A stretch of 64,000 nt of DNA from Oscillibacter valericigenes. Its GTDB lineage: Bacteria > Bacillota > Clostridia > Oscillospirales > Oscillospiraceae. The position numbers were made by a program, and so were the translations under genes. Location of the stretch: assembly GCF_021531915.1 (NCBI RefSeq), contig NZ_JAFBIV010000002.1, positions 124,001 to 188,000 on the forward strand. Direction: 5' to 3'. The notes under the pieces are model-generated. The model worked only from the letters and a program-made list of their open reading frames with translations. It was not told the origin of the DNA and searched no databases. Below, in pieces: positions 1 to 64,000 of the stretch (its first letter is position 1; each line of letters begins with the position of its first letter).

Positions 1-485
1 AGAGCTCCCCGGGTGGCTGCGGCATCGATGCCCTTGGCAAGGCCGCTGACCACCACAGCGCCGCCCCTGGCAAGGCCATAGCCCAGCTTCTCGGCGCTGG
101 AAATGCCGTAAGGCGTGGCGTCCCGGGTTCCCACCACCGCCACGGCTACCTCCTCGTCAAAGGCGGGCAGGCGGCCCTTCACATACAGCAGGCAGGGCGG
201 GTCATAAATGTTTTTCAGTCGCCCCGGATACTCCGCGTCCTGGATGGTCAGGAGCCGCAGGTCCAGCCGCTGGCAGTCTGCCAGAATGCGGTCCGCCGCG
301 TCCAGGCGGTGGTCCTCCAGGATGGCGGCCTGCTCCCGGGTCATGCCCTCAGTCAGCAAAATTTCCCCGGCGTCGGCGTAAAACACGTCCTCCGGGGTTC
401 CAAAATGGCGCAGCAGCGCCAGCCGGGTCTGATTTTTCAGGCCCCGCAGCTCTGTCAGCCACAGCCAGTATTTCAATGCCGACAT
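1..485 (-). CDS. dprA: DNA-processing protein DprA (partial, 3' end outside window)
   Basis: Translation from the ATG at 485 gives about 161 residues before the window edge. They contain the Rossmann-like DprA/Smf signatures VGTRDAT and SGLAKGIDAAA, which are variants of the family's usual VGSR and SGxARGID motifs. In characterised bacteria DprA binds single-stranded DNA and loads RecA during transformation; that role here is by family only. An N-terminal helical region precedes the nucleotide-fold domain. It lies 16 bases after the trmH-like gene on the same strand and is probably the last visible gene of the greA-lysS-trmH-dprA unit. The C-terminal half is not in this window. Confidence 0.9.
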   Translation of the reverse strand, partial: MSALKYWLWLTELRGLKNQTRLALLRHFGTPEDVFYADAGEILLTEGMTREQAAILEDHRLDAADRILADCQRLDLRLLTIQDAEYPGRLKNIYDPPCLLYVKGRLPAFDEEVAVAVVGTRDATPYGISSAEKLGYGLARGGAVVVSGLAKGIDAAATRGA

Positions 486-501
486 GGCGCCGCCTCCTCA
501 C

Positions 502-1263
502 TCAGTCGTTCCGGGCCATCTCCCACAGCAGCACCGTGGCGGCAGCCGCCGCATTCAGGGATTCGCAGTGGGCCCGCATGGGGATCAGGACCGTCCGGTC
601 GCAGCACTCCAGCAGTTCCCTGGAAAGGCCTTTTCCCTCGCTGCCGATGGCCACGGCGCAGCGCGTGTAATCCACCTTCCGGGCGTCCACGGTGTCGGTC
701 CGCAGGGCGGCGCCGTACAGGGGCAGTCCGGAGGCCGTCAGCAGTGCCCGCAGGACGGGCACATCGCAGGTCCACACCGGGCAGCGGAACACCGCGCCCA
801 TGGTGGCCCGTACCGTCTTGGGATTGTAGAGGTCCGCGCAGGCGTTCACCAGCAGCAGACCGTCGGCGGAAAAGGCGTCAGCGGTGCGGAGGATGGTCCC
901 CACATTGCCGGGGTCCTGGACGCCGTCCAGCACCACATAGCGTTTGCCCTCCAGCTTCTCCGGCAGCGCCGGGGGCCGCATGCCGCAGACAGACAGGACG
1001 CCCTGGGGCGTCTGGGCCGGGGACAGGGTCTTCATCACGTCAGCGGGCACCTGGACCAGCCGCACCCCCGCCGGAATGGGCGGCAGGGCTGCGTCGGCGG
1101 TGCACACCACCGTGTGCAGGTCCGCCTGGCGGAGCAGGGCCTCCTCCAGCAGCTTGGGGCTGTCGCAGAGGAACTCGCCCTTCTGACGGCGGTAGGAGGC
1201 GGAGGACGCCAGCTTACGGATATGGGTGCAGAGGGGATTGGTACGGCTGGTGATGATCTCCAT
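502..1263 (-). CDS. TrmH/SpoU-family RNA 2'-O-methyltransferase
   Basis: The 253-residue product has an N-terminal substrate-binding region and a C-terminal SPOUT (trefoil-knot) domain. Motif 1 (DPGNVGTILRTADAF) is near residues 117-131, motif 2 (AIGSEGKGLS) near 205-214 and motif 3 (IPM...ESLNAAAA) near 228-240. Motif 1 carries the conserved N and R, and motif 3 the conserved N, used for S-adenosylmethionine binding and catalysis. The protein is expected to methylate a ribose in rRNA, or less likely tRNA; the exact nucleotide cannot be read from sequence. AAGGAG lies 7 bases before the ATG. It sits between lysS and dprA, consistent with a translation-related operon. Confidence 0.88.
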   Translation of the reverse strand: MEIITSRTNPLCTHIRKLASSASYRRQKGEFLCDSPKLLEEALLRQADLHTVVCTADAALPPIPAGVRLVQVPADVMKTLSPAQTPQGVLSVCGMRPPALPEKLEGKRYVVLDGVQDPGNVGTILRTADAFSADGLLLVNACADLYNPKTVRATMGAVFRCPVWTCDVPVLRALLTASGLPLYGAALRTDTVDARKVDYTRCAVAIGSEGKGLSRELLECCDRTVLIPMRAHCESLNAAAAATVLLWEMARND

Positions 1264-1327
1264 AGGCTGGCTCCTTTCCGTGAGTAGTCATCGGCGGGCG
1301 GCTTCCGCCGCCCGCTTGATGGGTGTA

Positions 1328-2833
1328 TCAGTCCAGAGGCTTCATGGTGGGGAAGAGGATGACTTCCCGAATGGTGTCGGCGCCGGTCAGGAGCATGACG
1401 CAGCGATCGATGCCCATGCCCATGCCGCCCGTGGGAGGCATGCCGTATTCCAGGGCGTTCAGGAAATCCTCGTCCAGCATCTCGGTCTCGTCATCGCCAC
1501 GCTCCCGCTGCTCCACCTGCTTCTCGAAGCGCTGGCGCTGGTCGATGGGGTCGTTCAGCTCGGAATAGGCGTTGGCCAGCTCACTGTGGCACACGAACAG
1601 CTCGAACCGCTCGGTGAGCCGGGGATCGGCAGGGCTGCGCTTAGTCAGGGGGCTGACCTCCACGGGATACATGGTGATGAAGGTGGGCTGGATCAGCTTC
1701 TCCTCCACCCGCTGGTCAAAGCATGCGTACAGGGCGTTGCCCCAGGTCTTCTCGGCGGCGTCCGCCAGCTCCACGCCCTTGGCCTTCGCGGCGGCCACAG
1801 CCTCGGCGTCGTCGGTGATGGCGCCGAAGTCGATGCCCAGGTACTCCTTCACGGCGTCCACCATGGTCAGGCGGCGCCAGCCGGGGGTCAGGTCGATCTT
1901 CTCGCCCATCCACTCCACCTCATAGGTGCCCAGGATCTTCTGGGCGGCACCGGAGATGATGCCCTCGGCAATGTCCATCATACCGTGGAAATCGGTGTAG
2001 GCCTGGTACAGCTCCACCGTGGTGAACTCGGGGTTGTGCTTGGGGTCCATGCCCTCGTTGCGGAAGATGCGGCCGATCTCATACACCCGGTCCATGCCGC
2101 CCACGATCAGCCGCTTCAGGGGCAGCTCCGTGGCGATGCGCATGTACATATCGATGTCCAGGGTGTTGTGGTGGGTGATGAAGGGCCGGGCGGCGGCGCC
2201 GCCGGCGATGGTGTTCAGGACAGGGGTCTCCACCTCAATATAGCCCATGTTGTCCAGGTAGTCCCGCATGAACTTGATGAACTGGGAGCGAATGACGAAG
2301 TTGCGCTTCACATCGGGGTTCACCATCAGGTCCACATACCGCTGCCGGAACCGCAGTTCCTTGTCCTGCAGACCGTGGAACTTCTCCGGCAGGGGCAGCA
2401 GGGACTTGGAGAGCAGGGTGATGTCCTTGGCCCGGACGCTCATCTCGCCCCGCTGGGTGCGGAAGACCTCGCCGTCCACGCCCACGATATCGCCGATGTC
2501 GTACTTCTTGAACTTCTTATAGACAGCCTCGTCCATCTCGTCCTGCCGGGCGTACAGCTGGATGCGGCCATCCCGGTCCTGCAGGTCGCAGAAGCTGACC
2601 TTGCCCATGCCGCGCTTGCTCATGAGACGGCCGGCCACCTTCACGGCCTGGCCCTCCATAGCGTCGAAGTTGTCCTTGATCTGCTGGCTGGTGGCATTCC
2701 AGTCAAAGCGGGTCTGCTGGAAAGGGTCCTGGCCCTCAGCCTGGAGCGCGGCCAGCTTCTCCCGGCGAATCTTTGTCTGCTGACCCAGATCCTGTTCGGG
2801 GGAGGCCTGCTGGTTGTTCTTCTGTTCAGCCAT
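1328..2833 (-). CDS. lysS: Lysyl-tRNA synthetase, class II
   Basis: This 501-residue protein charges tRNA-Lys with lysine. An N-terminal OB-fold anticodon-binding domain (about residues 60-165) precedes the class II catalytic core, with motif 2 around RIFRNEGMDPKHNPEF and motif 3 around GMGIDRCVML near the C-terminus. Length and architecture match bacterial class II LysRS. AAGGAG stands 6 bases before the ATG. The gene follows greA by 10 bases and should be cotranscribed from the greA promoter. The 64-base space before trmH holds a GC-rich hairpin (about 1293-1315) without a U-tract, so readthrough is expected. Confidence 0.97.
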   Translation of the reverse strand: MAEQKNNQQASPEQDLGQQTKIRREKLAALQAEGQDPFQQTRFDWNATSQQIKDNFDAMEGQAVKVAGRLMSKRGMGKVSFCDLQDRDGRIQLYARQDEMDEAVYKKFKKYDIGDIVGVDGEVFRTQRGEMSVRAKDITLLSKSLLPLPEKFHGLQDKELRFRQRYVDLMVNPDVKRNFVIRSQFIKFMRDYLDNMGYIEVETPVLNTIAGGAAARPFITHHNTLDIDMYMRIATELPLKRLIVGGMDRVYEIGRIFRNEGMDPKHNPEFTTVELYQAYTDFHGMMDIAEGIISGAAQKILGTYEVEWMGEKIDLTPGWRRLTMVDAVKEYLGIDFGAITDDAEAVAAAKAKGVELADAAEKTWGNALYACFDQRVEEKLIQPTFITMYPVEVSPLTKRSPADPRLTERFELFVCHSELANAYSELNDPIDQRQRFEKQVEQRERGDDETEMLDEDFLNALEYGMPPTGGMGMGIDRCVMLLTGADTIREVILFPTMKPLD

Positions 2834-2843
2834 GTCGTTCTCC

Positions 2844-3317
2844 TTATCTCTCGATCTTCTTCACCGTGTACACGATGGCGCCCCGGGGAGCCTCCACGGT
2901 GACGGTGTCGCCTTCCTTGGCGCCCAGCAGGGCCTTGCCGAAGGGGGATTCCTCGGAGATGATGCCGTGCATGGGATCGGCCTCCTGGGAGCCCACGATC
3001 TTGTAAGCGGGCATTTCCTTGCCATTGGCGTCAGTCACCGTGACGGTGCAGCCGATGGTCACCTCATTGGTGGTACCGGCGTTCTCGTCCACGATCACCA
3101 CATGCTGCAGGATCTCCTCCAGTTCGGCGATGCGGGAATACAGCTTGCCCTGCTCGTTCTTGGCCTCATCGTACTCGCTGTTCTCGCTGAGGTCGCCGAA
3201 GCCGCGGGCGATCTTGATCTGCTCAGCCACCTCGTCGGAGCGGGTAGTCTTCAGGTAATTCAGTTCCTCCTGCAGCTCCTGGGCGCGGGCAGCACTCATT
3301 TTGTATTCTTTTTCCAT
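2844..3317 (-). CDS. greA: Transcription elongation factor GreA
   Basis: The product is 157 residues, the standard GreA length. The N-terminal half is the antiparallel coiled coil (NYLKTTRSDEVAEQIKIARG, then DLSENSEYDEAKNEQ with the acidic tip residues). The C-terminal half is the FKBP-like domain containing the conserved ESPFGKALLGAKEGD segment. GreA enters the secondary channel of RNA polymerase and stimulates transcript cleavage in stalled complexes. It is the first gene after a consensus sigma-A promoter (3400-3428), followed closely by lysS. The ATG has AAAGGAT upstream. Confidence 0.97.
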   Translation of the reverse strand: MEKEYKMSAARAQELQEELNYLKTTRSDEVAEQIKIARGFGDLSENSEYDEAKNEQGKLYSRIAELEEILQHVVIVDENAGTTNEVTIGCTVTVTDANGKEMPAYKIVGSQEADPMHGIISEESPFGKALLGAKEGDTVTVEAPRGAIVYTVKKIER

Positions 3318-3399
3318 GTCAACGATCCTTTCATATCTTTTGAAGGGAAATATGATTTTCCCTATGCATACTTATTCTATTATACTATGACAGTCTAGT

Positions 3400-3428
3400 A
3401 TTATAGAGGTTGGTTTTCAGAATGTCAA
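3400..3428 (-). promoter_or_regulatory. Sigma-A promoter of greA-lysS-trmH-dprA
   Basis: On the minus strand a perfect -35 TTGACA (3423-3428) and a perfect -10 TATAAT (3400-3405) are separated by exactly 17 bases. Transcription should start near 3393, about 75 bases before the greA ATG. The promoter lies just past the stop codon of the upstream unknown gene. Confidence 0.9.
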
Positions 3429-3454
3429 GGGGGCGGGGAAGGCAAAAAACGCCC

Positions 3455-4198
3455 TTATTTTGCGGAAATCCCACCTCCCACAGTGATCTGACCCGGCCGC
3501 AGAGCCCCCTGCTCCCGGAGCGTCGCCAGCAGCTGTCCCCGGTCGCAGCCCTTGGGCAGCTTTTCCTCCAGAGCCGGCGGCAGCAGCAAAGGCGGCAGCG
3601 ACGCCGTCTCGTCGTACAGCGCCAGCGTCCGGCGGCTGTGGCAGTCCTCCCTGGGGTCAAACAGCACCAGGACCTCTGCCTCCTCCAGCTGTTCTTTGGA
3701 GGGCCCCAGCAGCAGGGACACGCCGTACTCCCGCCGCAGCTGGCGGCACAGGTCCTCTCCGCCCCGGGACAGGTCCAGCAGCACATACCGGTGCCGCAGG
3801 GACAGCTCCGTCACCGTCCGCACCACCTCACCCGTCAGCTGCTCGGCGGAGACAGCCACTCTGGCCCCCGCTGCCGGGGCTCCCTGCTCTGTCAGGAGCC
3901 AGCGGACCCAATCCGCGGCGATGCCCCGCCGCAAGCCTAACGTGGACACCGGACGCAGGTCCCATTTTTCCAGCTGCGAACCATAGGAAAAGTCCTCCGG
4001 CAGCACCACCCGGGTGACGCCCTGCTTCCGCAGGCGCTTCCCCGCTGCCGCCACCCGCCGCCGGAGAACAGCCTCCGGCGTTCTGGGCCCCCGTAGCACC
4101 TCCGCGCACCAAAAGCGCATCCGAAGGACGCTCCGCTCTTTCACGGCCACGGTCTTTTCCCGCTTTCCCGGCTCCTTCCAACTCAGCATTCCGATCAT
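3455..4198 (-). CDS. Conserved-looking hypothetical protein
   Basis: I do not recognise a family. The 247-residue product is basic at the N-terminus (many R/K up to residue 60), has no signal peptide or membrane segment, and ends VGGGISAK. Alternating hydrophobic strands such as RVVLPEDF, YVLLDLSRGGEDL and VLVLFDP suggest an alpha/beta, Rossmann-like fold, which is inference. It lies between the pcsB-like gene and greA. Its ribosome site GGGAGG (minus strand of 4209-4214), 10 bases from the ATG, lies inside a 16-bp stem, so translation may be throttled. A later internal start cannot be excluded. Confidence 0.7.
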   Translation of the reverse strand: MIGMLSWKEPGKREKTVAVKERSVLRMRFWCAEVLRGPRTPEAVLRRRVAAAGKRLRKQGVTRVVLPEDFSYGSQLEKWDLRPVSTLGLRRGIAADWVRWLLTEQGAPAAGARVAVSAEQLTGEVVRTVTELSLRHRYVLLDLSRGGEDLCRQLRREYGVSLLLGPSKEQLEEAEVLVLFDPREDCHSRRTLALYDETASLPPLLLPPALEEKLPKGCDRGQLLATLREQGALRPGQITVGGGISAK

Positions 4199-4205
4199 AA
4201 AACAT

Positions 4206-4240
4206 CATCCTCCCGCTCCATGGTATGGAACGGGAGGATG
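4206..4240 (-). promoter_or_regulatory. Hairpin burying the ribosome site of the 3455-4198 gene
   Basis: Arms 4206-4221 and 4225-4240 pair over 16 positions (15 Watson-Crick, one G-U in RNA) around a 3-base loop. The 3' arm of the minus-strand RNA contains GGGAGG, the only ribosome site for the gene starting at 4198. No U-run follows the stem, so it is not a typical intrinsic terminator of the upstream pcsB-like gene. Confidence 0.65.
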
Positions 4241-4251
4241 AAATATGTGCA

Positions 4252-5475
4252 TTACGCAGTAGCGGACAGGGTGTAACCCGTCAGATAGCCCTTTTTCAGA
4301 GGGTCAATGCGGACGCCGTTCTCCGTCACCTCAAAGTGCAGATGGGGACCGGTGGAATGGCCCGTGGAGCCGGTGATGCCCAACACGTCGCCCTGGTTCA
4401 CATACTGTCCAACGGACACGCTGCGGCTGCTCATATGGCCGTACAGCGTGGTGTTGCCCGCGCCATGGGAGACCACCACATAGTTACCGTAGGAGCTGGA
4501 ATACTGGGACACGATGACAGTGCCGGCCTTGGCGGCGTAAATCCTGGAGGTGTAGCCCACCCGGCCGATATCTGTACCCTTGTGGTTGGTGGAACCCACG
4601 CCGCCGGGAGAGGCCCGGCCGCCCACTGTGGAGGTGATGTAGCGGCTGTCCACCGGCCAGATGTATCCGCCGGGATTAGACTGCTGGGGCTTACCTTGAG
4701 CCGCCTGCTCCTCCGCCAGCTTTTTGGACAGGCGGAGGGCCTCCGCCAGGATGTCCTCCTCTTCCTGAGCCAGCTGGTCAATGGTGGACTTGTACTCCTT
4801 CTCGTTGGCCTCGATCTCTTTCACCAGAGCGATGGCCTGCTGGCGCTGCTGGTCCAGTTCCTTCTTCTTGCTGACCAGATCGGCCTTGGCCGCCTCCGAT
4901 TCCGCCTTGCTGGTCTCCAGAGAGGTCTTTTTCTCCGTGATCTCCACCTGCAGTGCCTTCAGATCGTCAATGACCTTCTGGTCGGCGTCCATGACCTCGT
5001 TGATATCGTTGAGACGGGTCAGCATGTCAGAGAAACTGGTGGCGCCGAAGAGGACGGACCAGTAGCTGATCTCGCCCCGCTCCTCCATGGACCGGACCCG
5101 GTGGCAGAACAACTCATACTGTGCCGCCTCCCGCTGCTCCGCGTCCACCAGCTCCGCTTCTGTCTGGACGATCAGCTCCTCATAAGCGCTGATCTGTGCC
5201 TCCACATTCCGGATCTGAGCGCTGGTGTTATTGATCTGCTCGTCCAGCTTCTTCTGCCGGGACAGCACCGCCGCCTTGTCATTGGCCAGGCCGTCCAGCT
5301 GCTTCTGCAGATCCTTCTTCTGTGTCTTCAGGTCCGCCGCTTCGTTTTTCAGCTTGTCGATCTCCGCCTGGGTGACGGCCAGGGCCGGTGCCAGCTCCGC
5401 TGTCACCAGACACAGGGCCAGGGCCAGCATCAGCAGAGAGCGGCCCAACCGGCGCAAGGGGTACTTTTTCTTCAT
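4252..5475 (-). CDS. PcsB/EnvC-like secreted murein hydrolase with M23 domain
   Basis: The 407-residue protein starts with a basic, hydrophobic signal peptide (residues 1 to about 33, ending ALA). A long coiled coil follows (about 36-250), then a C-terminal M23/LytM peptidase domain. The zinc ligands are visible as H298 and D302 in HKGTDIG and the HLH at 378-380. Proteins of this build cleave peptidoglycan cross-bridges at division and are activated by FtsEX. The genes for FtsE and FtsX lie directly upstream on the same strand (ftsX ends 10 bases away), which supports that partnership here. AAGGAGG precedes the ATG. Confidence 0.9.
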   Translation of the reverse strand: MKKKYPLRRLGRSLLMLALALCLVTAELAPALAVTQAEIDKLKNEAADLKTQKKDLQKQLDGLANDKAAVLSRQKKLDEQINNTSAQIRNVEAQISAYEELIVQTEAELVDAEQREAAQYELFCHRVRSMEERGEISYWSVLFGATSFSDMLTRLNDINEVMDADQKVIDDLKALQVEITEKKTSLETSKAESEAAKADLVSKKKELDQQRQQAIALVKEIEANEKEYKSTIDQLAQEEEDILAEALRLSKKLAEEQAAQGKPQQSNPGGYIWPVDSRYITSTVGGRASPGGVGSTNHKGTDIGRVGYTSRIYAAKAGTVIVSQYSSSYGNYVVVSHGAGNTTLYGHMSSRSVSVGQYVNQGDVLGITGSTGHSTGPHLHFEVTENGVRIDPLKKGYLTGYTLSATA

Positions 5476-5485
5476 AGACGCCTCC

Positions 5486-6373
5486 TTAAACCTGCAGGAA
5501 CTTCCGAATGGCAGACAGACTGCCGCCTACGCCGATCAGGATGCCCGCTATGGCGAAGACCACGGCCACCGGCACCCACAGTTCCTGGAAGGGGATCACA
5601 TGGATCAGCTGCAGGGTGTCGTTGTTGTCCACGCCCCTGGTCACCGCCTCATACAGTCCCCACTGGGAGAAGAAGGCGATGACAGCGCCCAGCAGACCCA
5701 TCATGAAGCCCTCGTACACGAAGGGCCAGCGGATGAAGCCGTTGGTGGCGCCCACCATCCGCATAATGGCGATCTCGTCCCGGCGGTCAAAGGTGGTCAG
5801 CTTGATGGTGTTGGAGATGATGAACACCGACACCACGAACAAAATGGCGATCAGCGCCACACAGATGACGGTGGCCACGTTCCGCACGGTGATAAAGCCG
5901 CCGGCGATCTCCTCGTAGGCGTTGACCCTGGCAATGCCGGGAATGCTCTGCACCGCCTCCTTGGTCTGGCGGATCTGTTCAAGGTCCGTGATCTTGATGG
6001 CATACCGGTCCCGCAGGATCTCCGGGTCCAGGTCCTGGAACATATCCTCGTCCGGATACTGGGCCACGAAGTCCTCCATGGCCTGCTCCTTGCTGATGTA
6101 AGTGGCGGATGCCACATTGGGGACAGTCTCCAGCTTTTTCTGCAGGGCTTTGGACTCAGCCTCTGTGCAGCTGTCGTCTACGTAGGCCAGGATCTCATTC
6201 TCCTGCTCCAGGTCCCGCAGCAGCTCGTTGGCGTTCACCGCCACCAGGGTGAAGGTGCCCATGATCAGCAGGCAGGCCACGGTGATGCCCACCGCAGCGA
6301 AGGACATGAAGCCGTGGCTGAACATATTGGAAAGGCCCTCATGGGCAAAATAGCCGATATCATGCTTAGCCAT
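5486..6373 (-). CDS. ftsX: Cell-division permease-like protein FtsX
   Basis: The start chosen is the ATG at 6373 (MAKHDIGYF), which has GGGAGGA 7 bases upstream and overlaps the ftsE stop by 8 bases, a coupled arrangement. It gives 295 residues, typical for FtsX. One membrane segment lies near the N-terminus, followed by an external domain of about 120 residues and three C-terminal segments, as in MacB/FtsX-type proteins. FtsX carries no transport substrate; it relays FtsE ATP hydrolysis to an extracellular hydrolase, here probably the adjacent pcsB-like product. An ATG at 6418 would add 15 residues but lacks a ribosome site. Confidence 0.95.
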   Translation of the reverse strand: MAKHDIGYFAHEGLSNMFSHGFMSFAAVGITVACLLIMGTFTLVAVNANELLRDLEQENEILAYVDDSCTEAESKALQKKLETVPNVASATYISKEQAMEDFVAQYPDEDMFQDLDPEILRDRYAIKITDLEQIRQTKEAVQSIPGIARVNAYEEIAGGFITVRNVATVICVALIAILFVVSVFIISNTIKLTTFDRRDEIAIMRMVGATNGFIRWPFVYEGFMMGLLGAVIAFFSQWGLYEAVTRGVDNNDTLQLIHVIPFQELWVPVAVVFAIAGILIGVGGSLSAIRKFLQV

Positions 6374-7058
6374 GGATGTTTCCTCCCACATAGCCGCCCA
6401 CGCTGTCGTTGACCACATGGCCGGAATCGATGGTGACCACCCGCTTGCCGAAGCGGTCCACCAGGTCCTTTTCGTGGGTCACCACCACCACGGTGGTGCC
6501 CAGCTGGTTGATCTTCACCAGCAGGCTCATGAGCTCCAGGGACCGCTCCGGGTCCAGGTTTCCGGTGGGCTCGTCCGCGATGATGGTGTTGGGATTGTTC
6601 ACCAGCGCCCGGGCGATGGCCACACGCTGCTGCTCGCCGCCGGAGAGCTCCGTGGGATAGCTGTCGGCCTTCTTCTCCAGGCCCACCAGCTGCAGCACGT
6701 AGGGAATGCGGTTTTTGATCTCCTTGGGGCTGGCGCCCACGGCCCGCATGACGAAAGACAGGTTGTCGTACACCGTCTTTTTCTCAATCAGGCGGAAATC
6801 CTGGAAAATGATGCCCAGTGTCCGCCGCATCAGCGGGATCTGCTTTTCGGAAATATTGCTGACGGAGAAGCCGTTGATCATGATACGGCCCCGGCAGGGC
6901 TCCACCTCGCCGGTCAGCAGCTTGATGATGGTAGACTTGCCGGAACCGGAGGGCCCCACCAGAAAGACGAACTCGCCGTCCTCAATGGTCAGGCTGATGC
7001 CCTTGATCGCCCTGGTCCCGTTTTCATATTCCATCTCCACATCTTTTAAACGGATCAT
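6366..7058 (-). CDS. ftsE: Cell-division ATP-binding protein FtsE
   Basis: This 230-residue ABC ATPase has Walker A GPSGSGKST (residues 35-43), signature LSGGEQQRVAIARAL and Walker B TIIADEPTGNLD, followed by the H-loop VVVTHEKD. It forms the FtsEX complex with the overlapping ftsX product and controls septal peptidoglycan hydrolysis. GAGGTG precedes the ATG, and a sigma-A promoter lies at 7155-7183. The three-gene order ftsE-ftsX-hydrolase is a well-established Firmicutes arrangement. Confidence 0.96.
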   Translation of the reverse strand: MIRLKDVEMEYENGTRAIKGISLTIEDGEFVFLVGPSGSGKSTIIKLLTGEVEPCRGRIMINGFSVSNISEKQIPLMRRTLGIIFQDFRLIEKKTVYDNLSFVMRAVGASPKEIKNRIPYVLQLVGLEKKADSYPTELSGGEQQRVAIARALVNNPNTIIADEPTGNLDPERSLELMSLLVKINQLGTTVVVVTHEKDLVDRFGKRVVTIDSGHVVNDSVGGYVGGNIHG

Positions 7059-7154
7059 GCCGCCACCTCACACGTTTCTATATCAAACACGACCGACCTT
7101 ACCAAAATGTTCCCTATTTTGTAGCAAGGTCGACATAATTCCAAAGATAGTTAC

Positions 7155-7183
7155 ATTATATACGATTTTTTGATGCAATGCAA
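7155..7183 (-). promoter_or_regulatory. Sigma-A promoter of ftsEX-pcsB
   Basis: The minus strand reads -35 TTGCAT (7178-7183), a 17-base spacer, and a perfect -10 TATAAT (7155-7160). The transcription start should lie near 7148, about 90 bases before the ftsE ATG. Confidence 0.85.
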
Positions 7184-7234
7184 CAGCAGTTTGCAATTGT
7201 TTGCAAAAAGGAAGGGTGGAAAGTTTTAGAAGAA

Positions 7235-7266
7235 AACCGGCGGACTTTCGTCCGCCGGTCTCTTTT
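7235..7266 (-). terminator. Intrinsic terminator after the CdaR-type gene
   Basis: A nine-base-pair GC-rich stem (CCGGCGGAC / GTCCGCCGG) with a GAAA loop is followed on the minus strand by TTTTCTTC. It lies just downstream of the regulator's stop codon at 7283. Confidence 0.8.
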
Positions 7267-7282
7267 TGTCGGATATGGATTC

Positions 7283-8374
7283 TCAGGAATCGATCCCCCG
7301 GGAGGTCAGGTACTTCTTGACCATCAGGGCCACCTTAAATGTAATGGCATCGTCAAACTCCCGCAGGTCCAGGCCGGTGAGCTTCTTGATCTTTTCCAGC
7401 CGGTACACCAGGGTGTTGCGGTGGACAAACAGCTTCCGGGCCGTCTCGGACACGTTCAGGTTGTTTTCAAAGAACTTGTGGATGGTAAACAGGGTCTCCT
7501 TGTCCAGAGCGTCAATGGGGTTCTTCTTGAAGACCTCCTGGAGGAACATTTCGCACAAAGTAGTGGGCAGCTGATAGATCAGACGGCCGATACCCAGGTT
7601 TTCATAGTTGATGACATACTTCTCGGTATCAAAGACCTTGCCGACCTCAATGGCGATCTGAGCCTCCTTATAGCTCTTGGCCAGGTCCCGCAGATGGATG
7701 GCCACGGTACCAATGCCCACCACCACGGTGCTCTCTCCGCCGGAGCAGAGGGTCTCCTCAATGGAAGCGGCGATCTTATTCAGCTCCTTGATCCCGGCGC
7801 CCTCGGACAACTGGCGGATCAGCACCACATCGCCCTCGCCCACGCTGAGAACAAAGTCGTTCTGGCGGTCAGGGAACAGGGTCTGGAGCACATCGGTGGG
7901 GACAGAATCGCCCTTTTTCAGGGAACGGACCACAAACACCCCCCGGGGCACGTCGGCGGTGACCCGCAGCTCCTTGGCCCGCATGTAGATGTCACCCAGC
8001 ATGATATTGTCGGAGATAATGTCCTTGATGAAGGAGCCCCGGTCATGCTTTTCCTCATAGTAAGCCTTGGCGGCATTCAGGGCCACCGTGGCCATAGAGC
8101 AGACCGTTTTGCTGATCTCATTGTCGCCAAAGCTGAAAGCGGCATAGTCAAACTGGTTGCCCCAGCCGTTCAGCGCCTTGAAGGTCTTGCCGTCGGAGGA
8201 GATCATACTGCCGGCGGCGTTGTTCACCACAGGCACATATTCCGCCCAGCGCTGGCCGATCATGGAAAGTTCACTGCAGGCGATGACGATACCCTCGCCG
8301 TCGATCACGCCAACAGTTCGGTCGGTGTTTTCCTTCAGTTGCAGGACCACATTTTGAAAAATTCTTCCAGACAT
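7283..8374 (-). CDS. CdaR/PucR-family transcriptional regulator
   Basis: The start taken is the ATG at 8374 (MSGRIFQ), because AGGAGG lies 7 bases upstream; it gives 363 residues. The N-terminal third resembles the sugar-diacid-recognition domain (VGVIDGEGIVIACSELSMIG). The C-terminus has the PucR-type helix-turn-helix (NVSETARKLFVHRNTLVYRLEKI). Family members respond to small metabolites and usually act on nearby catabolic genes, but no such gene is adjacent, so the target is unknown. It is monocistronic, with a strong promoter at 8433-8461 and a terminator at 7235-7266. Confidence 0.85.
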   Translation of the reverse strand: MSGRIFQNVVLQLKENTDRTVGVIDGEGIVIACSELSMIGQRWAEYVPVVNNAAGSMISSDGKTFKALNGWGNQFDYAAFSFGDNEISKTVCSMATVALNAAKAYYEEKHDRGSFIKDIISDNIMLGDIYMRAKELRVTADVPRGVFVVRSLKKGDSVPTDVLQTLFPDRQNDFVLSVGEGDVVLIRQLSEGAGIKELNKIAASIEETLCSGGESTVVVGIGTVAIHLRDLAKSYKEAQIAIEVGKVFDTEKYVINYENLGIGRLIYQLPTTLCEMFLQEVFKKNPIDALDKETLFTIHKFFENNLNVSETARKLFVHRNTLVYRLEKIKKLTGLDLREFDDAITFKVALMVKKYLTSRGIDS

Positions 8375-8432
8375 GGCTGTCCTCCTCACCACTCGTCACA
8401 CGAAAATCTTTGTGCAATTTGTCAATGATAAT

Positions 8433-8461
8433 ATTATATCGGCAGTTTCGGCAAAATGCAA
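8433..8461 (-). promoter_or_regulatory. Sigma-A promoter of the CdaR-type regulator
   Basis: The minus strand shows -35 TTGCAT (8456-8461), a 17-base spacer and -10 TATAAT (8433-8438), about 60 bases before the start codon. Confidence 0.85.
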
Positions 8462-8532
8462 GATGTTTTTTCTTTTTTCAACAAAAAACTTATTGGCTTT
8501 TTGTTGAAGATTTGCTCTTTTCCAAAGATATG

Positions 8533-9252
8533 TCAAATCTTTCGAAGCATCTCCACTTCGCTTTCCGTCAAAAGCCGGTATTTTCCCCGGTCAAGTGCCG
8601 GATCCAGGGTCAAATTGCCCATCTGAATGCGCTCCAGATACAGCACCGGCTTTCCCAGGAAAGCCAGCATTCGCTTCACCTGATGGAATTTTCCCTCCCG
8701 CAGTGTGACGTGCGCCTCGCTCTCCTCTCCGGCTTTCAGGATCTTCAATCCCGCCGGCTGACACACCAGTCCGTCACCCAGCGTCATGCCGGCGGCAAAA
8801 GCCCGGCAGTCCTCCTCTGTCAGCCGCCCGGCCACCCGGGTATAGTACACCTTGTCCACATGATGCCGTGGAGACAGCAGGTCATGGGCCAGGCCGCCCT
8901 CGTTGGTCAGCAGCAGCAGTCCCTCTGTGTCCTTGTCCAGCCGCCCCACAGGAAACAATCCCTGCTTCTTCAACTCCGGCGGCAGCAGGTCCAGCACCGT
9001 GGGCCCCCATCCGTCCTCCGTGGCGGATAGATAGCCTGCAGGCTTGTTCAGCATCACCCAGGTGTATTTACGATAGCACAAGGTCTCCCCATTCACCGTG
9101 ATCTCCACGGCCTGCGGGTCAAACTTCTCCTCGCCGGACCTGGCGGGGACACCGTCTACCAGGACTCTCCCCTGCCGCACCAGCAGCTTCACCTCCCGCC
9201 GGGAAAATTTTCCGGTAGATGCAATGATCTTGTCCAGTCGCTGCTTCTCCAT
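8533..9252 (-). CDS. RsuA-family 16S rRNA pseudouridine synthase
   Basis: This 239-residue protein has an N-terminal S4 RNA-binding domain (MEKQRLDKIIASTGKFSRREVK) and a RsuA/RluB/E/F catalytic domain. The hallmark GRLDKDTEGLLLLTNEG places the catalytic aspartate near residue 106. The enzyme converts a uridine in rRNA to pseudouridine, most likely 16S U516 by similarity to RsuA. AAGGAG lies 9 bases before the ATG. A TGATAAAAT extended -10 lies about 30 bases upstream, with a weak -35 (TTCATT). The gene is divergent from the DUF4830-like gene. Confidence 0.93.
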   Translation of the reverse strand: MEKQRLDKIIASTGKFSRREVKLLVRQGRVLVDGVPARSGEEKFDPQAVEITVNGETLCYRKYTWVMLNKPAGYLSATEDGWGPTVLDLLPPELKKQGLFPVGRLDKDTEGLLLLTNEGGLAHDLLSPRHHVDKVYYTRVAGRLTEEDCRAFAAGMTLGDGLVCQPAGLKILKAGEESEAHVTLREGKFHQVKRMLAFLGKPVLYLERIQMGNLTLDPALDRGKYRLLTESEVEMLRKI

Positions 9253-9328
9253 GTCTCCACGCTCCTTTTATAGATATTTTATCATAAACTATCTCGAAAA
9301 TGAATAGGAACAAGCAGGAGGGATGGAT

Positions 9329-9799
9329 ATGCTGATCTGGACCACGCGGTTTTCACGAAAAAAAGCGGTTTTGACTGTGATCGCCATGGGGATCGTCATG
9401 GCGGTACTGATTCTTTTGACCGGGCGCACAGAGTCCGGGAACTCCTCTGCCCGGCCCGAACTGGCGGACAACAGCCAGCGGGTGGAATACCTTCGGTCCC
9501 TTGGGTGGGAAGTGGACACAGAACCGGTAGAAACTCTGCAATTCCTGCTGCCCGAAAAGCTGGAGGAGCCTTATCTCTCTTACAATGAACTGCAGCTCAG
9601 CCAGGGCCTTGACCTGACCGCCTGTCTGGGAAAACAGGTAGAGCGCTATACCTACACAGTCACCAACTATCCGGAGCGCCCGGAGGGGGTGCAGGCCAAT
9701 CTCTACATCTGCGAGGACTATCCGGTGGCTGGAGACATCTGCTGTCCCGGTGCAGGCGGCTTCCAAACAGGTCTGGCCTTTCCGGAGGAAAACGCATGA
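9329..9799 (+). CDS. DUF4830-like membrane-anchored protein
   Basis: The second in-frame ATG (9329) is preferred over 9323 because AGGAGG then sits 7 bases upstream instead of 1. The product is about 156 residues: a basic N-terminus, one membrane segment (about residues 13-32), then an extracytoplasmic domain beginning YLRSLGWEVDTEP, which I recall as typical of DUF4830. Function is unknown. The C-terminus (GAGGFQTGLAFPEENA) ends normally. It is isolated on the plus strand between minus-strand genes. Confidence 0.7.
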   Translation: MLIWTTRFSRKKAVLTVIAMGIVMAVLILLTGRTESGNSSARPELADNSQRVEYLRSLGWEVDTEPVETLQFLLPEKLEEPYLSYNELQLSQGLDLTACLGKQVERYTYTVTNYPERPEGVQANLYICEDYPVAGDICCPGAGGFQTGLAFPEENA

Positions 9800-9918
9800 C
9801 GGCGGATTTCTCTCTGCCAGGACAACGGTGGACGACATCCGCCCTGCGGCTCTTCCGCCAGCCCCTGCATCTCCTATGCCCCCCGCCCTGCGGGGCCCGG
9901 GCGGCCGCTGTATATGCG

Positions 9919-9950
9919 AAAAAGGACTGCCGCAATGCGGCAGTCCTTTT
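9919..9950 (-). terminator. Second copy of the tuf terminator
   Basis: GGACTGCCGC pairs with GCGGCAGTCC, and the minus strand continues TTTTTCGC. It belongs to the duplicated segment described at 9919-10009 and would act as a back-up terminator for tuf. Confidence 0.75.
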
Positions 9951-9963
9951 CATCAGTCAGGAA

Positions 9964-10008
9964 TTACTCCTCGATCTCGATAACGACACCGGAACCAACG
10001 GTACGGCC
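9964..10008 (-). pseudogene. Fossil 3' end of a second tuf gene
   Basis: Read on the minus strand, these bases encode [14 protein letters not shown] followed by TAA. The intact tuf product ends [14 protein letters not shown]. Seven of the eight or so differences from the intact copy in the whole duplicated segment are in terminator, loop or silent positions; the coding change is D to E. Upstream of the glycine codon the similarity stops abruptly in a hairpin string, so no start or body of the gene remains. Confidence 0.8.
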
Positions 10009-10167
10009 GTTTCCCATTTGGCTTTGCCAAACGGGAACCCTTGTGATTCCACTTGCGCGGGCGAAATAAATTCGCCCTTGCGCCAAGGTTTTGCTCCGCA
10101 AAACGCTTGTACGGGCCTTCGGCCCGCCCCGCTCTGCGGGGCCCCGGGCGGCCGCCTCCCATACAGC

Positions 10168-10200
10168 AAAAAGGACTGCCGCATTGCGGCAGCCCTTTTT
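10168..10200 (-). terminator. Intrinsic terminator of tuf
   Basis: The stem GGGCTGCCGC / GCGGCAGTCC (one G-U) is followed on the minus strand by TTTTT. It begins about 13 bases after the tuf stop codon. Confidence 0.88.
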
Positions 10201-10212
10201 ATCAATCAGGAA

Positions 10213-11415
10213 TTATTCCTCGATGTCGATGACAACACCGGAACCAACGGTACGGCCGCCCTCGCGGATAGCGAAACGCAGGCCCTTCTCGATGGCGATG
10301 GGGGTGATCAGCTCGACCTTCATGTCGACGTTATCGCCGGGCATGCACATCTCGGTGCCCTCGGGCAGGGTGATGACGCCGGTCACGTCGGTGGTACGGA
10401 AGTAGAACTGAGGACGATAGTTGTTGAAGAAGGGGGTGTGACGGCCGCCCTCGTCCTTGGACAGGACGTAGACCTGGCCAACGAACTTAGTGTGGGGATG
10501 AATGGAGCCGGGCTTGGCCAGAACCTGACCACGCTCGATGCCCTGACGGTCGATACCACGCAGCAGAGCGCCGATGTTGTCGCCGGCCTCAGCGAAGTCC
10601 AGCAGCTTGTGGAACATCTCGATACCGGTAACGACGGTCTTCTTCTTCTCGTCGGACAGACCAACGATCTCGACTTCCTCAGACAGCTTCAGCTGGCCAC
10701 GCTCCACACGGCCGGTAGCAACGGTACCACGGCCGGAGATGGTGAAGACGTCCTCGACGGGCATCAGGAAGGGCAGAGAATCGTCGCGGGGAGGAGTGGG
10801 GATATAGGAGTCAACAGCGTCCATCAGTTCCTTGATGCAGGCATACTCGGGAGCGGCAGGATCGGTGGACTCGGACACCAGGGCGTTCAGAGCGGAACCC
10901 TTGATGATGGGGATATCATCGCCGGGGAACTCATAGGTGCTCAGCAGCTCGCGGACTTCCATCTCGACCAGCTCCAGCAGCTCCTCGTCGTCGACCTGAT
11001 CGCACTTGTTCAGGAACACGACCATGGCGGGCACGCCGACCTGACGGGCCAGCAGGATATGCTCACGAGTCTGAGCCATGGGGCCGTCGGTAGCAGCGAT
11101 GACCAGGATGGCGCCGTCCATCTGAGCAGCACCGGTGATCATGTTCTTGATATAGTCGGCGTGGCCCGGGCAGTCAACGTGGGCATAGTGACGAGCCTCG
11201 GTCTCATACTCGACGTGAGCGGTGTTGATGGTGATACCACGCTCGCGCTCCTCGGGAGCCTTATCGATGCTGGCATAATCCTCGAACTCGGCCTTGCCCT
11301 GCATGGCCAGGTACTTGGTGATGGCAGCGGTCAGAGTGGTCTTGCCGTGGTCGACGTGACCGATGGTGCCGATGTTAACATGGGGCTTGGTTCTTTCAAA
11401 TTTCTGCTTAGCCAT
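10213..11415 (-). CDS. tuf: Elongation factor Tu
   Basis: The 400-residue GTPase delivers aminoacyl-tRNA to the ribosome. The G1 motif GHVDHGKT is near residues 19-26, G3 [12 protein letters not shown] follows, and the NKCD motif lies in domain 1; domains 2 and 3 are complete and it ends VVIDIEE. It is the last gene of the str operon, 143 bases after fusA, and also has its own sigma-A promoter in that gap. AGGAGG precedes the ATG. A 14-codon fossil of another tuf copy lies 249 bases downstream. Confidence 0.98.
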
Positions 11416-11479
11416 TTGAAAATCCTCCTGTCAAAGTTTCAAAATACATTTGTTGCAATGCACGTAATCAGCATTGCTT

Positions 11480-11508
11480 ATTTTACAGTATCTCAGGGAA
11501 AAAATCAA
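11480..11508 (-). promoter_or_regulatory. Sigma-A promoter of tuf
   Basis: In the fusA-tuf gap the minus strand has -35 TTGATT (11503-11508), 17 bases, and -10 TAAAAT (11480-11485), about 65 bases before the tuf ATG. It would let tuf be expressed independently of the upstream str genes. Confidence 0.75.
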
Positions 11509-11558
11509 CAGCGAATATTGAAAATCCGCTATTCATGTCTTTTCGCCCTCAGACCGTC

Positions 11559-13664
11559 TCAGTCCTGAGGCTTGGTGCGGGTCTCGATGATCTTGTCCCG
11601 GATGCTCTTGGGCAGCTCACAATAGCTGTGGGGCTCCATGGTATACTGACCGCGGCCCTGGGTGGCAGAGCGCAGGTCGGTGGCATAGCCAAACATATTG
11701 GCCAGAGGCACCAGAGCGTCCACCTGCTGAGCGCCGGAACGGGCCTCCTGGCCCAGGATCTGACCGCGGCGGGCGGTCAGGTCGCCGATCACGGTGCCCA
11801 GATAGTCATCGGGAGCAATGACAGAGACCTTCATGATGGGCTCCAGCAGGATAGGATCAGCCTTCCGCATAGCCTCCTTGAAAGCCATGGAACCGGCGAT
11901 CTTAAACGCCATTTCAGAGGAGTCGACCTCGTGATAGGAGCCGTCATACAGGGTGACCTTGACATCCACGACGGGGAAACCGGCCAAAACGCCAGCCTGC
12001 AAAGCGCCCTTGATACCGGCGTCGACAGCGGGGATATACTCCTTGGGAATGGAGCCGCCCACAACGGCGTTGATAAACTCATAACCCTTGCCGGACTCGT
12101 TGGGCTCGACCTTGATCTTGACATGACCGTACTGGCCGGAGCCGCCGCTCTGGCGCTTGTACTTGGTGTCCTGATCCACGGCCTTTTTGATGGTCTCCTT
12201 GTAGGCGACCTGGGGAGCACCAACGTTGGCTTCCACCTTGAACTCGCGCAACAGGCGGTCCACGATGATCTCCAGGTGCAGCTCGCCCATACCGGCGATG
12301 ATGGTCTGACCAGTCTCCTCGTCGGTGTAGGTCTTGAAGGTGGGGTCCTCCTCAGCCAGTTTGATCAGGCCGATGGTCATCTTCTCCTGACCGGCCTTGG
12401 TCTTGGGCTCGATAGCCACGCGGATAACGGGCTCGGGGAACTCCATGGACTCCAGAATAACAGGAGCCTTCTCGTCGCACAGGGTATCACCGGTAGTGGT
12501 GTTCTTCAGACCCACAGCAGCGGCGATATCACCGGACCAGACCTCTTCCAGGTCCTCGCGGTGGTTAGCGTGCATCTGCAGAATACGGCCAATACGCTCC
12601 TTGACGTTCTTGGTGGCATTCAGCACGGAAGAACCGGTGGTCAGATGGCCGGAATACACGCGGAAGAAGCTCAGACGGCCCACATAGGGGTCGGTCATGA
12701 TCTTGAAAGCCAGAGCGGAGAAGGGAGCGTTATCGTCAGAGGGACGCTCTTCCTCTTCGTCAGTCTTGGGATTGACGCCCTTGATGTGGGGGATATCCAG
12801 GGGAGAGGGCATATAATCCACGATGGCATCCAGCATCTTCTGCACGCCCTTGTTCTTGTAAGAGGTGCCGCAGACCACGGGGACCATCTCGTTGTCGATG
12901 GTGGCCTTGCGGATGACAGCACGGATCTTGTCCAGGGGGATCTCCTCACCGCCCAGATAAGCCTCCATGATCTCATCGTCGAACATGGAAACGGCGTCCA
13001 TCAGCTTCTCGTGATACTCGTTGGCCAGGTCCACCATGTCCTCGGGGATGTCCTCGACACGCATGTCCTTGCCCAGGTCATCATAATAGATGTCAGCCTT
13101 CATCTCCAGCAGGTCGATGATGCCGCGGAAGGACTCCTCGGAACCGATGGGCAGCTGGATGGGCACGGCATTGCACTTCAGACGCTCGTCGATCATGCGC
13201 AGCACGTTGTAGAAGTCGGCGCCCATGATGTCCATCTTGTTGACGTAGATCATGCGGGGGACCTTGTAGTTATCAGCCTGGCGCCACACAGTCTCGGACT
13301 GGGGCTCCACGCCGCCCTTGGCGCACAGCACGGTCACAGAGCCGTCCAGCACGCGCAGGGAACGCTGGACCTCGACAGTGAAGTCCACGTGGCCCGGGGT
13401 GTCGATGATGTTGATACGGGTCTGGGGATACTGATGAGCGGAACCGGACCAGAAACAGGTGGTAGCGGCGGAGGTGATAGTGATACCACGCTCCTGCTCC
13501 TGAGCCATCCAGTCCATGGTGGCGGTACCGTCATGGGTCTCACCGATCTTATAGTTCACACCGGTATAGAACAGGATACGCTCGGTAGTGGTCGTCTTAC
13601 CTGCATCGATGTGAGCCATAATGCCGATATTTCTGGTATTTTCAAGAGATGTTTTTCTCGGCAT
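11559..13664 (-). CDS. fusA: Elongation factor G
   Basis: The 701-residue translocase starts [26 protein letters not shown], placing G1 at about residues 18-25; DTPGHVDF (G3) and NKMD (G4) follow. All five EF-G domains are present and the length matches bacterial EF-G. It drives tRNA-mRNA translocation by GTP hydrolysis. Its start lies 15 bases after rpsG stops, within the str operon. Confidence 0.98.
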
Positions 13665-13679
13665 ACTGTTTCTCCTAAC

Positions 13680-14150
13680 TTACCAGCGGAAGTGTGCGAA
13701 AGCCTTGTTGGCCTCGGCAGCCTTGTGCACTTCCTCGCGCTTCTTCACGGCAGCGCCGGTGTTGTTGGCGGCGTCCATGATCTCGCCGGCCAGACGCTCG
13801 GCCATGGTGCGCTCGCTGCGGGCCCGGGAGTAAGCGGTCAGCCAGCGCAGACCCAGGGTCTGACGACGGGCGGGGCGCACTTCCATGGGCACCTGATAGT
13901 TGGCACCGCCCACGCGGCGGGCCTTGACTTCCAGGCTGGGCATGATATTCTCCATAGCCTGGGTGAACACTTCAACGGGGTCCTTCTCGGTCTTCTCCTT
14001 GATCTGGTCGAAAGCCGCGTAGACCACCTTCTGGGCAACGCCCTTCTTGCCGTCCAGCATGACGCTGTTGACCAGCTTGGTCACCAGAACAGAGCCATAT
14101 ACGGGATCGGGCAGAACTTCTCTCTTGGGAACATTACCTCTTCTGGGCAC
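13680..14150 (-). CDS. rpsG: Ribosomal protein S7
   Basis: The start is the GTG at 14150 ([16 protein letters not shown]), with AAGGAGG 8 bases upstream. An in-frame ATG at 14168 overlaps that ribosome site and is therefore rejected. The resulting 156 residues equal the family length. S7 nucleates the 30S head by binding 16S rRNA. The 148-base space between rpsL and rpsG is unusually long and could be the S7 feedback site known for the E. coli str operon. Confidence 0.96.
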
Positions 14151-14298
14151 TATGCTTCCCTCCTTCATAATAATTCTATGATCTCATAGGTACTCAAAAG
14201 GCGATATTTCAGCCTTCCGTAGAATGCCTGCCGAAGCGGTAACATGTTCACACATATATATAAACCTATTCGGCAAAGCTTTCAGTGTTTTGCAGATC

Positions 14299-14715
14299 TT
14301 ACTTCTGCTTGGGACGCTTGGCGCCGTACTTGGAACGGCTCTGCATACGGCCCTGAACACCCTGGGTATCCAGAGTACCACGGATGATGTGGTAACGGAC
14401 GCCGGGGAGGTCCTTGACACGGCCGCCGCGGATCATGACCACAGAGTGCTCCTGCAGGGAGTGGCCGACACCGGGGATATAGGCGGTGACCTCGTAGCCG
14501 TTGGTCAGACGCACACGGGCGATCTTACGCAGAGCGGAGTTGGGCTTCTTGGGGGTCGCAGTTCTCACGGCGGTGCAGACGCCTCTCTTCTGGGGAGAAG
14601 GCAGATCGGTGGTCTTGGTCTTCAGGGTGTTCAGACCGAACTGCAGAGCGGGAGAAGTGGACTTGTAGGTAGCCTGTTCTCTTCCTTTACGGACCAGCTG
14701 GTTAAAAGTAGGCAT
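14299..14715 (-). CDS. rpsL: Ribosomal protein S12
   Basis: The 138-residue product starts [13 protein letters not shown] and contains the decoding-site segment [17 protein letters not shown] and the [11 protein letters not shown] motif, in which streptomycin-resistance changes are known. The C-terminus is basic ([11 protein letters not shown]). It sits between the L7Ae-like gene and rpsG in the str operon. AAGGAG precedes the ATG. Confidence 0.98.
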
Positions 14716-14812
14716 TGATGTTCTCCTTTCTTACATATTTTTGGCAGCCGCTTTTTGCGGACAACCAATATTTTTTGCGGAAAACCTTGCGGTTATTCCG
14801 AAAAAAACGATT

Positions 14813-15052
14813 TTACAGGACAGCCACCACAGAGGCCCCCACCGTGATGCGGCAGGCCTGGCCCAGCTGGGCCATGGTGTGTCCATCCTCCAGGGGGATG
14901 CCGGCCGCCGCGCAGCTCTCAGCCACAGGGTCGGTGATGGCAGGATCAGCGTCGCAGGCCACATAGACCCGCTTCGCGCGCCCATCCCGGATCGCCTTGC
15001 GGGACTGCTTCACGCCGATGACCTTTTCCTGAGAAGCAAGCTCCGTGATCAC
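14813..15052 (-). CDS. L7Ae/L30e-family (YbxF-like) RNA-binding protein
   Basis: The start chosen is the GTG at 15052 (MITELASQEKVIGVKQSRKAI), with AGGAGG 8 bases upstream; the ATG at 15139 lies in the promoter's -35. The 79-residue product matches YbxF/RplGB, which binds kink-turn RNA, and contains VKQSRKAIRDGRAKRVYVACDADPA. In Firmicutes this gene commonly precedes rpsL, as here. It is the first gene of the str unit from the promoter at 15111-15139. Confidence 0.88.
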   Translation of the reverse strand: MITELASQEKVIGVKQSRKAIRDGRAKRVYVACDADPAITDPVAESCAAAGIPLEDGHTMAQLGQACRITVGASVVAVL

Positions 15053-15110
15053 GGGAAATTCCTCCTGGTATGCATGGCAAAATTCGCAGAATATATCCGC
15101 GCAATTTGGA

Positions 15111-15139
15111 ATTATACCATGAGGAGACGCAATCGTCAA
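15111..15139 (-). promoter_or_regulatory. Sigma-A promoter of the str operon
   Basis: The minus strand reads -35 TTGACG (15134-15139), 17 bases ending TGG, and a perfect -10 TATAAT (15111-15116) with an extended TGn. Transcription would begin about 50 bases before the GTG start of the L7Ae-like gene. Confidence 0.9.
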
Positions 15140-15231
15140 GCATTTCCGAAAAATGGATTTTTATTTTTCCTCTTTTACAAATACCGGGGATTATATACGC
15201 CATTTTTTCATTTTTTTATCAATTTATCCAT

Positions 15232-15270
15232 AAAAAGGAGGGCTGTGATGATACACAGCCCTCCTTTTTA
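15232..15270. terminator. Terminator after rpoC
   Basis: GGAGGGCTGTG pairs with CACAGCCCTCC, with A and T runs on the two sides, so it can function in both directions. It lies about 25 bases past the rpoC stop and separates rpoBC from the str operon. Confidence 0.88.
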
Positions 15271-15294
15271 TATGGTATGGTCAAGCAAAAACGC

Positions 15295-19077
<3,783 letters not shown>

Positions 19078-19100
19078 CTTTCGATTTCCTCCTTCAATGA

Positions 19101-19132
19101 TTCAGAATTTCAGCGGCTGACGAATTTCTGAA
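19101..19132 (-). repeat. Inverted repeat between rpoB and rpoC
   Basis: GATTCAGAA and TTCTGAATC flank about 13 bases, forming a stem with short AT extensions in the 55-base rpoB-rpoC spacer. No U-run follows, so it is more likely an RNA processing or spacing element than a terminator. Confidence 0.5.
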
Positions 19133-22810
<3,678 letters not shown>

Positions 22811-23006
22811 CTTCTCATTCACCTTTCTTCCGTCCCCCGCCGCCCTGTCCGGCGGCGATGACGGGTAGTTTGTTTCATCGGTATGACACGCTAGGATACG
22901 TTGTTAAAAATACTTTAACACACTCTTGCATTGCCATGGGAAATATGCTATCTTAAGTGCAGGCACAGGAATGGTCTTCCAATCCTCCACAATTTATAAG
23001 CGACTT

Positions 23007-23035
23007 ATTTTATCATGTGATTCCCTTGGTGTCAA
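23007..23035 (-). promoter_or_regulatory. Sigma-A promoter of rpoBC
   Basis: A perfect -35 TTGACA (23030-23035), 17 bases, and -10 TAAAAT (23007-23012) preceded by an extended TGA lie on the minus strand. The start should be near 23000, leaving a leader of about 190 nt before rpoB. The -35 sits in the middle of a 9-bp perfect inverted repeat (23020-23041). Confidence 0.9.
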
Positions 23036-23041
23036 GGGAAT
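23020..23041. repeat. Inverted repeat centred on the rpoB -35
   Basis: Arms 23020-23028 and 23033-23041 (ATTCCCTTG / CAAGGGAAT) are perfect complements around four bases. The TTGACA box spans the right part of one arm and the centre. The same core is found at the S10 operon promoter (55808-55837). Confidence 0.8.
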
Positions 23042-23083
23042 TTTCTCATTTCCGGGCGATGCCCGGCTTTTTTATCGGCAAAT

Positions 23084-23121
23084 AAAAGGCGGCCCCATCC
23101 CGTTGGATGGGGCCGCCTTTT
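23084..23121. terminator. Terminator after the 61-residue membrane protein gene
   Basis: GGCGGCCCCATCC pairs perfectly with GGATGGGGCCGCC around CGTT, flanked by AAAA and TTTT. On the minus strand it ends the small-gene transcript upstream of the rpoB promoter. Confidence 0.85.
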
Positions 23122-23131
23122 GCGCTTCATG

Positions 23132-23317
23132 TCAGTCGTATAAATCCTCGTCGGCGTAATCGTCATATTCAGAGCCGAATTTCTGCGTCAGGCGCTTTTT
23201 CACGCCGGCGCAGCCCACGGACAGGTCGTGCCAGCCACCGATCAGCAGGCACACGAATGCCGCGAAGGCCAGACTGGCGCCGATGATCTTCATCACCATG
23301 CTTGCGGTCTTGCTCAT
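23132..23317 (-). CDS. Small hypothetical membrane protein (61 aa)
   Basis: The product has one or two N-terminal hydrophobic segments (about residues 8-28) followed by a charged tail rich in D, E and Y (EYDDYADEDLYD). No family is recognised. AGGAGG precedes the ATG. The C-terminus is predicted to face the cytoplasm or be tethered near the membrane, which is inference. A second small membrane protein gene lies just upstream on the same strand. Confidence 0.7.
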   Translation of the reverse strand: MSKTASMVMKIIGASLAFAAFVCLLIGGWHDLSVGCAGVKKRLTQKFGSEYDDYADEDLYD

Positions 23318-23375
23318 AAAAAACCTCCTGTTTCAGATGTGTTTCAAAGAATATGATATACCAGCGGTCTGTTTT

Positions 23376-23621
23376 TTACAACCATTTTTCCTCTGCCGTC
23401 TCACGACCATTCAGCAAATATGGCAGGAATTTGGTCATCAGCGGCACATAGGTGCCCACGAACACCAGTGACGCCAGCCAGGCGGAGGCCCTTTTCTTCC
23501 GGGCAGGCACCGCGATACCCAGCATGACGCCCAGGGCCAGCAGGCAGAATTTCAAAACCGCAATGTCCTTCCAGGTGCAGTCCCTCAAATACCGGTCCGC
23601 CGCGTCCATCAGCCGCTTCAT
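23376..23621 (-). CDS. Small conserved membrane protein (81 aa)
   Basis: The N-terminus is amphipathic (MKRLMDAADRYLRDCTWKDIAVLKF). Two hydrophobic segments follow, about residues 24-40 and 47-66, separated by the basic PARKKRAS loop. Similar clostridial proteins are sometimes labelled 'permease of phosphate ABC transporter', but the size argues against a permease and I assign no function. GGAGGA precedes the ATG. It may be cotranscribed with the 61-residue gene 58 bases downstream. Confidence 0.7.
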   Translation of the reverse strand: MKRLMDAADRYLRDCTWKDIAVLKFCLLALGVMLGIAVPARKKRASAWLASLVFVGTYVPLMTKFLPYLLNGRETAEEKWL

Positions 23622-23786
23622 GGCAGTCTCCTCCTTTTGATAATCAGATAGTTGATTATACCATAAAAGCGAGTGGAAGAAAAGTCCCGGCCCGGGAAAA
23701 GTTTCATATCCGTTCCCGGAAGCATATCCACGAATCTTTTCACGGTCATCCTTCTATCATGGTTTTTATCACGCAGGCACAAGTCA

Positions 23787-23814
23787 CTTTTGCGCCTTAA
23801 CTTTTGCGCCTTAA
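23787..23814. repeat. Two tandem 14-base copies at the end of the diguanylate cyclase gene
   Basis: CTTTTGCGCCTTAA is present twice, head to tail and without a mismatch. The second copy includes the stop codon of the 23811 gene. It looks like a small slippage duplication. Confidence 0.8.
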
Positions 23815-24881
23815 TTTGCCTGCTTTTTATGTGCTTTCTTGAATTGATACATATTATTATCGGCGGCTTCTTTGACCCTCAGAACATTGTCACCAGCCAC
23901 AAAGGATGCCGAACCGACAGACACATAGGGCAGGATATCCAGTTCTTTTCTTCTGAAATTCAATCCCTCGATCAGTCTTCTGTAACAACTCTCTTGATCT
24001 GCACTTGGATTTAACAAAACGCAGAACTCATCACCGCCAATCCGATAGCAAAATCCATCTTTCGAATAGGCTTTTTTGATACAAGCCGCTACTTCCTCCA
24101 GGCACTTATCCCCCAATAAATGACCGTAATGATCATTGATATGCTTAAAATCGTCGATATCAAAGACAACCAACGTGCCGTCTTGTGCCAACGAGGCAGT
24201 TTGATTCAGGTAGCTTTTCTGATTCAGCAGCCCGGTGAGTTCATCCAATTGCTGCCACATTCCGTTGCAATACGTGAAATAAAGAATAGCCAGCAGGGAT
24301 ACGCATAGCCAGGTGACATGAACTTGCGGAAAGATCACCTGCACCATGGCACCCAGCAGCAGAAATGCAGCAATCAGGTAAATGCTGGTCCTACTTTTGT
24401 TCTGGTACCTTGCAGCGACCCGCAGAGTCATAACGAGGAGATAAAGTGTTCCGGCAAAATAAACCGCAAGAAATATTCCGAAAAATTCTCCCCGCATATA
24501 TTGATTGTTCTGATCAACGTAAAAAATCGGCTTAAGGGGAAATGTCACCGCCAAAAGCACCAGATATACGCCCTCCGCGATAATGGCATATGCGATGCTT
24601 CGGTTTTTTTCCAAAGCCAACGCGAGAAAAATGGAAACCGCCGGTGTCAGCCCAAATCCCAGGTAATTTGCAAGAATATTGATCCACCTGAATGATGCCG
24701 GTCCATGATCTACAACAATTGTGATGACCTCTAAAATCGAAATAACAATGATCAAAGCGAATGACCTGATAAACCATTGCCGTTTCTCTTGGCTGAGCGT
24801 TTCGCTGAATTTTGTAAGAATACACATGATCCCCAGGACAAAGACATCTATAATTGTGATAACCAAAAAGTAGTAATCCAT
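23811..24881 (-). CDS. Membrane diguanylate cyclase (7 TM - GGDEF)
   Basis: The 356-residue protein has about seven hydrophobic segments in its first 205 residues and then a GGDEF domain (about 213-356). The active-site loop is RIGGDEF and the metal-binding segment VFDIDDFKHINDHYGH, so it should make cyclic di-GMP from two GTP. No RxxD inhibitory site precedes the loop. The ribosome site is weak (AAGGGG about 11 bases away). The gene is visibly more AT-rich than its neighbours, with frequent AAA, ATT and TTT codons, which suggests acquisition. Confidence 0.9.
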   Translation of the reverse strand: MDYYFLVITIIDVFVLGIMCILTKFSETLSQEKRQWFIRSFALIIVISILEVITIVVDHGPASFRWINILANYLGFGLTPAVSIFLALALEKNRSIAYAIIAEGVYLVLLAVTFPLKPIFYVDQNNQYMRGEFFGIFLAVYFAGTLYLLVMTLRVAARYQNKSRTSIYLIAAFLLLGAMVQVIFPQVHVTWLCVSLLAILYFTYCNGMWQQLDELTGLLNQKSYLNQTASLAQDGTLVVFDIDDFKHINDHYGHLLGDKCLEEVAACIKKAYSKDGFCYRIGGDEFCVLLNPSADQESCYRRLIEGLNFRRKELDILPYVSVGSASFVAGDNVLRVKEAADNNMYQFKKAHKKQAN

Positions 24882-24953
24882 TTGAGCACTGGCCCCTTAT
24901 CTACAATCATTCGGTGTCAACAGGGCGGGTTTCTTGACAGTTTTTCCCCGATC

Positions 24954-26315
24954 TCAATGCTTTTCAGCATGGTCTCGCATCATCAATACCACCGTCTCCA
25001 CATGTCTTGTTCCCGGGAACATGTCCACGGCGCAGGCGCGGACCGCCTTGTAGCCAAGATTCTCAAAAATCTTCACATCCCGGCCCAGGGTGGCGGGATC
25101 ACAGGAGACATACACCACTCGTTTGGGCCCCATGCCCGCCACGGAGGCGATCACCTCCGACGCCAGGCCCTTCCGGGGCGGGTCCACGGTGATGACGTCA
25201 GGCCGCAGGCCCTCCGCCTCCAGCTTCGCCGCGATATCCGCCGCGTCGCCGCAGAAAAACTCCGCGTTTTCGATGCCGTTCCGGGCGGCGTTCTCCCTGG
25301 CGTCCTCAATGGCAGGCGGTACGATCTCCGCGCCGATGGCCCGCTTGGCCTGCTTGGCAAGGCAGAGCGTGATGGTTCCGGTGCCGCAGTACAGGTCGAG
25401 AACGGTCTCCTCCCCCGTCAGTCCGGCGAATTCCAGGGCCTTTCCGTACAGCACCTCCGCCTGGTCCCGGTTCACCTGGTAGAAAGAGGGGACCGACAGC
25501 TTGAAGGTCAGGCCGCAGAGGGTGTCCATCAGGAAGTCCTGGCCCCAAATGGTGCGGTACCTGTCCCCCAGGATCACATTGCCTTTGGCGGTGTTGGTGT
25601 TCAGCACCACGCCCACCGTCCTGGGCGCCGCCGCCCGGATGAATGCCGCCAGCTCCGGCTCCCGGGGAAGCTGCTTGCCGTTGGCGATGACGCAGCAGAG
25701 GCTCTCACCTTTTTTGTTCACCCGGACGTAGATGTGCCGAATGAGCCCCTTGCCGGTACGCTCGTCGTAGGCCATCACTTTGTACCGCTTCATCCAGTCC
25801 CCCACGGCCTTGGCCGTCCTGTCGGAGACCTCCGACTGGATCAGGCAGCGGTCGATGGGCACCACCTTGTGAGTCCGGGCCTGGAAAAATCCGATGGCGC
25901 CGTCAGTCCCCACGGGATACTGGCTCTTGTTGCGGTAATGGGCAGGGTCCTTGGCCCCCAGGATCTCCTCCACCTGGAGGTCTGTCCCGCCCAGGCGGGT
26001 CAGGGCATCCTGGACCCGCTGGCGCTTGGCCCACAACTCCTCGGTGTAGCTCATGTGCTGGAAATCGCAGCCGCCGCACTTTCCGAAATAAGGGCACTCC
26101 GGCTTGGCCCGCTCAGGAGAGGGATGTTTGATTTTGACGATCTTTCCCGCGGCACAGGTCTTCATGACCTTGGTGATCTTCAGGTCGACGGTCTCCCCCC
26201 GGATGGCCTGGGGCACAAAGACCACGGCGCCCTCCAGGCGCACGATGCCCAGGCCCTCGCTGGAGTAGCCCTCCACAGTGCCGGTGTAGATGTGGTTTTC
26301 AAGCAGTTTTTCCAT
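24954..26315 (-). CDS. 23S rRNA (uracil-5-)-methyltransferase, RlmD/RumA type
   Basis: The 453-residue enzyme has an N-terminal TRAM domain (YTGTVEGYSSEGLGIVRLEG), an iron-sulfur cysteine cluster (CPYFGKCGGC) near residues 74-83, and a C-terminal Rossmann methyltransferase domain. DLYCGTGTITL binds S-adenosylmethionine and VSCDPATL carries the catalytic cysteine. It forms 5-methyluridine in 23S rRNA; which position, or whether tRNA, cannot be told. It is 27 bases downstream of the metallo-hydrolase gene on the same strand. Confidence 0.93.
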   Translation of the reverse strand: MEKLLENHIYTGTVEGYSSEGLGIVRLEGAVVFVPQAIRGETVDLKITKVMKTCAAGKIVKIKHPSPERAKPECPYFGKCGGCDFQHMSYTEELWAKRQRVQDALTRLGGTDLQVEEILGAKDPAHYRNKSQYPVGTDGAIGFFQARTHKVVPIDRCLIQSEVSDRTAKAVGDWMKRYKVMAYDERTGKGLIRHIYVRVNKKGESLCCVIANGKQLPREPELAAFIRAAAPRTVGVVLNTNTAKGNVILGDRYRTIWGQDFLMDTLCGLTFKLSVPSFYQVNRDQAEVLYGKALEFAGLTGEETVLDLYCGTGTITLCLAKQAKRAIGAEIVPPAIEDARENAARNGIENAEFFCGDAADIAAKLEAEGLRPDVITVDPPRKGLASEVIASVAGMGPKRVVYVSCDPATLGRDVKIFENLGYKAVRACAVDMFPGTRHVETVVLMMRDHAEKH

Positions 26316-26342
26316 AATAACCTCGGTGGGACAAATTTTTTC

Positions 26343-27947
26343 TCACGCCTCCCACTTCTCCAGCAGCTGCCGCAGCTGGTCGGCGAACCGGGCCAGACTC
26401 TTGTTGTCCCGGCCCTTGGAGCGCTTGATGCTCTCCATGAGCATATTGCCCACAGCCACCAGCCGCTCGTAGGCGGAGGAGGTGCGGACGCCGGTGACGG
26501 CGGACTTGGTCTTCCGCTCCGGCAGATAGCCGGGCTCCAGCACCTTGTCGGCAATCAGGTCATAGACCTCGGTGTACTGGGGCGCATGGGCGGTGAAGCC
26601 CAGGTTGGTGATGCTCTGGGCAAAGAAGGGCGCCACCTCCCGGTCACCGTGGACCACAAAGACATGCTGGGGCTTGGGCGCCTTAAAATTCTGGATCCAG
26701 GCCAGCAGGTGGTCCCGGTCGGCATGGGAGCTGAGTCCCTTGAAATTCACGATCTGGGCGTTGACGGCGATCTCCTCGCCGAAAAGCTTGACGCTCTTGG
26801 CGCCCTCCAGCAGGGTCCGGCCCAGGGTACCCTCGCCCTGGTAGCCCACGAATACCACGGAGCTCTCCTTCCGCCACAAATTGTGCTTCAGGTGGTGGCG
26901 GATACGGCCCGCGTCACACATACCGGAGGCGGAGATAATGACCTTCGGGGTGGGGTCCATGTTCAGCAGCTTGGATTCCTCGCTGGTCTCCGTCATCCGC
27001 AGGTTGGTGAAGTTGAACATGTGGGTGCCGTCCTGCACCAGCTCCAGTGCATCCTTGTCCAGATAGCCGTGGAGGTCGCCGGTAAAAATGGTGGTGGCCT
27101 TTTTGGCCAGAGGCGAATCGATATAGACCGGGAAGTCCGGGTTGGACTTTACCAGACCGGCGTCCTTGATCTCCCGGATGAAGTACAGCAGCTCCTGGGT
27201 TCGACCCACAGCAAAGGAGGGAATCACCACGTTGCCGCCCCGGCCGATGGTCTCGTCGATGATCTTCGCCAGGTCGTCGGTGTAGCTCCAGACCTCCGTA
27301 TGGTTGCGGTCACCGTAGGTGGACTCCATGACCACATAGTCGGCACCGTCCAGATAGGTCGGATCCCGGATGATAGGCTGCTTGATGTTGCCCAGGTCGC
27401 CGGAGAACACCAGATTCTTGGTGACGCCGTCCTCCGTGGCGTGGACGATGATGCTGGCGCTGCCCAGCAGGTGTCCGGCGTCCACAAACTCCACCGTCAC
27501 GCCCTCGCACAGGGGCACGGTCTGGCCGTACTCGCAGGTAGTGACGAACTCCCGGACACGCTGCGCGTCCTCGATGGTATAGAGCGGCTCCACCTTGGGG
27601 GCGCCGGAGCGCTCCGCCTTGCGGTTCTTCCACTCGGCGTCCGATTCCTGGATATGAGCGGAGTCCATCAGCATGATGTCCAGCAGGTCCGCCGTCAGGC
27701 GGGTGGTCACAATACGGCCCTGGAAGCCCTGCTTGATGAGCATGGGTACCCGGCCGGAATGGTCGATATGGGCATGGGTGATGAGAACGAAATCAATGCG
27801 GCCAGCCGCGAAGGGCAAGGCTTCATTGTCCACCTCGTCTCTCCCCTGCTGCAGGCCGCAGTCCACCAGAATGCGCTTGCCGCCTACCTCCAGGCAGTGA
27901 CAACTGCCGGTGACGCACTGATCGGCACCGTAAAAACTGAGCTTCAT
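26343..27947 (-). CDS. Beta-CASP MBL-fold RNA metallo-hydrolase (COG1236-like)
   Basis: The start is the ATG at 27947 (MKLSFYGADQCVTGSCH), with AAGGAGGT 7 bases upstream; the open frame continues to 28121 without a ribosome site. The product is 534 residues. The metallo-beta-lactamase motif HAHIDHSGR and the downstream beta-CASP motifs (FSGDLG, ISASGMCDAGRIRHHL, HGD) are present. Relatives of the CPSF73/COG1236 group process or degrade RNA. It is followed by the rRNA methyltransferase gene, and a divergent gene lies upstream. Confidence 0.9.
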   Translation of the reverse strand: MKLSFYGADQCVTGSCHCLEVGGKRILVDCGLQQGRDEVDNEALPFAAGRIDFVLITHAHIDHSGRVPMLIKQGFQGRIVTTRLTADLLDIMLMDSAHIQESDAEWKNRKAERSGAPKVEPLYTIEDAQRVREFVTTCEYGQTVPLCEGVTVEFVDAGHLLGSASIIVHATEDGVTKNLVFSGDLGNIKQPIIRDPTYLDGADYVVMESTYGDRNHTEVWSYTDDLAKIIDETIGRGGNVVIPSFAVGRTQELLYFIREIKDAGLVKSNPDFPVYIDSPLAKKATTIFTGDLHGYLDKDALELVQDGTHMFNFTNLRMTETSEESKLLNMDPTPKVIISASGMCDAGRIRHHLKHNLWRKESSVVFVGYQGEGTLGRTLLEGAKSVKLFGEEIAVNAQIVNFKGLSSHADRDHLLAWIQNFKAPKPQHVFVVHGDREVAPFFAQSITNLGFTAHAPQYTEVYDLIADKVLEPGYLPERKTKSAVTGVRTSSAYERLVAVGNMLMESIKRSKGRDNKSLARFADQLRQLLEKWEA

Positions 27948-27980
27948 ACGCGGGACCTCCTTCAGATATTCGATACAAAT

Positions 27981-28009
27981 ATTGTAGCACGTTCTTTGAA
28001 AAAGTACAA
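27981..28009 (-). promoter_or_regulatory. Sigma-A promoter of the metallo-hydrolase gene
   Basis: The minus strand reads -35 TTGTAC (28004-28009), 17 bases, and -10 TACAAT (27981-27986), about 35 bases before the ATG. Confidence 0.75.
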
Positions 28010-28057
28010 CGGAAAAGCACAGTCTGCCCGGGGGAGCACATTGTAACCGCTTTGTTC

Positions 28058-28086
28058 TTGTTTTTCGGGAAGCTTTTCGGTATGCT
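28058..28086 (+). promoter_or_regulatory. Candidate promoter of the dehydratase-like gene
   Basis: TTGTTT (28058-28063), 17 bases, and TATGCT (28081-28086) lie 20 bases before the ATG at 28106. The resulting leader is very short, just enough for the AGAGGTG ribosome site. Confidence 0.5.
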
Positions 28087-28105
28087 GAGCACAAGAGGTG
28101 ATGGT

Positions 28106-29287
28106 ATGGCGCCCCGCACATTGCTGATCCCGTCCTTGCTGGACGACTGGTTCCCCCTGCTGCAATACGCCTTCGCGTCAGACCGCTGGACTCCGGTGAT
28201 GCTGACAGAGGACGGCCCCCACCTGGCCCACCTGGGCCTGCGGTACATCCACAGCGACATGTGCTATCCCGCTCATCTGGTGGCGGGACAGGTTCTGGCC
28301 GCCCTGGGCTCCGGGAAGTACGACACCGCCCGCTGCGGCGTTCTCATCGGCCAGGCTGGAGACGAATGCCGGGGCTCCTGCTTCATCCGCCTGATGCGGG
28401 GCGTCCTGGACCGGGCGGGCTATCCCCAGGTGGCCCTGGTGTCCCTGAACGTCCGGGACATTGACCGGGAAAACGGACTCGCCATCCGCCCGTCCATGGT
28501 CTGGCAGGCCCTGGCCGCCGCCGTGTGGGGCGATGCCCTGGCCATTCTCCGGGACCAGACCCGGCCCTTTGAGGCCGTTCCCGGTTCCGCGGAGGCCCTG
28601 TGGCATCAATGGATGGAGGACTTAGGCCGAGACCTGCAAAGCGGGAAATTTCTGTCCCGGCGGGCCATCCTGGCCCGGTGCCGGGAGATGGCGGACAGCT
28701 TCTGCCGCCTGGACACCGTGGAGCGGGAGGTGCAGACCGTTGCCGTCGTGGGCGAGGTCTATACCCGGCACTGCCGGCTGGGCAACTGGGATTTGAAGCG
28801 CTATCTGGCGGCGGAGCACGTCCGGGTGTGTGCCGGAGGGCTGACCTGGCAGGCGCTGTATTATATGGACTCCCACGCCCTGAAAGGCCCTGCTGTTCAG
28901 CGGATTTTCTACCAGGCGGTGCGGAGCTATACCGCCGCCGTCCAGCGGGAGTTGGTGGGCATCCTCCGCGGAGCCGGATACATGACCCTGCCGCCCCTGC
29001 CGGAGCTGAAACGTCAGGCGGAAGGCTATGCCCCGCTGAACGTCACGGTGGCGGACGGCTGGCTGGTGGCCGCCGAGGTCGTGGGCTGGGCTGGACAAGG
29101 CGTCCGCAAAGTCCTCTGCATCCAGCCTTTTGCTTGCCTGCCGGGACACATCTTCGGCAAGGGGCAGTACGCCGCCCTCCAGCGGAAGCTGCCGGATATT
29201 CGGCTGGTCAGTGTGGACTACGACGCCAGCACCGGCGAGGGCTCAGTCCAGAGCCGGGTGCGGATGCTGCTGGACGAAAAATTGTAA
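28106..29287 (+). CDS. 2-hydroxyacyl-CoA dehydratase-like protein (COG3581-type)
   Basis: The start is the ATG at 28106 (MAPRTLLIPSLLDDW), with AGAGGTG 5 bases upstream; an ATG at 28052 has no ribosome site. The 393-residue product resembles the dehydratase-subunit half of large activase-related fusion proteins. The CYPAHLVAGQVLAAL segment and further cysteines (GDECRGSC, VCAGGL) are candidate iron-sulfur ligands. Its usual partner, the ASKHA-fold activase, is not in this window. The substrate is unknown. It stands alone on the plus strand between the divergent hydrolase gene and secA. Confidence 0.75.
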   Translation: MAPRTLLIPSLLDDWFPLLQYAFASDRWTPVMLTEDGPHLAHLGLRYIHSDMCYPAHLVAGQVLAALGSGKYDTARCGVLIGQAGDECRGSCFIRLMRGVLDRAGYPQVALVSLNVRDIDRENGLAIRPSMVWQALAAAVWGDALAILRDQTRPFEAVPGSAEALWHQWMEDLGRDLQSGKFLSRRAILARCREMADSFCRLDTVEREVQTVAVVGEVYTRHCRLGNWDLKRYLAAEHVRVCAGGLTWQALYYMDSHALKGPAVQRIFYQAVRSYTAAVQRELVGILRGAGYMTLPPLPELKRQAEGYAPLNVTVADGWLVAAEVVGWAGQGVRKVLCIQPFACLPGHIFGKGQYAALQRKLPDIRLVSVDYDASTGEGSVQSRVRMLLDEKL

Positions 29288-29386
29288 AAAAGGCGCTGTT
29301 AGCCCCTTCATCACCGGGACCGCCCCGCAAGGGTCGTCTTTTCATCGTCCAAATCGTAAACTTTTTTCGCAGACGCCTGATTTTCT

Positions 29387-29415
29387 TTGCATTTCACATC
29401 GGTTTGTGGTATGCT
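29387..29415 (+). promoter_or_regulatory. Sigma-A promoter of secA
   Basis: TTGCAT (29387-29392), a 17-base spacer ending TGG, and TATGCT (29410-29415) precede secA by about 70 bases. The extended TGn compensates for the weak -10. Confidence 0.7.
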
Positions 29416-29485
29416 AGCATAGATTTATTATGAATATGCTGATATTCCTGATACAGGCAAAATCAGAAAGGATGTTTCAAATATC

Positions 29486-32236
29486 ATGGGTCTGTTGAAA
29501 ACACTGTTTGGCGATTCCAGCTCCCGGGAGCTGAAGTCCATCTACCCCATTGTGGACAAAATCGAGGCCATGGCCGACGAGTACAAGGCCATGACCGATG
29601 CCCAGCTCCAGGCGAAGACGCCAGAGTTCAAGGAGCGTCTGGCAAACGGCGAGACGCTGGACGATATCCTGCCGGAGGCCTTCGCCACCGTGCGGGAGGC
29701 CGCTGACCGCGTGCTGGGCATGCGTCCCTACCGGGTCCAGCTGGTGGGCGGCATCGTGCTGCACCAGGGCCGCATCGCCGAGATGAAGACCGGTGAAGGC
29801 AAGACCCTGGTAGCCACCCTGCCCGCCTATCTGAACGCCCTGACGGGCCGCGGCGTCCACATCGTCACCGTCAACGACTATCTGGCCAAGCGTGACTCCG
29901 AGTGGATGGGTAAGGTCCACCGCTTCCTGGGGCTGAAGGTAGGCCTGATCGTCCACGGTCTGACCTCCCAGCAGCGGCAGGCCGCCTACGCTGCCGACGT
30001 GACCTACGGCACCAACAACGAGATGGGCTTCGACTACCTCCGTGACAATATGTGCATCTACTCCAGTGAGCTGGTGCAGCGGGGCCACGCCTTCGCCATC
30101 GTGGACGAGGTGGACTCCATCCTGATCGACGAGGCCCGTACCCCCCTGATCATCTCCGGCCAGGGCGAAAAGTCCACCCAGATGTACGACATGGCGGAGA
30201 TGTTCGTCTCCCGCCTGAAAAAGCGCGTTGTGGTCCAGGTGGACGACAAGGAGGAAGAGGACACCACTGTCGACGCTGACTACATCGTGGACGAGAAGGC
30301 CAAGTCCGCCACCCTCACTGCCCGGGGCATTTCCAAGGCGGAGGAGTTCTTCCATGTGGAGAACCTGTCCGACCCCAGCAACGCCACCCTGAACCACCAC
30401 ATCAACCAGGCCCTGAAGGCCCACGGCACCATGAAGCGGGACACCGACTACGTGGTGAAGGACGGCGAGGTCATCATCGTGGATGAGTTCACCGGCCGTC
30501 TCATGTTCGGCCGCCGGTATTCCAACGGCCTGCATCAGGCCATCGAGGCCAAGGAGCACGTCAGCGTCCAGAGCGAAAACAAGACCCTGGCCACCATCAC
30601 CTTCCAGAACTACTTCCGCCTGTACGACAAGCTGTCCGGTATGACCGGTACCGCCATGACGGAGCAGGAGGAATTCGGCACCATCTACAACCTGGACATC
30701 GTGGAGATCCCCACCAACCGTCCCAACCAGCGGCAGGATCACCACGACGTGGTGTACAAGACCGAGGCCGGCAAGTTCCGGGCCGTCATCCAGCAGGTGA
30801 AGGAGTGCCATGAAAAGGGCCAGCCCGTGCTGGTGGGCACCGTGTCCATTGAGAAGAACGAGCTGCTCAGCAAGCTGCTGGCCCGGGAGGGCATCAGCCA
30901 CAACCTGCTGAACGCCAAGAACCACGAGAAGGAAGCCGAGATCGTGGCCCAGGCCGGTAAGTTCGGTGCCGTCACCGTGGCCACCAACATGGCCGGCCGT
31001 GGTACCGATATCATGCTGGGCGGCAACGCCGAGTATCTGGCCAAGGCCGACCTGGTGAAGGCCGGTTATTCCGAAGAGGTCATCGTGGACGCCACCGGCT
31101 ACGCCGACACCGACAATCAGGAAATTCTGGACGCCCGCAAGCTGTTTGCGGAGCGGATGGCCCATCACAAGGCCATCATCTCCCAGGAGGCGGAAAAGGT
31201 CCGTGCCGCCGGCGGCCTGTTCATCATCGGCACCGAGCGCCATGAGTCCCGCCGGATCGACAATCAGCTGCGCGGCCGCGCCGGCCGTCAGGGCGACCCC
31301 GGCGAGACCCGGTTCTATATCTCCCTGGAGGACGACCTGATGCGCCTCTTCGGCGGCGAGCGCATCAACAACATGATGGAGCGCTTCGACCTGGACGAGG
31401 ATACCCCCATCGAGAACAAGATGCTGACCAAGGCCATTGAGAACGCCCAGACCACCGTGGAGAGCCGCAACTTCCAGTCCCGGAAATCCGTGCTGGAATA
31501 CGACGACGTCATGAACAAGCAGCGAGAGATCATCTATGCCCAGCGCCGTCAGGTACTGGACGGCATGGACATCAAGGAGACTGTGCTGAACATGATGCAC
31601 ACCTCCATCTCCAACCATGTGGCTCTGGCCTTCGGCGAGAGCCAGCATCTGGACGCCGCCGGCTACCGGGATATGATGCGTGGCCTGGAGGGCATCTACT
31701 TCCTGCCCAGCGCCATCTGCATCCCCTCCTCCGAGATCCCCGGCAAGACTCAGGAGGAATTCACGGACCTGTTCATTCAGGCCGCCGAGAAGACCTACGA
31801 GGCCAAGGAGACCGAAATTACCAGCCCCATCATGCGGGAGCTGGAGCGGGTCATCATGCTGCGTGTGGTGGATGAGTACTGGATGGACCATATCAGCGCC
31901 ATGGACGATCTGAAGCAGGGCGTCCGCCTGCAGTCCTGGGGCAACAACAACCCCGTGGATGTCTATAAGCGGGAGTCCCTGGAGATGTTTGAAGAGATGA
32001 TCTCCGCCATTCAGGACGAGACCGTCCGCCGCCTGTACTCCGTCCGTCTGAAGAAGGACGAGGAGGTCAAGCGGGAGCGGGTGGCCAAGGGCATGGTGGA
32101 GAATGTGGGCGGCGACGGTACTACGCCGAAAAAGCAGCCCATGAAGAAAACCGTAAAGATCGGCCGCAACGATCCCTGCCCCTGCGGCAGCGGGTTGAAG
32201 TGGAAGAAGTGCACTTGCAAAGAATATCACGACTGA
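29486..32236 (+). CDS. secA: Preprotein translocase ATPase SecA
   Basis: The 916-residue motor pushes preproteins through SecYEG. Walker A (KTGEGKT, residues 101-107), the [19 protein letters not shown] Walker B region, the [12 protein letters not shown] helicase motif and the C-terminal zinc tail ([14 protein letters not shown]) are all visible. It is a full-length, zinc-tailed SecA. GAAAGGATG precedes the ATG. It is followed by a 372-base hairpin-rich intergenic region. secG and secY are also in this window. Confidence 0.98.
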
Positions 32237-32608
32237 CGTCTTCTAGGAGGAGCAGGCTCCCCCTCAACCTCCCCCAACACAGTCGCGGCATAACGATTCC
32301 CGGATACTTCGTATCCGCCAATCGTGCCGCTTCCTCGAAACAGCCTCGCTTCATCCGCCACTGGCGGCGCTTCGGCTGTTTCCACCAGTGACGTCGGTCA
32401 CTGGTGTGTGCGCCCCAAGGGCGCACTGGTCAAGGCATTTTCGCCACGCACATGTCGCAGCGAAAATGATGAAATGTCCTTGATTTGCCGCTGGCAAATC
32501 AACTGGGGAACCCACCGGTTTCCCCTAGTCCCCTTCCTAAATCCAAGCACGCCCCCTGTTCTCCTGCCGGAGGGCAGGGGGCGCTTTGCTACCAGAAAGG
32601 AGTCTGCC
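32237..32608. repeat. String of eight or nine hairpins after secA
   Basis: No gene is present. Successive inverted repeats are visible at 32249-32260, 32286-32328 (nested; inner CGGATAC-TTC-GTATCCG), 32337-32382 (outer GAAACAGCC / GGCTGTTTC, inner CCGCC / GGCGG), 32384-32405 (ACCAGTGAC / GTCACTGGT), 32408-32427, 32436-32468 (CATTTTCG / CGAAAATG), 32482-32500 (GATTTGCC / GGCAAATC), 32504-32525 and 32550-32583. The last is a GC-rich stem followed by CTTTGCT and may terminate secA transcription. Confidence 0.8.
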
Positions 32609-32830
32609 ATGAAAGACAACGACGGCGTCCTGGCTCTTTTGCAGGACATCAAAGACATCCTTTACGGCATCGCCCTGCTGCTGACAGGCGGGCTGTTGTG
32701 CGTGGCAGGCATCCTGCTGGGCGGATGGGGCATCTTGCTGTCCGCCGCAGGCGTCGTTTTCCTGCTGGCCGGACTGATTTATGCCCGTCATGGCTACAAC
32801 CACCACGAAGTCGTGGAAAAGCAAGATTGA
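32609..32830 (+). CDS. Small hypothetical membrane protein (73 aa)
   Basis: The ATG at 32609 has AAAGGAG 6 bases upstream; the open frame extends further left through the hairpin string without a ribosome site. The product has a short amphipathic start (MKDNDGVLALLQDIKDILYG), two hydrophobic segments (about residues 18-38 and 41-60) and a hydrophilic end (HEVVEKQD). I recognise no family. It is 12 bases before pgeF and is probably cotranscribed with it. Confidence 0.7.
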   Translation: MKDNDGVLALLQDIKDILYGIALLLTGGLLCVAGILLGGWGILLSAAGVVFLLAGLIYARHGYNHHEVVEKQD

Positions 32831-32842
32831 ACGGAGGTCCTT

Positions 32843-33658
32843 ATGCCTTTTGAAACCCATGAACAAACCGGTCTGATCTGGTTGACCTCTCCCCTGCTGG
32901 GCGGCATCGGCCACGGTTTTTCTACCCGGCAGGGCGGCGTGTCCGCCGCCCCCTGGGATTCCCTGAATCTGGGGGTGGGCCGGGGGGACGATCCCGCCGC
33001 TGTGGTGGAAAATTACCGCCGGTTCTGCGGCGCCGCCGGTATGGACGAAAACCGGGTAGTCCTCAGCAAGCAGGTCCACGAGACCACCGTCCGGGTCTGC
33101 ACCGCCGCCGACGCTGGGAAGGGCCTGTGGTCCTCCCGGGACTACACCGCCGACGCCCTTGTCACCAACCAGCCGGACCTGCCCCTGGTGGTCTTTTCCG
33201 CCGACTGCGGCATTATCCTGCTGTACGATCCTATCCAGCAGGCCGTTAGCGCCGTCCACGCCGGGTGGCGGGGCTGCGCCGCTGGGATTGTGGAAAAAAC
33301 CGTCCGGACTATGACCGAAGTATTCGCCTCTGATCCAAGCCATATATTAGCCGCCATCGGCCCCTGTATCGGTCAGTGCTGCTTTGAGACTGACGGGGAC
33401 GTGCCCGCCGCCATGGAGGCCGCTCTGGGCGATGACGCCGCGCCCTATATGGAGCGCCGTGGCCCCAAGTGGCACGTGGATCTGGCGGGACTCAACCGCC
33501 AGTGGCTGCTGCGCTCCGGTCTGACACTGGGCCACATCGACACCTGCGGTCTCTGCACCGCCTGCCATCCTGACCTGTTCTGGTCCCACCGGAAAATGGG
33601 CGAGGCCCGGGGCGCCCAGGTGGCCATGATCGCCCTGTCCAAGGAAGGTTCTTTATGA
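32843..33658 (+). CDS. pgeF: Peptidoglycan editing factor PgeF (multicopper-oxidase-fold, laccase domain)
   Basis: The 271-residue product has the family's conserved zinc/active-site residues: H79 in KQVHE, C122 in ADCGI and H139 in VHAGWRG, plus a C-terminal CGLCTACHPDLFWSHR segment. PgeF/YfiH/YlmD proteins remove wrongly incorporated residues from peptidoglycan precursors and were earlier called polyphenol oxidases. CGGAGG precedes the ATG. Its stop overlaps the start of the solute-binding lipoprotein gene by four bases (ATGA), indicating translational coupling. Confidence 0.93.
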   Translation: MPFETHEQTGLIWLTSPLLGGIGHGFSTRQGGVSAAPWDSLNLGVGRGDDPAAVVENYRRFCGAAGMDENRVVLSKQVHETTVRVCTAADAGKGLWSSRDYTADALVTNQPDLPLVVFSADCGIILLYDPIQQAVSAVHAGWRGCAAGIVEKTVRTMTEVFASDPSHILAAIGPCIGQCCFETDGDVPAAMEAALGDDAAPYMERRGPKWHVDLAGLNRQWLLRSGLTLGHIDTCGLCTACHPDLFWSHRKMGEARGAQVAMIALSKEGSL

Positions 33659-35184
33659 AACAACGCCTGCTGAAAACCATATGCTTCCTGCTTCTCCCAG
33701 TCCTGCTGCTGACCGGCTGCTGGCAGGAGGAGCCATCCCTCCTCGGAGAGGGCGAACTGCTCCAGACCGATCAACAGGAGACAGAGCCTTCCGGCTCCCG
33801 GGTGATCCTGCCAGAGCTGTTCTCCCTGCCTTACGCACCGGAGCTGACCCTGGACCCCGTTACCTGCCCCGACGGAATGCAGCAGGTGGTGGCCTCCCTG
33901 ATCTGTGAGGGGCTGTTCCGCCTGGGGACCGCTCTGGAGCCGGAACCCTGCCTCTGCCAGAACTACACCTATGACGAGACTACGTACACTTATGTCTTTA
34001 CTCTGCGAAGCGGTGTCACCTTCTCCGACGGTACGCCTCTGACCTCTGATGACGTGAAGGCCACCCTGGACAGAGCCGGAAAATCCGAACGTTACGGCAG
34101 CCGCCTTTCCGGTATCTCCCAGGTTATTGCCGGAGACACCACCGTGACTGTGGTTCTTTCCGCTCCCAACACCGGCTTCCCCGCCCTGCTGGACGTGCCT
34201 GTCGTCAAAGCAGGCACGGAGTCCTCCCCTATCGGCACCGGGCCGTACCTGCTCTCCACAGAGAGTACCGGGACCTATCTGGTATCCAATCAGTCCTGGT
34301 GGCGTGGCAGCCAGCCCACTGACCGCATTGCTCTGGTGGAGGCCATCGATCAGGACACCATGCTCTACCGCTTTACCTCCCACGATGTCCAGCTGATAAC
34401 CGCCGACCTGACAGGAACAGACCCCATCAGCGCCACCGGCAGCATCAGCTACTGTGACGCAAACACCACCATTCTGCAGTATCTGGGCTGCAACGTGACC
34501 CGGGAACCGCTGGACACCCCCGCCTTCCGGCGTGCCCTTTCCCTGGGGATCTCCCGTCAGACCCTGGTCAGCGCTTTTCTCTCCGGCCACGGCACCGCCG
34601 CCCAGTTCCCGGTCTCCCCGGTCTCTCCTCTCTATCCGGAGGACCTGGAGGAAACCGAAAACCACGAAACCTTTTTCGCCGCTCTGAAGGAAAGTGGTTA
34701 TACTCCCGATCGCACTTTGACGCTGCTGGTGAATGAGGAAAACAGCTTCAAGGTCTCCGTGGCTGAGGCCATCGCCGACAGCTTCTCCTCTGACGGTGTG
34801 CCTATGACAGTCAAGGCCCTGCCCTGGGAGGAATACACGGCTACTCTGGCCGCCGGAGATTTCGACCTCTATTACGGTGAAGTCAAGCTCACCGCCGACT
34901 GGGACCTGCGCTCCCTGCTGTCCACAGAGGGTACTTTGAATATGGGTGGTTGGACTGATTTCCAGACGGATCAGCTGCTGTCCGCCTTCGTCTCCTCCGC
35001 CGACCGCCCCGCCGCCATGAAGCAGTTGTGCACTCGTCTGCGGGAACAGGCTCCCATTCTGCCCATCTGCTTCAAATCCACCTCCGTGCTGATGCAAACA
35101 GATGTGCTGACCGGGCTGACGCCCACCATGGCGGAGCCCTTTTACAATCTGTCCGACTGCACCATCCAGCTCCGGGAATCCTGA
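33655..35184 (+). CDS. Extracellular solute-binding lipoprotein, family 5 (peptide/nickel type)
   Basis: The 509-residue protein begins with a lipoprotein signal (LLPVLLLTGC, cysteine near residue 20). A family 5 binding domain follows, recognisable from the segment FTLRSGVTFSDGTPLTSDDVKATLD. Proteins of this family deliver oligopeptides or related ligands to ABC transporters or act as orphan sensors. No permease or ATPase gene is adjacent, so its transporter lies elsewhere or it acts alone. The start overlaps the pgeF stop. A perfect palindrome (35192-35219) follows. Confidence 0.9.
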   Translation: MKQRLLKTICFLLLPVLLLTGCWQEEPSLLGEGELLQTDQQETEPSGSRVILPELFSLPYAPELTLDPVTCPDGMQQVVASLICEGLFRLGTALEPEPCLCQNYTYDETTYTYVFTLRSGVTFSDGTPLTSDDVKATLDRAGKSERYGSRLSGISQVIAGDTTVTVVLSAPNTGFPALLDVPVVKAGTESSPIGTGPYLLSTESTGTYLVSNQSWWRGSQPTDRIALVEAIDQDTMLYRFTSHDVQLITADLTGTDPISATGSISYCDANTTILQYLGCNVTREPLDTPAFRRALSLGISRQTLVSAFLSGHGTAAQFPVSPVSPLYPEDLEETENHETFFAALKESGYTPDRTLTLLVNEENSFKVSVAEAIADSFSSDGVPMTVKALPWEEYTATLAAGDFDLYYGEVKLTADWDLRSLLSTEGTLNMGGWTDFQTDQLLSAFVSSADRPAAMKQLCTRLREQAPILPICFKSTSVLMQTDVLTGLTPTMAEPFYNLSDCTIQLRES

Positions 35185-35191
35185 AGATGAA

Positions 35192-35219
35192 CAAGCCGCT
35201 GTCGGCCGACAGCGGCTTG
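35192..35219. terminator. Palindrome between convergent genes
   Basis: CAAGCCGCTGTC pairs perfectly with GACAGCGGCTTG around GGCC. It lies between the convergent stops at 35184 and 35224. T-runs are weak on both strands, so terminator activity is plausible but not certain. Confidence 0.6.
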
Positions 35220-35223
35220 GTGC

Positions 35224-35943
35224 TTATTGTTTAGCTTTTCCAGTGATCTCCTCTACAGTGATTCGCCAAATCCCAGTCCGTGCCAGACTCCGCCGGACGG
35301 CGTCGTCAAAGCCCGCCATGTTGTCCGGCGTATGGCGCTGGCAGAGAAGCCGCAGCGCTTCGATCCTCTCCTCGTCCTCCGTTACTTCAGTGGCGCTGCC
35401 GAAGGCCACAGCAGACTCGTACAGCGTAGTGAAGCGGTCCTGCTGGATGGCGGTGTCACCCACGCAAGTGATGCAAACCCTGGGGTTCGCCCGCAGGCAT
35501 CGGGCCTTCCGCCCCTCCATGGCACTGTGAAAATACACCTGCTTGCCTTTCCGGACAATGGTGATCGGTAATCCGTAGGGTGTGCCGTCCTCCGCCGTCA
35601 TGGACAGGAAGGCGTATTCGCACTTGTCCACCACTTCCCATGCAAACTCCTCCGACATCTGCCGGTCCTTTCTCCGCATCTCCGTCATGGTTTTCTTCTC
35701 CTTTTCCGCTATCAGCGCTAACTTCTCGCGCCGGGTCAACTGCTTGATGGCTGCTTCCCGTCGCAAGGCCGATGACTTGTCCGGCAGTTCCTCCCAATAG
35801 GCCAACCCTACCGGCAAGTGGCTGCGGGTGTATTTGGCACCCTTCCCGCTCTGGTGAACCGCCAGACGTCTGGGAATGTTGTCTGTATAGCCCGTGTACA
35901 GGGAGCCGTCCCCGCAGCGCAGCATATAGACATACCAGCTCAC
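35224..35943 (-). CDS. GIY-YIG nuclease domain fused to pyridoxamine-oxidase-like (NimA-type) domain
   Basis: Residues 1-80 form a UPF0213-type GIY-YIG domain (YVYMLRCGDGSLYTGYT, then RRLAVHQSGKGAKYTR and a conserved E in WEELPDKSSALRREAAIKQL). Residues 89-239 form a flavin-binding, pyridoxamine 5'-phosphate oxidase-like domain that starts MRRKDRQMSEEFA, exactly as free-standing NimA-like proteins do. An internal ATG at 35688 has AAGGAG 9 bases upstream and could give the second domain alone. The roles of both halves are unproven. The gene is convergent with the lipoprotein gene. Confidence 0.85.
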   Translation of the reverse strand: MSWYVYMLRCGDGSLYTGYTDNIPRRLAVHQSGKGAKYTRSHLPVGLAYWEELPDKSSALRREAAIKQLTRREKLALIAEKEKKTMTEMRRKDRQMSEEFAWEVVDKCEYAFLSMTAEDGTPYGLPITIVRKGKQVYFHSAMEGRKARCLRANPRVCITCVGDTAIQQDRFTTLYESAVAFGSATEVTEDEERIEALRLLCQRHTPDNMAGFDDAVRRSLARTGIWRITVEEITGKAKQ

Positions 35944-36055
35944 AGCCAGACCCCCTTCCCAATCTGGCCATCAGTATACCACAGTTTTCCTTAGAATGCA
36001 AAGACACATAGGGACTTCCTCCTTCCGCATAGATAGAAGGGAGAGGAGGCGTTCT

Positions 36056-36763
36056 ATGCTGTCTGCCGCACTGCTGCTGTTTGCCAATACCCTGCTATTT
36101 TCCCTCCGTCTGTCAGGGAGCGGTTCTTTCCCCAAGCCGCTGTCTGCCGCCGAGGAGCGGGAATGGCTGGACCGCTATGCCAAAGGAGACCCCGAGGCGC
36201 GGAATGTTCTGATTGAGCGGAATCTTCGCCTGGTGGCCCATATCATCAAGAAGTACTACACCCAAAACGGAGACCAGGAGGACCTGATCTCCATTGGAAC
36301 CATCGGGCTCATCAAGGGTATCTCCAGTTTTGACCCTTCCAAAGGCGCCCGCTTGGCCACCTACGCCGCCCGCTGCATTGAAAACGAAATTCTGATGTAC
36401 TTTCGCGGCCAGAAAAAGCTCCAGGGTGAAGTATCCCTGTCAGACTCTATTGAATCCGATAAGGAGGGAAACGCCCTGCAGCTGATGGACGTGGTTGGGG
36501 TGGACGACACCATGCTGGAGGACATCCACGACCGGGACAGTGCACTGAAGCTGCGTCAGCTAGTACAGGAGTGTCTCACGCAGCGGGAATCCGAGATCAT
36601 TCGCCTGCGTTACGGTCTGGGCGGGACCGTCCCTCTGACCCAGCGTGAAGTTGCAGTTTCCTTCGGCATCTCCCGCAGCTATGTATCCCGCATTGAAAAG
36701 CGGGCATTGGAAAAACTGCGGGCAGAACTGGAGCGGCCACAAAGTCATCTTCCCCAAACATAA
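36056..36763 (+). CDS. sigK: Sporulation sigma factor SigK (pro-sigma-K type)
   Basis: The start is the ATG at 36056 (MLSAALLLFANTLLF), with GAGGAGG 6 bases upstream, giving 235 residues. A hydrophobic N-terminal pro-sequence of about 20 residues precedes FPKPLSAAEEREWL. Regions 2 (NLRLVAHIIKKYY, DLISIGTIGLIKGI, ATYAARCIENEILMY) and 4 (REVAVSFGISRSYVSRIEKRAL) are complete. SigK directs late mother-cell genes during sporulation. The gene is uninterrupted, with no skin element. A terminator shared with lexA follows. Confidence 0.93.
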   Translation: MLSAALLLFANTLLFSLRLSGSGSFPKPLSAAEEREWLDRYAKGDPEARNVLIERNLRLVAHIIKKYYTQNGDQEDLISIGTIGLIKGISSFDPSKGARLATYAARCIENEILMYFRGQKKLQGEVSLSDSIESDKEGNALQLMDVVGVDDTMLEDIHDRDSALKLRQLVQECLTQRESEIIRLRYGLGGTVPLTQREVAVSFGISRSYVSRIEKRALEKLRAELERPQSHLPQT

Positions 36764-36792
36764 AGGGACTGCGGCATCCCGCAGTCCCTTTT
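36762..36792. terminator. Bidirectional terminator between sigK and lexA
   Basis: AAGGGACTGCGG pairs with CCGCAGTCCCTT around a 3-base loop, with T-rich sequence on the plus side and A/T on the other. It starts at the sigK stop and lies 16 bases from the end of lexA. Confidence 0.88.
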
Positions 36793-36807
36793 CTTTCTCT
36801 CAATCTC

Positions 36808-37398
36808 TCAATAGCGGCGCACAACAGCGGCTACTTTGCCCAAAATCTGAGCATAGGTACCATCAATGGGAGAATACGCCTCGTTCTCCGGCAACAGCCA
36901 GATATGCCCGTTCTGCTTGGAAAATCGCTTGACTGTAGCCTCGTCTTCGATCATGGCGACCACGATCTCACCGTTGCTGCAGGTCTGCTGGCGGCGTACT
37001 ACCACCAGATCATCCGGCAGGATACCAGCGTTCAGCATGGACTCACCTCGGACACGAAGGGCAAAATACTCGTCCCCATGGCCACCGGTGTCAAAAGTGA
37101 GATAATCCTCAATGCACTCCTCCGCCAGGATCGGGCTGCCTGCCGCCACGTTGCCCACAATCGGAATCTTATCCTCCGGCACAGCGGGCGCCGTCAATGT
37201 AATGGCCCGGCCCTTACCCGCGCCTTTTTCGATGACTCCCGCTTCCTCCAAATGCTTCAGATGGAAATGTACTGTGGACGGGGATTTCAGCCCAACCGCC
37301 TCGCCGATCTCCCGCACAGAGGGTGGATAACCCTGTTCCCGGATGCAGGATGCGATGTATTCATAGATCCTCTGCTGCATATTGGTCAGTTCCGCCAT
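36808..37398 (-). CDS. lexA: LexA repressor of the SOS response
   Basis: The ATG at 37398 has AGGAGGT 5 bases upstream and gives 196 residues. The N-terminal winged helix (YPPSVREIGEAVGLKSPSTVHFHL) binds SOS boxes. The C-terminal self-cleavage domain has the A86-G87 scissile bond in NVAAGSP, S120 in RGESM and K157 in ATVKRF. A GAAC-N4-GTTT box overlaps its own -35, so autorepression is expected. It is convergent with sigK. Confidence 0.96.
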   Translation of the reverse strand: MAELTNMQQRIYEYIASCIREQGYPPSVREIGEAVGLKSPSTVHFHLKHLEEAGVIEKGAGKGRAITLTAPAVPEDKIPIVGNVAAGSPILAEECIEDYLTFDTGGHGDEYFALRVRGESMLNAGILPDDLVVVRRQQTCSNGEIVVAMIEDEATVKRFSKQNGHIWLLPENEAYSPIDGTYAQILGKVAAVVRRY

Positions 37399-37444
37399 AA
37401 TGGACCTCCTGTTCTCTTTGCAGCTTCGCAAATACTTTACCTGT

Positions 37445-37484
37445 ATTCTATCACACCATTTCCTTAAATGCAAACATTTGTTCC
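37445..37484 (-). promoter_or_regulatory. lexA promoter with overlapping SOS box
   Basis: The minus strand has -35 TTGCAT (37468-37473), 17 bases, and -10 TAGAAT (37445-37450) with an extended TGA. An SOS box GGAACAAATGTTTG at 37471-37484 matches the Gram-positive consensus CGAACRNRYGTTYG at all but the first base and overlaps the -35. Confidence 0.85.
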
Positions 37485-37617
37485 ATATTTTGCAGATTTT
37501 TTAGAAACCCGTCCTGCGGGAAATTCCTTTCATGATCTGTTCACCCTTTTTATTTATGCATGATGACGCTGTAAACCGCTCTTCCCGCAAAATGGACTTC
37601 TTTTTTGAAAAAAGCCC

Positions 37618-37646
37618 TTGAAAACACAGAAAAACTATGGTAACAT
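37618..37646 (+). promoter_or_regulatory. Promoter of secG
   Basis: TTGAAA (37618-37623), 17 bases ending TGG, and TAACAT (37641-37646) precede the secG start by about 60 bases. Confidence 0.7.
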
Positions 37647-37707
37647 GGACATCTGTGAAGCGACTAAATATGTATCGCGTAAGCGTGAATTTTGGAGGTT
37701 ATCTGTT

Positions 37708-37947
37708 ATGTCTGCTTTGAAGCTCGTTGTCACCATTCTGCAGCTGCTGTGCGGCCTGGCCATCATTGTCGCCGTTCTGTTCCAGTCCGGCAAGAGCGCC
37801 GGCCTGTCCGGTGCCATTGGTGGTGTTGCCGATTCTTTCCTGGCCAAGAACAAGGCCAAGACCCTGGATGCCAAGCTGGCCCGTGCCACCAAATGGGTTG
37901 GCGCCGTCTTCCTGATCCTGACCCTGATCCTGCTGATCATGGGCTGA
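37708..37947 (+). CDS. secG: Preprotein translocase subunit SecG
   Basis: The ATG at 37708 has GGAGG 9 bases upstream and gives 79 residues. Two membrane segments (about residues 3-22 and 58-78) flank the conserved cytoplasmic loop VLFQSGKSAGLSGAIGG. SecG assists the SecYE channel during SecA-driven export. It is monocistronic, followed by a strong terminator. The frame open to 37618 lies in the promoter. Confidence 0.95.
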   Translation: MSALKLVVTILQLLCGLAIIVAVLFQSGKSAGLSGAIGGVADSFLAKNKAKTLDAKLARATKWVGAVFLILTLILLIMG

Positions 37948-37974
37948 TTCCCTTTTGCGGCAATCATCAACGTT

Positions 37975-38013
37975 CAAAAAGGAACTCCCCGAACATTCGG
38001 GGAGTTCCTTTTT
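37975..38013. terminator. Bidirectional terminator between secG and the deacetylase gene
   Basis: AAGGAACTCCCCGAA pairs with TTCGGGGAGTTCCTT around CA, with A and T runs outside. It touches the stop codon of the deacetylase gene at 38012-38014. Confidence 0.88.
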
Positions 38014-38731
38014 ATGTTGTTCCAGTGCCGGTGCGGTACAGCTCTCCCGCCTCCGGCGTCACGCCATTCAGACACAAAAGCTCCTCCACGGTCACAAAGC
38101 AGTAGCCCTGCGCCTCCAGGGTATCCACCACCTTCAGGGCGGCGTCCACGGAGGTGTCATAGATATCGTGGAGCAGGATGATACTGTTGGGCTTCACATG
38201 CTTCAGAATCGCCTGAACCACTTTGTCCGTATTCTTGTTCTCCCAGTCCCGCGGGTCCACGGACCACTTGACCATGGGAACCCGGACCAGCTTTTCCGTG
38301 CCCGGCGTGATCAGCCCATAAGGCGGCCGCAGCCAGTATCCGCTGCCTCCCAAAAGCGTTTCCAGCAGTTCTTCTGTTTTCCCCACCTCTTCCTGAATGA
38401 CGGCTGTTGAAGCACCCTCCAGCCGCACGTGGCTCCAGGTGTGGTTTCCTACCTGATGGCCCTCCGCCTGCATCCGCCTTACCAGCTCGGGATACCGCTC
38501 CGCTTCTTCGCCTACCAGGAAGAACGTAGCGCTAGCGCCCCGTTCTTTGAGCCCCTCCAGCAGGCGGTCTGTGGTGCCCCGGCGGGGGCCGTCATCAAAG
38601 GTCAGGGCAACGTAGTTCGTCTCTGCGGGGATCTGGGCCGCACCGTCTGCGGCAAGGTTCGCCGGCGCTTCTTCCACCCGCAGGAGCAGCAGGCTTATGC
38701 AGAGGCCCAAAAATATCCAGTGTTTTCGCAT
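38012..38731 (-). CDS. Polysaccharide deacetylase (NodB-domain, PdaA-like)
   Basis: The 239-residue product has an N-terminal hydrophobic signal or anchor (residues 4-17) and a NodB homology domain. Motif 1 TFDDGP contributes the catalytic base and a metal ligand, motif 2 HTWSH the two metal histidines, motif 3 RPPYG follows, and LLHDIYDTS near the end is motif 5-like. Such enzymes remove N-acetyl groups from peptidoglycan or other glycans at the cell surface. The substrate is unknown. It is convergent with secG. Confidence 0.88.
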   Translation of the reverse strand: MRKHWIFLGLCISLLLLRVEEAPANLAADGAAQIPAETNYVALTFDDGPRRGTTDRLLEGLKERGASATFFLVGEEAERYPELVRRMQAEGHQVGNHTWSHVRLEGASTAVIQEEVGKTEELLETLLGGSGYWLRPPYGLITPGTEKLVRVPMVKWSVDPRDWENKNTDKVVQAILKHVKPNSIILLHDIYDTSVDAALKVVDTLEAQGYCFVTVEELLCLNGVTPEAGELYRTGTGTT

Positions 38732-38817
38732 CCGCTTTCATTCCCTCCGTTTTTTCAAAGGTAGGTTATGCAGTTGCGAAAAAAATACCGCTGTCAAAAA
38801 TTTGTTGAAAATCGCAG

Positions 38818-38851
38818 AACCGTCCCGGGTCCAATATGGCCCGGGACGGTT
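38818..38851 (-). terminator. Hairpin after the zinc-ribbon protein gene
   Basis: AACCGTCCCGGG pairs with CCCGGGACGGTT around a 10-base loop, just past the stop at 38855. The U-tract on the minus strand is poor (GGTTCTGCG), so termination may be inefficient. Confidence 0.5.
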
Positions 38852-38854
38852 ACT

Positions 38855-39244
38855 TTACAGGAATATATAAAAGATCTGGCTCAAAATATTCAATGCGATC
38901 ACAGCGAAAATGATCCAGAATACCAGGCCCACGGGGTTCTTTTTTCCCGCTGCGCGCTGGGACTTCCGGGCAGGCTGGCGGGTGGCCGCCTGCGCCCTTC
39001 GCCAGGGCAGCTCCTCTGCTTCCAGATTGGTCCCACGGCGCTTCCGGTTCTCCGCATGCAGTTCCGCATGGACAAAGGAATTGCGATGGTTCTCTTCGTT
39101 GATGCCCTCCACCCGGATCACGGTCCCGTCCACGCCGATATCCAATGTCTTGGCAGGCTGCGTAAAGGCACCGCAGCGGGGGCAGAAATCATCCACATCG
39201 TAGTTATACCGCTTTCCGCATTCGTGGCATCGAACCCGTCTCAT
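38855..39244 (-). CDS. Zinc-ribbon protein with C-terminal membrane anchor (129 aa)
   Basis: The ATG at 39244 has AGGAGG 7 bases upstream. The protein starts with a zinc ribbon (CHECGKRYNYDVDDFCPRCG). A linker rich in charged residues and containing TRQPARKSQRAAGKK follows, then one C-terminal membrane segment (PVGLVFWIIFAVIALNILSQ). The function is unknown; the layout suggests a cytoplasmic zinc ribbon tethered to the membrane. It lies between the alpha-operon terminator and the deacetylase gene. Confidence 0.75.
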   Translation of the reverse strand: MRRVRCHECGKRYNYDVDDFCPRCGAFTQPAKTLDIGVDGTVIRVEGINEENHRNSFVHAELHAENRKRRGTNLEAEELPWRRAQAATRQPARKSQRAAGKKNPVGLVFWIIFAVIALNILSQIFYIFL

Positions 39245-39329
39245 AGGACCGCCTCCTTTTCTCTGGAAAGCATTATAGCACAGTGTACTCTGTTTGGAAA
39301 GCCCTGTGCTTTCTTTCCCGGGAAAACTC

Positions 39330-39377
39330 AAAAAGCCCTTTGCAACGTGCCTAGGTACACATTGCAAAGGGCTTTTG
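39330..39377 (-). terminator. Terminator of the S10-spc-alpha superoperon
   Basis: AAAAGCCCTTTGCAATGTG pairs with CACGTTGCAAAGGGCTTTT (one G-U), followed by TTTTT-rich sequence on the minus strand. It starts about 20 bases after the rplQ stop. Confidence 0.88.
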
Positions 39378-39395
39378 AATCCGGGGAAATGAGAC

Positions 39396-39740
39396 TTATT
39401 TCACCAGTTCGATGATGGCAGTCTCAGCGGCGTCACCGCGGCGGACGCCGGTGCGCACGATGCGGGTGTAGCCGCCGTTGCGCTCAGCATAGCTGGGAGC
39501 GATCTCCTTGAACAGCTTCTTGCAGACGTCCTCACGGGTGATGAAGCTCATAGCCTGACGATAAGCGGCCAGGTCGTTCTTCTTGCCGAGGGTGATCATC
39601 TTCTCAGCCATGGGCTTGATCTCCTTGGCACGGGTGACGGTGGTCTCCATCTTCCCGTTGTCCAGGAAATCCGTGACCTGCTGACGCAGCATCGCCATGC
39701 GCTGGTCAGTGGTCTTGCCAAGTTTCCGAGTTCCGGGCAT
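39396..39740 (-). CDS. rplQ: Ribosomal protein L17
   Basis: The 114-residue protein begins [21 protein letters not shown], the conserved L17 start, and ends in the usual [12 protein letters not shown]17 binds the 50S subunit near the exit tunnel. It is the last gene of the superoperon, 64 bases after rpoA, and is followed by a strong terminator. Confidence 0.98.
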
Positions 39741-39804
39741 TTCGGTTTCCTCCTTATCAGGATTTTGGTCAGCCGGTGGGTTCTGTCCGCCGGCGTAGAA
39801 TCAA

Positions 39805-40755
39805 TTAGTTGTTTTCTTCGTCGGCCAGATGCAGGCCCATCATAGCCAGCTTGTTGATGACCTCTTCCAGGGACTTACGGCCCAGGTTGCGGACCTTCAT
39901 CATCTCGTCCTCGGTCTTGGAGATCAAGTCCTCAACGGTGTTGATGTTGGCGCGCTTCAGGCAGTTGAAGCTGCGGACGGAGAGGTCCAGCTCCTCAATG
40001 GTCATCTCCAGGACCTTGTCCCGCTGGGCTTCGGCCTTCTCCACCACGGTGGGCTTGCTGCCCACGTTCTCAGAGAGATCGGTAAAGAGGGTGAAGTGGT
40101 CACACAGGATCTTGGCGCCCAGGGACACAGCGTCACGGGCGGAGATGGTACCGTCGGTCCAGACTTCCAGGGTCAGCTTGTCGAAGTCGCTGGAGGCTCC
40201 CACGCGGGTGGGCTCCACGGTGTAGTTCACCTTGTACACAGGGGTGTAGATGGAGTCCACGGCGATGGTGCCGATCACGTTCTGCTGAGGCTTGTTGCGG
40301 TCAGCGGGCACATAACCGCGGCCGTGGGACAGGGTGATCTCCATGTTCAGAGTGGCACCGTTGTCCAGGGTGGCAATGTGCATATCGGGGTTCAGGACCT
40401 CCACCTCACCGTCGGCCTTAATGTCGCCGGCAGTGACTTCGCAGGGACCCACAGCCTCGATATAAACGGTCTTGACCGTTTCACTGTGCAGCTTGGTCAG
40501 GAGGCCTTTTACATTCAGGACGATCTCCGTCACGTCTTCCTTCACACCGGGGATGGTGGAAAACTCATGCTGGACACCGGCGATCTTGATGGTGGTCGGA
40601 GCGGTGCCGGGCAGAGAGGAAAGCATAATGCGGCGGAGCGCATTGCCCAGAGTCGTGCCGTATCCGCGCTCCAGGGGCTCCACCACGTACTTGCCGTACG
40701 TCACGTCGCCGGGCGCCTCGATACATTCGATCTGGGGCTTTTCAATTTCGATCAT
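39805..40755 (-). CDS. rpoA: RNA polymerase subunit alpha
   Basis: The ATG at 40755 ([15 protein letters not shown]) has AAGGAGG 8 bases upstream and gives 316 residues. The N-terminal assembly domain ([19 protein letters not shown]) and the C-terminal DNA- and activator-binding domain ([31 protein letters not shown]) are complete. It nucleates polymerase assembly. It lies between rpsD and rplQ as in other Firmicutes. Confidence 0.98.
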
Positions 40756-40839
40756 GCAGTTACCCTCCTTCATCTTCTCATTGCGGCCATGCGCAGCAGG
40801 CCGCAGGCAGTTCCTATCATCTTCGAGGGTATCCTCCAA

Positions 40840-41466
40840 TTACTTGGAGTACAACTCGACGATGAGATGCTCCTCGATGGGAAGATCGATGTCCTCACGG
40901 GCGGGTTCTGCGATGACCTTGGCCACGTTGTTCTTGTCCATTTCCAGCCACTTGGGGACCACGCGGGAAGCGTTGGCCTCCAGAGAGCCCTTGAACTTAT
41001 CCAGGCTGCGGGAGCCTTCCTTCAGCTCCACCACATCGCCGGTCTTCACCAGGTAGGAAGGAATGTTGACCTTCTTGCCGTTGACGGTGAAGTGGCCGTG
41101 CAGCACCAGCTGACGGGCCTCAGCGCGGCTCATGGCGAAGCCCAGACGATACACCACGTTGTCCAGACGGGTCTCCAGGATGGACAGCAGGTTCTCGCCG
41201 GTCATGCCGGCCTTCTTGTTGGCCATCTCGAAGTAGTCATGGAACTGGCTCTCCAGGACGCCGTAGTAGCGCTTGGCCTTCTGCTTCTCACGCAGCTGCA
41301 GGCCATACTCGCTGAGCTTCTTGTTTCTTGCATTGCCGTGCATGCCGGGAGCGTAACCACGACGCTCGATGGAGCACTTATCCGTGTAGCAGCGGTCGCC
41401 CTTCAGGAAGAGCTTCTGGCCTTCTCTGCGGCAAAGGCGGCAGACTGCGCCGGTATATCTTGCCAT
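40840..41466 (-). CDS. rpsD: Ribosomal protein S4 (zinc-binding form)
   Basis: The 208-residue product starts [19 protein letters not shown]. Four cysteines in the first 31 residues (CRLC ... CYTDKC) form the zinc site of the C+ type. An S4 RNA-binding fold follows ([21 protein letters not shown]). S4 starts 30S assembly and in many bacteria represses its own operon. Its location between rpsK and rpoA is standard for Firmicutes that keep rpsD in the alpha operon. Confidence 0.98.
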
Positions 41467-41489
41467 ATTGCTTGTTACCTCCTCTTTTA

Positions 41490-41897
41490 TTACACGCGGC
41501 GACGCTTCGGGGGACGGCAGCCGTTGTGGGGGATGGGAGTGACGTCCTTGATCATGGTCACTTCCAGACCCACGGCCTGCAGTGCGCGGATCGCAGCCTC
41601 GCGGCCCTGGCCGGGGCCCTTGACGAAGACCTCAACGGTCTTCAGGCCATGCTCCATCGCGGCGCGGGCAGCGGTCTCAGCCGCGGTCTGGGCAGCGAAG
41701 GGAGTGGACTTCTTGCTGCCGCGGAAACCCAGTCCGCCGGAGGAAGCCCAGGAAATGGCGTTGCCCTGGGTATCAGTGACAGTCACCATGGTGTTGTTGA
41801 AAGAAGAACGGATATGGACCTGACCACGCTCGATGTTCTTCTTCTCGCGGCGGCGGCGAATGACTTTCTTGCCGCCGGAAGCTTTAGCAGTTGCCAT
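41490..41897 (-). CDS. rpsK: Ribosomal protein S11
   Basis: The 135-residue protein contains the S11 core [20 protein letters not shown] and ends in the basic [11 protein letters not shown]. It lies on the 30S platform near the mRNA exit. AAGGAG precedes the ATG. It follows rpsM by 15 bases. Confidence 0.98.
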
Positions 41898-41912
41898 GTT
41901 CGATCTCCTTCC

Positions 41913-42278
41913 TTACTTCTTCTTGTTAGCAATGGTCTTCTTGGGACCCTTGCGGGTTCTTGCGTTGGTCTTGCTGCGCTGGCCGCGGACGGGCAGGCCC
42001 TTGCGATGACGCAGGCCGCGATAGCAGCCGATCTCGCTCAGACGCTTGATGTCCAGTGCGGTCTGGCGGCGCAGGTCACCCTCGACAACATACTCGTCGA
42101 TGGCGTCACGGAGCTTCTGCTCGTCAGCGTCGGACAGATCCTTCACGCGGGTGTCGGGGTCGACGCCAGTCTTCGCCAGGATATCCTTGGCGCTCTTTCT
42201 GCCAATGCCGTAGATATAGGTGAGGCCGATCTCGATACGCTTATCCTTCGGCAGGTCAATACCGGCAATACGTGCCAT
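41913..42278 (-). CDS. rpsM: Ribosomal protein S13
   Basis: The 121-residue product starts [24 protein letters not shown] and has the basic tail [19 protein letters not shown] that reaches toward the P-site tRNA. It forms contacts of the 30S head with the 50S. It follows rpmJ by 26 bases. Confidence 0.98.
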
Positions 42279-42304
42279 ACTCTTAAAGCACCTCCAATTA
42301 AATG

Positions 42305-42436
<132 letters not shown>

Positions 42437-42472
42437 TCAGCGGTTTCAAGTCATTGATTTCGCCTGGTCAGC

Positions 42473-42691
42473 TTACTTGCTGCGCCAGGTGATCCGGCCG
42501 CGGGTCAGGTCGTACGGGGAGAGCTCCACCGTAACCTTGTCGCCGGGCAGAATCCTGATGAAATTCATTCTGAGTTTTCCGGAAATATGCGCCAGAATCG
42601 TGTGTCCATTTCCAATGTCAACCTGGAACGTCGTGTTGGGCAGGGCTTCCACCACAACACCTTCCACTTCGATCATATCGGATTTTGCCAA
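42473..42691 (-). CDS. infA: Translation initiation factor IF-1
   Basis: The 72-residue OB-fold protein begins [19 protein letters not shown] and ends [12 protein letters not shown], both highly conserved. IF-1 blocks the A site during initiation. It starts 3 bases after the KOW-protein gene ends and lies 54 bases before rpmJ. Confidence 0.98.
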
Positions 42692-42694
42692 ACG

Positions 42695-42979
42695 TTATCC
42701 CTCCTGGTCCGGTTGGACTTCCTCACGATATCCCGCGAGGGTCCGTCGAAGTTCACTGTTGGTGATCTTCTCATTGCTTTTGATCTTTTCAGAAAGCCGG
42801 GTCTCCTCTGCCGACACAAACAGCACATGTCTGCGCTTTTTGCGCTTGGGGTTCTCCACCTTTCTGGATTTACCGTCCGCCAGCAGGAGGTACTCCCCCT
42901 CTGCGGCTAAAACGACAAAGAGTTTGCCCTTGTCCCTGCCGGCGTCGGATCGGACGATATGTGATTTTGCAATTTCCAT
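42695..42979 (-). CDS. KOW-domain, L14e-like RNA-binding protein
   Basis: The 94-residue product has an N-terminal KOW-like segment (VRSDAGRDKGKLFVVL ... YLLLADGKSRKVENPKRKKRRHV) and a charged helical tail. Genes of this kind lie between map and infA in many Clostridia and are taken to be ribosome- or RNA-associated; the exact function is unknown. It starts 10 bases after map and ends 3 bases before infA. Confidence 0.85.
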   Translation of the reverse strand: MEIAKSHIVRSDAGRDKGKLFVVLAAEGEYLLLADGKSRKVENPKRKKRRHVLFVSAEETRLSEKIKSNEKITNSELRRTLAGYREEVQPDQEG

Positions 42980-42989
42980 ACGTTTCCTC

Positions 42990-43742
42990 TCAAATGGCGG
43001 GGGCCGTCAGGATCTCGGGCTCGCCGTCGGTGATCAGGACCGTATTCTCATAGTGTGCCGCCCACTTGCCGTCCAGCGTCCGGACGGTCCAGCCGTCGGG
43101 CATCAGCTTGATGGCAGCGCTGCCGGCGTTCACCATGGGTTCGATTGCAAGGGTCATGCCCCGCAGAAGCCGCGGTCCCCGGCCAGGATGGCCGTAGTTG
43201 GGGATCTCCGGCGACTCATGCATCTCGGCGCCGACACCGTGGCCGACGTATTCCCGGACAATAGAGCAGCCGTGGCTTTCCGCATAGGACTGGATGGCCG
43301 CAGAGATATCCTGCAGACGGTATCCTTCCTTTGCGAACTTGATGCCCTCAAAAAAGCTCTGTCTGGTCACATCGATCAGATCCTGCGCTTCCTTGGAGAT
43401 CTGTCCGCAGGCGAAGGTCGCCGCGCAGTCACCGTGGAATCCTCCGATATATGCACCCACATCCACGCTGACGATGTCGCCCTCTTGCAGCACCCGTTTG
43501 CCGGGGATGCCGTGAATGACCTCGTCGTTGACGCTGATACAGGCGCTGGCCGGATAGCCGTGATAGTGGAGGAAAGACGGGACCGCTCCCTGTTTGCGGA
43601 TGAAATGCTCCACCGCGTGGTCGATCTCCTGGGTTGTTACGCCGGGTCTTACCATTTCCCCTGCCAAGGCACGGGCAGCCGCGGTAATTTTTCCGGCCCG
43701 GCGCATCAAGTCGATCTCATGGGCAGATTTCAGCGTGATCAT
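42990..43742 (-). CDS. map: Methionine aminopeptidase, type I
   Basis: The 250-residue enzyme removes N-terminal methionine from new proteins. The catalytic region HYHGYPASACISVNDEVIHGIP and the metal ligands (D in SVDVGAYIGGFHGDCAATF, later H and E residues) are present. It starts 4 bases after adk ends, so the two are tightly linked. Confidence 0.96.
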   Translation of the reverse strand: MITLKSAHEIDLMRRAGKITAAARALAGEMVRPGVTTQEIDHAVEHFIRKQGAVPSFLHYHGYPASACISVNDEVIHGIPGKRVLQEGDIVSVDVGAYIGGFHGDCAATFACGQISKEAQDLIDVTRQSFFEGIKFAKEGYRLQDISAAIQSYAESHGCSIVREYVGHGVGAEMHESPEIPNYGHPGRGPRLLRGMTLAIEPMVNAGSAAIKLMPDGWTVRTLDGKWAAHYENTVLITDGEPEILTAPAI

Positions 43743-43746
43743 CGCT

Positions 43747-44379
43747 TCATCTCCCCAACGCGCGGAGGATGGCCTCAGAGGTCTCCGCCACAGTAGGCTG
43801 GTTCTCTACGGATTTCAGGAGGCCGCGCTTCGCGTAGAAGTCCTTCAGAGGTTCGGTCTCCTGGTGATAGACCTCGAGGCGGTGCTTGACCGTCTCGGGT
43901 TCATCGTCATGACGCTGGATCAGCTTGCCGCCGCACTTGTCGCAGATGCCCTCCTGCTTGGGAGGCACAGCCACCAAATGGTAGCTGGCGCCGCAGTGCT
44001 CACAGACGCGGCGTCCGCTCATGCGCTCCATGATGACCTCGTCGGAGATCTCAATGGAGATGACATCGTCGAACACGATGCCGGCCTTCTCCAGGGACTC
44101 AGCCTGGGCGATGGTGCGGGGTACGCCGTCCAGGATGTAGCCGTTCTTGCAGTCGTCCTCGGCCACCCGGTCATGGATGATGCCGATGATAACCTCGTCG
44201 GGCACCAGCTTGCCGGCCTTCATATAGGCCTCAGCCTGCTTGCCGGTCTCCGTGCCGGCCTTGATGGCGGCACGGAGGATGTTGCCCGTGGAGATGGTAG
44301 GGATGTCCAGCTCTTTACACAGGATGTCGGCCTGTGTTCCCTTCCCGGCGCCGGGGGCGCCAAGCAGGATCAGTTTCAT
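43747..44379 (-). CDS. adk: Adenylate kinase (zinc-containing)
   Basis: The 210-residue enzyme interconverts 2 ADP with ATP and AMP. The P-loop GAPGAGKGTQA is at residues 7-17. The LID domain has four cysteines (CEHCGASYH ... CDKCGGK) that form the structural zinc site of Gram-positive adenylate kinases. It lies between secY and map. Confidence 0.97.
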   Translation of the reverse strand: MKLILLGAPGAGKGTQADILCKELDIPTISTGNILRAAIKAGTETGKQAEAYMKAGKLVPDEVIIGIIHDRVAEDDCKNGYILDGVPRTIAQAESLEKAGIVFDDVISIEISDEVIMERMSGRRVCEHCGASYHLVAVPPKQEGICDKCGGKLIQRHDDEPETVKHRLEVYHQETEPLKDFYAKRGLLKSVENQPTVAETSEAILRALGR

Positions 44380-44395
44380 AAAACTGCCCTCTTTC

Positions 44396-45802
44396 TTATT
44401 CCAGGAAGCCCTTATACTGACGCATCAGCATCTGGGATTCCAGAGCCTTGACGGTCTCCAGCGCCACGCCGACCACGATGATGACGGAAGTACCGCCGAT
44501 GGCCACGCTGTTGTTGCCGATGAGCTTGCCCGCGATCAGGGGGCAGATGGCCACGATACCCAGATAGATGGCACCGAACAGGGTGATCTTGTTCAGGACC
44601 TTCTTGATGAAGTCCACAGTGGGCTTGCCCGGACGGAAGCCGGGAATGAAGCCGCCCTGCTTCTTCAGGTTGTTGGCGATCTCAACGGGGTTGAACTGGA
44701 TGCTGGAGTAGAAGTAGCTGAAGCCAATGATCATCACGAAGTACACCACCATGTAGACGACGGACTTGGTGTCAATGGCCTGATAGATGGAGTAGGACAC
44801 GGTGCCCTTCTGGGGAACACCGATGAAGCTCCACACCGTGATGGGCAGAGAAGCGATGCTCTGGGCGAAGATGACGGGCAGAACGCCAGCCATGCTCACC
44901 TTCATGGGCAGATTGCTGCTCTGGCCGCCGTACATCTTGCGGCCCACCTGACGCTTGGCGTACTGCACGGGGATGCGGCGCTCGGCGTCATTGATGAAGA
45001 CGATGAACACGATCAGAGCCAGGATGCCCACCAGCAGCAGAATGAGACCCAGGGGGGAGATGGCACCGCTCATGGTGGAGTCCACCATGGTCTGGATCTG
45101 CTCTTCGCTGTAATAGGAGTAAGCCGCCTGATAGGAGGCCTTCAGACCTTCAGCAGTCAGCGCTCCGGACCGGATAGAGGACCAGGTCTGGATGCCCTTG
45201 ATCATGCCGCTGATCATGCTGGGCACGCGGGCCAGGATGCCGGCGAACAGGATGATGGAGATACCATTGCCCACGCCGAACTCGTTGACCTGCTCACCCA
45301 TCCACATCACGAAGGAGGAACCTGCGATCAGGGTCACAATGATGACCAGGGCGGCCCAGATGCCAGGGGCATCGGTGTCCAGCAGGTTGTAACGCTTGAT
45401 CATGAAGTAGTAGCCCACAGCCTGCAGAACGGCAATGCCCACCGTGGTATAGCGGGTAATGGACTGGATCTTCTTCTTGCCCTCCTCGCCGCCGTCACGG
45501 GCCAGCCGCTCCAGAGCGGGGATGGCCACGGTCAGCAGCTGGATGATGATGGAGCTGTTGATATAGGGCTGGATGCTCAGGGCAAAGACCGTCGCCATGG
45601 AGAAGGCGCCGCCGCTGATGGTGTTCAGCAGACCGAAGTAGGTGCTGCCCATGGACTCCAACTGCAGTGCCAGAGCACCCTTGTTGATATAGGGAACGGT
45701 GATGGCATTGCCGATCCGGAAGATCAGCAGAATGAGGAGTGTAAAGATGATCTTCTTCCGCAGCTCGGGAATGCCCCACGCTTTGCGAATCGTCTGGATC
45801 AC
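44396..45802 (-). CDS. secY: Preprotein translocase channel SecY
   Basis: The 468-residue protein has ten hydrophobic segments, the plug-region SGGAFSMATVFALSIQPYINSSIIIQLL and the conserved cytoplasmic loop FIPGFRPGKPT. The length is slightly above average because of a longer loop (SYQAAYSYYSEEQIQTMV) between segments. It forms the membrane channel used by SecA. It overlaps nothing but is one base from rplO. Confidence 0.97.
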   Translation of the reverse strand: MIQTIRKAWGIPELRKKIIFTLLILLIFRIGNAITVPYINKGALALQLESMGSTYFGLLNTISGGAFSMATVFALSIQPYINSSIIIQLLTVAIPALERLARDGGEEGKKKIQSITRYTTVGIAVLQAVGYYFMIKRYNLLDTDAPGIWAALVIIVTLIAGSSFVMWMGEQVNEFGVGNGISIILFAGILARVPSMISGMIKGIQTWSSIRSGALTAEGLKASYQAAYSYYSEEQIQTMVDSTMSGAISPLGLILLLVGILALIVFIVFINDAERRIPVQYAKRQVGRKMYGGQSSNLPMKVSMAGVLPVIFAQSIASLPITVWSFIGVPQKGTVSYSIYQAIDTKSVVYMVVYFVMIIGFSYFYSSIQFNPVEIANNLKKQGGFIPGFRPGKPTVDFIKKVLNKITLFGAIYLGIVAICPLIAGKLIGNNSVAIGGTSVIIVVGVALETVKALESQMLMRQYKGFLE

Positions 45803-45803
45803 G

Positions 45804-46244
45804 TTACTTCACCTCTGCCTTTCCGCCTGCTGCCTCGATAGCCTCCTTGGCAGAAGCGGAGAAAGCAGAAGCCTCCACGTTGACCTTCTTGGTGACCTTG
45901 CCATTGCCCAGGACCTTATAGCCATACTCACACTTGGAGAGAATGCCCTTGGCCAGCAGAGCCTCGGCGGTAACAGTCTCACCATCCTCGAACGCATTCA
46001 GTGCGTTCAGATTGATGATCTCCAGGGGCTTTGCGAAAATGTTGTTGAAGCCGCGCTTGGGGATACGGCGTGCCAGAGGCATCTGGCCGCCTTCGAAGCC
46101 CACGCGGATCTTGCCGCCGGAACGGGCCTTCTGGCCCTTGTGGCCGCGGCCGCCGGTCTTGCCGTTGCCGGAGCCGGCGCCCCGGCCCTTACGGTAGGCC
46201 TGACGGACAGAGCCCTCGGCGGGAGACAGTTCGCTCAGTTTCAT
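45804..46244 (-). CDS. rplO: Ribosomal protein L15
   Basis: The 146-residue product starts [20 protein letters not shown] and has the glycine- and arginine-rich [22 protein letters not shown] stretch in its extended N-terminal arm. It stabilises the 50S core. It precedes secY by one base. Confidence 0.98.
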
Positions 46245-46258
46245 AATTCCGTGCCTCC

Positions 46259-46441
46259 TTACTTCACTTCAGTAACCTGCAGCATGTAGCCGATCTTAGC
46301 GATCTTGCCGCGGGTCTGGTCGTTGTCGGGCTGCACGGTGACATCACCGATCTTGCGCAGGCCCAGGGAATGTGCGGTGGCGACCTGCTTCTCCAGGCGG
46401 CCATTCAGGCTCTTGACGAGCTTAATATTTAAGTTTGCCAT
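46259..46441 (-). CDS. rpmD: Ribosomal protein L30
   Basis: The start at 46441 ([14 protein letters not shown]) has AAGGAGG 8 bases upstream and gives the standard 60 residues. The conserved [17 protein letters not shown] segment follows. Neighbours rpsE and rplO are canonical. Confidence 0.97.
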
Positions 46442-46454
46442 GTTTAGCGCCTCC

Positions 46455-46955
46455 TTAACCCACGATCTCTTCGACGCTCTTACCGCGGATGCGGGCGACC
46501 TCCTCGGGGCCACGCATGTTCTTCAGGCCCTGGAAAGCGGCGGCGACGACATTGTTGGGGTTGTTGGAACGCAGGCACTTGGTACGGATGTCCTTGATGC
46601 CCGCGGCCTCGACGACGGCACGCACAGCGCCGCCGGCGATCACGCCGGTACCGGGGGCAGCGGGCTTCATCAGCACGCGGCCGGCACCAGCCTCACCGAT
46701 GGTCTCATGAGGAACGGTAGTTCCGGACAGAGTCACGGTGATCATGTTCTTCTTGGCGGCCTCGATGCCCTTGCGGATAGCCTCGGGGACTTCGGCGGCC
46801 TTGCCCAGGCCGTAGCCGACCTTGCCCTTACCGTCGCCAACGACGACCAGGGCGGAGAACTTCATAACACGGCCGCCCTTCACCGTCTTGGAAACACGGT
46901 TCAGGTACACGACCTTCTCGATATACTCGCTCTGCTCTCTTTCAAATCTAGGCAT
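46455..46955 (-). CDS. rpsE: Ribosomal protein S5
   Basis: The 166-residue protein has the double-stranded RNA-binding-like domain ([21 protein letters not shown]) and the fidelity-related loop [16 protein letters not shown]5 lies at the mRNA entry side. It is placed between rplR and rpmD. Confidence 0.98.
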
Positions 46956-46974
46956 TGTTATCGTTCCTCCTTCC

Positions 46975-47334
46975 TTAGAAATTCAGGCCGCCTTCGCGGG
47001 CGCCCTCGGCCAGAGCCTTCACACGGCCGTGGTACAGGTAACCGCCGCGGTCGAAGACCACGTTCTCGATACCCTTGGCCTTGGCGCGCTCGGCAACCAG
47101 CTTGCCAACGGCGGTGGCAGCGGCAACGTTGCCGCCGTAACCTTCGATGGCCTTGTCCAGGGAAGAAGCGGAAGCCAGAGTCACGCCGTTGACATCATCG
47201 ATGACCTGGGCGTAGATGTTGGCTTCGCTGCGGAACACATTCAGACGCGGCATCTCGGGGGTGCCGGAGATCTTGGCGCGAACGCGCTTGTGGCGCTTCA
47301 GACGCTGAGCGTTGGTATTGGGTCTCTTAATCAT
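46975..47334 (-). CDS. rplR: Ribosomal protein L18
   Basis: The 119-residue product contains [20 protein letters not shown] and ends [26 protein letters not shown], typical of L18, which binds 5S rRNA. The N-terminal arm is basic ([15 protein letters not shown]). It lies between rplF and rpsE. Confidence 0.98.
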
Positions 47335-47348
47335 ATCGGCACACCTCC

Positions 47349-47894
47349 TTACTTCTTAGCGCCGGTCTTACCCACCTTACGGCGGATAACTTCGTCAGTA
47401 TACTTGATGCCCTTGCCCTTATAAGGCTCGGGGGGACGCTTCTCGCGGATCTCAGCGGCAAACTGACCGACAGTCTGCTTGTCGCAGCCGCTGACAATGA
47501 TTTTATTGGGACCGGGGACATCGATGGTGATACCCTCGATCTCGGGAACGATCACCTGATGAGAGAAGCCCAGGTTCATGACCAGGTTCTTGCCCTCCTT
47601 GGCAACACGGTAACCGACGCCGTTGACGTCCAGCTCCTTCTTGAAACCGTCGGTCACGCCGACGACCATGTTGTGGAGCAGGGTACGGGTCAGGCCGTGC
47701 AGGCTGCGGTGCAGCTTGTCATCGGAAGGACGCTCCACGGTGATCGTGTTGCCTTCCTGCTTAATGATCATTTCCGCGCGCAGAGCACGGGTCAGTTCGC
47801 CCTTAGGTCCCTTGACGGTGACCACGTTGCCGTCGGCCACGTTCACGGTAACACCGGCGGGAACGGTAATGGGCATTCTGCCAATTCTAGACAT
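47349..47894 (-). CDS. rplF: Ribosomal protein L6
   Basis: The 181-residue protein starts [17 protein letters not shown], has two homologous L6 domains, and ends with the conserved [26 protein letters not shown]. It binds near the sarcin-ricin loop of the 50S. It follows rpsH by 15 bases. Confidence 0.98.
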
Positions 47895-47909
47895 TGTTAA
47901 ATACCCTCC

Positions 47910-48308
47910 TTACCAGACGAATGCCAGGACCTCGCCGCCGACATGCAGCTCGCGAGCCTTCTTGTCGGTCATGACGCCCTTGGACGTAGAAATGATGGCG
48001 ATACCCAGGCCACGCAGAACGCGGGGCAGCTCATCGGCGCCCACATAGACGCGCAGGCCGGGCTTGGAAACGCGGCGCAGACCGGTGATGACCTTCTCTT
48101 TGCCGGCGTTGTACTTCAGCGTGATGTGGATCATGCCCTGGAGGCCGTCGTCCACCACGGTGAAGCTCTTGATGTAGCCCTCGTCCAGCAGGATCTGAGC
48201 AATGCTCTTCTTCATGTTGGAAGCGGGAACATCAACGGTGTCGTGCTTGGCACTGTTGGCGTTGCGGATGCGGGTCAGCATATCCGCAACAGGATCGGTG
48301 ATATGCAT
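47910..48308 (-). CDS. rpsH: Ribosomal protein S8
   Basis: The 132-residue product starts [20 protein letters not shown] and ends [22 protein letters not shown], both conserved. S8 binds the central domain of 16S rRNA. AGGAGG precedes the ATG. It is separated from rpsN by about 310 bases that include a separate promoter, which is unusual in the spc operon. Confidence 0.98.
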
Positions 48309-48325
48309 GGTTAAATCCTCCTATT

Positions 48326-48427
48326 TTAGAGTTGCGGCCCAATGGACCGCTGCGGCAGCGAGGTATCATGGCCAATGGGGTAGTCTGCTCGCGCATGTGT
48401 GCCCAATTGGTCATGACCTTTCGCCAT
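48326..48427 (-). CDS. Possible 33-residue leader peptide before rpsH
   Basis: An ATG at 48427 with AGGTGA 6 bases upstream opens a 33-codon frame (MAKGHDQLGTHARADYPIGH...) ending 17 bases before the rpsH start. It lies in the leader RNA made from the 48558-48586 promoter. No family is recognised, and the frame overlaps an inverted repeat, so it may be fortuitous. Confidence 0.2.
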   Translation of the reverse strand: MAKGHDQLGTHARADYPIGHDTSLPQRSIGPQL

Positions 48428-48557
48428 CCGAATCACCTAAGCCCCATATCAAAGGCTTTTGGTTACAAAAAGTTAGGTCGCCAGCTCCTGTTTCGTGAGA
48501 AAACATTTCTGAACATGGCGCAGTGGGCACATTTCCGTAGAAATGTCCCACTTTTCT

Positions 48558-48586
48558 AGCGTACCAGAAGAACCGAGGTTCGTCAA
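48558..48586 (-). promoter_or_regulatory. Internal promoter of the spc operon
   Basis: The minus strand reads -35 TTGACG (48581-48586), 17 bases ending TGG, and -10 TACGCT (48558-48563) with an extended TGn. It would start a leader of about 240 nt in front of rpsH. Confidence 0.7.
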
Positions 48587-48617
48587 GTGTTTTTCGCTGC
48601 GCCGATTCAATTTTTTC

Positions 48618-48803
48618 TTAGAAAGAAGCCTTGCGGACACCGGGGATCTCGCCCTTGTAGGCCAGCTCCCGGAAGCAGATACGGCAGACACCGTAGTCAC
48701 GCAGGTAAGCGTGGGGACGGCCGCACAGCTTGCAGCGGTTGTACTTGCGAGTGGAGAACTTCGCAGGGGCCTGCTGCTTCAGGATCATAGATTTCTTAGC
48801 CAT
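48618..48803 (-). CDS. rpsN: Ribosomal protein S14, zinc-binding type Z
   Basis: The 61-residue length and the ligands [20 protein letters not shown] identify the zinc-binding short form of S14. The C-terminus is [16 protein letters not shown]. It follows rplE by 14 bases and is the last gene before the interrupted part of the spc operon. Confidence 0.97.
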
Positions 48804-48817
48804 TCTTCTCTTCCTCC

Positions 48818-49357
48818 TTAGCGGGCGAAGGGAGCGCCGACCTGCTTGAGCAGCTCGCGGGCCTCTTCATCGGTTTCAGCAGTGGTGCAGATGACCACGT
48901 CCATGCCGCGGATCTTGTCGATCTTGTCGTACTCGATCTCGGGGAAGATCAGCTGCTCCTTGATGCCCAGGGCATAGTTGCCGCGGCCGTCGAAGGAGTT
49001 GGGGTTGATGCCCTGGAAGTCACGGACACGGGGCAGAGCCACGTTGAACAGACGGTCCAGGAACTCCCACATCTTGTCGCCGCGGAGAGTGACCTTGGCG
49101 CCGATGGGCATGTCCTCACGCAGCTTGAAGTTAGCGATGGACTTGCGGGCCTTGGTGATAACGGGCTTCTGACCGGTGATCTTGCTCAGGTCGCCCACCA
49201 CGTTCTCCAGGACCTTGGAGTTTTCACGAGCCTCGCCGCAGCCCACGTTCACGACAACCTTGTCGATCTTGGGGATCTGCATGACGCTCTTGTAGCCGAA
49301 CTGCTTCATCAGAGCGGGTGCGACTTCGGCATTGTACAGTTCTTTCATTCTAGCCAT
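48818..49357 (-). CDS. rplE: Ribosomal protein L5
   Basis: The 179-residue product has the conserved [39 protein letters not shown] and [17 protein letters not shown] stretches. L5 contacts 5S rRNA and P-site tRNA. It lies between rplX and rpsN. Confidence 0.98.
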
Positions 49358-49376
49358 TTTGCCTTACGCTCCTTTC

Positions 49377-49688
49377 TTACAGCTCAGCGCCGCAGTGCTT
49401 GCACACGCGGGTCTTCTTGCCGCCCTCAACCTTGTGCGCAATGCGGGTAGCCTTGCTGCACTTGGGGCAGACCACCTGCACCTTGCAGGCGGCGATGGCA
49501 GCCTCGCGCTTGACGATGCCGCCCTCCTCGCCCTGACGGCGAGGCTTCACGTGGCAGGTCACCATGTTGATGCCCTCCACAACGACCTTCAGGGAACCGG
49601 GAATGGTGCCCAGCACCTTGCCCTGCTTACCCTTGTCCTTACCGGACAGGACGACAACGGTATCGCCCTTCTTCACGTTCATAGCCAT
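49377..49688 (-). CDS. rplX: Ribosomal protein L24
   Basis: The 103-residue protein starts with a KOW motif ([21 protein letters not shown]). It ends with a zinc-ribbon-like pair (CPKC ... CKHC). L24 starts 50S assembly. The MAMNVKK start has two possible ATG codons; the first is used here. Confidence 0.97.
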
Positions 49689-49703
49689 TACTCGTTGCCC
49701 TCC

Positions 49704-50072
49704 TTAAATGACTTCGGGGGCGAGGGACAGGATCTTCATGTAATCCTTGTCACGCAGCTCGCGAGCCACAGGCCCAAAGATACGGGTACCTCTGGGGTTG
49801 TGGTCGTCCTTGATCAGGACGGCGGCGTTGTCGTCGAAGCGGACATAGGTGCCGTCGTTACGACGGACGCCCTTGGCGCTGCGGACGATGACGGCCTTCA
49901 CGACCTCGCCCTTCTTCACGGTGCCGCCGGGAGTGGACTTGCGGACGGAAGCAACGATCACATCACCGATGTTGCCGAACTTCCGGCCGGAACCGCCCAG
50001 AACGCGGATGCACTTGATCTCCTTGGCGCCGGTATTATCGGCGACTTTCAGATAAGACTCCTGCTGAATCAT
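49704..50072 (-). CDS. rplN: Ribosomal protein L14
   Basis: The 122-residue protein starts [19 protein letters not shown] and ends [12 protein letters not shown]-like ([13 protein letters not shown]), as L14 does. It forms an intersubunit bridge. It lies between rpsQ and rplX. Confidence 0.98.
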
Positions 50073-50086
50073 ACTTCGGCACCTCC

Positions 50087-50353
50087 TTACTTCGCTTTCT
50101 CAATGATCTCAACCACGCGCCAACGCTTGTCCTTGGACAGGGGGCGGGTCTCCATCACCTTAACGGTATCGCCAATGCCGCAAGCGTTCTGCTCGTCATG
50201 AGCCTTCAGCTTGTAGGTACGGCCGACGATCTTCTTATACAGAGGATGGGCGACGCGGTCCTCGATAGCGACGACCACGGTCTTGTCCATCTTGTCGGAA
50301 ACGACCTTGCCAACGCGGGTCTTCCGGGAGGAAGTTCTGATTTCTTCGTTCAT
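50087..50353 (-). CDS. rpsQ: Ribosomal protein S17
   Basis: The 88-residue OB-fold protein contains [23 protein letters not shown] and [18 protein letters not shown], both typical of S17. It follows rpmC by 17 bases. Confidence 0.98.
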
Positions 50354-50370
50354 GTTCGCTTACCTCCTTC

Positions 50371-50571
50371 TTACTGCTTGTCGGAAGCGGCGAGCTCCGC
50401 CAGCACGGTCTTGACTCGGGCAATGTCGTGCTTGGTCTCGCGGATCTTCACGGGGTTATCCAGCTGATTGGTAGCGTGCTGCATGCGCAGATAGAACAGG
50501 TCTTTCTTCAGGCCGGCCAGCTTCTCATTCAGCTGCTCGGGGGTCATCTTACGGATTTCACTTGCCTTCAT
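50371..50571 (-). CDS. rpmC: Ribosomal protein L29
   Basis: The ATG at 50571 (MKASEIRKMTPEQLNEKL) gives 66 residues, the usual L29 size, with the two-helix hairpin and the conserved LFYLRMQHATNQLDNPVKIRE-like segment split between them. It begins directly after rplP (one base apart). The frame open to 50694 overlaps rplP and is not used. Confidence 0.97.
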   Translation of the reverse strand: MKASEIRKMTPEQLNEKLAGLKKDLFYLRMQHATNQLDNPVKIRETKHDIARVKTVLAELAASDKQ

Positions 50572-50572
50572 C

Positions 50573-50995
50573 TTACTCACCTGCTTCCTCGGTGCGGGCG
50601 ACGATCTTCGTCTTGATGGGCAGCTTGTGGCTGGCCAGACGCAGCGCCTCGCGGGCAACTTCTTCGGGAACGCCGGCGATCTCAAACATGACACGGCCGG
50701 GCTTCACAACGGCAACCCAGTACTCGGGGTTACCCTTACCGGAACCCATACGGGAGTCGGCAGCTCTCATGGTAACGGACTTATCGGGGAAGATCTTGAT
50801 CCAGACCTGACCACCACGCTTGGTGTAACGGGTCATGGCAATACGGGCAGCCTCGATCTGGTTGCTCTTGATCCAGCCGGGCTCCTCAGCCACCAGGCCA
50901 TACTCACCGTAAGCGATGGTGTTGCCGCGGGCGGCCTTACCAGTCATACGACCGCGCTGCATGCGGCGGTACTTGACTCTCTTAGGCATTAACAT
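50573..50995 (-). CDS. rplP: Ribosomal protein L16
   Basis: The 140-residue product starts [17 protein letters not shown]. The first ATG (50995) is preferred, with GGAGG 9 bases upstream and a one-base overlap with the rpsC stop (TAATG). The conserved [12 protein letters not shown]-like region and [10 protein letters not shown]-like region are present as [12 protein letters not shown] and [12 protein letters not shown]16 lies at the A-site side of the 50S. Confidence 0.97.
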
Positions 50996-51870
50996 TACTG
51001 GGCTCCTCCTTCCTTAGCGGGGGCTGCGGGACGGCCCTGGCCGCCGCGGTTGAAACCGCCCTGGGGACGGCCCTGACCGTTGCGGTTGAAGCCGCCGTTC
51101 TGACGATCACGGTTGAAACCGCCCTGGCCGCCGCGGTTGAAGCCGCCCTGACGACGGTCGCCATCACGGCGGGGACGACGCTCACGACGCTCCTGATAGG
51201 GCTTGGAGGTGTCCATGGTGCGGGGGGTGGTGCGCAGGGTCTGGCTCAGAACCTCGCCCTTGTAGATCCAAACCTTCACGCCGATGCGGCCGAAGGTGGT
51301 GGCAGCCTCAGCGAAACCGTACTCGATGTCGGCACGGATGGTCTGCAGGGGGATGGTGCCCTCGTGATAGTGCTCAACACCGGCGATCTCGCGGCCGCCC
51401 AGACGGCCGGAGCAGCAGGTCTTGATGCCCTTGGCGCCGGCGCGCATGGCGCGGGCCATGGCGTTCTTCATGGCCCGGCGGTGGGAGATACGCTTCTCCA
51501 GCTGCTGAGCGATGTTCTCAGCCACCAGCTGAGCGTTCATGTCGGGGTTGCGGACCTCGACGATGTTCAGCTTCACCTTCTTGCCGATCATCTTCTCGAC
51601 GGCCAGGCGATACTGCTCGATCTGCTCGCCGCCCTTGCCGATGACGACACCGGGACGGGCGCAGTGCAGGTAGATGGTCACGGTATCAGCGCTGCGCTCG
51701 ATCTCGATCTTGGGCACGCCGGCACCGTACAGGGTCTTCTTCAGGTACTTGCGGATCTTCTGATCCTCAACGATCAGGTCGCCGACCTTCTCATCACTGG
51801 CATACCAACGGGAATCCCAGTCTTTGATGACGCCCACGCGCAGGCCGTGGGGATTAACTTTCTGTCCCAT
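50995..51870 (-). CDS. rpsC: Ribosomal protein S3 with glycine/arginine-rich repeat tail
   Basis: The first 215 residues are ordinary S3 ([24 protein letters not shown] domain with [11 protein letters not shown]). Typical bacterial S3 ends near 210-230, but this one reaches 291. The extra tail of about 65 residues is basic and low-complexity, with GGFNR present four times and RGGQG/RPRR units between. In DNA it is a tandem repeat at about 51020-51165. The tail resembles RGG-box RNA-binding regions, which is inference. The stop overlaps the rplP start. Confidence 0.96.
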
Positions 51871-51888
51871 AAACTGTTCTCCTCTCTC

Positions 51889-52233
51889 TTATGCCTTTTC
51901 CGCCACAGCCAGGGTGACGTGAGAAGTGCGCTTATTGATACGATAGGCGCGGCCCTGAGCCCGGGGCATCATCCGCTTCAGGATGGGGCCGGGAGTGGCG
52001 AACACCTCGGACACCACCAGCTTGGCAGGGTCCATGCCGAAGTTGTTCTCGGCGTTGGCGCAGGCGGACTTCAGGAGCTTCATCAGAGGCTCGGAAGCGG
52101 CCTTGTTGGTCTGCATCAGGATGGCCATGGCGGTGCCGGCATCCTTGCCGCGGATCAGATCGCAGACGATCTGGATCTTGCGGGGAGAAATGCGGACATA
52201 GCGCAGATGGGCCTTAGCGATCTTGTTTTCCAT
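51889..52233 (-). CDS. rplV: Ribosomal protein L22
   Basis: The start at 52233 ([19 protein letters not shown]) has AGGAGG 9 bases upstream; an ATG three codons earlier touches the ribosome site and is rejected. The 114-residue product has the conserved [17 protein letters not shown] and the tunnel-lining hairpin [16 protein letters not shown]. It lies between rpsS and rpsC. Confidence 0.97.
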
Positions 52234-52251
52234 GTTCAGCATCCTCCTTTA

Positions 52252-52512
52252 TCAGTCTTTGCGATGGCCGCGGAAGGTACGGGTGGGAGCAAACTCACCC
52301 AGCTTGTGGCCGACCATGTCCTCCTGGACATAGACGGGCACGTGCTTGCGGCCATCGTGAACAGCAATGGTGTGACCGACGAAGGCAGGGAAGATGGTGG
52401 AGCTGCGGCTCCAGGTCTTCAGAACCTTCTTCTCGTTGTTGGCGTTCATTTCCTCGACCCGCTTCAGAAGCTCAGGGGCAACATAGGGGCCTTTTTTAAT
52501 AGATCTGCTCAT
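52252..52512 (-). CDS. rpsS: Ribosomal protein S19
   Basis: The 86-residue product starts [19 protein letters not shown] and contains [22 protein letters not shown] and [15 protein letters not shown], all typical of S19 in the 30S head. It lies between rplB and rplV. Confidence 0.98.
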
Positions 52513-52526
52513 ATTACCTTGCCTCC

Positions 52527-53360
52527 TTACTTCTCGTTGCGACGCTTCACAATGAACTTATTGGTGGGGTTCTTGCCCTTGCGGGTCTTGTAACCCAGAG
52601 CGGGCTTGCCCCAAGGAGTGACGGGCCCGGAACGGCCGACGGGAGCACGGCCCTCGCCACCGCCGTGGGGGTGGTCGTTGGGGTTCATGACAGAGCCGCG
52701 GACGGTGGGACGCCAACCCATGTGGCGCTTACGGCCGGCCTTGCCGATGTTGATGTTCTCGTGCTCGATGTTGCCCACCTGACCGATGGTGGCGTAGCAG
52801 TTGGTACGCACGATGCGGACCTCGCCGGAAGGCATACGGATCTGAGCGTCGCCGCCCTCCTTGGCCATCAGCTGAGCAGCGGTACCGGCAGCGCGGACCA
52901 GCTGGGCGCCGTTGCCGGGATGCAGCTCGATGTTGTGGATGATGGTACCAACGGGGATGTTGGCGATGGGCAGAGCGTTGCCGGGCAGGATATCGGCGTC
53001 GGGACCGGTCATGATCTTGTGACCGGCCTTCAGGCCGACAGGAGCCAGGATGTAGCGCTTCTCGCCGTCCTCATACTCGATCAGGGCGATGTTGGCGCTG
53101 CGGTTGGGGTCATACTCCAGGCGGAGCACGGTGGCAGAGCCGACCTTGTCGCGCTTGAAGTCGATGATGCGGTACTTGCGCTTGTTGCCGCCGCCGCGAT
53201 GGCGAACGGTGATGCGGCCATAGCTGTTGCGGCCGGAACTCTTCTTCAGAGGCTCGGTCAGGCTGGGCTCGGGCTTGGCCTTCTTGTCGATGCCGTCGAA
53301 ACCGGAGACCGTCATCTGACGGCGGGAGGGAGTCGTCGGCTTAAAAGTTTTGATAGACAT
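52527..53360 (-). CDS. rplB: Ribosomal protein L2
   Basis: The 277-residue protein contains [18 protein letters not shown] and the peptidyl-transferase-proximal [20 protein letters not shown]2 is needed for subunit association. The C-terminus is basic ([15 protein letters not shown]). It lies between rplW and rpsS. Confidence 0.98.
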
Positions 53361-53383
53361 ATCGCTTTACTCTCCTTCCGTTA

Positions 53384-53677
53384 TCAGACCATGCCTTCGA
53401 AGAATTCGATGGTCTTGGAATCAGCAGTCAGCTGGACATAGGCCTTCTTCCAGCTCCGGGTCATGCCGGGGCGGGCAGCGCCCATGCGCTTGGCCTTGCC
53501 GGGAACGTTCAGGGTGTTGACGGAAGCGACCTTCACGCCGAAAATCTCCTCAACAGCCTTCTTGATCTCGACCTTGCCGGCAGTCTTGGCAACTTCGAAC
53601 ACGTACTTCTTGTCGGCGGCGCCGGCCATAGCACGCTCGGTGATGATAGGACGGATAATGATATCGTAAGCAGTCAT
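53384..53677 (-). CDS. rplW: Ribosomal protein L23
   Basis: The 97-residue product starts MTAYDIIIRPIITERAM and contains KYVFEVAKTAGKVEIKKAVE and VNTLNVPGKAKRMG, typical of L23 at the tunnel exit, where SRP and trigger factor dock. Its ATG overlaps the rplD stop by one base. Confidence 0.98.
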   Translation of the reverse strand: MTAYDIIIRPIITERAMAGAADKKYVFEVAKTAGKVEIKKAVEEIFGVKVASVNTLNVPGKAKRMGAARPGMTRSWKKAYVQLTADSKTIEFFEGMV

Positions 53678-54300
53678 TATGCGTACACCTCCTCGATGGT
53701 AGCGAGGGCAGCCTGATCCACCACCAGGTACTGAGCGTTGATGATATCATAAACGTTCAGCATGTTGGCAGCGGTGGTCAGCACGCCGGGGATGTTGCGG
53801 GCGCTCTTGACGATGACGGTGTCAACAGCGGGGGTCACGACCACGGCCTTGCCGTTCACCTGGACGGCGTCCAGGAACTTGCGGAAGTCAGCGGTCTTGA
53901 TGGCGTCCATCTTGATGGAGTCGATGACCACCAGCTTGCCCTCGGCAGCCTTGGCGGACAGGACAGACTTCAGTGCCAGGCGCTTGACCTTCTTGTTCAG
54001 CACATAGCTGTAATCCCGGGGCTTGGGGGCGAACACGATGCCGCCGTGAGTCCACTGGGGAGCACGGGTGCTGCCCTGACGGGCGTGGCCGGTGCCCTTC
54101 TGACGCCAGGGCTTTTTGCCGCCGCCGGAAACCTCGGCGCGGGTCAGGGCGCTCTGGGTGCCCTGTCTGCAATTGGCGAGGTGGTTCTTCACAACCTCAT
54201 GCACAACAACGGTATTGGGCTCGATGCCAAAGACCGCGTCGTTCAGTTCCACGGTACCGACTTCTGCGCCGGCCATGTTCAAAACTTTGATCGTAGACAT
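53677..54300 (-). CDS. rplD: Ribosomal protein L4
   Basis: The 207-residue protein includes the tunnel-constriction loop region TRAEVSGGGKKPWRQKGTGHARQGS followed by RAPQWTHGGIVFAPKPRDYSY, read here in two parts. In E. coli L4 also represses the S10 operon through its leader RNA; whether it does so here is unknown. It overlaps rplW by one base. Confidence 0.98.
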   Translation of the reverse strand: MSTIKVLNMAGAEVGTVELNDAVFGIEPNTVVVHEVVKNHLANCRQGTQSALTRAEVSGGGKKPWRQKGTGHARQGSTRAPQWTHGGIVFAPKPRDYSYVLNKKVKRLALKSVLSAKAAEGKLVVIDSIKMDAIKTADFRKFLDAVQVNGKAVVVTPAVDTVIVKSARNIPGVLTTAANMLNVYDIINAQYLVVDQAALATIEEVYA

Positions 54301-54318
54301 TACTCACGCACCCCTTTC

Positions 54319-55038
54319 TTACTTCGTTCTGGCGGAAGCCTTCTGCGGGTTGCGGCCGGAAGCCTTCTGCGGGTTCTTGCTGATGTCGGCGCCAGCCTGC
54401 TTGACCTTGTGGACCTTGACGGTGGACTTGATGGTCACCAGACCGCCCTTGGGGCCGGGAACGGCACCGCAGACAACCAGCATGTTCAGCTCGGGATCGA
54501 CCTTCACGACGGACAGGTTCTGGACGGTGACCTGGTCAACGCCCATGTGGCCGGCGCCGATCTTGCCCTTGAAGATACGGGAGGGATCGGTACCGGAACC
54601 CATAGAACCGGCATGACGATGGACAGGGCCGGTACCGTGGGTCTCCTTCAGACGGGCAGCGCCGTGACGCTTCACAACACCAGCGTAGCCGTGGCCCTTG
54701 CTGATGCCGGTGACATCCACGAAGTCGCCGACCTTGAAGGTGTCGGCCTTGACGATGTCGCCGATGTTCAGCTCGGCGGCGTTCTCCAGGTCGAACTCGC
54801 GCAGGTGCTTCTTGGGAGACACGCCAGCCTTGTTCAGGTGACCCATCTCAGGCTTGGTCAGCTTGCGCTCGGGGACATCCTCATAGCCCAGCTGAACAGC
54901 CTCGTAGCCTTCCTTTTCGGAAGTCTTCTTCTGAACGACCACGCAGGGACCCGCCTCGATGACGGTGACGGGGATCACATGGCCGTTCTCGTCAAAAATC
55001 TGGGACATGCCCACTTTTTTGCCGATGATTGCTTTCAT
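54319..55038 (-). CDS. rplC: Ribosomal protein L3
   Basis: The 239-residue product begins [19 protein letters not shown] and contains [22 protein letters not shown]-like core motifs. The C-terminal tail holds NPQKAS twice, caused by a repeated 18-base DNA segment (about 54334-54374). L3 lies near the peptidyl-transferase centre. A 152-base space separates it from rpsJ, longer than usual. Confidence 0.97.
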
Positions 55039-55190
55039 GTATGTTCCTCCTTAAAGGTTATTGGTCGGCTTAGATACGTCCGGGTTGGGTCCCGGGCCGC
55101 ATTGCTCTGCCGACATGACCCGTCCGCCTCGCAAGTCGGCGGACATGGACAGCAAACAGATTGAATAAGGTATTGCGCGGGAAATCAGCC

Positions 55191-55502
55191 TTACAGCTTG
55201 ATCTCGATCTCCACACCGGCGGGCAGCTCGAGGGCCATCAGGGCCTCGACGGTCTTGGGGGTGGACTTGGTGATGTCGATCAGTCTCTTGTGGGTGCGGC
55301 GCTCGAACTGCTCACGGCTGTCCTTGTACTTGTGCACGGCCCGCAGGATGGTGACGACTTCCTTCTTGGTGGGCAGAGGGATGGGGCCGGAAACCTCAGC
55401 GCCGGTGCGCTTGGCGGTCTCGACGATCTTCTCTGCGCTCTGGTCGATGACCTGGTGGTCATAGGCCTTCAGACGAATGCGGATCATTTCTTTCTGTGCC
55501 AT
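55191..55502 (-). CDS. rpsJ: Ribosomal protein S10 (NusE)
   Basis: The ATG at 55502 ([20 protein letters not shown]) has AGGAGG 9 bases upstream and gives 103 residues. [26 protein letters not shown] is typical, including the antitermination-partner surface. It is the first gene of the S10 operon, transcribed from the promoter at 55799-55827 with a long leader. Confidence 0.98.
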
Positions 55503-55798
55503 GGTTTGTTTCCTCCTGATTTCGTAGGTAGTTTGACGCAGTCTCGACGACCTACGGCGAGAGAGTTTTTCTATACGCTTATCCGTGCGTATCATTCCCG
55601 CTCATGAAAAATACCGGCATAAGGAATGCTCCTCCGGCCGGTACCAGATCATGGCGTGGCGATATACGCGACGTACAGATCATCTCAGCCGCCCGATTAT
55701 CGGACATACTCCCCGGAAGTTACCTCCTCTCGGAGCAATCTCCCGGTTCATCGCAGTATCCACACGGCGGGACATGCCCTTCCCGCGCGGACTTACTT
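55503..55798 (-). ncRNA. Long 5' leader of the S10 operon
   Basis: Between the predicted transcription start (about 55792) and rpsJ lie about 290 nt. They contain several inverted repeats, for example CCGGTAC / GTACCGG-type pairing near 55615-55645 and GTAGGT ... ACCTAC at about 55525-55555 just before the ribosome site. Such leaders can carry ribosomal-protein autoregulation; I recognise no known family. A 42-codon frame starting at about 55715 has no properly spaced ribosome site. Confidence 0.5.
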
Positions 55799-55827
55799 AT
55801 AATAAAAGAAAATCCCCTTGATGTCAA
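55799..55827 (-). promoter_or_regulatory. Sigma-A promoter of the S10-spc-alpha superoperon
   Basis: A perfect -35 TTGACA (55822-55827), 17 bases, and -10 TATTAT (55799-55804) are present on the minus strand. The -35 lies inside a 13-bp perfect inverted repeat (55808-55837). Confidence 0.92.
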
Positions 55828-55837
55828 GGGGATTTTC
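55808..55837 (-). terminator. Inverted repeat: proS terminator overlapping the S10 -35
   Basis: Arms 55808-55820 and 55825-55837 (13 bp, perfect) surround four bases, and the minus strand continues CTTTTATT. It therefore looks like an intrinsic terminator for proS while also containing the TTGACA of the S10 promoter. The core is shared with the rpoB promoter repeat at 23020-23041. Confidence 0.75.
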
Positions 55838-55897
55838 TCTGTTTTTGATGAAATTTTTCAGAAATTTTTGGAGGTAATTCCTTTTATATTCCAATCA

Positions 55898-56014
55898 TTT
55901 TTGTCAGGACATGTGCCTGACAAAAATTCCTTGGCCCAGCCGCCCTGGGCGGCGACACCAGTGAAGAACGCTTCACTGGTGAGGGGAATCTAAAGGGGGG
56001 ACGAAGTCCCCTCT
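55898..56014. repeat. String of hairpins between proS and the S10 promoter
   Basis: Four consecutive stems are visible: 55898-55925 (TTTTGTCAGG / CCTGACAAAA), 55939-55953 (GCCGCC / GGCGGC), 55957-55981 (CACCAGTGAAG / CTTCACTGGTG) and 55992-56016 (AAAGGGGGGAC / GTCCCCTCTTT). The last touches the proS stop codon. The third resembles the stem at 32384-32405 in the secA hairpin string. Confidence 0.75.
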
Positions 56015-57454
56015 TTAATAAGCGACACCCCAGTAAATATCGGTGGTGCACTTCTTGCCGCACACGGGGCAGACGCCCTCGGTGCCGCTCTGGGCCAAAG
56101 GCATGCAGCGGGAGCTGACACCGGCCCGCTCCTTCATGGCCATCTCGCACTCCAGTGCGCCGCACCACTTGGACCGCAGGAAGCCGCCCTTGCCGTCAGC
56201 GATGGCCTTGGCCTCCTCGGGAGTCTTGATGTCAAAGGTGTTGTCCTCCCGGTTCTTCAGGGCCATGGCGTACATGTTGTCGTGGACGGCGTCCAGCAGC
56301 TCCGCCACCTTGGTCTCCAGCTCAGCCAGGGGGACGAACACCTTTTCGCCGGTGTCCCGGCGGGCGATGACGCACTGCTCCTTCTCCATGTCCTTGGGGC
56401 CGATCTCCACCCGCAGGGGCACGCCCTTCATCTCATACTCGGCAAACTTCCAGCCGGGAGAGTTGTCGGAGTCGTCCAGCTTGGCCCGGACACCGGCGGC
56501 GTTCAGCCGGTCCCGCAGGGCCGCCGCTGCGTCCAGAACGCCGGGCTTGTGCTGGGCCACGGGGATCACGATGGCCTGAATGGGAGCCACCCGGGGAGGC
56601 AGCACCAGGCCGTTGTCGTCGCCGTGGGTCATGATGATGCCGCCGATCATACGAGTGGACACGCCCCAGGAAGTCTGGTGGGGATGGTGGGGCTGGTTGT
56701 CCTTGCCGGCGAAGGTGATGTCGAAGGCCTTGGCGAAGCCGTCGCCGAAGTAGTGGCTGGTGCCGGCCTGGAGGGCCTTATGGTCGTGCATCATGCATTC
56801 CACGGTGTAGGTCTCCTCGGCACCGTTGAACTTCTCCTTATCGGTCTTGCGGCCCCGGATGACGGGCATGGCCAGGTAGTTCTCCATGAAGTCCGCGTAG
56901 ATGTTCAGCATCTGCATGGTCTCTTCCCGGGCCTCTTCCTCGGTGGCGTGCATGGTATGGCCCTCCTGCCACAGGAACTCCCGGTGGCGCAGGAAGGGAC
57001 GGGAGGTCTTCTCCCACCGCAGGACGGAGCACCACTGGTTGTACTTCTTGGGCAGGTCCCGCCAGGAGTGGATGATGTTGGCATAGTGCTCGCAGAACAG
57101 GGTCTCGGAGGTGGGCCGGACGCAGAGCCGGTCCTCCAGCTTCTCGCTGCCGCCCATGGTGACCCAGGCGCACTCGGGGGCAAAGCCCTCCACATGGTCC
57201 TTCTCCTTCTGTAGCAGGGACTCGGGGATCAGAACGGGCAGATACACGTTCTCATGGCCGGTCTCCTTGAAACGCTTGTCCAGCTCCTGCTGGATGTTCT
57301 CCCAGATGGCGTAGCCATAGGGACGGTAGATGAACATACCCTTGACGGAGGTGTAGTCGATCAGCTCGGCCTTCTTGCAGACGTCGGTGTACCACTGGGC
57401 GAAATCCACATCACGGGCAGTGATGGCGTCCACTTGTCTTTTATCCTGTGCCAT
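56015..57454 (-). CDS. proS: Prolyl-tRNA synthetase (archaeal/eukaryotic-like short type)
   Basis: The 479-residue enzyme charges tRNA-Pro. It lacks the editing insertion of long bacterial ProRS and has the C-terminal extension ending in a zinc-like CPVCGKKCTTDIYWGVAY, so it belongs to the short type found in archaea, eukaryotes and many Clostridia. Class II motifs include RPTSETLFCEHYANII and SRPFLRHREFLWQEGHTMH. The ATG follows a purine-rich GGAAGAAACG. It is monocistronic, from the promoter at 57520-57548. Confidence 0.96.
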   Translation of the reverse strand: MAQDKRQVDAITARDVDFAQWYTDVCKKAELIDYTSVKGMFIYRPYGYAIWENIQQELDKRFKETGHENVYLPVLIPESLLQKEKDHVEGFAPECAWVTMGGSEKLEDRLCVRPTSETLFCEHYANIIHSWRDLPKKYNQWCSVLRWEKTSRPFLRHREFLWQEGHTMHATEEEAREETMQMLNIYADFMENYLAMPVIRGRKTDKEKFNGAEETYTVECMMHDHKALQAGTSHYFGDGFAKAFDITFAGKDNQPHHPHQTSWGVSTRMIGGIIMTHGDDNGLVLPPRVAPIQAIVIPVAQHKPGVLDAAAALRDRLNAAGVRAKLDDSDNSPGWKFAEYEMKGVPLRVEIGPKDMEKEQCVIARRDTGEKVFVPLAELETKVAELLDAVHDNMYAMALKNREDNTFDIKTPEEAKAIADGKGGFLRSKWCGALECEMAMKERAGVSSRCMPLAQSGTEGVCPVCGKKCTTDIYWGVAY

Positions 57455-57519
57455 ATCGTTTCTTCCTTTACATCTATATAATAATAGTAGTACGCATTCG
57501 CGGTTTTCACTGAATTCTT

Positions 57520-57548
57520 ATTGTATCTACTTCCGTGGAAAATGTCAA
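57520..57548 (-). promoter_or_regulatory. Sigma-A promoter of proS
   Basis: The minus strand has a perfect -35 TTGACA (57543-57548), 17 bases, and -10 TACAAT (57520-57525), about 65 bases before the ATG. Confidence 0.88.
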
Positions 57549-57621
57549 CTGTCACTGTTACAGCGCGTTTTGCCAACACTTTTTGAGGCGGCCGCCGGAA
57601 ACGGCAGCCGCCTCATCAGGA

Positions 57622-60075
57622 TCATATGTTGGCGTCCGGTCCTCGGGTCTCCAGGCCCTTTCCGTCGTTCCAGGTCCACTCCCGGACCTCCGGCAGGTCC
57701 ACGCCGTGGTCCTTGATATACTGGCGGTGCTCCACCAACTTGTCGTTCATGCGTTGGACCAGATAGGCGCCCCGGTTGCCCAGGGAGTGCATCCGCTGGA
57801 CCACGTCGATGACCAAGTGGAACCGGTCAATGTCGTTCAGGACCCGCATATCGAAGGGCGTGGTGATGGTACCCTCCTCCTTGTAGCCCCGGACATGGAG
57901 GTGTTTGTTGTGCCGGCGGTAGGTCAGCTCATGGATCAGCGTCGGATAGCCGTGGTAGGCGAAGATAATGGGCTTATCCTGCGTGAACAGCATGTCGTAC
58001 TCCATATCCGTCAGGCCGTGGGGATGCTCGGTATGAGGCTGGAGCTTCATCAGATCCACCACGTTCACCACGCGGATCTTCAGTTCCGGCAGTTCCCGCC
58101 GCAAGATTGTGACCGCCGCCAGGGTCTCCAGGGTAGGCGTGTCGCCGCAGCAGGCCATGACCACATCAGGCTCCTGGCCCTGGTCGTTGGAAGCCCAGTC
58201 CCAGATGCCGATGCCTTGGGTGCAGTGTTTCACCGCCTGGTCCATGGTCAGCCACTGGGGACGGGGATGCTTGGAGGCCACCATGACGTTCACATAGTTC
58301 CGGCTCTTGATGCAGTGGTCAAAGCAGCTCAGCAGGCAGTTGGCATCGGGGGGCAGATAAATGCGCACCACATCCGCCTTCTTGTTGGCCACATGGTCCA
58401 GGAAGCCGGGGTCCTGATGGGTAAAGCCGTTGTGGTCCTGCTGCCAGACATTGGAGGAGAGGATATAGTTCAGGGAGGCGATATCCTGTCGCCAGGGCAG
58501 CTCGGAGCAGGTCTTGAGCCACTTGGCGTGCTGGGCGAACATGGAGTCCACGATACGGATGAACGCCTCATAGCTGTTGAAAAATCCGTGGCGGCCGGTG
58601 AGCAGATAGCCCTCCAGCATACCCTCGCACATGTGCTCGGACAGCATGGAGTCCATCACGCGGCCGTCGGGGTCCAGATGCTCGTCCTGGGGCATCTGGG
58701 GATCCAGGAAGCGGCGGCCCGTCACCTCGAATACAGGATGCAGGCGGTTGGAGGCCGTCTCGTCCGGTGCGAAGAACCGGAAGTTCCGGGACTCCAGGTT
58801 CAGCTTCATCACATCACGGACGTAGTAGCCCAGCACCAGCATGTCCTGCGCCTCCACGGCGCCGGGTGCGGTGACGTTCACGCCGTACTCCCGGAAGTCC
58901 GGGGTCCGCAGGTCCCGCAGCAGCAGGCCGCCGTTGGCATGGGGGTTGGCGCCCATGCGGCGGTTGCCCTTGGGCGCGAAGTCCCGCAGCAGCTCCACCG
59001 GCCGGCCGTTTTTATCGAACAGCTCCTCCGGCTTGTAGCTGCGGAGCCACTCCTCCAGCAGAGGCAGGTGCTTTTCCGTGTCCGCACCCATGGAGATGGG
59101 CACCTGGTGCGCCCGGTACGCGCCCTCCACCGGATGGCCGTCCACTTCCTTGGGGCCGGTCCAGCCCTTGGGTGTGCGGAGCACGATCATCGGCCAGCGG
59201 GGGCGGGTGGTATCGCCGTTGGCACGGGCGTGGCCCTGGATGCGCTTGATCTCCCGGATGGCCCAGTCCAGCGCGGCGGCCATCTTCTGATGCATTACCG
59301 CAGGCTCATCACCCTCCACAAAGCGGGGCTCCCAGCCGCAGCCGCGGAAGAAGCTCTCCACCTCCTCATGGGACATGCGGGAGAAGATGGTGGGATTTGC
59401 GATCTTAAAGCCGTTCAGGTGCAGGATCGGCAGCACCGCGCCGTCGGTAATGGGATTGACGAACTTGTTGCCGTGCCAGGAGGTGGCCAGCGGGCCGGTC
59501 TCCGCCTCGCCGTCACCCACCACGCAGGCGGCGATCAGGTCCGGATTGTCCGCCACAGCGCCAAAGGCGTGGGCCAGGGAATACCCCAGTTCGCCGCCCT
59601 CGTTGATGGAGCCGGGCGTCTCCGGCGCCACATGACTGGGCACACCGCCGGGGAAGGAAAACTGCTTGAACAGCTTCTTCATGCCGTCCTTGTCCTGGGT
59701 GATGTTGGGATAGACCTCGGTATAGCTGCCGTCCAGCCAGTCCTGAGCCACCATGGCGTTTCCGCCGTGGCCGGGGCCGGAGAGATAGATCATGTCCAGG
59801 TCATCCTTTTTGATGACTCTGTTCAGATGGGTATAGATGAAATTCTGTCCCGGGCAGGTGCCCCAGTGTCCCACGATGGTCTGCTTCAGGTCGGAAGCGT
59901 CCAGGGGCCGCTCCAGCAGAGGATTGTCCAGCAGGTACAGCTGGCATGCAGTCAGGTAGTTTGCGGCACGCCACCAGGCGTCAATCTGTTTGAGCTGTGC
60001 GGCGGAAAGGGGCGGTTTTTTGGAAAGGCGGGTACTTGCCTTCCCATTCGCCGTCTTTTTTGCGGTTCCAGGCAT
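57622..60075 (-). CDS. Xylulose-5-phosphate/fructose-6-phosphate phosphoketolase
   Basis: The start at 60075 ([14 protein letters not shown]) has AAGGAGG 7 bases upstream and gives 817 residues, the family length. Thiamine-diphosphate-enzyme motifs are clear: [34 protein letters not shown] and the cofactor motif [19 protein letters not shown]. The enzyme splits xylulose-5-P (and often fructose-6-P) with phosphate into acetyl-phosphate and a sugar phosphate. A carbohydrate fermentation role is expected. Substrate preference cannot be read from sequence. It is transcribed alone. Confidence 0.95.
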
Positions 60076-60110
60076 AATAGTTCCTCCTTCTGTTCCCGTT
60101 TTGCACATTT

Positions 60111-60138
60111 AGTATATCGCTTATTTCCAAAAAAGCAA
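60111..60138 (-). promoter_or_regulatory. Promoter of the phosphoketolase gene
   Basis: On the minus strand -35 TTGCTT (60133-60138), 16 bases, and -10 TATACT (60111-60116) lie about 35 bases before the ATG. Confidence 0.65.
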
Positions 60139-60352
60139 TCTGTTTTTGAATGATTTGATAGCAATTTCGCTTTTTTAATCATTAACGTTTTTCTTAGCCC
60201 CATTCTTTTCTTTTTCAGTTCTGTTCTTCTTTTTCTTGTGTTTTTTCGCCAACCATGCTACCATCAGTTGAGAAAGGCAGCTGCGGCACTCCGGCAATGA
60301 TACCGGCCGCCGGCGCCCATGTTCGTCCATATCAGATGATGGTGTTTGCCCC

Positions 60353-60868
60353 ATGGAAAATTTTGAACTGATCCGCTCCCGCCGGAGGACTCTGGCGCTG
60401 GAGATCACAAAGGACTGCCGCGTTCTGGTGCGGGCGCCCCTGCGGCTGTCAAAGGCCAAGATCGACGCCTTTGTATCCAGCCACGAGGCCTGGATACAGA
60501 CCCATTTGGAGCAGCAGCGGCAGCGGGCGGCCTCCGCCCCACCGCCCCTCACTCCGGAGGAGATCACGGCCCTGAAAGCCAGGGCCCGGGCCATTCTGCC
60601 GGAAAAGGCGGCATATTGGAGTCAGAAAATGGGCGTCCGTCCCACCGGGCTGAAAATCACCACCGCCCGAAAACGCTACGGCAGCTGCAGCGGCAAGAAC
60701 AGCCTGTGCTTTTCCTGCTTTCTGATGAACTGCCCGGAGGAGGCCATTGACCTGGTGGTGGTCCATGAGCTGTGCCACATCCGGGAGAAAAACCACGGTC
60801 CCCGGTTTTATGCCCTGCTGGAACAGTACCTGCCCGATTACAAAGAGCGAAAGAAACTTTTAAAATAA
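60353..60868 (+). CDS. DUF45/M48-type metallopeptidase (YgjP-like)
   Basis: The 171-residue protein has an N-terminal beta-rich part (IRSRRRTLALEITKDCRVLVRAP), the conserved ARKRYGSCSGKNSLCFSCFL region and the zinc motif HELCHIREKNHGPRF (HExxH variant HELCH with a later H). Proteins of this kind are predicted metalloproteases of unknown substrate. No good ribosome site precedes the ATG at 60353, so the exact start is uncertain. It ends 11 bases before the IMP cyclohydrolase gene. Confidence 0.85.
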   Translation: MENFELIRSRRRTLALEITKDCRVLVRAPLRLSKAKIDAFVSSHEAWIQTHLEQQRQRAASAPPPLTPEEITALKARARAILPEKAAYWSQKMGVRPTGLKITTARKRYGSCSGKNSLCFSCFLMNCPEEAIDLVVVHELCHIREKNHGPRFYALLEQYLPDYKERKKLLK

Positions 60869-60879
60869 GGAGAATACAC

Positions 60880-61584
60880 ATGAACAAGCTGAATCTCACC
60901 GACCTGCTGAAAAGCAACGCCTACCCCGGCCGGGGCATCGTCCTGGGCCGCAGTGCCGACAACAAGTACGCCGTGGCCGCCTATTTCATCATGGGCCGCA
61001 GCGAGAACTCCCGGAACCGGGTGTTCACCGTCACCGAGGACGGCATCCGCACCGAGGCCCACGATCCCTCCAAGATGACCGATCCCAGCCTCATCATCTA
61101 TCATCCCGTCCGCCAAGTGGGCAACGACCTGATCGTCACCAATGGCGACCAGACCGACACCATCCGGGACGGCCTGCTGTCCGGCCGGAGCTTCGGTCAG
61201 GCACTGCACACCCGGGAGTTCGAACCGGACGGTCCCAACTACACCCCCCGCATCTCCGGTATCCTCTGCGAAAACGGCAGCTTCCGCCTGTCCATCCTGA
61301 AGTCCGCCGACGGTGATCCCTCCTGCTGCCACCGGTTCTTCTACACCTATGACCACCCTCTGGCCGGCGAGGGCCGCTTTATTCACACCTACATGGGCGA
61401 CGGCTCTCCCCTTCCCTCCTTCGAGGGTGAGCCGGAGCGGGTCATCCTGGACGCTCCCGGTGCCGAGGCTCTCGCGGAGCAGATGTGGAATGCCCTGAAC
61501 CCGGACAATAAGGTCTCCCTGTTCGTGCGGTACACCGATCTGGCCACCGGCGAATATCAGCAGGTCATCCGCAACAAATTCTGA
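60880..61584 (+). CDS. IMP cyclohydrolase, PurO-like
   Basis: The ATG at 60880 has AAGGAGA upstream and gives 234 residues. The start YPGRGIVLGRSADNKYAVAAYFIMGRSENSRNRVF and the TNGDQTDTI segment, read in separate parts, match the archaeal-type IMP cyclohydrolase family that closes the purine ring of FAICAR to IMP. Many Clostridia have this form. It follows the DUF45 gene on the same strand and ends at a strong terminator shared with a convergent gene. Confidence 0.88.
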   Translation: MNKLNLTDLLKSNAYPGRGIVLGRSADNKYAVAAYFIMGRSENSRNRVFTVTEDGIRTEAHDPSKMTDPSLIIYHPVRQVGNDLIVTNGDQTDTIRDGLLSGRSFGQALHTREFEPDGPNYTPRISGILCENGSFRLSILKSADGDPSCCHRFFYTYDHPLAGEGRFIHTYMGDGSPLPSFEGEPERVILDAPGAEALAEQMWNALNPDNKVSLFVRYTDLATGEYQQVIRNKF

Positions 61585-61594
61585 TCACATACGC

Positions 61595-61629
61595 AAAAAG
61601 GACACCGCCGAAAGGCGGTGTCCTCTTTT
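61595..61629. terminator. Bidirectional terminator after the IMP cyclohydrolase gene
   Basis: GGACACCGCC pairs with GGCGGTGTCC around GAAA, with AAAAA before and TCTTTT after. It separates the convergent stops at 61584 and 61634. Confidence 0.88.
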
Positions 61630-61633
61630 ACTG

Positions 61634-62026
61634 TCATACTGTCTTTTTGTCCAGGAAACCCTGACGGGGCCCGCACACATCCATGGGCAGGTCCGGCCGG
61701 GCGGCACGAATGCGGTCCAGAACTTTATCCGCCACAGTCCGCTTTTCAAAGAGGAAGTCCTTGTAGAACTCTCCGTCATAGGAGGCCCGGACGCATATCA
61801 TGGGAAGCTGCTTGCCGCAGGTGCCGGTGACCGTGATCGCCGTATTGCGCACCTTCACCCCAGAGAGGGCATCAAAGGCAATATACTGGGTGCCGGGGAA
61901 CGCCGCAAAATAAACAGCCCGGTCACTGACCCGGAACTGCTCCACCCGGATCGCTGTACGATAGTCCTGTTCCGCATCCTCCAGCGCATGGCTCTGCGCC
62001 AGAGATTTCATTTTGAAAATTGCCAT
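61634..62026 (-). CDS. Hypothetical protein (130 aa)
   Basis: The ATG at 62026 has AAGGAGGG about 7 bases upstream. The product has no signal peptide or membrane segment. It alternates strands (AVYFAAFPGTQYIAFDALSGVKVRNTAITV, in parts) and ends in a helix (KRTVADKVLDRIRAARP), giving an overall look like a small PH-like or beta-barrel domain; this is inference. I recognise no family. It stands alone, convergent with the IMP cyclohydrolase gene. Confidence 0.7.
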   Translation of the reverse strand: MAIFKMKSLAQSHALEDAEQDYRTAIRVEQFRVSDRAVYFAAFPGTQYIAFDALSGVKVRNTAITVTGTCGKQLPMICVRASYDGEFYKDFLFEKRTVADKVLDRIRAARPDLPMDVCGPRQGFLDKKTV

Positions 62027-62130
62027 ATCATACCCTCCTTTGATTTTAAGTTTCGCTTTATGATAGATGTTTCTCTGCCCTATTGTCTATCGCAAATGCA
62101 ACATTCCGGTAAGTTTCTCCACCGGTGCGC

Positions 62131-62160
62131 AAAAAGAAACCGGCCATTCAGCCGGTTTCT
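62131..62160 (-). terminator. Terminator of the zinc-ribbon gene
   Basis: GAAACCGGC pairs with GCCGGTTTC around six bases, and the minus strand continues TTTTTGCGC. Confidence 0.85.
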
Positions 62161-62175
62161 CTGATGGCTGATGCC

Positions 62176-62553
62176 TTACTCACCCATGGGAGCGCCGCAC
62201 TGGGGGCAGAACTTGCTGTCAGCCTTTGCGCCGCAGATGGGGCAGGTCTTTTCCGCCGTGACCACTTCCGCCACAGGCTCGTCCTTGGTGGCTTCCTTGG
62301 CGGCTTCCATCTCCGCGATCTTGGCCTTGGAGGCGTTGACGGCCTCCACCATGTCGCGGACGGCGTCGGGGATCTCACCCTCGTACTCGTTGACGAACCA
62401 CTCGCCGATGATGCGGTAGTTCTTGTCGATCTCCCGCTGCTCGCCGGCAATGGCGACGGAGAGCTTGGTCAGTTCAGCCGCATCCTTTGCCTTGTCCGCG
62501 GCAACAGCGGCCACGTCCCTTGCCTTCTTGGTCAGTTCATCAAAAAAAGCCAT
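62176..62553 (-). CDS. Coiled-coil protein with C-terminal zinc ribbon (125 aa)
   Basis: The N-terminal 90 residues are helical and rich in A, K and E (ELTKKARDVAAVAADKAKDA, later AKIAEMEAAKEATKDE). The C-terminus is a zinc ribbon (CPICGAKADSKFCPQCG). Proteins of this kind are common in Firmicutes but have no known function. AAAGGGG lies 8 bases before the ATG, and a promoter lies at 62607-62635. Confidence 0.8.
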   Translation of the reverse strand: MAFFDELTKKARDVAAVAADKAKDAAELTKLSVAIAGEQREIDKNYRIIGEWFVNEYEGEIPDAVRDMVEAVNASKAKIAEMEAAKEATKDEPVAEVVTAEKTCPICGAKADSKFCPQCGAPMGE

Positions 62554-62606
62554 TTGAAAATCCCCTTTCTATCATACGGCCCTTGGCCGTTTCTTTGATG
62601 CTCTCA

Positions 62607-62635
62607 GTATATCCGAGTTTTTTCGGAAACGCAAC
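62607..62635 (-). promoter_or_regulatory. Promoter of the zinc-ribbon gene
   Basis: On the minus strand -35 TTGCGT (62630-62635), 17 bases, and -10 TATACT (62607-62612) lie about 55 bases before the ATG. Confidence 0.7.
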
Positions 62636-62650
62636 TGCTTTTCCATTTGT

Positions 62651-64000
62651 TTACACATCGTTTTCAATCCAGCTCCGGGCGCGCTCCACTGCCCGCCGCC
62701 ACTGGCGGTAATCCGCCGCACAGTCTGCCTCCGCCCGCTGGGGCTGGAACACATGCTGGCTGCGGCGCAGGCCCTCCAGCTCCGGCAGGCCGCTCCAGAC
62801 CCCCGCTGCCAGTCCCGCCAGGGCCGCCGCACCGAAGGCGGTGGTCTCCACCTGGGCGGGCCGGTCCACCGGCAGCCGCAGCAAGTCCGCCTGGGTCTGC
62901 ATCAGGATGTCGCTGACGGAAGCGCCGCCGTCCACCCGCAGGGTAGTGATGGGGCAGGAGGCGTCCGCGTTCATGGCCCGCACCAGGTCCGTCACCTGGA
63001 AGGCGATGGAGTCCAGCACCGCCCGGGCAATATGGGCCTTGGTAGAGCCCCGGGTCAGGCCAACGATGGTGCCCCGGGCGTACATATCCCAATAGGGTGC
63101 GCCCAGTCCCGTGAAGGCAGGCACGATGTACACACCGCCGGAGGAGGGCACACTCTCCGCCAGCCGGTCGCAGTCCGGCGCGGATTCGATGAGGCCCAGC
63201 TCATCCCGCAGCCACTGGATGGTGCTGCCGGCGTTGAACACGCTGCCCTCCAGAGCGTAGGAAACTTCGCCGTTCAGCACCCAGCCCACGGAGGTCACCA
63301 GACCCGACCGGGACCGCACCGCCTGGCCGCCCACGTTCATCAGGGTGAAGCAGCCGGTGCCGTAGGTGTTCTTGGCCTGACCCGGCGTAAAGCAGCCCTG
63401 TCCGAACAGTGCCGCCGGCTGGTCTCCGGCGCTGCCGCAGATGGGGATGCCCGCCAGGTCCTCCAGACCGGGAATTCCCGCCGCGACCATGCCGTACACC
63501 TCGCTGTTGGACCGGGGCTCCGGCAGCAGGGACATGGGGATGTCCAGGGCCTTGCACAAGTCCGCGTCCCATTGCAAGGTGTGGATGTTGAACAGCATGG
63601 TGCGGGAGGCGTTGGAGACGTCGGTCACATGGACCTTTCCGCCGGTCAGATTCCAGATGAGCCAGGAGTCCACCGTGCCGGCGCACAGCTCGCCCCGCTC
63701 CGCCCGTTGCCGGGCGCCGGGGATGTTGTCCAGAATCCATTTGATCTTGGTCCCGGAGAAGTAGGCGTCGATCAGCAGGCCCGTCTTCTCCGTCACGGTC
63801 TCGTCCAGCCCCTCCGCTTTCAGAGCGTCGCAGATGGCGGCAGTCCGGCGGCACTGCCATACGATGGCGTTGCACACCGGGCGCCCGGTGGCTCGCTCCC
63901 AAAGGACCGTGGTCTCCCGCTGGTTGGTGATGCCCAGAGCCGCGATCTGCTTGGGGTCGATGTGGGCGGTGTCCACAGCCTCCGCCAGGGCCCGCTTCTC
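62651..64000 (-). CDS. glpK: Glycerol kinase (partial, 5' end outside window)
   Basis: About 450 C-terminal residues of a protein of roughly 500 are present; the N-terminal phosphate-binding part lies beyond 64000. The FGGY-kinase features [43 protein letters not shown] and the second signature (YVPAF-like [15 protein letters not shown]) identify GlpK, which phosphorylates glycerol to glycerol-3-phosphate. The C-terminus ends SWIENDV. No other glycerol gene is in view. Confidence 0.95.

Follow-up and report, generated by a model that had tools for sequence, protein, structure and literature searches.

Why should 309 nt separate rpsN from rpsH in an spc operon whose neighbouring genes stand 14-19 nt apart? 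The question concerns the stretch of DNA analysed here as a whole, hereafter the window, which comprises 64,000 nt of Oscillibacter valericigenes (assembly GCF_021531915.1, contig NZ_JAFBIV010000002.1, positions 124,001-188,000, forward strand) and carries rpsN and rpsH on its minus strand. In E. coli, the spc mRNA holds a mimic of the S8 site of 16S rRNA and is subject to feedback by S8, as described in the portions of PMC10931766 and PMC4176348 available to us. The same portions of PMC10931766 describe such control by S8 for both E. coli and V. cholerae, and call the regulation of spc in B. subtilis and other species unknown. A preliminary description of this locus proposed a promoter-bearing insertion that uncouples the downstream half of the operon, and raised an S8-responsive leader as a possibility.

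The gap consists of two modules

The gap between the end of rpsN (48618) and the start of rpsH (48308, minus strand) is indeed oversized, as the preliminary description had it. The 14-19 nt of its seven neighbours come from the ORF list, in which the three genes upstream of rplE were placed from ORF position and size only; the set is exclusive of the gaps flanking rpmD. Calling the gap an insertion, however, does not fit the comparison with relatives, among which a long rpsN-rpsH gap is common: in the 119 loci of the first 123 where it could be measured, it came to at least 100 nt in 104 (with a maximum of 1057 nt) and to 0-77 nt in the other 15. Aligning these gaps revealed that the approximately 130 nt adjoining rpsH are widely conserved, throughout the family, and that the upstream part varies by lineage, the upstream module of the window being specific to one clade. 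The gap is therefore not a single insertion but is made up of two modules, a leader RNA adjoining rpsH and a promoter-like module upstream of it (Table 1). Taken as RNA (48304-48625), it folds better than 100 out of 100 shuffled sequences, with a z-score of -5.2.

Table 1. Features in and around the rpsN-rpsH gap, in window coordinates (A1 and A3, leader alignments; R1, R2 and R3, search models).
Feature	Position	Strand	Remarks
rpsN (S14, zinc type)	48618-48803	minus	NCBIfam NF005974 type Z S14, E 6.7e-34; upstream of the gap
rpsH (S8), proposed ligand	47910-48308	minus	NCBIfam NF001109, E 1.5e-57; directly downstream of the gap
Nearby gaps	48804-48817, 49358-49376, 49689-49703, 50073-50086, 47895-47909, 47335-47348, 46956-46974		ORF list
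Upstream module: inverted repeat around promoter-like site and hairpin	48517-48603	minus	model R3
Inverted repeat arms	GGCGCA 48603-48598, TGCGCC 48522-48517	minus	
-35-like TTGACG	48581-48586	minus	11/11 loci, which were recognised by TTGACG itself
-10-like TACGCT, preceded by TGG	48558-48563	minus	TGG and TAnnnT in 11/11
Hairpin at presumed transcript start, GTGGGACATTTC-N4-GAAATGTGCCCAC	48523-48551	minus	individual folds 11/11
P0 hairpin with conserved loop UUUGAUAUGG	48439-48458	minus	35/56 loci, selected by the loop pattern
S8-type leader RNA, putative, whole structured element	48309-48435	minus	R1 126.1 bits; R2 100.9 bits, E 5.5e-20 (window sequence in both training sets)
P1 helix, 5' strand CGGATGGCGA	48421-48430	minus	pairs with 48353-48361; 9/9 outer pairs changed on both sides (A3)
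S8 core, 5' strand AAGGUC	48415-48420	minus	last five are equivalents of A595, 596, G597, U598, C599
P2 helix and apical loop, above S8 core	48368-48414	minus	compensatory pairs
S8 core, 3' strand GAUACC	48362-48367	minus	equivalents of G639, A640, U641, A642 (48364), C643, 644
P1 helix, 3' strand TCGCTGCCG	48353-48361	minus	compensatory changes (A1, A3)
P3 hairpin GCGGUCC-N3-GGGCCGC	48334-48350	minus	both-sided changes at 4/5 pairs; pairing in 98.4% of cells (A3)
P4, tentative: AACUCU (48333-48328) can pair with Shine-Dalgarno AGGAGG (48322-48317)	48317-48333	minus	

The leader centre resembles the S8 site of 16S helix 21

To judge from its sequence, the GGUC/GAUACC centre of the leader is a copy of the S8 site in helix 21 (h21) of 16S rRNA. 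In E. coli, h21 has AAGUC at 595-599 and GAUACU at 639-644, and the 16S gene of the window's own assembly, found on a different contig of this draft genome, reads AAGUC and GAAACU. Some distant members of the leader family carry AAGUC and GAUACU, identical to the E. coli rRNA. According to the text of PMC4176348 available to us, S8 recognition depends on an invariant A642 and on the triples (G597-C643)-U641 and A595-(A596-U644). In A3, which holds 89 leaders, the equivalents of A642 and C643 are invariant (A and C, respectively, in 89/89), and that of G597 is G in 86, the other three being gaps. The 598-640 pair is U-A in 72 leaders and C-G in 17; position 641 is U in 70, A in 18 and G in one, and follows this pair, with U in 70 of the 72 U-A leaders and A in 16 of the 17 with C-G. 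Two of the recognition features are thus present in the leader: A642 never varies, and the G597-C643 pair is accompanied at 641 by U or its equivalent. For 596-644, G-C was found in 80 leaders and A-U in six, with two unpaired and one gap, amounting to a standard pair in 86/89, a count of letters that carries no triple geometry. The comparison with the rRNA site that the preliminary description called for came out positive.

A scan of both strands of the 64 kb for the core within a helix returned the leader and one other place (60929-61017), with 0.0014 expected per 309 nt of one strand (20 shuffles), using a pattern that was tuned post hoc, after the leader had been seen. A first scan with different settings missed the leader and found four other places, since it demanded four pairs stacked immediately on the core, against three in the window. 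The weight of the case for an S8 site is carried by conservation, and not by this post hoc scan.

The structure around the core is supported by covariation

Covariation supports the structure as that of a ribosomal leader in two alignments. In A1, an ordinary MAFFT alignment of 29 leaders in which one predicted pair had been swapped for two rRNA-like core pairs before counting, 98.9% of cells are paired and 11 of the 30 pairs changed on both sides; its covariation score was reached by 0/500 shuffles and its number of changed pairs by 4/500, and sliding the structure along the alignment lowers pairing to 31-50%. In A3, 96.3% of cells are paired and 23/30 pairs changed on both sides, with 0/500 shuffles reaching any of the five measures, although these counts lean towards the model, as its 89 sequences were fitted to it. 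The sources of A3 came from a stricter search, being selected as already matching or brought in by the model. As such, the covariation test of the leader in relatives suggested earlier is positive in both alignments. Over 99 sources, R1 gave 114 matches, of which 85 are in sense (one per source) and 29 are weak antisense copies of the same hairpins; 14 of these sources had no sense match.

When the 89 leaders were folded singly, the core helix appeared in 78, P3 in 83 and P4 in 59. P4 is 98.9% paired in A3, but none of its pairs changed on both sides, and we treat this small hairpin, predicted in 59/89 folds, as tentative. The P0 hairpin, 5' of the leader, is often preceded by a U-run; a pseudoknot between its loop and P2 was weighed by eye and dropped. 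No terminator-like site was found in a scan of 48200-48900.

The preliminary description had also pointed to a frame of 33 codons before rpsH. This ATG frame (48427-48326, minus) is open, but lies inside the hairpins of the leader and is preceded by a weak AGGTG (CGGTG in locus L010), and an ORF of at least 20 codons occurs at this site in just three of the 11 loci examined: the window, L009 and L010. We therefore rejected it as a gene.

The leader stands before rpsH in most of the family

Among 49 fetched family loci (L128-L176, which include some training sequences and the window itself), the leader adjoins the rpsH start in all 49, its match ending anywhere from 4 nt short of the start to 1 nt past it. 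In L170, at a contig end, the last matched position is 1603 and S8 begins with the next one, 1604. The leader is thus found just upstream of a ribosomal protein gene in 49/49, and we assume that it is present in the mRNA.

All of the following counts include the window's own genome. R1 gave 21 matches over 295 genomes of the order, all within the window's family. R2, a model built from A3, matched in 206 of 300 family genomes, which corresponds to 165/189 of those of good quality and to 83 of 106 genera; G243, G275 and G317 each matched twice. Over 299 genomes of the phylum it gave four matches, two within the family and two weak ones (E 0.03 and 0.09), at whose loci neither S8 nor S14 was found. 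Within the genus, 50 of 86 genomes matched, one of them (G058) with a second, weaker match on another contig. The leader is hence not missing from close relatives, since 39 of the 42 good-quality genus genomes carry it and rpsH was likewise not matched in the other three (G023, G077 and G081). At the level of the family, 24 good-quality genomes had no R2 match, four of which were followed up: in G104 rpsH was not found, G132 and G138 have weak leaders in a local search (E 0.002 and 7e-5), and G146 showed none in that search, nor did G128, a genome with more than 5% contamination.

By eye, the rpsN-rpsH gaps of some other relatives are alike within three groups, namely L106, L111, L112 and L114 (three of them titled Agathobaculum), L113 and L121, and L110 and L120. 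R2 matched none of these gaps, which may hold different leaders at the same spot.

S8 as the likely ligand

What could such a leader do? We consider it likely that 48309-48435 is an autoregulatory ribosomal leader, with its strands in rRNA order, that would bind S8 and repress at the level of translation. Through it, S8 can probably limit its own production. S8 in excess of free 16S rRNA would bind the helix-21-like core, at which the equivalent of A642 is position 48364, and once bound would hold the P1/P2 and P3 helix stack immediately 5' of the rpsH start. The Shine-Dalgarno sequence would lie within or beside the tentative hairpin P4, and 30S subunits would be kept from loading, lowering translation of rpsH and, through the tight spacing, of the genes that follow. 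It counts against this reading that the calculated pairing gives no sign of a switch at the Shine-Dalgarno itself, an idea that we rejected: its mean unpaired probability over the 89 sequences is 0.12 when free, and 0.126 versus 0.125 with the S8 helix locked or forbidden, so that no such switch is predicted. The proposed ligand, S8 of the window, is identical to E. coli S8 at 66 of 131 aligned positions and keeps STSKGVMTD, including the STSKG stretch; by this protein, the closest named relatives are Oscillibacter and other Oscillospiraceae. On sequence grounds, the earlier guess of an S8-responsive leader thus finds support, with binding by S8 itself as the presumptive step.

It is unlikely, in our estimation, that this is a genuine ribosomal leader with another ligand or another level of action, be it a different ribosomal protein, or S8 acting on transcript stability or transcription. 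The lack of both a terminator-like site in the scanned region and a calculated Shine-Dalgarno switch leaves room for another level of action, and the P0 hairpin with its conserved loop could serve a second factor; set against this, the core that never varies corresponds to the S8 site of rRNA, and at every one of the fetched family loci the leader adjoins the S8 gene.

The upstream module of the window's clade

The promoter-like sites of the upstream module exist as the preliminary description gave them, and TTGACG, the 17-nt spacer, TGG and TAnnnT are all kept in 11/11 module loci, a conservation that goes beyond chance. As a promoter by score alone, the site is unremarkable: its hexamers match the consensus at 5/6 and 3/6 positions, a score that 259 of 1000 shuffled versions of the first 180 nt (dinucleotides preserved) attain as well, which is no better than chance, and a consensus promoter scan of 48200-48900 listed none. 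Over 86 genus genomes, R3, a model built from the 11 module loci, recovered 11 rpsN-rpsH loci, every one of which it had been trained on, and a single weak match besides, in G055 (E 0.001), on a contig other than that of G055's leader.

The hairpin at the presumed start and the long-range inverted repeat, both noted earlier, are present as well. The hairpin folds in all 11 loci, with both-sided changes at 4 of its 7 counted apical pairs. The arms of the repeat are paired in every locus, having switched from G-C to A-U in four, and the outer stem is closed in 11/11 when the module is folded singly. For the whole module, hairpin 1 included, the measures are mixed: the covariation score was reached by 0/500 shuffles, the count of both-sided changes by 205/500 and that of pair types by all 500. 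Hairpin 1, which would span the promoter, was rejected: by alignment columns 71% of its cells are paired, so that it is unsupported there. When single folds are cut at the right arm, most of the 11 loci do show a hairpin across the promoter, with a register that varies. Control of LexA type was likewise discarded, as GAAC-N4-GTTC between the -35 and -10 sites occurs in five of the 11 loci (L001, L002, L003, L009 and L010) and is lost in the others; lexA itself is located at 36814-37398 (minus) of the window, and GGAACAAATGTTTGC upstream of it resembles a LexA box. A permissive search against Rfam 15 yielded a lone lncRNA match below threshold (13.5 bits, E 1.4), which covers the upstream module.

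Since the promoter-like site is conserved in the window's clade, separate transcription of the downstream half of the operon is plausible. There, the module would probably give the half from rpsH onward a transcript of its own, with the leader included; were transcription to begin near 48551, this transcript would have the hairpin at its 5' terminus. We nevertheless regard it as very improbable that the locus is in essence a promoter-bearing insertion uncoupling the downstream half, to which RNA structure is secondary. The features are retained in every module locus of this one clade and the module was not found in the remaining genus genomes save for the weak match, as an insertion might suggest; the leader, however, is far more widely spread than the module, the hexamer score is matched by shuffles, and no further copy of the module turned up in the genome. 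Its absence from most genomes of the genus, moreover, speaks partly against the earlier picture.

By eye, a hairpin-rich element with ends like TCTTTTTCC...CGAAAAAATC stands upstream of the leader in L005, L007, L021, L030, L033, L034, L037 and L051, and L013 and L016 have something similar-looking. The upstream module as a mobile element was rejected, having no second genome copy and two other matches that are 17 nt long (E 1.6). Although such different hairpin-rich sequences upstream of the leader in other relatives would suit a non-regulatory relic or mobile element, palindromic DNA stranded between genes, this is scarcely credible for the leader in view of its covariation, its fixed position and its usually single match per genome.

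Comparison with known systems

The spc operon of E. coli already provides an example of a ribosomal leader built as a mimic of the S8 site of rRNA; the leader RNA before rpsH appears to be new. We count it as such because Rfam 15 gave no family at gathering score on the leader, permissive search included, because S8 is missing from the leaders in Table 1 of PMC7247131, a survey of 2020, and because the available text of PMC10931766 regards spc regulation in other species as unknown, a judgement whose scope is the material named here and not supplementary lists. Rfam 15 had taken in families of the Weinberg collection, according to the portion of PMC7779021 at hand. In the main text, as available, of PMC8040213, PMC11109978, PMC2864571, PMC6429828 and PMC2704228, rpsH is absent. 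No paper listed in our literature search reported an S8 leader other than the E. coli type; supplementary tables may hold unnamed candidates.

The S10-Clostridia (RF03136) and S4-Clostridia (RF03140) leaders are similar in being structured, in standing before ribosomal genes and in occurring in the same bacterial class, and differ in the genes that they precede; RF03140, named in the part of PMC7779021 available to us, is likened to our leader by description only. The window itself contains an S10-Clostridia leader at 55689-55759 (minus), with 41.6 bits against a gathering score of 35.1.

With 16S h21, the leader shares G597, U598-A640 or its C-G version, C599-G639, U or A at 641, A642 and C643, in identical order. 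It differs from h21 in that 596-644 is mostly G-C and in its flanking helices, and the Oscillibacter-type core of the window carries an additional A in its 5' strand, where P1 meets the 596-644 pair. With the S8 operator of E. coli, it has in common a mimic of the S8 site on spc mRNA, the proposed ligand and the logic of feedback. Its location is another one: the E. coli operator lies at the rplE start, whereas the leader stands before rpsH and ends upstream of the start codon; in the window the gap before rplE is 19 nt, and the leader does not fit the definition of an rplE-start operator. Nor does it fall into the sequence and structure family of that operator, as a search of the E. coli spc region (L179) with R2 came up empty. 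Furthermore, the leader keeps the strand order of h21, whereas the E. coli operator pairs A+80/A+81 with U+11, its strands apparently being swapped, as we infer from the numbering in the available part of PMC4176348.

Did the family then arrive at S8 control by its own route? We give an even chance to the view that the Oscillospiraceae evolved an S8 autoregulatory RNA independent of that of E. coli, an unpermuted copy of h21 before rpsH that places the part of spc from rpsH on under S8, with the leaders of relatives being unrelated, the control point old and the RNA repeatedly replaced. Our leader offers a concrete and testable answer for a large bacterial family and, if S8 indeed binds it, a second natural mimic of the S8 rRNA site, differently ordered from that of E. 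coli, which is useful for comparing how a protein recognises its RNA.
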